Part shown: positions 1 through 64,000 of the stretch, piece after piece
Layout of the letters: each line of letters opens with the position of its first letter
Position numbering within the stretch: position 1 is the stretch's first letter
Assembly (NCBI GenBank): GCA_005656395.1
Contig: SRSI01000004.1
Span: forward strand, 496,001-560,000
Source: Strongyloides papillosus
Lineage: Eukaryota; Nematoda; Chromadorea; Rhabditida; Strongyloididae
Reading direction: 5' to 3'
Length of the DNA stretch: 64,000 nucleotides
Made by a program: the position numbers and the translations under genes
Notes under the pieces: model-generated
What the model saw: only the letters and a program-made list of their open reading frames with translations
Told to the model about the DNA's origin: nothing
Database searches by the model: none

Positions 1-3000
1 ATATATTTGATCATTCATTTTGTGATTAGTAGATATCTTTAACGACCATTTTATCAACAATTTTACTTGTATTGATATATCTGAGAGTATTAATGATATT
101 GGGTTATATAATTTTAAAATAAAAAGAAGTACTGGATCATCAGAAACAAGCACAACAATGGCAGATAAATTTTGTTATATATTTATCTAGTACTTTTTTG
201 AAGAGATAAAATCGGATTTAAATTAAGCATTTTTTTCGTAATTTTTATAATTTACTTATTGTATTTTAATTCTAATTACATATTGCACCATTAAAAAAAT
301 GTTTCTAGGGATTTGCTCAGTATAGTACCATTACCAAATATGTTAAATTATTTTTTATCTATTCGTAGATGTAAAAACAGTTTGTAGTAGGTTAGAAATA
401 CTGTGTTTATTTGTTCTGTAAATTTAACCATTATATGTAACATTTAAGCCTTTAAATAACTAAGTAGCAATTCTTCACTCTGAAGAAGTATCTCCTATAA
501 TGAATGAGAGTAACGTTTAGGAGTGTATTTTTATAATATAGATAATGGTATTATATCGTATTTTGGCATACTAATGTTTCCTATGAGTGATAACTTTTGG
601 ATATAAAAATGAAGAATTATATAAATTTTAACAATACGTTTAATCGTATATTGATTAAAAAAATTAGTATTTCTATATTCTTCAATATTAATACTACCAA
701 ATTCCATTAAAAGGGGAATTTCAATTGTAGGGTGTATCATATAGTCACAATTGTAGAAGTCACATATCAAATAAAATAATGTAAATTACGATTTAGTAGA
801 AAGGTATGAAGTAAAAAGATCATATTTGCCAATACGAATATCACTATAAATGGCCACTGCTCAAAAAACGACAATATTTGCATTAAACGTCTTGAATAAT
901 GTATCCTTTTTTCTCTTTTGTTTTAAATAAATATTATGAGATCCAAATCATGACTGAACGATTGTTCATTTTCGTCAGCTTACATGTTCAACAGTTATTT
1001 TATTTCATTAGCATGTGAAGTTTTTTTTCTATCTCTTTACTATAGAGTGTTACACTATCTCTCTTTAAAATATTTTATTGTTATTATTGCAGATTTAATG
1101 TTTAAAAATATAATGGTGATTATAATATCTGTAAAAAATATCCTGATTTTTTATTGATTTTCCACAAGTATCTTTATAAGATATGTATTACATTTTATAT
1201 TAAAATTAGTAAAAATGTACTATATTTTTATTATTCAATGTGTTTATTCTTTATCAAGAAAAAAATTTAATATTTCTGTTTTTTTAACAGAAATTCATTT
1301 TTGAAATAAATGTTTAAGTCTATTGAGTATTACTAGAAAATTATATATTTTCATTATCAACGATGCTATAAAAATAATAAAAATGTTTTACTTTAATGAT
1401 ATGAGAATTATCATTAAATTTAAGATATATTTTATAATAAATAGAATGTATAGCAGATGTGTGATTTCAATTTTCTAAAAACAAATGTTAAATTCTAAAG
1501 GTTTCTGATAACTGCTAATTACACTTACTTTTTGTCATAGAATTTTTTTATTAAAAAAGAGTTATAATTATTTGCTGATAAAATGAATAGTGGTATTTTA
1601 TTAGAGTTTTTATAAATAATCAAATTAAATAAAAAGTTGATGAAAAGAGTAAATAAAATATTAATTAAAGAAAATGACCTTGTCGCAGAATTAGAATTAT
1701 TGTAGCATTAGAAACAATTTGTAATACTTTTAATAAATCATAGTAACATCTTTAACGTAACAATATTTTTGATTTAAGATTTAATTTTTATCCGACACCC
1801 TGCATTATTAAATATTTTGTTTATATGGTATAGTTTCGAAATGTCACGATTTTTAATTTTATATTCCCAATTTATTAGAAGTATATAAATGTAAAATAAT
1901 CAAAATTATAGTTAGAATTAAATATATATTATTTTAATTGTAAAGATCAATATAACGTGTATATTTTTGGACTTTAATGAATTTTTGTATAAAATTAAAT
2001 ATCCTATAAAATAAAAAAATATATTTTGCATAATATTTTTAAAATAAAAATCATTTCATTATCACTAGAATTAGAGTTTATTCAAATTATTATTTTTAAT
2101 AGTAGTTTAATTGCTTTTAATAGTATTATGTAATGAAATTATAATTAAATAAAAGATTTTTTTGGATTTATAGCAATTTTTAGTAGGTACTAACAAAGAA
2201 TTTCATTATAATTTATCAATGCTATTTTTAATATTTTGCTTTTTCCTTTGAATGTGTTTATTTTTAAACGATATTTTCTATTGTATATAAATTCTTGGTG
2301 TAATTAACTCTTTTTTTGTTACGTCTAAATTTACTATTATTTTTTCATTTCGAATATTTTAGATGATTCAAAAACCGATGATTTATTTTCGAAAAATGGC
2401 TATTATTTATAAGAAAAGCTATTCGATTTTTAATCATAGATATAAATTATAGCTTTAGTTTTATAAAATTTATTAATATTATATATAAGTAATAATTTTT
2501 ACATATATATAGTTACATTTTTTTATTTCTTTTTATTATAGATGCAATATAATATTCAAATTTTATTTTTATTCTTATTATAAAATTAAGTACTGTAGAA
2601 TTTTTTTATACCTATAATATAAATATTTTAAACCTAAAGTAATATTTATTGCCTCATTAGAATATAGCTCATAAAATATTTAAATATTCTTTACAATTTT
2701 AATTTGATAACTTTTTTCTTTTGCTATTTTTTAAAACAATTTTATTTTAAACAACTCTTATTCACCAAAGTATATTATGTACTTAGTTATTATTTTTAAA
2801 ATAGCATTTATTACTTTCATTGAAAAATAATCACAATTATCAAGAAATGTAAAGTTTAACATTTTTTATACGAACTTTGAACTTAAGAGAGTCAGATTTC
2901 TCTTAATACACTTGGCAATGTAAATCATCTTTCTATACCATTAATTTAGGCCATAAATATATCATATTTTGTTACAATGTACTGTAATAAATTGTATAAA

Positions 3001-5340
3001 TGTATCTCATAAATTAACAACTATAAAACAATGAGTTTTAATTTTAAATGAACTGACATTATAAAATAAAAAAAATATTTAACAAATTGACTAGCAAAAT
3101 ATATTGAAGAGTATTATTATTTCATAATATATTATTTTTTTATGAAATAATTATTACCCAGTAAATTTTAAAAAATCGTAATAACAAAATTTCACTATTA
3201 TTAAAAAATATTTTTTAGTGTACAATCTAGAGATTATATGTACTATACTACAATAGTTTAATTCACAGATTAGTATACTTTTATACATAAAATTATATTT
3301 ATAAAGTACTTTTTATGAAATAAAGGAACATCAAAATTATCTGATAAATAAAGGAAGTTTTCGCTTTTTTTTATAAACAAATTGTACCGTAACATTTTAT
3401 TTAATCAATTGATTTATTAATATTTTACAACTATAAAATCAGAACAATGAATATTTATGAATAAGCTAATTGATCTTCAATCTTTCTAAATCAATTTTTA
3501 AGTAATAATATGAATAAAATTTATTACTCAGAAGTTCTATACTTTTTGATATATTTAAACTGTCATTTGTAACTTTTTAACTGAATAAAATATTTTAAAT
3601 TGAAAGATTTATGTTTTAAATAATGTATAATTAAAAATACCATAATTCATTTGTTTTCACAGTTATTTAAAATGATTAACAATTATAAACGTTAATGATG
3701 ATGGTTTATTGATAAAAATTGTGTTAATATAAAAATTATACTGTAGAAAATTTTAGACTTACTATAGAAATCACAGCATATTATGAAGTATTTTATTTAG
3801 ATAAAAAATTTTTACACAAAAATAAGTTCAATAATAAATGTTTACGTTTGAGAAATTTTTTTGTTTGCTTTTAAAAATAAACAAATTTTTATCACGCAAA
3901 AATACTCCATAAATTTTAGTTGATGGGAAATTATTGGAGAAAATATCTGAGTTTCAGCGAAAACAATTAAAGAAAAATATATCAGGATTTTTTTTCCTAA
4001 ATTAAAGGAATAATATTAAGTACTCTTTTTAAGTTATGAAATTTTGAAAGTTTATTTTATACAAAATTCGAGGAAAATATTACCCGAAATAAAAAAGGAG
4101 GTTTTTTTCTCCTATAGAATAGTTGACCAGCTTTTAACAAATTGGACGAAAAATTCTCCGTTAATTTTTTTTGTGATAAATCATTCATAGAAAAAATAAA
4201 CTTATTGACCTAATGAATGGAAATAAATTTCGAAGTTATTTTTTTATAGACAATTTTGTTGTAACAAGTAAAAGCAACTAAAATATTGCTAATAAATTAT
4301 AAAAAAATTAAAACAAATTTTTAACATATTAAAAATACTACTAATCAATAAAATGTATATATTTCAGAAAAAAAACTGAAGTTATCTTATAACATAGATG
4401 AATATATATCTGTCAGAATATTTGAATATTCTAAATATAATTTATAAATTTCACGATATTATTTTATTATATAATTAAACAGTTTTTCATAATAAATCAG
4501 AGTTAGCTTAATTGTTTAATTTGCTCTCTAATCGGGATAAGGATATTTCAACAACAGTTTTGTTTGGCATCTCCCATTGAAATAGTAAATTTCATCAATA
4601 ACATAATATACCCAAAATCAAATTTACAAAGTTAACTTTTTGTCATATTTTATATACCCTCATAATGTTCACAAGAACTTTTGAAATCTAAACTTTTGAA
4701 TTTTTTGTTAAGTGTATCATACCTTATGAATTACAAGTTATTCAATTATATAAGTTAAATAATGACGCAAATAATAATCAACAGCCAATATGGAACGTTT
4801 TGAATAATATCTTAGAATTAGATTTGATAGGTACTATCAATTTGCTTAGAAATCTACTACAATTTTTAAATTATCCACAATAGTAAAGTTAAATAGTAGT
4901 CAGAATTATTTAAACGATTTCTTCTAAGATAGAGGAAATTTGAAGAGCAAAATTTTTTCTCTTCAGTAAAACATGGTAAAAAATTTTTTATAACTGTTTA
5001 TTAAGACAACCAAGTTTTTTAATCTTGAAGAATAAAAATTCTATATTTTATCAATTAGACTAATAGAAATAATAAATTTATTGTTTATTTTCATATTGTA
5101 TTATATATAATTATATTTTTTATTAAATTTTATTTTCCAATATTATACAAATATTATTGATAATATACTACATATATTTATGAATATTATTCAACGGATA
5201 CAAATTGAACAAAATAAATTCTATTTAAAAAAAATAAAATAATGTCAACAAGAATCTTACGACGATCCTCAATAAAGTGTTATTTTAATAATACAATTTT
5301 GTAATTTTTAATGATAATAACTTTAAATAACACAGATTTC
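1..5340. other. AT-rich region with no supported gene
   Basis: I see no exon chain, RNA gene or repeat that I can support. One 79-codon open frame on the minus strand (531-770) has low-complexity composition, no recognisable motif and no convincing splice partners. The stretch lies downstream of the HLH-1 gene, so its right end presumably holds that gene's 3' UTR. Confidence 0.5.
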
Positions 5341-6940
5341 CTAGTTATGTTCTTGTTTAATTTCTTTTTTTATATCACTACAAGTGAGTTGGTGATGAGA
5401 TATATGATCAAATAATCCATTAACATTTTGTTGACAAATTATTTGACTTGAATTTTGACTATTTGGACTATTTCCTTGATAACCTATAATATTCATGTAT
5501 TAAAGAAAAAAAAAGTTATATTAAATAGTTAGTTTGTTTTTTTACCCCTTACAAATATTTTTAAGCATTTTTTTCAAAAGATAATATAAAAAAATTTGTA
5601 GGTATAACGAATTTACTTACTGCTTCTTATATCTGTCTGGGTAATTGAAGTTGCCGCTTGTGATATACTAACATTAGGTATTATTTCTAAGCTTGGTTGA
5701 TGTGATGAAATAAATGACTGAGAATTAGGGTACCGACAGCTATTTGGAATACATATCTATAAAAAATAGTAAATAAAGTGCAAATATATATTGTTACATA
5801 CAATAAAATCTGATGAATCTTTATCAAAAGCGATACCTTCATTTACTGCCATTATCCTTGTCATTTTGCCTTCTGCCTTCAAAACATCCTCTAATTTATT
5901 GATATACTCAATGGCACCCCTTAAAATTTCAACCTTTGGCAATCTTTGATTTGGATTAGGGCACGTTCTTTTCTTCATATTTTCGAATGCTTCATTTACT
6001 TTCTGCAATCTTTTTCTTTCACGTAATGTTGCAGCTTTTCTCCTATCGTATGGCTTTCCTGCTCCCTGATAAAGAATATTTTCCTCATCATCATCAAAAC
6101 CAGTCGGAGAAAAGTTATTTTTCGCTGAATTTTGCTTTCTAGTGTGTTTAGCAGAGTTATTAATAGCTGAAGAAGGTGAACAAGAATCTTCATGCGCCAA
6201 ATTGATTGTTTGTTGCGAGATTGTCGATGATGCTTGAATTGATGATTGTGAATCATTTATTAAATTTTTAGATTTTATTCTTTCTTTTTGAATAGTTGAT
6301 GGTAAAATTATTTTATTTGTATCTAAAAGTATTAAATAGAATGTTTATTTAAAATAAAAAGCATTGAATATAAATAATAACTTTTAAAATAAACAAATAA
6401 AAAGAATTAGTTATTTAATAACAATGTATTAAAAATCTAAATTGTTTATAAAATGTAAAATACAATTAAAGAATTTTTAATAATTGATATCTTACCTTTA
6501 AGTTTTCCTTTTTCATTTTTATTAAATGATATATCATTATCAAAATGTAAATTAGTAGTAGTAAAAGTTAACGTAGGATGATTTCCTGTATTTGTTAAGC
6601 CATTTTGTATATTATTACTATTATTGTTGTTAACGTTTATTGGTAGGCCGAAAGACGATAAATCCGTATAACAATTTTGTCCAACATGAGGATTATTTCC
6701 TGAATAGTGACCGTAATATGATTGGGAGTACCGAAATTGGTCATATCCATTTAATGTTTGATTATATTCAACTCCTGTAATACTATTATTTCCATTTGTA
6801 GGAAATACCATAATTGATGGTTGCATGATATTTGATAATTCATTTACTGTTACAGATGCTTGTCTTGTCAAAGAGTTTGAGGTTGATGCTGATGAGTGGT
6901 AAGGTGGATAGATACTTTCATAACTACAATTTTGATTCAT
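5341..6940 (-). CDS. hlh-1: Myogenic bHLH transcription factor (MyoD/HLH-1 family)
   Basis: Four exons on the minus strand: 6940-6496, 6322-5802, 5756-5621 and 5483-5341. All phases close, giving 414 residues. The bHLH domain lies at about residues 240-295 in exon 2. The basic region reads [20 protein letters not shown]; it keeps the Ala-Thr pair and the Lys before VNEAF that mark myogenic factors. Helix 2 contains [17 protein letters not shown], close to the vertebrate MyoD sequence. The N-terminal 148 residues are rich in Ser, Asn and Tyr and the tail is Gln/Ser rich, as expected of activation regions. By family it binds CANNTG sites as a dimer and drives body-wall muscle genes in the nucleus. 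TTTTATAG ends a few bases before the ATG, a likely trans-splice acceptor. At 414 residues it is longer than I recall for C. elegans HLH-1. Orthology rests on the bHLH domain. Confidence 0.93.
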
Positions 6941-7047
6941 TTTCTATAAAAGATATTTTGATCTCTTTAATTAATATGTAATTTTTTTTGTAGATATTTA
7001 ACTGTTATCAAGAAATTTTTTTAATCTGAAATCAAAGAATAACAATT

Positions 7048-7500
7048 ATGACAGCTGTTGTTAAACTGTTTTGCGCACATAAACATCTCTCGCTATTGAC
7101 ATCAGGTGCTTATATTTTTAAAAAAATTATTATAGTATTAAAAATGTGTAAGGGGCATTGTGGGTCACCTTTGGCAGTTGGTTTAACATATCGTTATCAA
7201 GAAACAGCTGAGAAGAACATAAAGAGATTTTGTTTTTACATTATTAGCGATAACACAGTTGTTTTAAGATTCTTAATGGAACTAGTAAGAATCTTAGTAA
7301 GCATCACCTTTGACATGGTGAGCTGTTACTTTTTAAATTTTTCATTTAGTAAAAAGGAAAAATTAAATAGTAGAAAAAGAGTAAAAATTAAGCATTTGAC
7401 ACTATAAAGAAAGTTGTTGTAGCTGGAGAAAGCAACTGTTGGTTTGATATACATTCTTTAATCTTACTAGGTTTAACTCATATAACTAAACAACTGTTAA
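7048..7500. promoter_or_regulatory. Candidate muscle enhancer/promoter: E-box cluster upstream of hlh-1
   Basis: Seven CANNTG motifs lie within 445 bp directly upstream of the divergently read hlh-1 start: CAGCTG at 7052-7057, CAGGTG at 7103-7108, CAGTTG at 7175-7180, CAGCTG at 7205-7210, CATTTG at 7393-7398, and CAACTG at 7433-7438 and 7491-7496. The block is visibly richer in G and C than its surroundings. MyoD-family factors bind CAGCTG and CAGGTG, and C. elegans hlh-1 is reported to act on its own promoter, so autoregulation is a reasonable inference. A 119-codon plus-strand open frame overlaps the block but shows no domain or splice structure; I take it as a by-product of the local base composition. 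Confidence 0.6.
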
Positions 7501-9328
7501 GGCGGAGATAATTAATATTATATTAGAGAGAATGAACAGATCAATTGAAAATTTGAAACCAAAATATGCCAAAGTAAAAATATTTAAGTAAAGTCTCTAT
7601 AATCTATCATACGTGATATCTTCCTGTACAGGAGGATAATAAATAATGGTAAAATGTAATTTTCATTATTCTGAGTATTTCATTTGAAAAAGCTTTTAAT
7701 TGATAAACAAATAAGAAGTCTGGTAGATGGTTATGTAGTATGATCAAAATGAACATAGGTAATAATGGTTTAAAGAAATAATAATGCTTAACAATAGGGA
7801 AATGCCATTATCACATCATAAGTTTATTCTTAACTCATTAAAATGCAATCTATTTGTTTAAATATTTTTAATTATGTCAGTAAATATTGCCAGGTAATAT
7901 ACAATTAAAGTCCTAATGATCAAAACAATATTTATTATATGACAACTATAATTTATACTATACCTATTATCATTGTAATAATAAATGAACTTTAAAATAA
8001 TTAAAATGTTTTAAATGGTGTCTTTAAGATACGTAAATATTCTTCTTGAAAAGTATACATTTTTTAAAGCTAGTTGAAATTTATAATTTCAACATAATTT
8101 TCTCATTATATAAAAATTAAAAAATAAATAAGTTTTAAAAACTTTTGTAGATAGAATTTTTTTGTATAATTAATTATAAATGATAATTTTTTATAAGGAT
8201 AAATTATTCAATTTATTTAAGAAAAAATATTTTTATGAATATAATAGTTAAAAATAAACTTTAAAAATTTTAGAAAATATTTATAATTTAAACTAACTGC
8301 TATTCAAAATTTATACATTATTTTTAAAAAAAAATTTTTTCTTATTTGAAGCATTAAGAGATAATAACTAATGTATATCTTTATAATGAATGAAAGTATA
8401 GTTAATTAACATATAAAGTAATTAAGTAGTATTTTTTTAGAGTAAATCTATAATCAATTATTATTTGTATAAGTAATGAAGCTAATTTTACTACATATTA
8501 CTGGAAAATACACATAAAAAGATTTCACTTAATAACCTTTACATATCTAAGATTAATTACATGTTAACTTGTTTTAACTTGTACTTTCATTGTTATCACA
8601 TTTCTTCGTTTCTTATATAATATTTTATAATGGTGGAATGGACAGAAATTAAAAAAAAATCAACATTTTCACTACTGATTACCTCCTTGCCATTACTATT
8701 TTAACCTTTGCAAGGTGGTTCTTTATTTTATTTTTTTATATCATATTTTAAGTGGCAGGCTTTATTTAATAAATCAATTTTTGCGCAAAGACTCAAAAGA
8801 TTCTAAAAATGTAATATATTTCAAGTTTGGACTAGGACAAATGATGCCTGCTCTAAATTTCCTTTTTATTTTTACAATAGGGTCATTAAATAAATAAAAT
8901 TTGGATAATCAATTTAAATTAATAGTTCATTTTAAATTACTTCTTTGATTTACATTATAATGATTTTCCAAGGATTTTTATAGAATTTTATCCCCATTTA
9001 AGATATTTAAACTTTTATTACTTTTTTACTAAAAAAAATAAAAAACATACAAAACAAATATAAAATGATAAAATTTTGTATAATAAAAATGTTTGAAACA
9101 TAGAATTAATTGATATTTTACGTTAGCAATATTACAACACAAGATTATGTATTTAAATTTATACCAAAATCATGGGGAAATAAGTTAATTGAGATTTTAA
9201 AAAAAATTTAAAAATATAGAGTGTTTTAAAAAAATAGTAACAATACTTCATTTTGTCAGTTGACGATGATTATTGGTAATTCATACCCGTTAAATGTATT
9301 GATACCTTCCAATTTGCTATTATCATAT
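7501..9328. other. Intergenic region between hlh-1 and the P450 gene
   Basis: No gene is supported. A 60-codon plus-strand open frame at 8715-8897 lacks recognisable features. An imperfect inverted repeat (ACCTCCTTGC at 8681-8690 against GCAAGGTGGT at 8710-8719) sits in a slightly GC-richer patch and could be a remnant of a small repeat. The right end should hold the P450 3' UTR. Confidence 0.45.
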
Positions 9329-11186
9329 CTAATTACGTTTTGAAATTAATAATTTATATTTTTGTGGAGAACATGTAATACCAAGCATACGTTTTGTTGA
9401 AGGATTAGTGTTATTAGGGTCAGGTTTTATATCAAAATTTCTTAAAAGATTAGCAAGCACAAGGTATAACTCTGCTTTGGCTAAACTTTCACCAAGACAT
9501 TGTCTTTTACCTAGAGAAAATGGCATAAACCCATCTAATTTTTTTTGATTTCCTTTATCATCCAAAAATCTTGATGGATTAAATTGTTGAGGATTCTCAA
9601 AGTACCTTGAATCATTCATAACAATTGATATCATAGGTAATACCATTGTTCCTTTTTTAAAATAATAACCATCAATTAGTACATCTGTTGAGGTTGTTCT
9701 TAATAAATTAAATGTAAGAATATTTGCTGTCCTTTGAATTTCCTATATAATGTAACAAATAAAATTAAAGTATTTATATATATGTGTGAGGGAGCGGTAA
9801 ATATTTAAAGTAATTAAAAGTGGTTATTGTCTAATTAATACTTACATTAGTCATTGCCTGAAGATAAGGAAGATTGTTACGATCATTCATCTTTATGATA
9901 TTCGGTAACTCACTCAATTCCTTTTGAACTTTTTGTAATTCTTCTGGATGTCGTAATAAATATAAAAACCCCCATTTTAATGTTGTTACAGTTGTCTCCA
10001 TACCAGCAAAAAAAAGATCTAATAAAAGTGATCTAAGTTGTTTTTCTGAAAAATAACCAATGTCACTATTCGATGATTTTCTTTCATGCATCTCCTTTAA
10101 ATAGGCATATGTAAAGTCAGTTGGTTCGGAGGATGGATCAAAATTAGAAATATGTTCATTAATTTGTGCATCAATAAAGTTAAACAACTTTTTTTTAATT
10201 GTCATTATTTCAATCCATTTACTATTGAGGAAAGGAATTTTTGTTGATAGTGGCGAAATACAATAAAGACCCATGATAGGTTGGACAACAATTTGTGTTT
10301 GCTTTTCCAGTAAATCTCTCAATTCAATAAATGACGGATCATCCTATAATTAGTTAGAAAATATTTTACTTTCTTATTTGTAACTTTAAAACATACATGA
10401 TCGTATCTTTTACCAAATAAAATTGTTATAATTATATTTCCAACACAGGCAGCAAAGTATGAATGTAAATCAAGTGCATTACTACCACTATCAATTTCTA
10501 GTACTTCAATCATTTTTTCTACTTCAAACATAACTCTCCTTTCTATTTCGGTTCTTCCAACACCAAAGTCACGTAGAACATGTAATGAAAATCGCCTTTG
10601 TTCTCTCCATTTATCACCATGTATTTGTAACACACCATTAAATCCTTCTTAATAATTATAAATAAATAAATTATTTAATTTTACTTCCTACTTACCCATA
10701 AAAGTATCTGTTATATAGTTGAGCCATCGATCACTGAAATGATCACCATGTTTTATAAAATAATATTTCATTGTATCGATATCTGATACAAAAACCATTG
10801 GAATAGGACCCATCCAAACAGTATACTGACCACCATATTCATCTTTCCATTGTGAAAATTTTTTATCAATATTATTCATTGATAATAACAATTGTGGCAT
10901 ATTTCCTGCTACCAACCATGGTACAGGTCCTGGAGGTAAATTTTTTCTTTTCCAATATAATTCATGATATAAGTAACCAATAGATATCCCTATGCATAAA
11001 ATAATTTTTACCTAATAAAAATAATTTAAATTATAAAAATAAAATCTACTATTTTATTACATTTAAAAATTTGAACACTTCTATGACCTTGAAAGTTAAT
11101 CCAAAAAATACTAGAAGAAATAATATTAACAGTGTTATCGTTTGAAACTGGGTTTTTTTGTAATGTATAAAAGTTAGTGCTGTCAT
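9329..11186 (-). CDS. Microsomal cytochrome P450 (nematode CYP33-like clan 2)
   Basis: Five exons: 11186-11061, 11011-10696, 10644-10397, 10343-9846 and 9742-9329. The phases close to 533 residues, close to the usual 500. Hallmarks in order: a proline hinge PPGP at 68-71; helix C WREQR at 160-164; helix I AGMETT at 343-348; ExxR as EIQR at 397-400; PSRF at 452-455; and the haem loop FSLGKRQCLG at 471-480 with Cys478 as the thiolate ligand. These are all the residues needed for a working haem mono-oxygenase. The haem loop and the following ESLAKAEL resemble nematode CYP33/34/35 enzymes of xenobiotic or fatty-acid oxidation; the substrate cannot be read from sequence. It should sit on the ER membrane by its N-terminal anchor. 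Exon 1 is the least certain part: it adds a second hydrophobic segment (about 16-32) ahead of the one at 43-54. Confidence 0.9.
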
Positions 11187-14100
11187 TTTTTAGGATATTA
11201 AATATAAAACTGCTACTTTTAAAAATATATATCAATTTAGCATAAAATAATTTCTCTAAAATAATATATGAATAAACTATACAAAATATTTTATATTTTA
11301 CAAAACAGGTACTACATTGTAATTAAAAAGGAAAGTGATATATATATTAATATTTTTTTACAAGTATAAATATAAAGCCAATTGTCTGAAACAGAGGACA
11401 AGTTTTTTTCTTATACATAGATAATAAATTTACATCAATGTAAAAAGATCGTCTTGATATAAAAAAAATTTAATTACAAATGACACTATATAGATGTATA
11501 AAAATTTTATATATACATCAAATTCTACTAACAACGGGAAATCAGTAAAATAAAATGAGACAATATTGCTACAAACTATATAAATACAATTGAATCTTAT
11601 CAATCCACCATTATATACCATTTGATCTTTTATTTTTCCATAAATATATGCAAAAGAGCTATTGATGATATTTCCATGTATAAAATATAGTAGTCGTTCC
11701 AACTATTCAATATAAATGAATATAATATATATATTTTATATGCAACCATATAAGATAAAGTACGCGCATTTATTAGATTAAACTAAATTTTATTAAAAGA
11801 AAATTTTATGATGGACATTGTTGATTCTTCAGCATATGAATGAGATAATGATGATGATACATTTAAAATTGACCCACCAAAAGATTAAGTCAATAGATAT
11901 TAATTAGAAAAATGAAAAAATCATAACCCCTTAATATTATAATACGATTTTGCAATATAATATAAAATTAGAATATTGAGAAATAAAGCTTCAATGAATA
12001 ATTTATATACCTTTTTCTACTCCTCCTATGTATTTGAAATATTATTAAAATGAAAAAAAATTTTTTTTACATTGGTATAAAAGAATAGTTACGAGTGTTA
12101 TCTTAAAAAAGGTAAATTAATGAATAAATATATTAAAAAGGCTTGTTGAAAGAATAAATGTATCATTTAAATAAACATATCCAACCTATTTTAAAAGACC
12201 AATGGGTTTATTTGAAAATTTAAATAAACTAGATTAATTTAATTTTTATATTAAAACAATATTTGTCGAGAATAATATTGACATTCTTTTATTCCATACA
12301 TTCATGAGGTAATTTACATAAAAAGAGAATGTTTGTTAATAAATATAATTTTCCACTTTTAAATAAATATATTTTTGTAATCTATTTTTTATTATATAAA
12401 ATAAAGTAAATTTTTATATAATTACATGCATACTTATATTAAGTTATGATTTTTATATTTATATATGTCAAGAGTTTATCAAGAATATGTGTAATGTTCT
12501 AAAGTTCTGCATAGTTTTTTAAAAGTATTAATATTTTGATAGATACTATTTTTTGCCATTTAAAAGATATTATTTTTAACGTAAAATAAACAAAATTTTC
12601 TTATCTTTATCGCATGTAAAGTGTAATCACTCGATAATTAAATGTAATTCCGATAAAATAGCACAAATAACTTGTCACTTAGCCAATCTTTTATAATGTA
12701 TCATAGCATCATCTTATGTACTAATTTTTAGAAATTAAACCATTCTTTGTAAAATAAAATAATATCGATAATAAAATTTTTAAACTGAAAAAAGTAAATT
12801 ATCAATACAAATATTTATAAATTATTTTAAAGGTTGAAAATAGTGTTTAGTTGAAATCAAAAAGAATAACACAAAGTTTTCACTTTTTTGTGTTTTTTTC
12901 AAAAAATATTTAGGGTAAATTATCTTTTGGTTGAAATCATACTTATTGATATATTGTTATTATATTAAAAAAGTTATTAAAATATACATTGAAATAAACA
13001 TTTTACAGGAAAATTTTCAGTTTATCCATAATAAAAGATTTTTTAAATATCGTTAAAGAATTATTCTTAAGTCGAGTAATATTTAATAATAGGTAATACC
13101 ATAATTTGTTTGAAAGACAGAAATTACGTGATTTTAAACAGAAATATTGAAAGAAGTAGTGAAGGTAAAACTATATTATAAATATATTAAAAGGAAACTA
13201 GTGACCGTGTCATGTTTAATCTAATTCAAAACACTTTAAAAACGAAAAACCTCTTTTAAATCATAATATAGTAAAAATTTAGAAATTAGTAAACTTAAAT
13301 AAATATTGAAAAAAATATAATTCATATTTTCATTTCAAGGCATCCAATCATTAAAATCATTTAATGAATGTTTAGTAAATTTTTATATTTATTATTTTTT
13401 ATCAACACATGAATGAATTAATCTTTATCTTCTTTTACAAATATTTATACAAAATTTTTACAATTTCTTTCATGTTTCAAACCTTAGACATTTAATTGTC
13501 TGATGTTTCATCCTACTATATAAAAATAAAATTGAATGAAAATTTAGACCATACCTCACTCACTAATATTTTCATAAAATTTTTCATAAATAAAGAAATT
13601 TTTAAATATAAAGTTGCAGAAAAATTGTTTTATTGCTCCTAAATGCTCTTGTCTTTTAAAAGAATTGTGTTCTCAAAATTTTCTATCCTGTAAAATAATA
13701 TATTACAATTTTTATATGAAATTTTAGGTAGAAATTTTTTTCCAAATATTTGATAGTTTTTTATAAATCTTCATTTAAAAAAACCATTTAAAATATGTAC
13801 AGTCTTTCTTACTTCTCTTTTTGGTTCGAAAAGTATATGTTATTTATTGGTCACAATGTTTTCAGAATTGATGAATTTGTTTACATTCAGTTTTTCTTTC
13901 ATTGACATCTAAGTTCAAAAATTATAAAAGTAAGGGAAAATATATAAATGAATTCTTAAATATATTTAAGAAACCATTATAAAAGTTAACTTTAAATTAC
14001 ATAGCTTAATTTTTTTACCAAAGAGGCTTTCATGTGATCTTTTCACTATTTAAAAAATTTCCGACTTCTATCATCTTTTTTGGATAATAGTATTCCTTTT

Positions 14101-17100
14101 TGAGATTATTTTTTCCAAAGCCGATAAACAGTTGGTGGATTTTTTAGAGACTTTCCATAAAATTTTATTTCAATTTACCAATATTCTATGAAATATTAAT
14201 ACATTTGATGCATCTATATTGCTATAGTATTTTTAAACATAATGGTAAATAACCTTTAACCAAAAGTTGGGACACTATTAATAAAACTCTGAATGTTTAG
14301 AAAAACTTCCAAATTGGTATAAACTTTTTATTATTTTTAAGTTTAAAAAGAAAAAATTGATTGAAAAATTGACATTTTTATTATAATGGCAAACTTACAA
14401 TTTATATGAAATTAAAAATTTACATAATTTAAGAATATTAAAAGAATTTTAATACACATATATTTTGTGCCTTTTAATATTCTATGAAATGTATTTTATC
14501 TATCATAAACCATCATTTTTTCTTGATCTTTATTTTTTATTTGATTATTTGAGAAATCTTATAATTATAAAGAATAGTTTAATTTTATCACTTGTAATTT
14601 TTAATATAAAAATAATTTCCTAAACTTACTTATAAAAGAAAATATTTTAATCTCAAGCAAACAAATTTTTTTTTCTATTCAAGATATTTTTTGTTGATAT
14701 ATTGTAAAGAGGCGTAACATAAATATTTGTAGTGTTTCAAAGAAATTATTTAAACTTATAATTTATACTAATAAATCCAGAGAAAGAAAAATTTTAAATA
14801 TTTTAAAATATTTACACGATAAATTCTAATGACTTTTATTATATAAATATCTTTTTCTAAACTACACAGTGATACAAAATTGAAACGTATTAAATAGCAG
14901 TTGCTAACGATATATATTTAAGTCAATTCAAATTTTATAACTCTTTTTACCTGTCGCATGTTCACAAATTTATATTTATAAATATTTATGTTTAAAAGTA
15001 TTTTAAAAGTAGACATATATGAATATACATGTTATCTATCATATCAACTACTTTTACCCATAATTATCTTTACCAAAAATGATATATGTATATGAAAAGT
15101 TTATTTTCACTTATTAATTGCAAAAATTTTTGAAAACTCTTTTTAGTATTTATACTAGCCTAAATCTATTTTACTATTATCTAACATATATTGAATATGT
15201 ATGCTATATATATCTTTTTCTTTATAAAAGCTTTATCATATCCTTTAAATATGTCTTTTTCGTCTATTTTCAATGAAACTTCAACAAATGATATGCATTT
15301 TGGTGCATAAAAATTTCCATATTTTTCTTTCTAAACTTTTTATATCCCTAATTGTAATTTTGTTGTTTACCCAAAGATAAAAGATTTATCTTAACCATAG
15401 ATAAAAAATTATTTTTTTATTTCTGTTACAATAAAACTCTATTTTTTAACTTTATTTAACTTAAATTTTCACACAATAGAATGAATTTTACTTTCATATC
15501 ATTCGTTATTTAGAGTTTACAAATAAGAAGGAAATAATTGAAATATTAGATCTTATCATTATATTGTTATCTTTTAGTTTCATACTACCAATGTCCCATA
15601 GTATTTTTAAGCTAATATTTTTACAATATATCACAAAATTTTATTCTCATATATATACTGAAAATGTATTTCATCAGTATTTAATAACAACCGTTTTGAG
15701 TATTTACTATAGCACTTTCCTTAAAAAGCATTTTTATTGTTTCTTTATTTTAGAAATGACAACTTTTAAAGTTTGAAAAATAAAAAGGCATAGGATGTCT
15801 GCAGTGTTTAGTATAAAAATAAAAGGTTTAAAAATCCTGTTTATAGGAATAATCCACAAAATATTTATAATTCTTCATTGAAATTTGTACATTTTAAATA
15901 AAATTCATTCTTTGAATAAATTTAGTTGTTATTATAACAAAAACAATTTATACATTGTTGAACTTGTATGACATCTTTTGTATATCTATTGTTCTTTTAT
16001 TTTAAAAATTTATCACACTTTATATGTTCACTATTAGAGTAGATATGTTATCTAAAGATTTTATAATTTTTGCCAGATATATAGGCGTAATATATTTTGT
16101 AGTTTACTGATATTAATTCTTTAATCATAACTAAATAATAAAAATAAATAATTTAAAAATTAATAATTTATTTTCGACTAAAACAAGATTAATATATACT
16201 TTGTTAACTAATTATTTGTAGAACAAAGTTTATTTACTTTATCATAATGATAAATAACCATATTTTACTTCTTAAATGTTAATCGTATTTTTAAATTGAT
16301 ACATAATAATAATTTACAAAAAATGACTATAAAATATAATACTAATGTAAGTAGATTAATCATTTTATGTTTCAAAAACCACTGAATTATAAATTTATTT
16401 TTTCCTTTAATTTAATATAACCAACAACATTTTGGTTAAATATGTGTATATAAATAAATTTATTATATTTTGGCATTTTAATACAGCTATATATCTTTTG
16501 GTAGTCATGTATAAATAAAATCACAGTAAATTTAGTTGTTGACCACCTTTTCAAAGCATATTAATCGTGATGATTATTTAAAATTTGTTATTTTAAATTA
16601 ACATCCTATATATTAGGAAATTTAACATAATTAGATCCCTCTTTTCGAGGCATTAAATAACCGACATATATATTATGAGGATTACATAATATATCTTTTA
16701 AATTTTCTATTAATTTTACTTTTAAAACAATTATCTTAAAACCATAGAAATAAATATAACTGTAACTTTTATATATTAAAATTATATCATTTAATTTGTA
16801 TTATTTATTCATATAAAGTCAAATGATAAATTTTTTTTTATAAAAATTTAATTTTTTGTTATTATACACATATGTGTGAAAACTTTTTTATAATGAATTA
16901 CTTGGCAAAATAATTTTTTTGCTCAAAATATTTATTTATTATATAATGTTCACGATACTTATTAGTATTAATAAAATATCATATAGTAATAAAAAATAAG
17001 TATTTACAATTTTGAATACTAAAAAATATTTAATTTAATCTAATACCACTACTCCCATATATTTTTATTAAAAAAACACAATATCTCGATAATTGTAAAT

Positions 17101-20100
17101 TTTTGGAGAATTAACTTGTTCTTAAAGTTAAAGAATAATTTTTATTTTCTTGAAATGCTTCTACTAAATTTAATCATTTTAAAATATATCAAGAAAGAAC
17201 ATTTAAAGTCATATATAATTGAATACAAAAAATAATCTTTGGTTGTAGTATAAATGAGACAAAAAAAATTTAGTTTTCTCTAATGTTAGTAAATTTTACT
17301 TTTTTTTACATTTCTAAAAGATTTGTATAAAAAAGTTTTAAAATCTTAGAAATTAAGAATTAATAAAAAAAAAGTTTAAGCAATTTAATTTTTTCCTATA
17401 AATAAAATTTATACGATATTTTTAATACCTTCATTAAGATCTAATCACTTATGTTAAAGAAAAAATATTCTGCTCTTATCTTTATCCGCAACCTTTTTAT
17501 TCTGAGAATAGAGAAATTCAAAATATATATATGGTTTGTTGGTATTTTATAATATATATACAAAATATAAGCTAATGTTTTCCAATAGAATTGTTATCCA
17601 GTTTAGTTGTGTAAGTATTTTTATACATTCTTAAAATAGTGTTTGTGGAATGAAGATGTTATTAGCTGAGAAAATACTACAAATAAATAAACTTCAAATA
17701 AGTAGAATATGTAATATTTACTTAAAATTAGGATATTTATTTTCTCACTTTAAAGTTTATTTACAAATGCAAAAAAAAACAAATTATTTAATTTATTATA
17801 ATTTACTAAAAATTTTTTATTATTCTTACCAGTTAAAGCCTAAAGTGATAGAGTGAGAAAAAATTTTCAATATATATTTTATAGATTTTTAATACTTTAG
17901 TCAAATTTTATTATATTAAAAGTGTGAAAGGCAACTACCAATGTATTTCAATTTATTTTTTTAAGGTTTACACAAAATTTTTATTTCTTAAGGATTTAAT
18001 TAAAAAATATTTTGAAATATTATTTTCACTTTCATGATTGTTTTTTATTTCAGCAAATTGGGAGAAATACATTTTTCCTTACAATAAAGTATTAAGTGTA
18101 AAAATATATTTACTATATAACACATGGTCACAAATTTATTGCCTATATATATATATATATTTTCCTGATAATTATTTTTAATTTTATAGTTGAAAGATTA
18201 TTATGAAACCTGCAAGCTAAGAGACGCTTAATTTATAAGAAATTAAACTTCTCTTATCTGATTTGTATTTTAAATGGTTATATTCATTTAGTTATCTTAT
18301 ATTCTATTAAAAATATATACATATTAACTTACATTTTGTCTATTTTGTTTTTAAGATATCTTCTCTATAATGGGATCTGCCAATGCTATAAACCTATATT
18401 TAGTAATTAATGATAAGCACTCAATAATCAAATAGTACTATTACCGCTTTTAGAAATTTTTATTTCGCTCTTTGTCACGTTAATATTGTATACTCATTTA
18501 CGATATAATATCTCATAAATTCTAACTTTTTTTTATTTTTTTACTTAATCACTAAGTATATACTTATCCGTTATAACTATTTTTATATGTCTTATTCAAT
18601 TAAGTATTTTTATTTGTTTATACGTTAAACGAAAAATTTTGTCATTTTTTGACATAATAATTTAATCTTTAATGACATCAGTTGTAGTTTATTAAACATA
18701 GAATATTACAACAGCTTTACCATATTTATTAATAAATTAATTATTTATTTTAGTGACTTAATTTTGGCAAAATTTGATAAAAAATTTAAAAAAGAAAACT
18801 TGTATGATACTTTAAAATAAAAACTATATAATTATAGTTACATCACTATATTTCTAGCACTTCAATTCATTAAATCATGGCATTATCTATTATAATATAT
18901 TATATAATTATTATTAATAAGAATATTGACTTATATCTGTATTCTATCAATAATAATACAATAAAATTAACTCTATATCATATGTAAAAAAACAAATATT
19001 AATTTAGTCATAGCGAAAATTATTTTTTGGTTGAAACTAATTTATTTATATTAAAATGGTAAAAATATAGTATTTTTTATTGTTGTAGTATTGTTTTACA
19101 TTTCAAAATAATTTATTTTTTCATGTAAAATTGTTTTTATTTGACTGCTATCATTCTCATGAATCTCAATTCGCCAACAAACCTAGAGAAATAACCCAAC
19201 AATTTTATGAAAATTATTTTTATCGTCAATAAATGATTAACTTTTATAAGTCACTGAATTCATAATTCTTTTATTATATATGAGAAACTAAAAATATTTA
19301 ATACACATTTTATTGTAAAAAAAATATAGTTTTTTATTTAACAAAAACCTATTATGTTCATAACATTTGTAATTATGCCGACTATATATAATATATACAA
19401 ATTATCAATAATTTTTATTCTTTAATATGTCAATTATATTGAAAGATTGTCAATTCTAATTGTTTGTCAAGTATATGGCTTGTGTAGAAATAAGATTTTT
19501 AGTATTTTTTTCAGAGAATTCTACCTCTAAAACACATTATATTTCTTTATTTAACAGTAAAATTTGATATAAAATTTTTATATTTAATAACGAATAAAAA
19601 CATCTTTCATTTGTTTCAATAGATGACATTAACAAAAAAGATATATATTATGTTTCATTGTATCAAATTTTCTGGTATTTTAAATTAGAAAAACTTTATC
19701 CATCTATACATATTATTATAACTTTATACTTATGTATAACAAAATAAATTGGATTATACTAAATTTATATAACGTTATAATAGCCTTCTTTTTCAATTTG
19801 CTTTTAATTCATAGTTAAAATAAAAACAAAATTTTTCTACTGTTTAATATTCCTTTGTTTAATTATTCTATCAATCGGGTTATAAAAATACTTTGACATG
19901 CTTAAAGCAATATCCAAATGAAATGTAAAATAACAAAAATTAATTTTACCAAAGTAACTATAACTTTTATTTATTTTAGTAGTGAAATAAATAGTCATCT
20001 TATTGTTATTATTTTTTTAAAACGTATTTTTTTTACTTAAATTAATGAGATAAAAAAGAAGTGGAAAAAAAACTTTACATATACATTAACAAATATTAAA

Positions 20101-23100
20101 AAAATATAGTAAAAAGAATTTTAAATAATCTCTATTTTAATTTTAAACAATGAGCTTTTCATTTTATTTCATTATTTTGCCGAACATTTTTATCTTTATA
20201 CATTAAACTATTTTCATCCAAACTTTTTATTGTTTTATACAATAATCATACACTAAGGCAATTTGTATCAAGATAGGAGTTCTAAAAGTTAAATAATATA
20301 TTCTTAAACAGACTATTATTTATTTCCATAACGGAAAACATTTAATTTGTAGAAAGTAAAAATGAATCAAGACAATAAATGTTTAAACTATCTATTTATA
20401 CGGAATTCTTAATAGTTCTTGTGAATTTGTTATAATTTCAAATCATACCAGATGTTGACTTACTTAACTTATTCACAGTTTTGATTTCTTCTATTTGCCC
20501 TTTTTGACTACTATTATATTGTTCACAACATAATATTATACAAAATTTATATTTAATGATACAACAAAAAGACTTTTTATTATAATTTATAGATACTATT
20601 AAAAAATGTTACGATTTAAATTAATCATTTTGTCGTGAAATATATATTTGGTAATGTAAATAAATAAATATATATACATAAAGTGAAAATAGTAAATCAT
20701 TCCTTAGTACAAGTATTCAGCATCTTATATTTTAAATGTCTATACTATGGTGGTTGTTGAATATGGCATCAATTTGACTGTTTAATTTTAAATGAAAAAG
20801 ACATAAAATAATATAAATACACTTTTACAGATATTTTACCATTTTTTTCATTACTAAATTTAATTTACTACTTTCTTTAACCTTTTAAGAATTTTAAAAA
20901 ATAAATTTCTACTAACTATATGTTGCCCTTTAAATATATAACTAAAAAGTTTTAAATTTCAATAAGCTTTTATTATAATAATCTTTTAATATATAAAAGA
21001 TATTCTATTTTAATATAATTATATAGTTAATGAACAGTAGTACCTATAGCAACAGTGATTTTCTTTTAATAATCATTAAAATATCTCTCATAATTTATCG
21101 CTTAATAACTTTGAGATGTGTCTTTTTTAATGATAACTTAAAACTATTTTCACTAAATATTGTTTATACACTTTTTATTGGCACATAACAATGATTTATT
21201 TGTTATTAATCACCCGACAACACTTACTTTTATTTTGCTTTGTAATTTTTTTAATCAAATTTTTATTTACCATGTTATTTTATTTAAACAACTTATTAAA
21301 GTAATTAACTTATGTCATTGAATTTCCCCCATCAAATGCCATATGGTTATTTAGGAATATTTTTTTGAAATTTAAATCTTATAAAACATAATTAATTAAC
21401 TTTTCCACGATTGCAATCAAAAGAGTTGTATTATGCATATATTTTAACAATAATTCTTCATTTTTACTTAATTCCGTTAAATACTCGTAAAATCATTGTT
21501 AAACAATGTCAAATTCTAATATACAAAATATATATTCAATAACATTGATAAAATATATATAAATTTACTGGACTGTATAAATAAAATGTAAAAATAACCG
21601 TTTTTCCTATAATTACCAAATAATTTTAATTAATCTGTTTGTCAATATTTATTATTAATTTAATATACCTAAATAATGTTAGTAGAATTGATATTTCATG
21701 TTAATTGTTTAAAAAATTTTATTAACATTAAATGAATAGTTGGTAAATTTATTACTTTCAATATTAAAATTTAATTTTATGTTGAAAAAAGTTTAAGAGA
21801 GAGATAGTTAAAGCATACATAATAAATTGATTGTGTGTAGAAGAGTTTCAAACAAATCAACCCCTAACATTTGATTTCCTCTTTTAATAATAACTACTTT
21901 TTCTTGAAAATATTATATAACAGATGTGTCTAAATTTATTAATCAAACATTAAAATTATAAAAATAACATAATTTTAACGTGTATACTTTAGTTAACTCA
22001 ATACATCTACAAATACAATAATAACTTAAATTGATATATATTTTTTCTAATGCAAATATCAGTATCAGATTTTTAATAATATATTGACAAAAAAATTTAA
22101 AGAGTTACTTTATCATAAAGATGATGAAAACAATCTTTTGAGAAATCTTACAATAAAAAGATACCTCCGTAAGTTATTTCATTGTTTCTAAGTACCCTTT
22201 AACGAATATTTTATGTATCTTCTCTACAAATATATATGCCTTCACGTACAAAACTCATATAAAATATGAATAACTCAATAGTTTTAAAGATATGACAATT
22301 TTTCCAACCGTTTTAATATTTTTTTTATAATATTTGTAAAGCAATCTTAATTTTATTAAAAGCGTTTTAAAATAGCTTTTCAAAATTTTTTTGTATCTTG
22401 CATTATAGAAAAAAAATTTTTCAAATTTGTGGCATAGTAGTTAATTTTTTTAATTTTATAAAAAAACACGGCATAATAGAAATTCTATTTTTTTCGATTT
22501 TGATCTTTGTTTACGTTAACTATTTGTTAATAGAATAATATATAACATAAAAATTATTAATTGCTTTTCTAAAAACCCTTTTTATATGCTTTTTTTTTGT
22601 AGAAAAATATAATTTGAGTATAATTTATATAATATTATTTAATTTATTGTTATTTATAATAAAAGAAATTTAATTAAAATGAAATTTTTTGTAAATAAGA
22701 AGAAACATGAGTAAATAATACAAAAACTTATCATGCCGTCAAAATATTCTAACATGATTGACATTTTAAAAATATTTTTTTGTGATTTATTTTGTTTTAT
22801 TTTTTCTATAATATTTATCTACTTTTACACGCGATATCCAGAATATAAATATGTGCTAGTCAACTTGCTTTAACATGGAAAAATATTTTGTTTTCTTTCT
22901 ATTTTAGTAAATAGACATTATGTTTATCAAATTTGATTAAAGAAGATTAAAAATGTTAAAAGATATATATTTTTTTGCTCATTCATTTATTTTAACAAAA
23001 TAAAATATTTTTTTAAATGTTGCAACTCCTATCTAATTATTTTTATTTATACATCTTAAAATATTTGCATGAATAACCTTTTTAACACATTATAACCACC

Positions 23101-24389
23101 TTTTATAATGATTCTATCAAATAGTATTTCGATTTTATACATTTTCTTATATTTGAATGATTATTTTAAATTTAGTTGTACTTACGATTGATACACATAA
23201 AAAGTAACAAACATAATTTTTCACATAACTACAAATCGTATGTATGTGTAATTGTTTAAAATTTTTTATTTAAATATTTGTAAAGTTATAAACGACAATA
23301 ATATTGTAATTTTAATATATAAAAATAAATGATAGTTTTATGTATGCAGATTAAGGATTTATTTTCAAAGTGCTCTTTCAAACTTTCACTCACATTATTA
23401 CATATAGTTTGCTTTATTTTAAAATTTATACACAAAGTTTATTAAATTAATCAACATTGTTTTTTTACCCCTTCGACAAAAACAAACTTTCCTTATTTGC
23501 ATATATATTATTTGTAAGTAAGCTAGAAGAATCTACTTAAAATTTGGAACTTTCTTAAAGTTATGCATAAAATATGCCCATTAGTAGATATTAGTATTTT
23601 AGTTATTAACATGAATTAAAAAAATAAAAGCCATAAATATTTTAAGCTTATTTTAGACATTTTTAAAACACCATTACAAAATACTTATATTAATTGCTTT
23701 GGACAATTCTAGTAACTTTTTTTTTATGAAACAAATGAATATTATGTTCGGTAAACCTAGAGTTACAAATTAATTCTACAATTTATGAACATACTTTTAT
23801 TGTAAATTTACAGAAATTTGTTTTTCTTTTATCTCTGACAATATATATATTATTTGTTTAAAAAAACATTTTAAAAAAAATTGTAATTTATTATAAAATA
23901 TTTTAGAATATTCTCAAGTGATATATAAATTAAAAAAATATAGAAACAATAAAATGTCTATTTCAGCATATTTGAAATGATACTTTAAAAATATAGTTAG
24001 TATGCCTAGCTTAAAACTAATTTCAAATACTTCATATTTTGACTAATTTTTTAAAATATGTTATATAATTACTAAAGCTTAAAATTTAATAATTATTACA
24101 AGTAATATATTTCTTATAAAATTCTTTTTTCTTCCAAACGACAAGATGGAAAATAATATTATTTTTTAAATTATAATTTACATGTGGTAATTTTATCTTA
24201 AAAGATATTATTTTTTCTAATAACTTTGTTTATATTCATAAAATGCATTGTTTTTTTAATATTATAATTTTATTTCTTCCATTTTTTAAAATTACCATTG
24301 ATACAAATACATATAAATATGACACTTTTATATATTTTTTTTATTATTTTTAGGATATTCGTTATATAGATTTTGGCACAAAAATCAAT
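11187..24389. other. 13 kb gene desert
   Basis: No multi-exon gene, tRNA or intact mobile element is visible on either strand. Open frames of 60-90 codons at 11430-11702 (-), 15564-15776 (+) and 17650-17856 (+) have the composition of translated AT-rich noncoding DNA and no motifs. The only coding-like trace is at about 11807-11888 (listed separately). The region lies upstream of both the P450 and the EGF-repeat gene, so distal regulatory DNA for either is possible. Confidence 0.5.
11808..11888 (+). pseudogene. Possible short coding relic
   Basis: A short acidic reading, beginning with tandem ATGs and including DNDDDTFKIDPPKD, is interrupted by one in-frame TGA and then ends at TAA. Its codon composition stands out from the poly-A/T surroundings. 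It could be a decayed exon or chance. No family is recognised. Confidence 0.2.
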
Positions 24390-25325
24390 ATGATCATGTT
24401 ATCAGGCCTACACTCATTTTCTTTTATTTTTCCTTTTCTTGTTCTAACTTTAGTAAAAGTTAATGGAGAGAGAGCAAAAGTTACCGATATACATGGTAAC
24501 GATTTAGAGCCTCTCGAAAATTACTTAGAAGATTGTAGTTCTGGCAAAAGTAAGTAACGCAATTATATAAATAATTGAATAACAAATTTTTTTTCCAGAA
24601 TATGGTCTTGTTGATGGAATGCTTGAAGAATGTGATAAATGGAAAATTGAAGCTGGTAATGGTTTTAGAAATCCTGAAGATGATGCTTATGAAGAAATGA
24701 AATGTAAAAAATTAAGAGTACATGGTGAGATTAGAGATGGTAAATGTGTTTGTATAAATAAATGGACTGGTAGTGTATGCCATATTTATAAAGGATGTCC
24801 AGAGGGTCAATCACTGTATAAAGGGGCGTAAGTCATTTTTTTTTATAAAATACAGAATAATAAAAATAAATATATTTTAGTTGTACAGCAAATATTTGCC
24901 AAAATGACGGCGTTCTTTCAATTGGATCAGTTCATTTAGAGTGCAGATGTCCAGCACCATGGCAAGGAAGATATTGTGAGCACCTTGCATGTTGGAGAAA
25001 TACAGATAAGGCTGAACATGATAAGAGATTTAAAAATGCTAAGACAAAATGTGAATGCGGTAGTCATTATACAGGAGAAAATTGTGATCAAATTATTTCA
25101 TGTGAAAAAGGAAACCTTACTAATGGAATCTGTGAATGTCCAAAAGGATATTATGGTGAAATTTGTCACATAAAATGCCCACATAATGCTGAAACGTAAG
25201 TATATTATACTATAGTTTTTAATGATCAAATTTTTATTTTCAGCTGTTCTGCAAGTATTATTGGTTATGCTGTACCATCAATTCTTCTTATTTTTGTAAC
25301 ACTTACCGCTTACATCTTGAACTAA
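24390..25325 (+). CDS. Secreted or GPI-anchored protein with EGF-like repeats
   Basis: Four exons: 24390-24549, 24599-24827, 24881-25195 and 25244-25325, with short introns and closed phases, give 261 residues. An N-terminal hydrophobic segment (about residues 9-23), ending near VNG, is a likely signal peptide. Four cysteine-rich EGF-like modules follow; each ends in the typical CxC then a G and C spacing, for example CRCPAPWQGRYC and CECPKGYYGEIC. The last exon encodes a hydrophobic tail of about 20 residues that stops one residue after it ends. This suits a GPI-attachment signal better than a transmembrane protein with a cytoplasmic tail. The start is the first of two ATGs (24390 and 24396). 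It faces the GPCR gene tail to tail. EGF repeats imply an extracellular binding role, but I cannot name a partner or an orthologue. Confidence 0.85.
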
Positions 25326-26223
25326 ATTTGCATTTTAGCAGTATCAGTCAATATTCTTAAGAAAATAATTATATATATTTATACTTTCATAATCAAATTA
25401 GATATACATCACCAATCTTTGCTTTTTTTTTAAATTTTTGTATTAGTGTATTTTTAGCTAATAATACTTCTTAAACAATTAGTTTAAAAAAAGACAACAA
25501 TACTAAAATACTTCTATGCACTACCATAATAATTTTATCTTTTGCGCATTACTTATGTATTCTTTTAACTTTTGAAAGTGTTAGATTATTAAAAACATCA
25601 CCATATATATGGTATTTATCCTTTTTTTTAAAAACTTATTATACCTTTTTTATGAATTACTCCTCCAATTTTTAGTAATATTTTTTTCTGCCTTGGTTTT
25701 TCACAAATAAACGTTTTAAAGGTAGTCTCGTTTATGTTGGTCGCGAAGGATATTTCCTTTCAAAATGACATTAATCCATTTTTTTAAAATTAAGCTTGAT
25801 ATCTCGCTTTTATAAGGTGTTAAAATTTTTTATATTGCTTATAATCTTTCCCATATATTTGTGAAAATTATATTTTGTAAAAAATACGTTATATAAAATA
25901 TAAATTAAGATCAAAATTCACATCTATTTTAAGCACTTTAATATTTTTTTATAAACTTTTTTTTAATTTTGTAATAATAAATTTTAAAGAGAAACTATTT
26001 CATTCATTAATGATTAGTAATTAAAATGACTAAAAAATAAAGTAAGATTTTCATAAATAATTTCTTTTTCCATACAAAAAAAGGAAAGTTATCAACAACG
26101 AATTACAGATAATTTTTTTTCAAAAGACATTGTATAATGTTAATTGGTTTCCTTAATAATACAACATAAAAAATTAATTTTTTTAATAAAAGTATTTAAA
26201 ATAAAGCATATATAAAAATATCG
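25326..26223. other. Convergent intergenic region
   Basis: It lies between the 3' ends of the EGF-repeat gene and the GPCR gene. No open frame or repeat worth listing was seen; it should hold the two 3' UTRs. Confidence 0.5.
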
Positions 26224-28087
26224 TTATTTTTTATTAAATAAATCTTCATTGTTAATCTCTTTCTTCTCATTTAGTAGTGATTGTTGAGTTTTTAATGGTT
26301 TTTTAATTTTATTACCAATAATAGATGTTTTAAAAGGTAAATGTTTAAGACTATCATCGCTCTGAATGTAAAATTTTTTGTCACATTTTAAATTATTTTC
26401 AAATGAGGATAAAATTTTCATTGACGATTCTATACTTTGAAAACTTTCATTCGATTTACCCTTTTTGATACATTCATTCTCCTGATTATAATTAAATAAA
26501 ACATTTGGTTTATTTGTAATATTTTTTATCACAATTCTTGAATGTAAAGAATATTTTTTTCCACATTTATGATATCTTCTATGTCTATTTTGAAGATTTT
26601 TAAAACATATACCAAAAAATCTGTTAAAAATTTTGCGATATTCTTCTTTATATTTATCCTAGAAAAAAGATACATAAATATGCATGTATTTAAATATCCC
26701 TCTAACATATAAGGGTTTATAAAATGTTGTAAAGCATAAGTGATAAGAATTAAAAAATGGATATCTGAAAATTAAAGCTTACATTGTACAGCCCGTATAT
26801 AATTGGATTAAAACATGAATTAGACATTGCTAACCAATGACAACAAAAAAATAAAACATTTATATAACGCCATTCATTAATTTGAGGTTGGACTTCATTA
26901 AGTAAAAGATAAGTTTCAAGTGGTAACCAACATAGTGTAAAAAATGTTACAACTAGAATAAGCATTGTTACTATTTTGCGACGACTTTTTACAGTACTAT
27001 TATTGTTAATGTAATTTATTGAAGCTACTGATTGTTGAGAAGGAACAGGAAATTTTATAGATTGTTGTAAATCTGAAAATGAATTTATATCTCCGTTTTT
27101 AAGTTCCTTCTCCTTTGTAAAAGTGTTTCTTTTTCCAATATCATCATTACATTGACTAATTTTTTTCATAAATGATGTTAAATTTTTTTCTTGTTGAGTA
27201 TCACGATAAACCTGAAGTAGTGTGAAATTATAACAATTTATTAATAATAATCTTACACTAATTGCGATGATTGTGTATGCTGAATCAACGATGACAAGAG
27301 GAACAAAATAATGAATAATTGTTAGGTATATGTTATATGCTTTCCACCAATTTTCATCGCCGTACCTTGGAATGCACTAAACAAAATTATAAAATAAATC
27401 ATACACGTAAAATTATGGAATTTTTAAACAGAATTTATCGTCAGACAGAAGTTTTAAATATTTTCAATAATAATTGAATAATTATTGTTAACAAACCTGT
27501 CTTATTTCATCATTAGAAGTTGGTGATAATTTAAATTTAATAACCTCATGAAACATTCCATAAGGTAGTGAAACTATAAATGCCAGGAGCCATATTATAA
27601 AAATAAGTTTACGTGCACTATGTAAATTCATAGCACCAATATTAATAAAATATAATTGTGACAATTCGCTAAGAGCACTTGTACATAAAGTAAAAACAGA
27701 AACACTTAAGGAAAGTGTTTCAATAAATGGGACAATCTTACAAAACATATCCGGCCAAAACCACCTTTGAAATAATGCTGCATGGAATTTAAATGGAATG
27801 GCTAATATTCCTGTTATGATATCAGCAACAGCTAGATTGATTATTAATAAACTTGTTACTGATCTATTATACAATGGTTTTAAGGTAATGTACATAACAA
27901 GTACGTTTCCAAAAACAGCTAAAAACGCAATTACCGTATAAAGAAAACACCACAACGCCTGAAAATATATAAAATTATTGGAAATAATAATTTAATTTAC
28001 CAATTCATAAACACTAAGTTGATGTAAGCTATCCTCAATCCCTCCAACCATTTCATTTTCTTCTGATGAAAATATTGTACTATTCAT
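26224..28087 (-). CDS. Rhodopsin-family neuropeptide-type GPCR with altered DRY motif
   Basis: Five exons: 28087-28001, 27958-27497, 27376-27257, 27211-26783 and 26658-26224, all phase 0, give 510 residues. Class A landmarks: GN in TM1 (46-47), LAVAD in TM2 with Asp75, Cys102 at the top of TM3, CWLP in TM6 (317-320) and NPIIY in TM7 (358-362). The TM7 stretch CHWLAMSNSCFNPIIY resembles invertebrate NPY/tachykinin-type receptors, so a peptide ligand is likely. A third intracellular loop of about 75 residues precedes TM6, and a long Lys/Asn/Ser-rich cytoplasmic tail runs from about 367 to 510. The oddity is the end of TM3: counting 25 residues from Cys102 puts Glu127 at position 3.50, within ALSELSQL, where ALDRYxxI is expected. 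The conserved Arg is therefore absent. It may signal unusually or act as a decoy. The ligand and orthologue are not identifiable here. Confidence 0.88.
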
Positions 28088-31000
28088 TTTAATATTAAAG
28101 AATCCATGAAATCAAAGTATTTTTTAGAATTTTTATTTATATATATATATAATATATACAGCTATAATTATTCAGTAAATTCTGTAAAAAATTATAAATT
28201 GTAAAGATGTTATATAAGTTTTCTCTGTTTTTTACTCCTATGAATATTCTAGTAATATTTAAATTTAAACGTAAAAATTTTATAAATTAAGATATATTAA
28301 TAAAAATGATAGGTTGTATATGAATAGTTTCTACGATAGAAAAATACTAATTATATATTTTTGCCGCTATCAATAGCCATGGGAATGATAATTAAGAAGT
28401 GTGATGTAATGATAAACGTAATTAGAGTATAATAATTAAGATAGGAAGTAGATAGAATTTATTAAAATAAATATAACTTTGATTGTTTATTTGTATAATA
28501 AATATTAATATTATTTTATTGCCTATTAAAATAACTTATACTTTTTAGCCCTATTAATTAAAATGTGCTTTTATACTATAAATTATGATATGTATTTAAT
28601 ATTAACAAAAATGGGAAAAAAATTTAAATTTATCATGCAAAATTAAAACTTTTAAAAATGTATGCAAAAGACACTCTTATTGGTTCTTACTAATAGTGAT
28701 GTATAAAAGTTTTTTTTTATTAGCATAAAATATATAGCTGAAATTTGTAAAAAATAAATAACACAAAAACTTTTTAGCTGATTAATCGAACAAAAGAATA
28801 GAAAGTTTTTAGTTGCGGTGAATTGAGTTTTTATAATTTAAAAATAAATTTTATTTTCAAAAATGTCATATTAGGGGAGTATACTTGAAATTGAATGTTG
28901 AAACTGTAAAAATTCTATGGGAGAAAAATTATTTCAAGCAATAAACAATTGCTATTTCTAGGAGAATTAGGACCAAAAAGTAAATGAAATAAAAGAGTCA
29001 AAAAGGGTAACATATTATGATTATTAGTAAAATGCCAACTAAAATATATCTAACTTTTAAATTAGTGGTATAAAAAACAAACGAAACATAATTTTTAACT
29101 ATTTAATTTTTAAACTCACTTTAAAAAATTCTAAAATTCGTATTTATGAACTTATTAATATTAAATAATTATTTTGAAATATATTATAATTTATTTAAAA
29201 AATGAATGGTAATTGTCAAAGAAAAAAAATAATTATATGGTGCATTTAGACAAAAAAATATTTAAAAAATAAATTTTAAACTAATACTTATATAAACAAA
29301 AATCAATCTACACTTAATTTCAGTTTATAGCTTTCTTTTTACTTAAAGTTTTAATATTAATGAAATCATACAATCAATTAGACAAAACAAAAAATATTTT
29401 TATACCAACAGAAAATTTTTTTAAATTTTAATCTAGCCATTTTTTATAGCGTTCTCAAATAAAAAAAGTGGAACAAATAATTTGTAACATATTATGAGTC
29501 AGAAAAAAAATTTTTGTTATTTTTCAGTAATTGTACTCATAAGTATGTAAACAATTTCTTATTTTTTAAGAAAAAAATTTCAATAAAAATTTTCAATATT
29601 TAACAATATAAACCAATTGTTAATGAAATTAAATTTATGCAACAAATAAACATTTTATTCTAAATATCTCTTTTGCATTTCATCTTAAATATGTTCAAAA
29701 AACTTTAAAAATAATAATAAAAAATATTCAATTTGTCTGAAAATGAATAAGTTAAATACGCCAGTTATATAAAATAAGAAAATGAAGTGTTAGATGAACT
29801 CTCAAGAGATACACAGATAAACTACTGATTTAAATGTTTTAACAGATAAAGCAATAAATTTAACCATTTTTTTAAACATTTATGTTGAGAATTCCAAGAA
29901 ATATTATTTGTTAAATCTTATACGTATCAGTTGAATCAACAATATTTTATAAAAAAATGATATTCTTTGTAATATTAACTGTGTTTAAAAAAATACTTAG
30001 TGGAATTTATTTATAAAGATTGTTTTCCAAATAAATTTTTTTTAATACAATATCTTCTATTAGGTATAAATTTGCTATTAACAAATAAAATAATTATTAC
30101 TTGTTATATATCCTATTGTCGTCATATCTACATAAAAAATATTTGAAATAATAATCATTAGATTTAAGATTACAGGTTAAAAATATATATTTTAAACAGG
30201 TTAATATAATCATAAATATAGTATATTGTGCTTTTTTAAAAAAAAAATTCTACTCTACTTAAATATTATTTTTAAACTTATAATATTATGTATCCACAAA
30301 ACTAATACATCATGATGACTGAGGGAATACAAAAAAAGAAACATAAAATCTTTGTTCTTAGAATGGTTAATTGGGGCTAACTGAGAATACTTAAAAAAAA
30401 CTTTTATATATTTTATATTAAAAAATGTAAGTATTATATCTAGTGTAACTTAATATTTATTATATATCACTAAAATATTTTATTTTACTTTTTTCTTTTG
30501 TTATTTATGATAAATTCTTTTAATTGAAATATAAAGTATCCTTTAACAATTAACTTTTATCTTCTCAAATAAATCAAATTAAATAAATATACATTAAATA
30601 ACAAATTGAAATTAATCTTAAAAAAAATAACCATTAACACAAATAATTGTTATTCGAATGTGTTTTAAGTTAAAATATTCTCATTGATCCTATGACAGTA
30701 ATACATGGCATATTTATCTATCATATATCATTAATTATAATATTTTTAGTAATAAACAAATTAAAAATCTTTACTTTTTAAGAAAGTTTGTTGTCCGAGT
30801 TGTTTAATATTAAAAGTCTAAAACTTTTGTTTAAAAATAAAAATAGTAAATCAGAAATCCCTTAATAAAATAAAATTATATTTTTTTTATAATAGGTTTG
30901 CATTTGGATAAATATCTTTTACAAAATTAATCATAATGTTGACAATAAAATTTTTTAAAAAATAATTTAACACTTTTCTACAGACTTTATAAAATAAAAT

Positions 31001-31501
31001 AAAAAGCAAGAAAACTTAAAATTTTTATTATAATTATGAATAGTTAAGTGATTATATAAAATATAGTAGACTTATTATGAAGATATTTTAAAATTTTAAA
31101 ACTTATAAAAATAATTTATATAGTAACACTATCTTCTGTTACTTGGAATTTAATTATTCAATATCGTTGTAATAAAAATTCAAATTAACAATAAATAGAT
31201 CAGTCATAACAAAGACATATGATAATAATTAATAATATGAAATATGATTAAGACATTCAGATAAAGAAATGTTATTAGAAAGTTTAAAAAATGTAGTTAA
31301 AGTGTTAGTTAGGTTCCAATATTTTTTCAAAATTAACTATACATTCTATTGCCATTCTAAAAACATTTCTCAAGGTAATATATGTTTCATTAAAAAGTTG
31401 TTTGCTAGATAATTATGTTATACACAGTATTATTATACGTTCATTTTATATGTAAATCAATTTAAATTATAAAAAATTTTTAAAAAATAATATGTTATAT
31501 A
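28088..31501. other. AT-rich intergenic region
   Basis: It lies between the GPCR start and the sugar transporter stop. I see no gene, RNA or clear repeat. The left part would contain the GPCR promoter. Confidence 0.5.
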
Positions 31502-33063
31502 TTAAGCTAACTTTTGTTTTATTTCAGATATTGTTTTTCCTTTAGTTTCAGGAACAAATTTAAACGTGAAAATTATACATATTACTAAAAATGCTGAAAA
31601 AATCAAAAATGTGTATGGTCCAAGTATATTCTAAAATAAACAAAAAAGATATTATTTTTGATTAAATACAATAATTTGACATACATTTAACGGTAAAAAT
31701 ATTATACCAACAATAAAACTTGCCAACCAATTACATAAACAGGCTATAGAACTGGCATGAGCTCTAGCATTTGAGTCAAAAATTTCATTAACATAAAACC
31801 ATGGAATTGAACCTGGGCCAAGGGCGAAAAAGATAACAAAAAGTACTATACTAAGAATACTGGCATATTGTCCAAAACTTTTAAGATTCCCTTCACTTTG
31901 AGCCGCTAGTAATGAAACAACAATAAATATTGACATAAATAACACTCCTATTAATCCTGATAAATGTAGCATTCGTCTTCCGCATTTTGGGTGGTCAACC
32001 TTTAAAAAAATTTAAATAAAAAAGTTTAAAAACTTACAAGCCATATGGAAACAATTGTCATTAACAAATTTATAATGCTTATAGCAAAGGTTGCGAAATA
32101 TGGTATATCACCTGTCATTCCAGCATTTTCAAAAATTTTTGTTGAATAAAATATTGCAGCATTAATTCCTGAAAATTGTTGGGAAAGCATCATCATTATT
32201 GATATTATCAAAGGCCACCTTAATGGTGGTGATAACATATCTTTGTAAGCAACTTTATCTTCCTCAGAACTATTACTCATACTTTCATTTTTTATTTCAT
32301 CAAATTCATTTCTAACATCTCTGTTAACTCTAAATTTTTTTAGTGCTTTATAACTCTTTTCCTCATCTTTCTTAGAAATAAGAAGATATTTTGGTGATTC
32401 AGAAATAAAATATAAACCTATAATTTGTATTATTGCAGGAAACAATGAGAATGTGAATATATGTGGCCATAACTCAGTTGTTCCCAAAAATTTTCGATAA
32501 CAAATAATTGTTGAAAAAAGTATTCCAAAAACAATAAATAATTGTGGTAAACTTCCAAACATTCCGCGATACATAGTGGGTGATATTTCAGTAAGATATA
32601 AAGGAACTAAACCAGATGCCAATCCACACCCTATACCTATTAAGAATCTGCCAACAATCAAAAAATAAAATACATTAAAGTATTTGGATGTCATCATAAA
32701 TAAAGTTGCAATTGTAATTATAATATTATTATAATGTAATGATACTTTTCTTCCAAATTTTTCAGCAACAACACCCGTAGCCATCCCGCCAATCATACCA
32801 CCAAAAGAGAATATACTTACTGTTATTGCCCAATATAGATCTAATTTTTGAGTATCTAAATATTTTTCATGAATACTATAATAACTCTGATTAAACCATC
32901 TTTGAATTATCTAAAGAGTTTATTTTATTATAATAGTAATATTACTTACAGAAGCTGAGGGATTAATACATCCTATATGATATCCAAATTGGAATGAGCC
33001 ACCTAATAGAGCTATGATAGAAGCAAATATTAAATGATATGAAACTGGAAAATTTTTCACCAT
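31502..33063 (-). CDS. GLUT-type facilitated sugar transporter (SLC2 family)
   Basis: Four exons: 33063-32950, 32910-32038, 31999-31685 and 31630-31502, all phase 0, give 476 residues, the usual GLUT length. Family signatures in order: FQFGYHIGCINPS in TM1 (about 24-36), GRK at 91-93, PLYLTEISP starting at 141, SESPKYL at 208-214, QQFSGIN in TM7 (282-288), GPGSIPWF in TM10 (390-397) and PETKGKT at 461-467. The pattern predicts 12 membrane helices moving a hexose down its gradient at the plasma membrane. QQFSGIN is close to the QQLSGIN of glucose-carrying class I GLUTs, so glucose is the best guess. ATTACAG precedes the ATG by two bases and could be a trans-splice acceptor. It lies in the same direction as the epimerase gene 702 bp upstream, too far for a tight operon. 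It could be related to C. elegans fgt-1. Confidence 0.92.
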
Positions 33064-33764
33064 TTCTGTAATATTCGAATTATAATTTTTTAATATTTTT
33101 TATAAATTTTCGACGGCAAAAAAGATAATATTTTGATTAAAAAATTGTTTCATTAGATGAATCATATTATAATAATTTTTAATAACATAAAAATATCATT
33201 CAAAATATCAAAATTCTCATTTAAAAACATTTATATTTTAATAAAATAAAAGTTTACAAGACATTTTATTTGTTTAAATAATTTATATAATATCATTTTT
33301 TATAAATATATATATTTAAAATTCTTTATTCTTAATGTATTTGAAATATATTAGAAATTAAGTTTTACATTATGATATTCGAATGGTAGTGGTAATTTAA
33401 ATTAAAATAGCTTCAATTACCACCACCTTTTTATTAAAATATATCAACGGTTTTAAAATACAAAACGTGTTTTAATTGTATTCTAAAACATTTAAAATAT
33501 TAATTTGATAAATCATTATTGTTAAAAATTCACCTTAAAAAATTACACGTATTATCAATTTAAAGTTTGTTATTATTCTGCTATAAATTTGTTTTTAGTT
33601 AATTTAATAACTATCAAAATGGTGTCAATAAAATTTTATTCTATTTAACGAATTTTAGTGGTATATAACAAAAAAAACATTTAGGACGATTGAATATCAA
33701 TACTTTTCAAAAATAATGCACTGGTTAATTTAAAAATTGAGTACAAATATTTTAAGTAAAAATA
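33064..33764. other. Intergenic region between epimerase and transporter
   Basis: This gap separates two minus-strand genes and should contain the epimerase 3' UTR and the transporter promoter. Nothing further is recognised. Confidence 0.5.
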
Positions 33765-35533
33765 TTAATTGTGTCTAGCACGGAGACCGTTTGAATAGTC
33801 AATCCAACGATTGGCCACTATATCAATATCATCGCAATCATTTATTATGTTACAAATCCATTTCAAAAGGTAAACATGGACTGCATGATAGTCCCATCTA
33901 GCTAAATTTGGTGCAGTACCGATACCTACATGTCTCAAATCATATAAAGAACCACTTCCTGTATCATATAAAGGTAATAGTGCTTTTAATGATTTTATAC
34001 CATCATTAAAAAGGATTTCTGCATCATTTCCAGGAATATTTATTTTTGAAAAATCATACAATCCTATTAGAGAATATAAAAAACCATTTAAAACAAAAGT
34101 TCCGGGTGTAGTAGGATATTCCTCGTACCATTTCAATCCGAAAAATTTATTAACAACTCCGTTATTTGATGCATTCCTTCTAAATAAATTTAAGGATTTA
34201 AGACCGCTTTCAAGATATACTTTTTTGCCATTAGAATAATTGTATGCTCGGGATAGAACACTTAAAGCATGTCCTTGTCCCATTGCACTCCTCCATCCGG
34301 CTTGCAAGAGTAATCTATTGTCAGCAATAGATCTTGGAACAGGAACATTCCATCCACCATCATCTTTTTGATTTTTAACTAACCAATCAGCAGCCTTCAT
34401 AAATATCTCCATTTCAGCGGTAGAAGATTGATTAACGGTATTTGAAATTGATTGAGTACCAGGTTCACTAAAATGTAAAGTTAATTTTGAGACAGTTACA
34501 TCGCCAATCTTAAATGGATTTTGTGAGATTGAAGTTTTTTTATCTGTAAGTGATAAACCTTTATATACATCAACTAAAATATCTCTTAATATTAAATATT
34601 CCTTTTTTTCAAAATTCCCAAGTGAATAGTATATTTCAATGGGTGATTTCTCACTAACCCAAACACAACGTTCATCTTTACCAAATTTATAGTAAATAAT
34701 TGTTGTCATATTGAATCTATTTTCCCTAGCTACAACTGAAAAATATTGTTTGTCATTTTCTGGTTTCCAGATAAATGATAATACAGAAAGAACAGGATCT
34801 TTACGAAGATTAAAGAAAGCAGATCCATTTTGAGATTTGCAAGTTAATACTGATTGATTGTTCCCTTCCTTTATAGTGATAACTGAATTCCTAGAATATA
34901 TAAAGTATGGCTGACTAATTAATTTTTCCGGTTTTTTAGTATAACCAGAGTATACACTATAATGTTGTAAAGCATATTGGCATATTTGAATAACATAATA
35001 ATATGGTTTAGTATCCCATTGTGTTGACATTGGAACATTATCTTCACCACTGATACATTTAACACGACTTCTTTTTTCAACTTTATATGAAGCAAAATGT
35101 CCGAAAGCTCCAGTTGTGTTATATTGACCTTTATCAGGTGTTTTTGCTTTTGCATATGACGTAGTCCATTCAAATATTTCTAAATAAAAAATTTTAATTA
35201 TGTAATTAAAAAAAGTAAATAAAAGTTACCTTGATTTAATTTTCCAGTAACATCAAATTGCTTTTTGATTACTTGTTTAAAGGGAATGTAAACATCATTT
35301 TCATCTTTATAACATTTAACTTTTTTTTTTGTATTTATATCACACGAAATTACTTTTATTGGACATGAATTTTTACCCCCTAAATCAAAATTTCTCGAAT
35401 AATGTTTTTTCTCTATCCTTTCGATTTCATTTATTGCATTATACTCTGCACCAGTCTTAAATTGTAAATATACAAAAAATAAAAAGATAACAAAAATGGT
35501 AATCAAAAATAATTTTCTTGATCGTATAATCAT
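33765..35533 (-). CDS. hse-5: Heparan sulfate D-glucuronyl C5-epimerase
   Basis: Two exons, 35533-35230 and 35179-33765, give 572 residues, against about 617 for human GLCE. Residues 1-6 are basic and are followed by a single hydrophobic anchor (about 8-23), the type II Golgi topology expected. The central part contains VPMSTQWDTKPYYYVIQICQ (149-168), typical of the family. The C-terminal epimerase domain contains WRSAMGQGH (397-405), YEEYPTTPGTFVLNGF (453-468), SLYDLRH (512-518) and DYHAVH (531-536). These blocks hold the tyrosines and arginine that act in the family's active site. The enzyme converts glucuronic acid to iduronic acid in nascent heparan sulfate in the Golgi, which lets the chains bind growth factors and guidance cues. 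No essential block is missing. The symbol follows the C. elegans gene and is assigned by homology. Confidence 0.92.
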
Positions 35534-36404
35534 TTTTGCTTTAAAAAAAGGAGATATAGCTTTATTAAATTTTAAATATTATCTTTGCCTGTTTCATCTA
35601 TAAAATTGGAATTACGACACTTAAAGTTTAGTAAAAAAATATAGCGATAACTTGTAAAATAATTTATTTGCTTTAAACTTTTTATACATAACATTTGATG
35701 AACAATAATTGATAAAGTTAATACAGCAAAATGTAATAAAATAAATAATAATAACAATATATATTTTTTTAAAAATTGCTAAAATTTTTCTTTTAAATAT
35801 GTTAAAACAAATTGTCAACAAAAGACTTTTTTCTTAAATTTAAAGTAAGATGAATGTTATTTATAAGGTGATAAATTTAAAATGAATATATAAAATTTGT
35901 ATTCGTTTATGAGGTTAAATTATCAATAAACCTAATAAATGGGCATTAAAAAGAAATAAAGAAATTACTAGTTTTAGTACTATTTAGATAAAGTCTTTAT
36001 TAATGGCAGCTGGTGGCTTTTATGGAATAATTAATTTTGTTCATTAAGGGAAGGTCAATGATATGATTATATAGTTTTAACAACTGTTCAATTTTCCTGT
36101 TTTTATGTAATTAACAGCTTTAATTTAACTGCCAATCTTCGAAAATTTCATTTTTTGTGTATTTAATAAAAATATTTTATTCATTAATTATAAAATTTAA
36201 TGAATGTTCTTGTCTGTAGTATTTTTGATTATATATATTGTCATGGATAGAGTAGTTTTGATAAAGTGTAAGATCCCACAATCCTTACTTGATATATATA
36301 ATTGTTTTTATATGTTTAATTTAACAAACTTTTATATAGTACTCACTTTATTTTGACACATATATTGTTAAAATTCTAACAGTATTAATTATAATGTTTA
36401 TGAT
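35534..36404. other. Upstream region of the epimerase gene
   Basis: Two overlapping minus-strand open frames (35572-35757 and 35621-35821) are hydrophobic translations of AT-rich DNA and not convincing. No other feature is seen. Confidence 0.45.
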
Positions 36405-37362
36405 TATACACACAGAAAAAAAATGGGGAGCATTTTTGCGCAAAATGTAATAAATTTTTCTCACCTAACAAAATTTGAATTTTCTTGAATTGCGACTAGT
36501 TTTATCGCAATTATATGGTGAATAAAAATTAAAGCTGTAATTAAGTAGTTATTGAAATAAGTTTCTATTCTTTATTATATTATTGTTATTTTAAAACTTA
36601 GATTGTCTTCTACAATACCTTTTTAAATATAAGATTAGAATTTAATTTTATGTAAGATTATAAATGCGTTCATAAAGAGCATTTATTAACATATCACAAT
36701 ATTTTTGTTAATAAGTTTTATTAGTTTGAATTATTATAAATTATACTTTTTTATGAAGTTGCACTCTTCTGAAGGTGGAAATTTTTTTTGGTATTTTAAA
36801 GTTTCTATTTAAAAATTAAATCTATGAAAAGTTATAAAATTATATGGATTTTTATCTATAGTAAAAAATATCTTATAAATATTTAAAGTTAATATATAAA
36901 CAAATACTAAAATAATATTTTTAATTATTTATGCTTTTAGGTGGTTAAATAATAATTTTTGGCTTTTTGTTATTATTATTCTGAGTTTTTATATTTATTG
37001 TTGCTAGTAAATTGTTTAGGATAATAATTTTTGTTAAAACTTAACAACTTTACACGAAATTGAGTTTTAACAACGTATTTCATGAATATTAAAAAAAAAA
37101 ATAAATCCTAGGATTAGCATTATATCAGAAACATTAATATTAAATAAAAGTTACATTACTTAAAATATAAAACATATGTAATTTTGTAAAAAAACAGCAA
37201 AATTTTGCGACAACCTGGTATTTTTCATCGTTTAAAACATTTTTTCTGTCGCTTGATAATTTTAAAATTTGAATAAATTTTGATTTTTTTAACAGTTGGG
37301 AATTTTTATTGCATTTTATGTAATAATGTCAAAATTTTTCCCATTTTTTTTCTGTATGTATA
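36405..37362. mobile_element. Nonautonomous DNA element, 958 bp, with 23-bp TIRs
   Basis: The left end TATACACACAGAAAAAAAAT (36405-36424, then GGG) is matched in inverted orientation by 37340-37362, with 22 of 23 positions identical. No transposase frame lies inside. The ends start like those of the 288-bp element at 38734-39021, so both may belong to one family. Confidence 0.6.
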
Positions 37363-37709
37363 TTTCTTACAATGACAATTCATACTTTGATAATATTGTT
37401 ATGTGAACTTGTTAAAAATTAAATATTCTTATACTTAATTTTACATATAATATTAGTATCTACAGTAAATAGATTGTTCAAGAAAACAGTTTTCACTCTT
37501 ATATCTCTTATCTCTCTTTTCCGACATTTTCAATGGAACATAACTAAGGAACAATTTCTAAGGAAAAGTGTTCCAAACTCAACAGAATTATTACAGTAAA
37601 ACAGACAAAATTGTTTTCATTTTATCTCACGAGAATAATATAAAGAATAAGTCCACAAATTGATTTACATTTCTAGTTTATAATTGACTAAATACTAGCA
37701 TTTAACTTT

Positions 37710-39746
37710 TACACACAAAGCTATGACACTGAAAAACCTCTTGATTTTAGGACAGTACCTTTAGACAAAGTGTAATAATTTAATCTTTTATTTACAGTTG
37801 TCATAAAAAACTATTGGTATCCCATGAAAGTTCAATTGATAAGAATAATTTGTATACATATTTTTATTGTAGGAAAATTTCCTTTCTATAACTCTACATG
37901 ATACCATGTATGTTTATGAAAATTTGAATTATCTCCAGATTTCTAGGTATCAACGATATTTTTTAACACACAAATATGATATTATAGTTGTTTTATAACC
38001 AATAAAATAAAAACTATTAAGATCATTATAATTGTTGAATTACTTGTTGAAAAAATAACGGAAACTTCACTTTTTTAAAATATATAGATTTTTTAATTGA
38101 AACTTTTAATGAATGATTTTTTAGACTTTTTATTAATATGTTTATATAATTAAAACACTTAATGGAAGAAACATTTTATCACTAATTATAACAAGTTTTA
38201 AAGAAAGCTATAGTTAGTTAAACATAACTTATTTTTCATATTTTCTTAGTGTTCAATCAAAAACACTTTTTTTGTATGTCAGTATATTAATTGCTATATT
38301 GATAACATAAGTCAAGTATTTAAAGACAATTTTTTTATGTTATTATACATTCGTTTTTACTTTAATTAGTCATCGAATAAAATATATATTAACAACTAAC
38401 ATTAGTAATACTTTTTAATAATAATCAATCATAAATATACATTTTTTTTGATTCCTATTTGTCGCATTTCAAAAATTTAAAAATATAAAAATAAAATTAA
38501 ATACATAAAAAATCTAAAAGATTCGTAGTAATGTTTTTATGTAGTAATAATTATGCTGTAATATGTGAAACAACAATAAATAATGTAAAAGTACTACACT
38601 TTTAAGAAATTTTGATTGCAAAAATGAGGTAAGATTTCTGAAACATATATGAATAAATGAGTAATATTCTATAAATTGACTAATCTTATTATTGTTTACA
38701 ATTTTAGTCTGTGCATAAGAGTTCTAAAAAAAGTATACACAGAAAAAATTTTTTGTCGAAATTGATGTCATTTTTTAAATGTTTGTGACAAAAATTAGTA
38801 AAAATATGAATTTTAAAATTGCATTCGATGTGTATATGTTTTTAACAAAAAAAATGCAAAAGTACATACAGAAATACCTTAGATAACTATTTTAAAAAAT
38901 TCAAAAATTTATACATACATTACAATTTTTTAAAAAATGTATTCCTTTGTCTTTTCTGAGTGCTATTTGACAAATTTGTTTTTTTTGTTTAAAAAATGAC
39001 GAAAAAAATTTTCCGTGTATATAGGTAACTTTCTTTTAAAAGTAAAAAATAATAAGTTGTTTAGTGGAGATGGTTCCCGGGTGACTGAGATAGAAATAGA
39101 ATTATATAAATAAAGACTTTATTTAGACAGATTTGTATATTAGGAAAAACCTATTAGACCCTAAAAAGATAAAATTAATTAATGTCTAATAGATGTACAA
39201 TAAGATAACATAATGATAATTGTAAATTTAAAAGATAGTGATATATAATACATTATACCAATGTTTTTATACTAAATAAAAAACATCATTTTCTTAAAAA
39301 AGCAATCTGATTGTTTATAATCTCTTACTTAAAATTAATGAAATTAAAGTATTTTAATAGTTATGGTAATTTTTAAAATTATCTAGTAATGTTATACATG
39401 TTTGACGGAGTTCTTCTTGATCTACTAGAATAATAAAAATATCTCGATTAACTACCTCAAAAATTAATAAAATATAAATATTTTTTAATTAATTTTGGCT
39501 ATACACTGATAAACTCTAGTTTATTTTATTTCACATAATGTAACTGTCTATTTTATAATTTCATTATTATTAATTTAAGTTTTTTTAAATAATAATGACG
39601 CATATGACTTTTGACTTATCAGGAAAATATTCGTGAAGCACCAATAGCTTTGATGATATCTTTAGATAAAACAAAATTTTTTTTTCTCTTTGTCCAACGA
39701 CTGTCCGTAAATCGAATTGTTTTTCAGTGTCATAGCTCTGTGTGTA
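37710..39746. mobile_element. DNA element, 2.04 kb, with 28-bp TIRs
   Basis: TACACACAAAGCTATGACAC at the left end (28-bp repeat 37710-37737) is repeated inverted at 39719-39746 with one mismatch. No transposase is recognised between the ends. The 288-bp element at 38734-39021 is nested within it, so this element is probably the older of the two. Confidence 0.6.
38734..39021. mobile_element. 288-bp MITE nested in the 2.04 kb element
   Basis: The left end TATACACAGAAAAAATTTTT pairs with the inverted right end, which reads TATACACGGAAAATTTTTTT on the other strand. There is no coding content. The terminal bases resemble those of the 36405-37362 element. Confidence 0.55.
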
Positions 39747-40739
39747 GTTATGTAAATTTTAATGTTTAATTGAAAAGCGGCATTCTATTTACAAAATACA
39801 AATTTTATTAACATTAATTTATATTAGCACTTTTTGATTCAAAAGTAAATTAAGTACACACAAATTAAAAATTCGGCAATTTAAGGTTGCAATTTAGTGC
39901 AAATTGTCATACAATTCACTAAAAATTGTAATAACAGTTTAATGAATTTTGTAATACAATTTTACTAATTTTCGTATAGGTACAATTCTATTCAAATTGT
40001 ATAATATTTTTAGGTAGAATTGTTATACGAATTTAAGTAAAATTGTCAAATATATTTAATTAATTATATTCTATTTGGAAAACAAAAAAATAATATGTAA
40101 AAAAATTAAGAATTGGATAAATTTATTCTAAACTAATTGATATCCTAAATTAATCTAATATACTTACTAAAAGTTTGAAATCTTAAATGTAAAATCACAA
40201 AAATAATGTTGATACTTAAAAAAATTATCATTTAAATATTAGCACTACTTTCTTTTTCTAAATATTTATAATATACTCGTACTTTAATATAAATTTAATA
40301 AAGATTTTAATATTATAGTTAATTAGTAATCAATATATATGTAGTATGAACTATGTACAAAAATTCTTTAAAAATAGTTTTCAAATATTTTACTTTTCTT
40401 ATTTTCTATAAATCACTTTTTTTAAATCAGATAATGTCGATCTATTTATAAAATTCTTGATTATTTTTATTCTGTTTTGTGTTTTCATTAACAAAATTTT
40501 TTAAATTTATATTGAAATACAAATATATTATAAATGTTTAGAAAAAGAAAGTCCTTCTATATTAAAATGATCATTTTTTAAAGTATTAACAATATTTTTT
40601 GTCATCTAATATTTTAAACTTTTATTAAGTATACACACAAAACCTAAACATGTCTTTTAGACCAATATGATTGATGTAAAAAAAGGGCTATATTTGATAG
40701 TATTTTAAGGCCTAGGTTTTTTACCCCTTTTGCAAACAC

Positions 40740-40862
40740 ATTCTAGCTTATTTTGCATGTAAATTCTATCTTATTTTGCATATACAAAACGAGGTAGAAT
40801 GTGTAATCAAAATGAGGTAGATTCTACATACAAGATGAGCTAGAATGTATGTATATGATTTA
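40740..40862. repeat. Patch of degenerate GAGGTAGAAT-type repeats
   Basis: Three or four imperfect copies of a unit like TATGCAAAACGAGGTAGAAT occur here in both orientations, which makes the patch partly palindromic. A second patch with the same unit lies at 41880-42015. No gene is present. Confidence 0.5.
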
Positions 40863-41879
40863 CCCCCAATTTGTAAGTTTCATAGTTTTGTAATTATTAT
40901 AATAAATTAAAAGATTTTAAAAGTTTTTTTCGATAAATTAAAAAATATATTGATTCTTTATCAATAGAATATAATATTTTTACTTAATATAAAATAGTAA
41001 CAAAATAAACAAAAATAAAAGTTTGGTATTTTTAAAACTTCATTTTAATTTTCTTGTTAAAAATATTTAAACCAAACAAAATAATAAAAAATATCTTATT
41101 ATTTAAATAATAAACTCTTAAATAAATAATTTTTTTACTATGTCTACAAAAAAATCACATTATTTGTGGTACACTCTTGATTCTCTTCAATCAACTAACA
41201 ATTAAGAGTTTCCTAGTAATTTTTTAAAATCTCATACATATATAAAATCACCAGCTACAACTGCTAATAATCATAATCCTTACTCTATAAGATAACCGTA
41301 GAACATTTAATGCCTAAAATTGTAGTAGCAATGAGTGATTGTGAAATTTCTTTTATGTTAACATATTACGATATTAGTTTTTTATCAATGTAAAAAGTTC
41401 CAAATGTTATTATTATTATAAGATCACTAACTAAAATTAAGAATTTTAGATTTCACAGTAATGTGTAGTCCATCGCGTTTATTTCAAGTTAAACTTTAAA
41501 AGGATGTCTAATTTGGTAAAAGACTTTAACAGACTCGTATAACATCTAATAAATATTATTGTACTTGATAATTACTAGATCTTTAAGACTAATAAAATAA
41601 ATTTTAGGGTTCAAAAATAAATGTAATAATATAAAAATACGTGTAAGTATGTGTTATTAAAAACTAATGCCGTTATTTCTTCTCTTATTATCTGTATTTA
41701 TTATTACCTTTTTGTATCAACTTTCAAATTTGTGTAAAAACATTAATAAATCTGTGAAATAGTCTAAAATGGATAAATAAACAAATAAAAATTTTTAATA
41801 ACTTTAAAAACAGGGTCAATCACTAAAAAACTTTGGAAGTCTAAAAAACATTAAAGATAGATAAAATTACAGGCTAAAT

Positions 41880-42015
41880 TTAAGCTCAGTTTGCATATAC
41901 AAAACGAGGTAGAAATGTATATGCAAAACAAATTTCAATGTATACACAAAATGATCTAAAAATATATATGCAAAATTTGTACAATAATAGCATAAAAAAT
42001 GACTTAGAATGTAGA
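41880..42015. repeat. Second patch of GAGGTAGAAT-type repeats
   Basis: CATATACAAAACGAGGTAGA is shared exactly with the patch near 40780, followed by decaying copies such as TATGCAAAACAAATTTC. Short open frames on both strands across this area (41886-42138) are by-products of the repeat. Confidence 0.5.
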
Positions 42016-42177
42016 CATAAAATAGGAAAGAATGCAGCCTGTTGCTTACGCCATTTTGGATGGTCGGTTATTTTAACATCACCTGCATTTTGTAGTATTC
42101 TGAGCATTTTTAGTCGAAAAGACATGTTTTTACCCTAATTTTTAAATACACATAATTTTTTTAAAAATAAATATTTT

Positions 42178-43190
42178 TATTCAAAATGAGAACCATTACA
42201 ATCTACACATTGTTGTCAACTCGATACAATTTTATTGATTTCATATACATAGAAATCCTGGCTTCTATATTGAATGAAAGCTTCAAAGACAGTTTTAAAG
42301 TCCTCATCGTTACTGAAGATTTTCTATGTTAAGGAGTTGTCGAGATGTTTGAAAAAGTGTAAATCTGTTAAAGCAAGGTCAGATGTATATGCAGGATAAA
42401 GCTGAGTTTTATACTCTAATTCTCTCGATTTCTAGAGGGTCATTTTTGAAACATGCGGTCTTGCACTATAATAAAGAAGGATTACTCCTTTTTCATTGGC
42501 TACTGTGGGCATTATTCATAACAATTTTTGGCTTATTCTTACATGTTTTTTACAGTTGGACATGAAATTATGCTTTCAACAGGTTTCATGAATTTACAAT
42601 TGATGATACTTACACTAGACAACCGAAAAGTCGTCAGAATCTTTTTTGTGATACTTTGGGTACCGGAAAATGTTTCGAAGCTTCTTTTTTGTTCAACCAT
42701 TCTCCAGTTCGTTTAAAATTGTTGTAGAGAATCGGATTTTCAACAGAGATAGCAAGACGTCCAAGAAATGAGTTATTTTTTTTCTCAAAATGAGAAGAAA
42801 ACAAACTTCATAGCGACAAAATTTTTGATATTCGTTTAATTCGTGAGGTACCCATTTGTCAAGCTTTTTGTCTTTTCTTTATGTGTTGGAAAACTGCTGA
42901 TTTGAATAAATTTAACTCTTCTGCAAGTTTCATAACATATTGTACATTGATTGGCTTCAACAACTTTTCGTAATTTACCGTTGTCAAGAACAGACTCAGG
43001 TCTTCTACGCTCTTCGTTTTAGAGATTCTTATTGCCTACTTTAAATTTATTAACCTATCTTTGCACATTAGAAACATTAATAAGATTCTCTTCGAAAGAT
43101 TCATTAATTTTCTTAGTTGTTTTTCCAACATTACTACCACGTTTGAATTCATAAAGTATAATATTACGAATATTACGTTTTGACAGCATT
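42178..43190 (-). pseudogene. Decayed mariner transposase
   Basis: Read on the minus strand, the start (ATG at 43188-43190) encodes a mariner-type N-terminal helix-turn-helix with LYEFKRGSNVGKTTKKINES and then an NVQRW-like motif. Further on, parts resembling the catalytic region (ENPILYNNFKRTGEWLNK, HFPVPK) and the C-terminal end (DFKTVFEAF, QQCVDCNGSHFE) appear in changing frames with stops. The order and spacing fit a full-length mariner transposase of about 340 residues that has accumulated frameshifts and nonsense changes. It cannot be active. Confidence 0.75.
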
Positions 43191-43595
43191 GTTTGTTTGT
43201 AAAATAAGGTGATGATAAACAGTGTTGATGGCAATGATATATATATCATCATGCAGAAGAGATTAAGAAGAATCTAATAGTTTGTTTTCTATACCAAAAC
43301 ATAGCTAGTCATTTGAGAAAACACGTGTCAAACAACGTGTATCAAAAAATAGCCATTCTAGATGGGAAAACCTAATATTATTTTTCTGTTTTCCAAATAG
43401 AATATAATTAATTAAATATATTTGACAATTTTACTTAAATTTGCATAACAATTCTACATAAAATGCATAACAATTCTACCTAAAAATGTCATACAATTCT
43501 ATTCATTTTTATAAAAATTATTTTTTTTGTAAATGTAGTACAATTTTACATAAATTGTCATGTACATCTTAAATTGCTGAATTTTTAATTTGTGT

Positions 43596-44324
43596 TCAAG
43601 TAAAAAAAAACGATCATTTAAAAAATATGTTTCTCTTTTATTCAAATTAATTAAATGCATAAATATGATTAATATTTATTCTATTAGTTATAATATTAAA
43701 TATTTTAAACATTTATTTACTAAACTACTACGTATTTATTGCATCATTTGTTCATAGTCACTAAATTTGAAAAACATTAATGGTAAAACATATATCAATA
43801 AAGTTTTTTACTTTAACATATAATATGAATGTCATCCGATTACATAATATATTGTCATTCAATTAATGTTAAAAATGCCCGCAGATTACAGTTCTGAATT
43901 CACACAATTCTTTCTTTAATAAGAATAGAAAAGTTATGGCTAAATAAATTTCAATCAGAATATATTAAATTTATAGAATTTTTATCTTTTGATTCAAAAA
44001 AATCTCAATTTACTAAAGCGTCTATATTTATTATTAAAAAAACAAATTTCTCGAAAAATTGAATAACTAATATACTCATGAAATTTGGCCATTAATTCAC
44101 GTTATTAACAAAAAAGTTTAAAAATAATTATTTTCACAAAATAACCTAAAAATATTCAGATGTTAGATATATAATGAATTAACAAAAGGTTGTTAAAATA
44201 TTTATTGAAAACATTTTCTATATATTTCGATTATATGATTTTTATATGATACCGTATAAATATATAAAGAAAATTTATATAAAAGTACGTGTAACGTAAT
44301 TTATGATATAATTCAATATATTTT
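43596..44324. other. Promoter-side region of the astacin-like gene
   Basis: AT-rich DNA between the transposon cluster and the astacin-like gene. No gene or defined repeat was seen. Confidence 0.45.
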
Positions 44325-45486
44325 ATGAAAACAACAGAGTTGTTATTTTTAATTATCTTAATATACTCTACCGAAACTAATAATGTATGTTTCTATAGGT
44401 TTCATTTAATTTTAATTTGTAATTTAGAATGTTATTGGGAAAAAAGTAGCTAAAAAATATACATCTTTGTTCTCCATGAATAAATCAATTAAATATTTAG
44501 TTCAGAATGATTTAGATAAAACAGAAAATATTGTGGAAGCTCATGAAATAATTGGAAACGAAACATGTTTAAAATTTGCTAGAACTTTTGATCTATTAGA
44601 AACAGATGCAACATTTGTTAAAAAAGGTAGAAAATGTAGTTCCACTGCATACATAATGGGTAATTATATTGGTTTTTCGATTACAGTAAACGAATATTGT
44701 ATGATAAGCGAAATGATACAAAAGTTAATTCTTTGGAGCCTTCATATGAGATACCAGTTTAGTAAGTGTCTGGGAGATAAAAATGTTGAAGGACAAGAAA
44801 ATATTAAGGAAAAATATATGAAAGATGTTATAAAAAATTATAAGTGTGATGTTAAAAGCGTCAAAGAAACAACAATAACAATTAAAGAGCATTATTTAGA
44901 CTATTCAAATATGTTCATTCCAAAAAAAGATAATTTTTATCCCCAACTTTTATCACAAATAGACTACTCTAAAAGAATTTCATTTCTTGATCTTAAAGAT
45001 TTAAATGATAAAATATGTAAAGACAGTTGTAGTAAATCTTCTGCAAAATATGCAAACTATGGATATAGTAATCCACATAATTGCAGTGCGTTTTTATGCC
45101 CATTTTTTTACGATGGAAAATATTGTAAAGATTACACAAAATCTAAAGAACCGAAAAAATGTGGACCAGGATTATTGAAAGTTTCTTCAAAATTAAAAAA
45201 GAAGAAATTGAATTTAAAAGCAGAATGTTTTTATCAAATTGTATCTTCATCAAAAAAGAAGAAAATTAAAGTAAAATTCAAACTAAGTAGACCAATGTAC
45301 TGGAACTGTAATGCAAATAAATTTTTTGAGGTTAAATATTACAAAGATAAATCCAAGGATGGAGTTGTTTTATGTGCACAAATAAAAACATTTACTATAA
45401 AATCAAGTATAGGAGCCTCTATTTTTGTATATCATTCATTTTACCCTTACGATGGTTTTGACATAACCATGGAGTATAGGATTTAA
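44325..45486 (+). CDS. Secreted astacin-EGF-CUB protein, catalytic site lost
   Basis: Exons 44325-44384 and 44428-45486 flank a 43-bp intron and give 372 residues. Exon 1 is exactly a signal peptide (MKTTELLFLIILIYSTETNN). The astacin fold follows with little or no prodomain: NETCLKFART near 64-73, then the region where the zinc site should be. There, IQKLILWSLHMRYQ (117-130) replaces the family's HExxHxxGxxH: His to Lys119, Glu to Leu120, His to Trp123, Gly to His126, His to Tyr129. The Met-turn is also unrecognisable. An EGF-like module (about 217-253) and a CUB domain (about 265-372) complete the usual architecture. The frame is fully open, so this looks like a pseudoenzyme rather than a dead gene, although a recent pseudogene is possible. 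Astacins are greatly expanded in Strongyloides and linked with host penetration; a noncatalytic role here is inferred. Confidence 0.82.
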
Positions 45487-46770
45487 AATCAAAAGTAATT
45501 TTATAATTTATCAATATAAAATGTATTTTAAAAGTGTTTCATAGCAAATGTAATAAATATTTAACATCGAAAGTAAACCAGAAGTACAAAATGCCTCTGC
45601 TCTACATTACTTTTCATGTATATGAAATACATTTTTATTGCTTTTGAAAGACTTTATGAAACTTTCTTACAATAAATATATTTTAAAAAAACAAAATAAT
45701 CCATTTGTTGTGTAGAATATTGATTATTGTACTTTTATAATATCTGTAGGGAAGGATAAATTTGAAAATATAAGAATACACGATGTAGAAACCTTAAGAT
45801 CAGAATCAAATCTTAGACAATATTTTCTGTTCAGACACAGTAAGGTATATTCACCAAAAATTACATTAAATTTAACAGCGAAGTGTCGTACTGAATTTTG
45901 CTTGGTATTCCAATATAAATTGAATCGTATTTTCTAGGTATTTCCATCATTTGTATAGTTTCAAAAATGTATCATCCAATAAAGTTATTCTTATAGTGTT
46001 ATTTATCTTTGTAAAATGATATTTTCCACGATTACTTTTATAAAAATTGTGTTTCATTTCAGTCTCATTTGAAAGAAGAAAATAATAATTTTTAGCACTA
46101 TAAAAAATTATTTTAATATGCATCATAAATTCACCCCTACTTCCAAATTTAATGAATAGTTATATTTAGTAAATTTGTTTTTTATCTCCATTATTATTTT
46201 GTACAGGATTTATTTTTTATAAATAATAATTTTTTTCTTAATTATTATCATTTTAGTTTAAATTTGAATATTGTAATGCTTTAAAAATTTTAAAACTTGT
46301 TAATTAATTTGTTCTGTAACTAATCAATAATTAGGAAATTTGTTATATAGACATGAAAAATGAAATATAATTAATAGTTGAAATATTAATACATTTTTGT
46401 TATGACTTTCTATATATCTGACAATTTATTTGTTTGAACTAACTTAATAAAACAACTAAAATTTATATGAAATTGTTTAACTGCAAATAAATTAATTTAA
46501 AAATTTAAAAAGTGTTTTTTATGTTCTATAATTAAATTTTCTTTGTTCTAACTTTACAGTTCTAGAACTATCATTTTTTTATGCCATTTATATACAATTT
46601 AAGCTTTTGTTACTAATTTTATAGAAAAAGTTAAAAATACCTAAAAGTATTTAACTTTCTTAAGTATTATTTTAAAAATCATGGAAAGATTATAAATGAA
46701 AACAGTACCAATATCTAATAGTATATATATATTATATCTATATAAATAAATATGAGAAATCAGCAATCTA
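45487..46770. other. Intergenic region after the astacin-like gene
   Basis: No gene is supported. The left end should hold the astacin-like 3' UTR. Confidence 0.45.
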
Positions 46771-47694
46771 TTGGGTTGTTGAATAATTATTGCTGCATTT
46801 TTCCTTAACGTTTTACTTTTTTAAAAATTTGTATTTTTTAAATTTTTTTTCCATAGAAAAAAATCCTCACATTTAAATTAGTGAAATGCACATCACAAAT
46901 TATACTCATATTTGATATATCATGCTCCACCACTTCGAAAAAGATTGGGATGCAAAACAACTATTCAGCGATGTCAATGAATTTTTTGCGAAGAAACAAT
47001 CAGAAAAAACCAAGTTGAAAGATTGTTCAAGAGGTTCAAATTTGGTAATTCAAACTAAATCACCTTCCAATTTGGCTTTTGTTAATTGTTCTTCCACCAA
47101 AAAGTTTGTTGAGATCGTGGAATGATAGTGCTACCTTATAATCTTTCTCGAAGTAGTGAGGCATGATATCCCGAATATGGATATGATTTTCAATATGCAT
47201 TTTCACTAACTGAAGAGAGAAGTTTATTTTTATGAAAAAAATTAAAAAATGCTTATTTATAAAGGAAAAAAAATTCGCAAAAAAATGCTGCAATAATTAT
47301 GTTCTATTACTCCGAGGAAAGATTGAAAAGTAGCACAATCATTCTACGATCTCAACAAACTTTTTGGTGGAGGAACAATTGACAAAAGCCTAATTGAAAG
47401 GTGATTTAGTTTGAATTACCAAATTTGAACTTATTGAACAATTTTTCAACTTGGTTTTTTCTGATTGTTTCTTCGCAAAAAATTCATTGACATCGCTGAA
47501 TAGTTGTTTTGCATCCCAATCTTTTTCGAAGTGGTGGAGCATGATATGTCAAATATGAATATAATTTGCGATGTGCATTTCACTAATTTAAATGTGAGGA
47601 TTTTTTTTCTATGGAAAAAAAATTTAAAAAATAAAAATTTTTAAAAAAGTAAAACGTCTAGGAAAAATGCAGCAATAATTATGCACCAACTCAA
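46771..47694. mobile_element. Palindromic mariner derivative with nested inverted 5' ends
   Basis: The 924-bp element is bounded by inverted mariner termini (TTGGGTTGTTGAATAATTAT at the left; the right end reads TTGAGTTGGTGCATAATTAT inverted) and by TA on each side (46769-46770 and 47695-47696). Most of the left arm is repeated inverted in the right arm. Fragments of a mariner transposase N-terminus (HHFEKDWDAKQLFSDVNEFF on plus, PHYFEKDYKVALSFHDLNKL on minus) point toward each other inside the left arm, and a third terminus-like sequence lies at about 47283-47305. No complete transposase is present. Confidence 0.75.
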
Positions 47695-48475
47695 TATAAT
47701 GAAAAATATTTGTTTCAATAATTATAGTATTAGTTTTTTTCAATTAAACATACCTTCTAATGTTCTTAAAAATTTAATATTAAACCATTAAAATTCTGAA
47801 AACATTATTCAATTATTCAAAAAAATCTCAAACAATTTTGAAATAATTACTTTTTTTTTAAAAAATAAATTTTTCAATAAAGTTGAATAATAAATTTTAT
47901 TATTTAAAATTAATCATTTATATGTTTAAATTATAAAGGAAATATTGAGAAAAATATTTTCTTTGATAGAAATAGTAAGACTCTTTTACATTTTACATAA
48001 AAAATCAGTCAAATTAAGTTTATTTAAACAGTGATAGTAAAATTATTAAAGTATTTTAATTATACTATTTTTATGCAGTGTTTCGTAGATATATAAAATT
48101 GATACCATATAAAAGAACTTATGGTATAGTTTTAATATATCTTTTTAAAAAAGATAATGATGTAAATTGAATTACAATTTTTAATCACTTCAATATATTT
48201 TTCACAACAGGCAGTGTATGTTTCTAAAGATGTTTTTTAGTTTTCATATATTATTCACGGTGCTTTTGGCAAAAAATAACCTAAATAATGGATCATCCTC
48301 AAGTTAAAATCTGTTCTCAATGAATAAAAAGTTTGAGTATTCAATTCCTGCAATAATTTAAGACAATTATTTATTTATATATAAAGCTAGACATATATAA
48401 TAAAGAATAAAAAAATAGATAACTTACCCAACAGTAGTTGGTTTAAACTTAGGTTATCTTACAAATCCATGCATA

Positions 48476-48527
48476 TATATATAATATACATAGCTATATC
48501 AATGAATTACTATGTATATTATATATA
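48476..48527. repeat. Perfect 18-bp inverted repeat (hairpin)
   Basis: TATATATAATATACATAG at 48476-48493 is exactly the reverse complement of 48510-48527, with a 16-base loop. All but two pairs are A-T. It could be a chance structure in AT-rich DNA, the terminus of a small repeat, or a cruciform. Confidence 0.5.
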
Positions 48528-48833
48528 GCAATTCCATAATGGCTTGGAACTAATGTACCACTGCTAAATAATAAATAAAAGTATTCGTTATTTGATTTTT
48601 ATAAAGGAAGGGATTGAGCACCAGATAAAACTCTAAAATTAAAGTATTGTAGCCTTTTTTGAGATACGAATTTAGTAAAATTCTTGGAAATAAAAAGAAC
48701 AAGAATATATTAAGAAAAAGAATGAAAATCTTAACAAAAAAATACATATATTTTATAGAAATCATAAGTAAAATAACAGCAACAATAAATGGAAATTTAA
48801 CAAAATAATCAAAGAAGAAATTTTTCAAAAACA

Positions 48834-49068
48834 AGTGATGTTGAACCTAGAGATTTGGAAGAAGCAGATTATTATGACAAATTTAAATTTATTGATCCTA
48901 TAAATTTAAATATGAAAATCTATAAAGGTAACTATGATAAATATAAAACGAAGTTATCTAATTATAAATCTGTACAATCATAGTATATGTTTATGTCAAT
49001 TTTATAAAGAATATAATAGATCAACAGAAAAATACAGTTGTAGAACAGGATTTTTAATAGCTAATTAA
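48834..49068 (+). pseudogene. Possible decayed gene fragment
   Basis: From 48834 a 49-codon reading of balanced, acidic, coding-like composition (it includes DLEEADYYDKFKFIDP) ends at TAG 48981-48983. One base further on, another frame continues for 28 codons (including CQFYKEYNRSTEKYSCRTGF) to TAA 49066-49068. The shift in frame with kept coding character suggests a pseudogene. The family is not recognised. Confidence 0.35.
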
Positions 49069-50500
49069 AAAAAAGAATACCTATAATGTTGAATGTAGAA
49101 TCACGATGTTATTGCTGTATTAAATCTTTATCAAATAAGAAGAGAATTTTAGTTGTTGTTAAACATCCATGTTCCTTATATATACGCTACTTGCACTACA
49201 AAAAGTCATGAAATTAATTACTTTAATGACAAATTCTAGACAGGATTAATTCTATTTAGTTATTTTAAGAATTTAGTGTGACTGAGAGTAAAGGAACAAT
49301 CTTTTTTGTGATTCAAAATACATTCTTAACTCCTTTTCATAATAACATGACAATAAAATCTAAAGGAATTTAACTATTAATTAATTTTATAAATTTCTAA
49401 AATAAGAAACTATGTTTTTTTATATACTTTTATATTGACTCGTTAACGTATGCAAGAAACGAAAAATGCAACGTTATCATTTTTGACCCCCTAGATTTTA
49501 GATTTTAGCTTTGAAATTTTGCATGGAGGTATATTCCAACATGCTCTATCATAATTTAAAAAAAAATTTTTAAAAAGGTTTCACCAAAGTGGAGAAAAAT
49601 AGAGCTAAAGTGCCAAAAAACCGCAATTAATGGCCGTGCCGTAAATTGATAATGAATCCAACACACACATACAAATTTAATATGTATGCGTGTCATTACC
49701 ATGTTTTATATATTTCTGTTAATATATAGGTAAAAAATTGTAGTTTTTTGGCATCTCCGGAAGGTTTTTCGAAACTACAGTATAATTTAGAAAATTTGAA
49801 CTTTCTGGGTTTAAAAGCTTCAGACATTGATTTTTAACGTTTTTAACGTATATTTTTAAAAATTAAAACCCATTAAATAGAAAATTTTTGTAAATTAACT
49901 TTATTTTTATATTGTAAATTTACAATTTTTAAATTTTTACTGTTTTTTTAAATATTAATGTAAGTGATTTGAAAATTATTAAATGTGATGATTGAAAAGA
50001 TGTACCTGGAAACTGTTTTTTCGCTGTTTACAATATAAACTTTTTCATTATAGAGTTTGTAGATAATTAATTTTTGTAATGGAAAATTCTGAAAATAAAT
50101 AACAATACCAAAAACTTCGTTTTTGTAAAAAATATACTTTTATATTGAAATTCATTTTGCGCACTCAAAAGTATAAAAATAAATTTTGCGCACTCAAAAG
50201 GATGAAAATAAATTTTGATTTTTATATTATCAGTTTACCTGGTAATATAAAAGTATCGCCGTTCCAGGCATTTAAATATTTATCGAAAACTACAAAAAAA
50301 TATCACTACATAATAAATATTAGGTTGTTCAATTGAAAATGTCGCTTTTTAGATCATCAAATTTTAAATGATCATAACTTTCTTATACATTCACGTATCG
50401 CTACAAGATATATACCATCTTGTAGAGCAAATCGAGAACTATCATTGTCATCTTTTTTCATTTTGTTTGCAATTATTAAAAAGTTGCTATTACTCTAAAA

Positions 50501-50505
50501 AAAAG
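50501..50505. repeat. Target-site duplication AAAAG, left copy
   Basis: AAAAG directly before the LTR at 50506 is repeated directly after the other LTR at 55416-55420, a 5-bp duplication typical of LTR retrotransposon integration. Confidence 0.85.
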
Positions 50506-50720
50506 TGCTAGATAATTGATGTTTTATTATCCAAGAACTATAATTTTTACAGATATTATAAAAGAAAATCTTAAACTTACCCCAAATCAGTTGGGTTCTT
50601 TTCAAACTAAAACTGATTTGAGGTAGTATAAATAACGATATTGTAATTAAATTTTAGACTTATTATATTTAAATTTTTAAAATATTATTTTTAGATATTT
50701 GAATATTCAAATATCTAACA
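50506..50720 (-). repeat. 3' LTR (in element orientation) of the gypsy-type retrotransposon
   Basis: This 215-bp repeat matches 55201-55415 at 214 of 215 positions; the single difference is T at 50513 against C at 55208. In element orientation it begins TG and ends CA, as LTRs should. Its first bases also supply the stop codon of the last open frame (TGT then TAG, 50715-50720). Confidence 0.95.
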
Positions 50721-51750
50721 TACGTCTCCTGAAGTGCTGGTGTCAATGGTCATTTGGTCCAGCAATTGAAGTAGATTCTTATCATAAGTGGGTACTAATA
50801 CACTGTTTACTGATTCCTTAAACTTTTCTAATGCTATAGTAGGATCTTGATGCTTAGTGACAGTGTCAGCTGCTTCATTTAACAAATTACCTTTTCTTGT
50901 ATAAGTATGCTTAAATTTTATAAGATTAGGATTCTCTTGTACCAATGTTCTAATTTTTATCCAGATAGATGAATTTTTGTAGCCACGTTTCTCAAATTCT
51001 AAATCAGAAACATCTAAACCATCGTTATCAATGATGTCCATTAAGTATTTTGCATCTATCATAATCAATATAGGTGGTGTCTTTAACGTGGCTGCTATCT
51101 TTACTGCCATATATAGACCTAATAATTCGCCTTTACCATGTGTACGACCATTTGGTGGTAAAGTTCTTTTAAAGGCTCTAACATGCCCATCTACATAACA
51201 GGCCACAGCAGCAATGTTCTTATTTCCATCTGAAGCCAACACAATCCTTGTTTGTATCATTTCTATGTATTTTAAAACGTCCTTCTGGGATACAATTGAA
51301 TCTTTATTGTTTTCTTCAATAATTACATTTGTTGCTGTTTTTGTTGAAGCCTTAGAAACATCACTTAAAGCATCAACACTCAAAGCATCATCATTTGAAT
51401 CTTCATCTTTTAAAATGTCATTCATTGGTAAATCATCTCTCAAACAATTAATGTTTAAGTCATCTTTCTTTAAATCATTACCGTTTAAGATATCATTATT
51501 AGAATTTATCTCCTCTGGCAATAATTCCAACTCATCCTCTTCGCCTTTCTTAAACTTTATTGAATCTATTGTTCTAATATGAAATTTATCCTCAAATTTT
51601 ATTTTGAATAATGATTTTGAAATTTTCGAAATCACTTTACCCTCTCTCCACGGAGATGTTTTATCATATTTAAACCAACAATTTTTCTTAAATGGGGTCT
51701 CATATGGGCAGTACTTTAATACTATATCCACGTCCAAAGAAGGTTCATTT
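50715..51750 (-). CDS. Integrase C-terminal region plus additional RNase H domain
   Basis: The 340-codon open segment (50715-51737 counted from a TTG) extends upstream in frame to the T9 run near 51751 and has no ATG near its start. It is probably made as an extension of the preceding frame. The beginning contains KYDKTSPWREGKVISKISKS, a GPY/F-like integrase C-terminal fold. A long acidic Asn/Asp-rich linker follows (about 66-150). Residues about 163-295 (numbered from the TTG) form an RNase H type I domain with Asp170, Glu204 (GKGELLGLYMAV), Asp228 (MIDAKYL), His277 and Asp291 (NEAADTV), so all four acidic catalytic positions are present. It would degrade the RNA strand of the RNA/DNA hybrid in reverse transcription. 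The stop codon lies within the LTR. An RNase H placed after integrase is unusual for metazoan gypsy elements. Confidence 0.8.
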
Positions 51751-51765
51751 AAAAAAAAAGTTGTC
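51749..51765 (-). promoter_or_regulatory. Slippery T9 run at the pol frame change
   Basis: On the element's strand the run of nine T (51751-51759) is followed by AAATG. It contains TTTTTTA, a classical -1 slippery heptamer (X XXY YYZ). The upstream frame stops at TAA immediately after it, and the -1 frame continues through the integrase C-terminal region. It may be a programmed shift site or a replication slippage mutation. Confidence 0.5.
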
Positions 51766-54757
51766 TGGCTGTGGTATTTTCTCCTTTTGACATATTGTTT
51801 ACTGCATCTGCAGCAAATATAAGTGAATTTTGAAGTGACATACCATCAGACCGTGCCTTCTTTAAGATTTGTTTAATTGTCTGTATGCTTTTCTCAACGA
51901 TACCGTTACTACAACTTCTGTAAGCAATTGATAAACGATGTACAATGTTTCTATCAATCATGCCATTTTGGAATTCTTCTGAGCGAAAGGGAGTTCCTCC
52001 ATCTGTGATTAAAATTCTTATAAGTGAGTATGTATTTATGTAACAGTAAATTTTTTTAACTAGTTCTGATGCAAACATGGAGTTTAGATGATATATTGCT
52101 ACGAAATTGCTATAAGCACATGTTAATACTAGAAATGTTCTAGAATCAAAGAAGAAGATATCTCCATGAACTCTTTCACGTGCCATTATTGGGATTGGCC
52201 ATGAACTTATTATTTGATTTCTATTTCGGCAATTTTCCATACAAGTACTGCATTCATCGTAAAATTGGGTTATATGTGTGCTCATTGATTGAAATATAAT
52301 TCTACCATGACAGAAGCGCAATGTTGATGACGGACTTGAATGGAAACGATGCAACCATTTTACTGCTTGTGGGATAAGACTAGCAGGTATGTATCGTGCA
52401 CTGTTAAGATATATGATATTGACATCTCCTACTTTTTCTATTGACAATTTCGAAACATGTGGTCTAAATGTTGGATGTATACGAGATAATGCGATTTTAT
52501 TTGGATTGATTTTATATTCTAGTAGTAGTTTTGCTTGTGGATCATCTTTATATGCTTCTACTAATTCTTGTAATGTACAAATTCTTCTTTTTGAAGGTAA
52601 TTCTTTCTCAGAATATATTCTACGCAAATGGTCTTCTTCTAAATGTTGATTTGTATTCTCTGAAGATTCCACAATTGTCTTCAAAATTGAATCAGGTAGT
52701 TGACAATCTCTATCTTTCTTTGAGAATGATAAATCATAAGGGTATAATTGTATAAGTAATTTTTGTGCTTTTGTTTGAGCATTATATATCAAAGGTTGAG
52801 ACTTCATCAGATTGATGAGTTCTGTTGAATCTACTTTTATATCTACTGGATACATTGTTGTTACTGGAGAGTAGAGTTGAAGACTTTCAATCGAGGCTAC
52901 TAATAATTTTTGATCTAATGAATAACGTTTCTCGTATGATTTCAAAACTCTGTTGTGAATTCCAATAATACTGATATCATTTGTTGAATTTTTCACTGCA
53001 ATAATTACTGATATAGCATTAAGATTTGCAACTGGGTAGAGTAACGTATTGGTAATATCGCTTGGTACATCTTTGAGGGCAATAGCTTTAGCAAATGAGG
53101 TCAGCAAGTTTTTGAATTTGTTTGTTGTCACTTGATCCCAACTGAAAGTACTACGCGAAGAGTCTTTATTAGACAACATTGAGTAGAATTCAGCAGCCAT
53201 CATTGAAAATCCCACTACGTTACTGGAGAAGTAATTCAAAGATGCCAATGTTCGTTTCAGTTCATCTCTATTGCTTGGTACTTTTAAGTTAACTATACCG
53301 CTTACAGTGTCAATGGGAATTGAAAGTCCTTGCGATATACTATAGTTGAAACCAAGATATGGTACTGAATCAGCAAAGAATTTGCATTTATGCAAAGATA
53401 TCTGAATATTGTGGTTCATCAAGATATTTATTATTTGACGAAGAAGTTTACCATGATCTGAAACATGCGAACGTAAGAGAAGATCGTCCATGTAGATTGT
53501 CAAAGAACACTTTTCACTTTCTACAGGTTGTAATAACTTGGTGATTACTTCAATCCAAATCTCTGGAGATTTCTTCCATCCAAAAGGTAATCTTACATAC
53601 TCATAAATTCCAAATGGAAGACCAAATCTAGTGAGGGAAATGGAATCGTCTTCTAAACCTATGGTATTGAAAGCTCCAGATATGTCTAATACCGAGACCA
53701 CATTGAAATTGCTCTTATTAAATATTGTCAGATCTCTTATTTTGGGTAAAACATATGGTTTTAACTCTGTATATTTATTGATATTCAATAATGCCAAACA
53801 AATTCTAGGATCCTTATTAGGTCCATTATCAACTATAACCGCGAAACTTCTCTCACCACCAAATTTGTCTGTAACTTTCCGTACTATACCTCTTCTAACT
53901 TCCTCTTCTACCTTCTCCTTGACTTTATCAATTAGATGTGATTTTATTGGGAGAATAGGAAATCGCTTCGGTCTATAATCTTTTGATAAACGAATGCTTG
54001 TGAAAATTTTCGGTTGGAGTAGTTGATCTTTATCGTAAGCTTTCGGGTTATCTTTTAAGAATTTATCAAATCCATCTTCTTTAGCTAGTACAGAACAAAC
54101 ATGATCAATTTGTTCATCGTAGTTTAATGTATTTAATGGGACGTTCTCCTTAGGTGCTTGTTGGACTTTCTCACATTCAAAAATATTTACAGAGAACTCT
54201 TTTAATGTTTTCATACCAATAGTTACTACGTCACTAAGTGGGTCTAACAAGAATCTTAACTTCTGATGTTGTAACTTTTCACACCCTGCTAATGATGTTT
54301 TCAGGTCGATTGCTCCTTTCGTAAGGGATTTACCTCCATGAGCATTGGTAACCAATATTTTAACATTAGGATCAAGTTGACTTTGGACTGATAGTGGAAG
54401 GGAATCAAAGAATGCTTGACTAATATAATTGTTACCAGCTCCAGAATCTAGACTTGCTGAAGTTGTTATCTTTAAATCATTTAATGTGATTTCTCCAAAA
54501 CAACTAGAGAAGCCATCTTCCATGCTTTTGATGGTATCAGAAGGTACAAAGCGTAGAGGGGTAGATTGTGATGATGTATCTTTATTTTTGTTTGTAGCAG
54601 TGGGGTTAGAGGGTGGTTTCGGGATCTCTGTGTTTGATTTATAATTTAAGATTCGTCTTTTTCTATCTTCTTTTGTTAAGACAGTTTTGACATCTTCTAA
54701 AGAGGGACGAGTTGGGTTTATGCAGATTTTGATTTGTAATTCGATGGGAATAGACAT
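51749..54757 (-). CDS. pol: Retrotransposon Pol: protease, RT, vestigial RNase H, integrase core
   Basis: The 1002-codon frame opens with the end of a gag-like region and a Pro/Thr/Ser linker. The aspartic protease has LDSGAG at 103-108. RT covers about 250-470, with the first catalytic Asp in VLDISGAFN (358) and YMDD at 422-425. The RNase H-like part (about 570-690) lacks the usual first Asp and the Glu of the gypsy EKEL motif (here DQKLL), though VDST keeps an Asp at 643. The integrase has an HHCC zinc module (about 803-843) and the catalytic core with Asp866, Asp919 and Glu955, exact DD35E spacing. The frame ends at TAA right after the T9 run. Its ATG lies 6 bases after the gag stop in the same frame. 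Apart from the RNase H part, all enzymatic residues look functional. Confidence 0.9.
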   Translation of the reverse strand: MSIPIELQIKICINPTRPSLEDVKTVLTKEDRKRRILNYKSNTEIPKPPSNPTATNKNKDTSSQSTPLRFVPSDTIKSMEDGFSSCFGEITLNDLKITTSASLDSGAGNNYISQAFFDSLPLSVQSQLDPNVKILVTNAHGGKSLTKGAIDLKTSLAGCEKLQHQKLRFLLDPLSDVVTIGMKTLKEFSVNIFECEKVQQAPKENVPLNTLNYDEQIDHVCSVLAKEDGFDKFLKDNPKAYDKDQLLQPKIFTSIRLSKDYRPKRFPILPIKSHLIDKVKEKVEEEVRRGIVRKVTDKFGGERSFAVIVDNGPNKDPRICLALLNINKYTELKPYVLPKIRDLTIFNKSNFNVVSVLDISGAFNTIGLEDDSISLTRFGLPFGIYEYVRLPFGWKKSPEIWIEVITKLLQPVESEKCSLTIYMDDLLLRSHVSDHGKLLRQIINILMNHNIQISLHKCKFFADSVPYLGFNYSISQGLSIPIDTVSGIVNLKVPSNRDELKRTLASLNYFSSNVVGFSMMAAEFYSMLSNKDSSRSTFSWDQVTTNKFKNLLTSFAKAIALKDVPSDITNTLLYPVANLNAISVIIAVKNSTNDISIIGIHNRVLKSYEKRYSLDQKLLVASIESLQLYSPVTTMYPVDIKVDSTELINLMKSQPLIYNAQTKAQKLLIQLYPYDLSFSKKDRDCQLPDSILKTIVESSENTNQHLEEDHLRRIYSEKELPSKRRICTLQELVEAYKDDPQAKLLLEYKINPNKIALSRIHPTFRPHVSKLSIEKVGDVNIIYLNSARYIPASLIPQAVKWLHRFHSSPSSTLRFCHGRIIFQSMSTHITQFYDECSTCMENCRNRNQIISSWPIPIMARERVHGDIFFFDSRTFLVLTCAYSNFVAIYHLNSMFASELVKKIYCYINTYSLIRILITDGGTPFRSEEFQNGMIDRNIVHRLSIAYRSCSNGIVEKSIQTIKQILKKARSDGMSLQNSLIFAADAVNNMSKGENTTARQLFF

Positions 54758-54763
54758 AATAAT

Positions 54764-55201
54764 TTAATCAATTGCTAACTGTTCATAGTAATGCTCATCT
54801 AAGACTTTAGCTTTATCAAGACATTCTTCTATCAATTTACTAAAGGAGTTTTGAATATTTGGGTTGTGACGTGTACGTCTAAGGTCTTGTAGCAGTTGGT
54901 TGTAGTGTGGTTTGTAGAGGTCATTATTCGATAAATTTGTTTCAACGAATTTGATAAGATGTTTTACAGAAGGGCTTGTTTCCAAACTGTCTTCACTGAA
55001 TTGGAGAATATAATCTTGAGATGTTTGGTGGGGTAACAACTCTAAAATTCTCTGAATTTTACATTCCTCGGAGTCAGACAAGAATGCAGAAATACCTTTG
55101 AGGTAAATATGATAATTTTCCTTTCTTCGGTAACTAGCGAATGGTATGAATATGCTTTTTTGTTGCACATTCTTGTGAAAATTATTTTCCGGGGGCGCCA
55201 T
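54764..55201 (-). CDS. gag: Gag-like protein of the gypsy-type retrotransposon (N-terminal part)
   Basis: The frame has 145 codons from the ATG at 55199-55201, which straddles the LTR end and the primer binding site. The open frame reaches back into the LTR to 55300, but that part is U5-like sequence and unlikely to be translated. The protein is helical and charged, with no zinc knuckle. Gag capsid domains usually continue through a helix followed by a motif like LPxxLQxxIxxxPxxLEE. Here the TAA at 54764-54766 falls just before IELQIKICINPTRPSLEDV of the next frame, which looks like the continuation of the same capsid domain. The stop is therefore either a nonsense change or a site of readthrough or reinitiation. 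Confidence 0.7.
   Translation of the reverse strand: MAPPENNFHKNVQQKSIFIPFASYRRKENYHIYLKGISAFLSDSEECKIQRILELLPHQTSQDYILQFSEDSLETSPSVKHLIKFVETNLSNNDLYKPHYNQLLQDLRRTRHNPNIQNSFSKLIEECLDKAKVLDEHYYEQLAID
55189..55200 (-). other. Primer binding site of the retrotransposon
   Basis: TGGCGCCCCCGG on the element's strand begins immediately after the 5' LTR. Its complement ends in CCA as a tRNA 3' end does, and it is strikingly GC-rich against the AT-rich background. The tRNA was not identified. The gag ATG overlaps its first two bases. Confidence 0.8.
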
Positions 55202-55415
55202 GCTAGACAATTGATGTTTTATTATCCAAGAACTATAATTTTTACAGATATTATAAAAGAAAATCTTAAACTTACCCCAAATCAGTTGGGTTCTTTTCAA
55301 ACTAAAACTGATTTGAGGTAGTATAAATAACGATATTGTAATTAAATTTTAGACTTATTATATTTAAATTTTTAAAATATTATTTTTAGATATTTGAATA
55401 TTCAAATATCTAACA
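55201..55415 (-). repeat. 5' LTR (in element orientation) of the gypsy-type retrotransposon
   Basis: 215 bp, TG...CA, nearly identical to 50506-50720. Transcription of the element should start here and run toward lower coordinates. Confidence 0.95.
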
Positions 55416-55420
55416 AAAAG
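55416..55420. repeat. Target-site duplication AAAAG, right copy
   Basis: This partners 50501-50505. Both copies derive from the 5' untranslated part of the mariner element. Confidence 0.85.
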
Positions 55421-55431
55421 TTACGTCAAAA

Positions 55432-56455
55432 ATGGATTTCCGACCAATTTATTTGTACGAGTTCAAACTTGGCTAAGCACCAACTAAAACTTTAAGGAAA
55501 ATAAATAAAACATTTGGTCAAAGATCCACTAACAAACGAACCATACAACGTTGGTTCCAGAAATTCCGCAATGGAGATATAAGTCTTCAAAGGCAGGAGG
55601 GTTTTCATGGAACAAATGTTCTTGAGAACGAAAAAAATAAAAAGAATGGTAGAACATAATCCAAGAATAACTGTTCGGGAGCTCACAGGGTAATTAAATG
55701 TCAGTGTTGGAACTGTATCCAACCACTTAAAACCCATAAATATGAAAAAAATGGATTCTTACACACTCCATGAGTATACTCCCGACCAATGTTTTAGAAG
55801 CATCTAAACTTGTTAATTTTTTGATTCACAGGAACAAAAATGACCCATTTTTAAAAGGGATTGTAACGTGCGATGAAAAATGGATCATGTTTGACAATTG
55901 TAAAAGGTTATCGCAATAGGTGGGCAAAAATGAGAGCCCTAAAAACTTCCCGAAACTCAGGCATTCAAATAAGAAGGTAATCCTAATTATTTGGTGAAAT
56001 TGTGATGGAATCATCCATCATAAGTATCTAAATCCTAGAGAAACTATAACTCTAGACAGATGCTGTAAGGAAGAAGAAGAAATGCGCAAGAAATTATCTG
56101 TTCTGAAGCCTGGAATTGGTCAACAAAAGAGGTTTAATATTACTCCATGATAATGCTAAACCTCACGTTTCAAAAACGACGGTGAGGAAGCTTAAAGACT
56201 TAGAATGTGAAACTCTACTACATCTTGCTTATTCATCGGACTTGTCTCCAACAGATTATCATTTATTCAAGGAATTAGAGCTTCATTTGCGGCAGAAGAA
56301 ATTCACCAAATCTGATGACCTGAAAAATGACGTCTTGAAGTTTTTGGATTCTAGAGACCGGAGTTTTTTTCAAATGGCATAAATAAACTTGTATCATGTT
56401 GGCAACAATGTGCTTATTCCAACGGCACTTATTTCAAAGAAAAACATTAATTTTT
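55432..56455 (+). pseudogene. Decayed mariner transposase
   Basis: It starts at ATG 55432 with a mariner helix-turn-helix (MDFRPIYLYEFKLG, then an in-frame stop, then RTIQRWFQKFRNGDISLQ). Several frameshifts and stops follow. The last third is open at 56116-56382 and holds HDNAKPHVSKT and LAYSSDLSPTDYHLFKELEL, which carry the second and third Asp of the mariner D,D34D catalytic triad. The element cannot make active transposase. Its 31-bp termini are still identical, so it could be mobilised in trans in principle. Confidence 0.85.
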
Positions 56456-56874
56456 GACTGAGTTATGACATTTTAAAATTGACTGTCAAAAAGCGACATT
56501 TTCAATTGAACAACCTAATAATAAGAGCTTTTCTCATTAAAATAATAAAAAATAAGGATATATTAAATATTACATTTACAAACAAACATCTGCAAAAGGA
56601 AATGCTTTAATTTCTAACAAATGAAGAACATAATGTAAATAATTTAAAAGAAATATTTGCTACAACTATTGTTTAATTACAAGCGACAAAGCATTCAAAT
56701 GCCTGGAACAGCGATACTTTTATATTGCCAGGTAAACTGATAATATAAAAATCAAAATTTATTTGCATCCTTTTGAGTGCGCAAAATTTATTTTCATACT
56801 TTTGAATGCGCAAAATGAATTTCAATATAAAAGTATATTTTTTACAAAAACGAAGTTTTTGGTATTGTTATTTA

Positions 56875-58034
56875 CTATAAACATAAGATATATTTAGCAG
56901 AAAGTATAAATTGTCTAATAATGATGACATTATAATGTCATCGAATTAAAAATATGTAAAATTTAAATTAGCACTAACCGTCAGGTGTTTTAGTCGAAAA
57001 CCATCGAACACACTGAATTAAGTGATTCTTTAATTTATGCTAAATATATCTTTTTATAGTTTCTTTTGTACATACTAACTAGTAAATAAATCTCATGCAT
57101 ACATCGTAATATTAAATAAGTTATAGGAAGTGAAAATTGACGTCTTCTTTCAAACATTGTTTATGCCAAATATTCTTTTTATTTTTCCGAAAAAATTATT
57201 TATTAAAAATATTAAAAAAATCATTCTAAATTTCACAAAAATTAAACTGTGTAGCATTTTTGAAACTTCGGAATTATAGCTTCAAAAAAATATGTTTAAC
57301 AAAGTATAAAATAAATTGAATTGCAAGAAATATATTCATAATGAATTTCTAGATGTGTTTAAATAAGTAAATTGAAAAGATTCTTCAATAATTATTAATA
57401 TTCAGTTTGAATTTTTTCTACCTATGTTGGCTAAATTCTTAGTATAACATTCTAAAATTATTCTTACTATGATATCTATTAATGCTTTCTATCGGTTTAT
57501 TAACAAATAACTTCTTTCTAATAATGATATTTATGTAACTAAAATGATATTATATACTCCTACTTTTATAAAGTATATGTTGATTTTTGTTTTATTTAAT
57601 GAAACTTTAAAAATTGTGCATAGTTTAACCAAAATAAAGTTTGTGAAGGTATGTTTACAAGCGCCCCTTTTTATATTACTACTAATAAGGATATATATTT
57701 TATACATAAGCTGTATTAACAGTAATCATTCAAAAACTTTTTTTTACTTTTTAATTTAACAACTTGTTTAAATAATAATTGATAATATCATTTATTATTT
57801 CAAAATATTAAACGTTAATTAAAATGATTTTATAAAAATAAATTTTTCAAGCATAAAAAAGTGCATATAATAATTGAAAAAAAATATTACAATATATTCA
57901 ACTTTTTTTTGTCGTACTAAAAGGTAATGTAGAAATATTCGTTTTTATTATTTTTATATATTAAATAAGAGTATATTTTTCACCGAAGAAACCATAATAA
58001 TTATCTCAAATTTAATAATAATGGTTTATTTCTT
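56875..58034. other. Intergenic region downstream of the PDZ-protein gene
   Basis: A 71-codon plus-strand frame at 57544-57759 is hydrophobic AT-rich translation without motifs. The right end should contain the 3' UTR of the PDZ-protein gene. Confidence 0.45.
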
Positions 58035-61000
58035 TTATACTGTTGTGACACTAAGAACTCCTTCAATAACCGGGCAATTAGGGTCTCTTGAGCCATGAGT
58101 TAAGAATTCTTGAATTGTTACAAATTTATCAAATACCTGTTGTCCTTTCTTTTTCATCATCTTTTTATTTGATAAATTTACAATCGTCTGGTCTGGTATG
58201 TTCTTTTCCTGATCAATTAATTTTTGCAATTGACGTTGCTTGTGTGCTTTAGCCTTCTCTAAATGCTTCTTACGTTCCTCTCTGGTCCAAAATTTACCTA
58301 ATTTCATTTCACTACCTGCATCATCATCGGTGCTAATTCCTGTTCTTTCTTTATTTAATTGTTCCTCACGTTGAGCACGTATTTGATGTGTACGTAATGG
58401 TCTTCTAATTATGTATCGACTGCCATCAGAACGTCTTTTTACTTTCCATTCATAATTAACAGGGTCAGCTGTTTGAGATGATTTTACTTTTTGTGCTAAT
58501 GATAATGAATTTGATTGTTTTTGTGTAATGTGTTTTATCACTCTATCTGATACCTTTGAATGATTAGGTATAATTGGACTAGATGGTAAACTATTCGAAC
58601 AATGAATTACTTCTTTATTGGCTATTGCTTTCCTTAAAGCTTGCTGTTGAAGTTTTATAGTTTCCGCTAAATCTTCTGGTCTTGCATAGGTTGTCTCTCC
58701 AGGGCGATACTCAATTCCTTCCTTAACTTTCTTCATCGTACCAACTCTTATTGGTTTTGAAATAAAAACTTGATTTTTAATAGTATATTTAGGTAATCTA
58801 AATTTGGAATGATTCTTTACAGTATGATAAGTTCCTTCCTCCTTCTCATTTTTTTCATTATTTATTATAATTGTGGGAGGATCATTAAAGTGAACTTCTT
58901 TTTGTGGTTTATTAATACGTTGGCTATCCAGACTATGATTATTAGTTATTGAAAGTGATTTGAGATGTCCTGTTTTTGGTGAAGTTCCAATTACTGAAGT
59001 TAAATAAGGACCCATAGTTGTAGCACTATCTCCTGCTAAAAGTTGATGCTTATTTAATGAATTTAATTGGTGTAAGGTAGAATCGATAAAATTTATCTGG
59101 TCATTTTTGTTGGGTGTACTTCTACAGCTATCATTACCTGTATTATAAGCACTAGATGTCTCTTCAATAATATTTGCGAAATGTGGATATTTTTTTCCGC
59201 CATTGCGCACGCTTAGAATTGGAGAATTTGGCAGAGAAGAATTTCCAATTAAATGTGTTTTATTAATAATACCACCTGGTGTTGGTAGAGGACGTTGTAA
59301 GATTGGAGATTTCACCATTCCAGGTATTATGCTTTTGTTGATACTTCTTTTCGTCAATGCTTTGGGTAGTGAGAATATTGTGGACATTGAAATAAGGTTA
59401 TCACAATCTTTTTTAATTAACTCCATCTCTAGATGTAAATTTTCAAGTTCTTTTTCCAAATTTTTTTCGAATTTTGTTGTATTAGCAGAGGAAATTTCAT
59501 TACTTGTCATACCAAATCTGTTTTGTTGTGGTATTGATGTTATTGAGGGTGGAGATATTTTTGAAAATATATTAGCATTATCTAAATTATCATATGGTAC
59601 TGTATAAATATCAGGATCAGAATCTGTTCCCCTTGATAATCCAGAATCCTTTTCAAGTGCGGAATTGTTAGAATTTTGATCTGTTAATATCTCATCTTCG
59701 ACATCACATTCTAATGATATTGATTGTTCTGGTAAAGGACTAAGATTACCTTGGTTTCTACTAAGAAAACGATTTTTTGAAAATATATTTTTTGGTAATG
59801 CTTTTATTGTTTCATCACCAGTTTGTCCTGATAAATTATTAGTATTATTAATATTATTTAACTCCATCTAAAATATATTCATTTTTTATTAAATTGTAAG
59901 AAAATTGTTTTAAACTAAAACTAACATTAAATGATCTAGCTAAAAGCATTGTAACTTGTAAATTTTGTTTCGAAAATTCAGCCATTGCTTGTGATCTTGA
60001 ACGAACGTTTATACCATTAATCTGTAAGTAATGTTATTAAAAAAGATAATTAAAACGTTTTTTATATTAACAATAAATGGGAGAAAAATAATAACTAAAT
60101 ATATGATATTTCTATACCAAATAATGTTTGAATAAGTAAACTACAACATCTGTCATAAAATGTTTGTTGTTATATAGATAAGATAATATGTTAGTATTAA
60201 CTATAAATACTAACTTAAAACCATCTTGTAATAATTTTTTACACTAATAATCTACCAAACTTTGTTACTAAAATCATCATAATATTGTTTTTAGTTATTT
60301 AGTAAGTGTCAAAAAATTGAATTAAGGTAAATATTTTGTTTTATTATTATACCACTGTTTATTTGAAAATTTTTGAATACGAAAAAAAATTAAATCATAA
60401 GTAGTTTTGAAATGTTAAATCATATATATTTGTTGTTTTCAAATACGATATAATATTTCTAACATTAAAAAAGTATCATTATATCACCTATACTTTACCA
60501 AATGCATTTTAGTATTAGTAAAATTTAAAAATAAAATTATTTTGGAAGTTAGAAAGATATCAATTTTCCTCAAACTATTGATATATTTTATATAAAGAAA
60601 AAGATTAGATTTGCCTAAGCTTGATGTCCATTATCAACAAATTTTAAAAATAAATGAAATATGGATCTATATAATTTTTGTGTAATCAATCTTCACTATC
60701 AAAAATCATTTATCATTTAAGATGTCAATTGTCTTTCTTTAACACAAAAGAACACATTTTAAAATAAAATAAATTTAAGAAATTAATGAAGCATATTTTC
60801 TATATACTTTCATAATAAGAAAAATTTTTAATATTGAATAACTAGAGTATAACATTTTGATAGAAAATCTTTTCTAGCATCAAAGTATTTTGAGGTATAT
60901 TAAAATGTTGCTTTTAATGATTTGTTAACTAATCATATTTTTAATAATTATATAAATCATTTTACCGACACACAATCATAATAAAATTATTATTACCTGA

Positions 61001-62357
61001 ATAATTTGATCACCAACTTGAATTTTTTTGCAATTCCCTGCTACACTATTTTTTTCTATTTCATTAATAAAAATAGCATCTTGATTAAGTTGATCATTGT
61101 GTTGGTAACATAATGTTAATCCTAAAAGTTGATTCAATGTTGATCTAAGTAAGACAACTTCCTGAAAAAAAGAATTTAATTATGATTGTTGTGTAGAATT
61201 TTGTTGATGCTAAAAAATATAGTTACCTCATATATAACGTCTCCTTGATCCTCCATTATTATTAAATCATCTGTTTCTTCCACTCTATAATAATGTTGTG
61301 ATCTAAAAACATGAAAATGAAGAGATAATAACAATTTTATTTTATTTTTTGATTGCCAAAACAATAACATTTAAAAATAATATAGTTGTCTATGTGATAA
61401 ATAAATAAAATTTAACTATTTTCTAACAGGTAACTAATTTAACATAAGAAGCCAATGAGATGTGTGAATTTATAGTAATAAAACATTGTAATTAAACTAC
61501 TTGTTACTTTTTTTTAAAGCATCACATTGCTACGTTAAACCACGAGGTAAATGGATAGCTGAGTATATATTGTTATTCTTCAATCTATTACTTAGAGAGT
61601 AATTATTTGAACAAGGCGGTTTTTTATTATAAAGATTTTCAAGTAATTTGATTTATAGATAGCTGAATATTATAACAAAATGATTTAAAGGTTAATATCC
61701 ATTGTTCGTTTTCTCATTTTAACACTATGAATTAGCAAAATAAATAATGTAGTTTATTTATGCTTATATTATTATAATATGTTTATATTTAACAGTACAT
61801 TTACTTTTTTCTACTTCTGAAATATGTTAAATATATAAGTAAAAAAGCATTAAGTTGCTTTAAAATAATTTATGGATACCTTATGAAACGGAATAGATAA
61901 AAGAAAACATTAAAAATAGAATATTAATAATAAAATATTATATATACCTTTAAAACAATGAATTTTTGTGGTTAAATATACATATATATATAATAAGATT
62001 GTAAAGCTTCTAATGAAAGACAAATGACATATTGTGATAAGAACATTATGTTATAAAAGTTGAAACTTACTCAAGATGTGCTAGGTATGGCGCCAGTTGG
62101 TCTAATGGTAAAAGATCATCCTCAAAAATTTCATCATATGCATCCTCTTCTGATAACATATCCATTGAAGAAGATGAATTTCTTTCAACACCTTTATTAA
62201 AATTTTCATTCACTTCAGGGCTGTTATTTTCTATGGAACTTCTAGACGAATGAGTAAGATTTTTGTCTCCGTCAGAAATGGCATTCTTGTTATATACAAA
62301 AGAAGTGTCATTTATGGTATTATTTTGTATATAAACGACTTCTCCTGTCTTTGGCAT
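58035..62357 (-). CDS. PDZRN3/4-like PDZ scaffold protein (RING not seen)
   Basis: Five exons: 62357-62071, 61302-61227, 61161-60997, 60021-59926 and 59867-58035. Phases close to 818 residues, with a 975-bp intron before the fourth exon. One PDZ domain spans about 120-207 (EEVVLLR, LGLTLCYQ carboxylate-binding loop, GDQIIQINGINV). It matches the second PDZ domain of PDZRN3/4 best. The C-terminal third carries the family tail: VNYEWKVKRRSDGSRYIIRR, the STDDDAGSEMKLGKFW block, the NLSNKKMMKKKGQQVFD block, FVTIQEFLTHGS, and a terminal SVTTV that is itself a PDZ ligand. A coiled segment lies near 340-365. Vertebrate relatives have a RING/TRAF-type ubiquitin ligase part and a first PDZ domain upstream; neither is visible here. 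The frame is open upstream of the ATG to an acceptor at about 62415, so the gene may extend beyond the window or start here. Confidence 0.85.
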
Positions 62358-64000
62358 GACGAAATAAAAAGATTTAAATAGCGTAAATATAAATGCAAAC
62401 CTTTCCAGTAACTAAAATAAAAAAAATTATAAATGGTTGTAAATTAGTATAAAATAATATAATTAGTTATAGATTATAGGGATAAATAAAATATTAATGC
62501 AAATTTAGATAGTTAAAAACGGCAAAACATAAAAAGGAAATCATATTAGGAAGATTTATAGGGATGTATGATGTTAAGCACTAATAATATTTCTTAACTC
62601 TTAAATTCTATATTGTACTTTCTACATCATTACTATTTTCTATTAATTTTAGACCACATGGCAAATGTTAAGCCTACTTTTGTGGTACCTTATCCCTTTC
62701 TTTTCAATCATACCAATTAAACAATTTTAATTTATTTATGAAGAACCAATTACTATTCAAGCTGTTTGCATTCATATATATGCTAAAGACATTCTATGAT
62801 TAATTTCTCCTAATCACATCAACTAATAGGTACAATTAACAGTATCTAAAAACGCGATCGCTATCTTTTTATAATAAAATGGAGGAAAAAATGATAGAAT
62901 AATTTATATATATACTTAGAGTAAAAACAATAAACAAACAATCACATGAAAAGGAAGTAAAAATTTTAAGACAAAAGAGAAAACATTTGTTAATAGTTAA
63001 TAAAGTTCACAAGAAATATATGATATTGAAATAATAAAGATGTCCTCTCTTATGTCATGAAGACTTTAAACCTTTGGGAAATAAATATAAGGATGTGGAA
63101 AACATTGTTATTCATCATTTTATTATTACTACTATTTTTGTTTAATCAAACATAAAAACTTATATTCATCTTCTCAAATAAATAAAACATTAATTTACCA
63201 TACTTATCAGTAGCTTTAATATATTTTCACAAATTTTACTCTCATAAAGTATATTATATAAGATGGTTTCTACATATTTGATAAAATAAAATCTAACAAA
63301 AATACTTATAAAAAACAATTAAATGATTTAATATAACCGTTTATAAATATATATTAAAAGAATATTGTAAAATTGTAACATTCCATACAATATAATCTTC
63401 ATTTTTTTTTTGTTTTCTTTTAAAGTGTTATCATAAGGGAAATGAGATGGAAAATGATACATATATTAGTGGATATAATGACAAGTCTTTGTTGGCATAA
63501 TTTAAACATTAAAAGTCTCTCATTATAATAAATAGTTATTACTTTTTTCAATGAAATACAGGATTATATATTTTGTAAAGACAAGTTTTTTTCATTTTCA
63601 TGGATTATAAACTTTGACCATTACTCAGATTATTTGAGGGTAGCAAAGGTTGAATAAATAGGAAAAAAATATTTTTAAAGTTAAACACAGTTTAGTTTAA
63701 TAGGACTACTTTGATCAGTATACCTATAAATGCCTTGTGGTTGGTCTTTCAATTATCTAAATATTATAATTTTAATGTCACCATATTGAATGGTATATTA
63801 CATTACTTGTAATATTTTTTTTACAGTACTACAAAAAAGAATATTAAAAGCGATAAATAATTTGAAAAAAAGAAAAAAATGTTAAACAAAATGGACTAAA
63901 CATTTTTACTGTTTTTTTGTTATTTTTAAAATTTATAAAGAAATAGGGTTAAGAATGGTAAATTAATTTGTCTTAAAATCCTATTAATGTTATTTTTATA
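62358..64000. other. Upstream region of the PDZ-protein gene
   Basis: A TTTTATTTAG acceptor-like site (minus strand, about 62415-62424) precedes the first exon and could serve trans-splicing or an upstream exon. No RING or PDZ coding sequence was seen between here and the window end. Confidence 0.4.

What the first reader, a model, noticed from the sequence alone, without database searches (positions are those of the whole stretch)
50715..54757. Retrotransposon with a second, intact RNase H after integrase and a vestigial first one
The RNase H that follows RT has lost at least two catalytic acids, while a new type I domain with Asp170, Glu204, Asp228, His277 and Asp291 follows the integrase C-terminal fold. 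Retroviruses and plant Tat elements are known to have gained a second RNase H, with the original reduced to a connection or tether. An independent gain in a nematode gypsy lineage, in this downstream position, would be a further convergent case. I do not know of it being described.
Basis: partly seen in the sequence, partly recalled or inferred. Interest (0 to 1): 0.75.

Follow-up and report, generated by a model that had tools for sequence, protein, structure and literature searches.

The report
Nematode retrotransposons with RNase H after integrase
A large group of related jumping elements in a parasitic roundworm carries an extra RNA-cutting enzyme domain at the far end of its protein chain, behind the DNA-inserting enzyme, while its original RNA-cutting domain has decayed; retroviruses made a similar swap, but at another position.

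Summary
The element (50506-55415, minus strand) is a young Ty3/gypsy retrotransposon in Strongyloides, very probably S. papillosus: LTRs equal at 214 of 215 bases, TSD CTTTT. Its native RNase H (RH1) has lost catalytic acids. A type-I RNase H domain (RH2) follows the integrase C-terminal domain (CTD), with D170, E204, D228 and D291 in place; the catalytic-His position holds Arg281, not His277. Alone, this RH2 is too divergent for Pfam, PDB or fold searches, but it matches a profile of 20 same-genome relatives (hhalign 97.5%, E 5e-12).

In this genome 47 of 49 places read have the order IN-CTD-RH2 (about 21 families), and 43 of 49 keep all four RH2 acids. As a set, RH2 is RNase H1-like and not a duplicate of RH1. 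RH1 lacks two to four acids in 8 of 8 RH2-bearing families examined and is intact in 8 of 8 controls. Of 45 related elements scored, 0 of 35 with RH2 and 9 of 10 without have a high-scoring canonical RH1.

Best reading: an old, lineage-wide replacement of RH1, convergent with retroviruses, Odin, Tat, Chronos and Archon, but behind integrase, a position not described in the papers I read. Activity, source and spread beyond Strongyloides are untested.

The parts
55201..55415 (-). 5' LTR, 215 nt, TG...CA
   Evidence: 214 of 215 bases equal to the 3' LTR
50506..50720 (-). 3' LTR, 215 nt
55416..55420 (-). target-site duplication CTTTT, 5' side
50501..50505 (-). target-site duplication CTTTT, 3' side
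55189..55200 (-). putative primer-binding site directly after the 5' LTR, also coding the start of Gag (MAPP)
   Evidence: tRNA match not tested
54764..55300 (-). gag-like ORF (no Pfam capsid match)
   Evidence: assignment by position
53345..53767 (-). reverse transcriptase (RVT_1 match), YMDD at residue 422
52787..53140 (-). native RNase H (RH1), catalytic acids partly lost
52232..52390 (-). integrase zinc-binding domain (H2C2), below the curated cut-off
51914..52177 (-). integrase core (rve), below the curated cut-off; strong match to the lineage's own profile
51549..51692 (-). integrase C-terminal domain, in the last ORF
   Evidence: homologues
50823..51260 (-). second RNase H (RH2): D170, E204, D228, Arg281 at the His position, D291
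50715..51737 (-). last ORF: integrase C-terminal domain, linker, RH2; its stop lies in the 3' LTR

Best explanation
This element belongs to an old, diverse lineage of Ty3/gypsy retrotransposons in Strongyloides. Its ancestor gained an RNase H1-like domain at the 3' end of pol, behind the integrase C-terminal domain. The new domain (RH2) took over RNA-strand removal during reverse transcription, and the native RNase H next to RT (RH1) decayed into a non-catalytic, connection-like domain. RH2 is made as the last part of the polyprotein and reaches the reverse-transcription complex either as an integrase-RH2 fusion or after protease cleavage. Shown here by sequence: the architecture across families, loss of RH1 acids, conservation of RH2 acids, RH2 as a set not a duplicate of the lineage's RH1, purifying selection on RH2 in this family. 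Inferred: catalysis, the role in reverse transcription, a single gain, and delivery.
For: Architecture: IN - CTD - RH2 in 47 of 49 places read in the genome, about 21 families at 70% identity (23 clusters, of which L073 is a fragment of the L038 family and L074 the second copy of the window family). In a 17-row alignment of elements 19-28% identical to the first row, the 8 invariant columns are D, D, N, E of IN and D, E, D, D of RH2. RH2 acids: 43 of 49 places keep D-E-D and the last D; the other six are truncated, frameshifted, broken or misaligned. PF00075 in 16 of 17 members. A profile without the window matches bacterial RNase HI (best 6.6e-23) and RNase H1 (2qk9, 1.8e-21). RH1 state: 8 of 8 RH2-bearing families lack two to four of DEDD; 8 of 8 control gypsy proteins keep all four (5 of 13 controls dropped). 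In the own genome an RT-RH1-IN query gave 45 elements (46 of 580 candidates scored): the 24 best, the window included, all have RH2; a canonical RH1 (the 150 scored of 430 PF17919 candidates) lies in 0 of 35 with RH2 and 9 of 10 without. Origin: RH1 versus RH2 plus cellular split 99/96; RH2 with the lineage's RH1 rejected, p 0.024; one RH2 clade not rejected, p 0.249. RT+RH1 tree: 7 RH2 elements against 12 controls, 99/99. Selection: RH2 dN/dS 0.20 (dS 0.46, 95 codons) against the C24 copy. RH2-bearing proteins labelled S. papillosus (P0002) and S. venezuelensis (P0003), both of the L064 family.
Against: No activity data. The window copy itself has Arg where 41 of 49 have His, a very divergent RH2, and a frame break before the CTD. 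RH2 was not shown structurally. Recent copy pairs show RH2 dN/dS of 0.43 to 2.06 on few changes, and one distant pair (L060 and L064) 0.65. In the RNase H tree RH2 is not recovered as one clade: four cellular sequences nest among it. The AU test cannot exclude the window's RH2 alone from RH1. Canonical RH1 means a place among the 150 scored PF17919 matches, not a reading of residues, and absence of RH2 there rests mainly on PF00075, which misses divergent copies such as the window's. Controls for RH1 and RT residues came from databases, not from this genome. The RT join of the window with L077 is flagged as a meeting of long branches.
Confidence: 0.77

Rival explanations
1. RH2 is an active RNase H but serves integration rather than reverse transcription: tethered to integrase it removes tRNA primer or RNA remnants at cDNA ends, or resolves hybrids at the target.
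For: RH2 sits behind the integrase C-terminal domain in 47 of 49 places.
Against: RH1, the enzyme of reverse transcription, has lost acids in 8 of 8 families with RH2, so something must replace it; host RNase H1 could be that replacement, which was not tested.
Confidence: 0.12
2. RH2 came from a retrovirus or Odin-like element by recombination, not from a cellular RNase H gene.
For: The RH2 profile matches RNases H that I recall as foamy-virus (2lsn 3.6e-21; 7o24 6.4e-21) nearly as well as bacterial (6.6e-23) and human (2qk9, 1.8e-21) enzymes.
Against: RT and IN of the window are nearest to Ty3 (8.9e-24), with foamy virus (7kse, name recalled) at 5.1e-12. Other retroviral RNases H score lower against RH2 (6.7e-14 and weaker in the 60 rows shown). 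Retroviral and Odin rows were not put in a tree.
Confidence: 0.15
3. RH2 was gained several times by different gypsy elements in this genus.
For: The free RNase H tree needs two changes for RH2, with cellular sequences inside.
Against: One RH2 clade is not rejected (p 0.249); same position behind the same CTD in 47 of 49 places; RT+RH1 puts 7 of 7 tested on one side at 99/99.
Confidence: 0.15
4. RH2 is a duplicate of the element's own RH1.
For: The window RH2 alone is a long branch that cannot be excluded from RH1 (p 0.395 with all RH1; p 0.14 with the RH1 of RH2 elements).
Against: 99/96 split of RH1 from RH2 plus cellular; whole-set duplication rejected p 0.024; by eye, most RH2 rows have the long handle region of RNase H1 and the His column, which the RH1 rows lack.
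Confidence: 0.03
5. The window domain is not an RNase H; the resemblance is chance.
For: No curated or PDB match alone; poor model and no RNase H in the Foldseek rows shown.
Against: hhalign E 5.4e-12 and 45 bits against profiles built without it; all four acids in place; dN/dS 0.20.
Confidence: 0.02

Closest known systems
Retroviruses, lokiretroviruses and Odin retrotransposons (dual RNase H; PMC9040795, abstract and passages read)
   Same: New animal-type RNase H gained, native one decayed into a tether.
   Different: There the new domain lies downstream of the native one in pol (PMC10508981) and before IN (recalled); here it lies behind the IN C-terminal domain, in a Ty3-like pol without env.
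Plant Tat elements (PMC10508981, whole text read)
   Same: Additional RNase H with the native one degraded whatever the position of the new one.
   Different: Five structures listed: next to RH, before RT, separate ORF before pol, separate ORF before gag, two in sequence; none behind IN. Their domain is archaeal-type.
Oomycete Archon and Chronos (PMC5348765: outline, Results in part, Discussion read)
   Same: Ty3/gypsy with a second RNase H and loss of native acids.
   Different: Second domain in a dual arrangement with the native RNase H; archaeal-type; oomycete hosts.
Chromoviruses (passages in PMC5348765 and PMC12440569)
   Same: Extra domain behind integrase at the pol C-terminus.
   Different: That domain is a chromodomain, not RNase H.
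Ty3 (solved Gag-Pol 7q5b, RT-RH 4ol8)
   Same: RT-RH-IN order; nearest solved relative of the window pol.
   Different: One RNase H, catalytic (recalled).

Membership tests
Ty3/gypsy LTR retrotransposon | LTRs with TG...CA, 4-6 bp TSD | tested here: met
Ty3/gypsy LTR retrotransposon | Order RT - RNase H - integrase, nearest to Ty3 | tested here: met
   the PR motif DSGA was seen by eye in the translation, label recalled
Dual RNase H elements (retroviral type) | Native RNase H degenerate | tested here: met
   8 of 8 families
Dual RNase H elements (retroviral type) | New RNase H between native RNase H and integrase | tested here: not met
   behind IN and CTD in 47 of 49 places; the other two show RH2 only
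Retroviridae | env gene | tested here: not met
   the last ORF ends in the 3' LTR; no further ORF of 100 aa or more on that strand inside the element
Retroviridae or Odin | RT groups with retroviral RT | tested here: inconclusive
   Ty3 far ahead of retroviral RT; no tree with retroviruses
Type I RNase H, RNase H1-like (Fungi/Metazoa type) | D-E-D-D acids | tested here: met
   window, and 43 of 49 places
Type I RNase H, RNase H1-like (Fungi/Metazoa type) | His in the active site (Arg marks the archaeal type, PMC5348765) | tested here: inconclusive
   His in 41 of 49; Asp in 3, Lys in 2, Arg in the window, Leu in the broken C24 copy, one gap
Type I RNase H | RNA/DNA hybrid cleavage | not testable with these tools
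   needs purified protein
Plant Tat (archaeal-type aRH) | RH2 in the archaeal-type group | tested here: inconclusive
   PF00075 in 16 of 17, RVT_3 in 4 of 17; window RVT_3 only at E 0.08; no archaeal rows in the tree

The most novel reading that the evidence does not exclude
A nematode Ty3/gypsy lineage independently captured a cellular RNase H1-type domain and, unlike the dual-RNase H elements in the papers read, works with it from behind integrase, so that the RNase H of reverse transcription is no longer adjacent to RT. This would be a further, mechanistically distinct route of the swap that marks retrovirus origin, and would show that adjacency to RT is not required.
Probability: 0.6. Interest if true: 0.82.

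Novelty: new variant of a known kind. Interest (0 to 1): 0.72.

Why it matters
Repeated gain of a second RNase H with decay of the first is a hallmark of retrovirus origin, and its benefit is described as not yet understood (PMC10508981). Here it recurs in an animal lineage, in about 21 families of one genome, and at a position that the papers read do not list. If RH2 works from behind integrase, an explanation that needs the new domain beside a tether next to RT cannot be general, and removal of redundancy (suggested in PMC10508981) gains weight. Families from near-identical copies to about 20% identity in one genome make selection on RH1 and RH2 measurable.

Tried and rejected
Rejected: chance resemblance; single-copy oddity; RH2 as a set being a duplicate of RH1; retrovirus-derived RT and IN (by nearest solved match only).

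Led nowhere: protein search with the last ORF gave only P0001 of 2447 candidates. A search with A1 gave 16 proteins from 7990 candidates scored (a cap); PF00075 is listed for two of them, both Strongyloides. A search with C-terminal domain and RH2 of another family (L077) gave none of 2701 candidates. So spread beyond Strongyloides is open; the word-based search is insensitive. An AlphaFold model without an alignment was poor; Foldseek on it gave mostly acetyltransferases among the 50 rows shown, none at E 0.001 or better: uninformative. A collection scan with A1 found no conserved stretch to search with. In the C24 copy the gag region is not in the stretch held, so the gag stop could not be compared.

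Rows dropped: from the RH1 table 5 of the 13 control proteins P0005-P0017 (P0005, P0015: motif not found by the script; P0009, P0011, P0017: wrong motif picked or segment cut); also P0001 and P0002 (not entered) and P0004 (no motif). P0003 is in the table and counts with L064 as one family. P0015 was left out of the RT tree. Ten RH2 places were not read as DNA. Of ten codon comparisons, two had saturated synonymous sites, and one of those (L062 and L008) was taken out of frame by me and is void.

The figure 10/C(45,9), about 1e-8, for 0 of 35 against 9 of 10 was worked by hand; related elements are not independent, so it is only descriptive.
Full report
What is in the window. On the minus strand lies an LTR retrotransposon, 50506-55415. 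Its two 215-nt LTRs differ at one base and are flanked by CTTTT on both sides, so the insertion is recent. The frames are a gag-like ORF (55300-54764), a 1002-aa ORF with RT, native RNase H, integrase zinc finger and integrase core (54757-51749), and a 340-aa ORF (51737-50715) that holds the integrase C-terminal domain and a further domain. In Pfam only RVT_1 passes its curated cut-off. The nearest solved relative of the 1002-aa product is Ty3 Gag-Pol (8.9e-24); the next after Ty3 is 7kse, which I recall as foamy virus (5.1e-12). The host is a Strongyloides: P0001 and P0002 are labelled S. papillosus, and P0002 is reported 100% identical (rounded) to the 1043 residues of locus L064 of this genome.

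The last domain. Taken alone it is too divergent for curated profiles: Pfam gives RVT_3 at E 0.08, PDB sequences give nothing up to E 1, an AlphaFold model without relatives has pLDDT 51, and Foldseek on it shows no RNase H in the 50 rows printed. Its relatives decide the matter. A protein search of the same genome found other elements with a domain behind the same integrase C-terminal domain, and PF00075 has 55 matches in the genome. Two of these look like host RNase H1: L030, which matches RNase H1 chains at 7.3e-26, and L068, by eye; neither has an integrase match in its locus. A profile of 20 relatives, without the window copy, matches RNase H chains 3h08 (6.6e-23) and 2qk9 (1.8e-21), recalled as Chlorobium and human, and matches the window domain at E 5.4e-12 over 133 columns. 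In the joint alignment D170, E204, D228 and D291 are on the four invariant columns.

How widespread. With profiles for IN, CTD and RH2, 47 of 49 places read show the order IN, CTD, RH2 on one strand; the other two (L056, L073) show RH2 only. They fall into 23 clusters at 70% identity; L073 is a fragment of the L038 family (by eye) and L074 is the second copy of the window family, hence about 21 families. 43 of 49 keep D, E, D and the last D. The His column is His in 41, Asp in 3, Lys in 2, Arg in the window, Leu in the broken C24 copy, and a gap in one. In a 17-row alignment of elements that share 19-28% identity with the first row, the invariant columns are D, D, N, E in integrase and D, E, D, D in RH2. 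Ten further places were not read.

State of the native RNase H. In 8 of 8 RH2-bearing families (window, L015, L060, L062, L064, L069, L075, L077; P0003 of S. venezuelensis counts with L064) RH1 lacks two to four of the four acids; in 8 of 8 control gypsy proteins all four are present (5 of 13 controls were dropped for motif reasons). In the same genome, the window's RT-RH1-IN protein finds 45 elements, with 46 of 580 first-look candidates scored. The 24 best, the window itself included, all carry RH2. Overall 35 carry RH2, and none of these holds an RH1 among the 150 PF17919 matches scored (of 430 candidates); of the 10 without RH2, 9 do. Of the 150 canonical RH1 places, 0 have one of 57 RH2 places within 6 kb downstream (0.44 expected by chance placement, so this count alone says little).

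Origin. In a tree of 42 RNase H domains all 16 RH1 stand apart from RH2 plus cellular enzymes (99/96), and the RH1 of RH2-bearing elements form one group (96/78). RH2 is not one clade in that tree; four cellular sequences lie inside it. AU tests: RH2 with the lineage's own RH1 is rejected (p 0.024); one RH2 clade is not (p 0.249); the window RH2 alone cannot be placed (p 0.395 and 0.14). The RT+RH1 tree puts 7 of 7 RH2-bearing elements on one side of a 99/99 branch against 12 database controls, with a warning that the window and L077 are long branches. A single gain in the ancestor of this lineage is the simplest reading. Retroviral and Odin rows were not included, so a viral source of RH2 is not excluded; RNases H recalled as foamy-virus score nearly as well as cellular enzymes.

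Is RH2 maintained? Against the C24 copy, 92% identical in pol, RH2 has dN/dS 0.20 (dS 0.46, 95 codons) and the CTD with linker 0.28. Other pairs: 0.22 (L040 and L041, dS near 2), 0.65 (L060 and L064), and 0.43, 0.53, 0.70 and 2.06 in recent pairs with few changes; two pairs were saturated, one of them void. The C24 copy is broken by stops and carries about 170 extra bases at the start of RH2. In the window copy the pol ORF and the last ORF are in different frames; P0001 reads continuously across the same junction, so this looks specific to the copy, though programmed frameshifting is not excluded. In L064, L069, L075 and L077 gag to RH2 is one open frame; in L060 RH2 lies in another, overlapping frame, and in L062 gag is a separate ORF.

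How it most likely works. RH1 has lost acids, RH2 has the full set, and RH2 is coded as the end of pol. The likely division of labour is RT with an inert RH1 as connection, and RH2 cutting the RNA strand, making and removing the polypurine primer, and removing the tRNA. In 6 of 15 families scanned, a simple pattern found a purine tract just before a TGT at the presumed 3' LTR start. Whether RH2 stays joined to integrase is unknown.

Compared with what is known. The papers read list dual RNase H in retroviruses, lokiretroviruses and Odin (PMC9040795, abstract and passages), Tat (PMC10508981, whole text) and Archon and Chronos (PMC5348765: outline, Results in part, Discussion). Tat has five arrangements and none behind integrase. 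A 2025 survey of the Troyka lineage (PMC12440569, abstract and passages) reports RT and RH there without a tether domain. Passages of PMC4299795 on domains downstream of integrase concern dUTPase and the GPF/Y motif. Ten literature searches over the open-licence library listed no title or abstract start that describes this architecture, in nematodes or elsewhere; the 2015 paper on Tat was not held, and subscription papers are mostly missing. It works like a dual-RNase H element; it is a Ty3/gypsy element by order and sequence; it fails the position feature of the retroviral arrangement.

Identity range in A1, the extra bases in the C24 copy, the purine-tract count, the scored-candidate caps and the void codon pair were corrected, and the RH1 test was rerun with all 150 places.

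Noticed in passing
window 54766-54757: Gag-like ORF and pol ORF are in the same frame, separated by one stop codon shortly before the pol ATG: readthrough or a copy-specific stop.
   Followed up: partly
window 55201-55189; L060, L062, L064, L077: The putative primer-binding site directly after the LTR also codes the Gag start MAPP; the same start (IAPP in L077) stands in four other families, which suggests a shared tRNA primer. L069 and L075 differ.
   Followed up: no
L060, L064, P0003: RT motif is YSDD, with Ser at the second place.
   Followed up: no
L069, L070, L071; L075, L076; window: The catalytic-His position of RH2 is Asp, Lys or Arg in three families.
   Followed up: partly
G000:C24:244491-249875 (L074): Second copy of the window family has about 170 bases inserted at the start of RH2 and further breaks.
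   Followed up: partly
L060 542-4540 and 4474-5031: In this family too RH2 lies in a different frame from the rest of pol, with the break at the start of RH2.
   Followed up: no
window 33765-35030 (-): 421-aa ORF that looks like a glucuronyl C5-epimerase (label recalled, no search).
   Followed up: no
window 32026-32796 (-): 256-aa ORF that looks like a sugar transporter of the MFS type (label recalled, no search).
   Followed up: no
G000, whole genome: Rich in retroelements: 401 rve and 591 RVT_1 first-look candidates, of which 150 each were scored.
   Followed up: no
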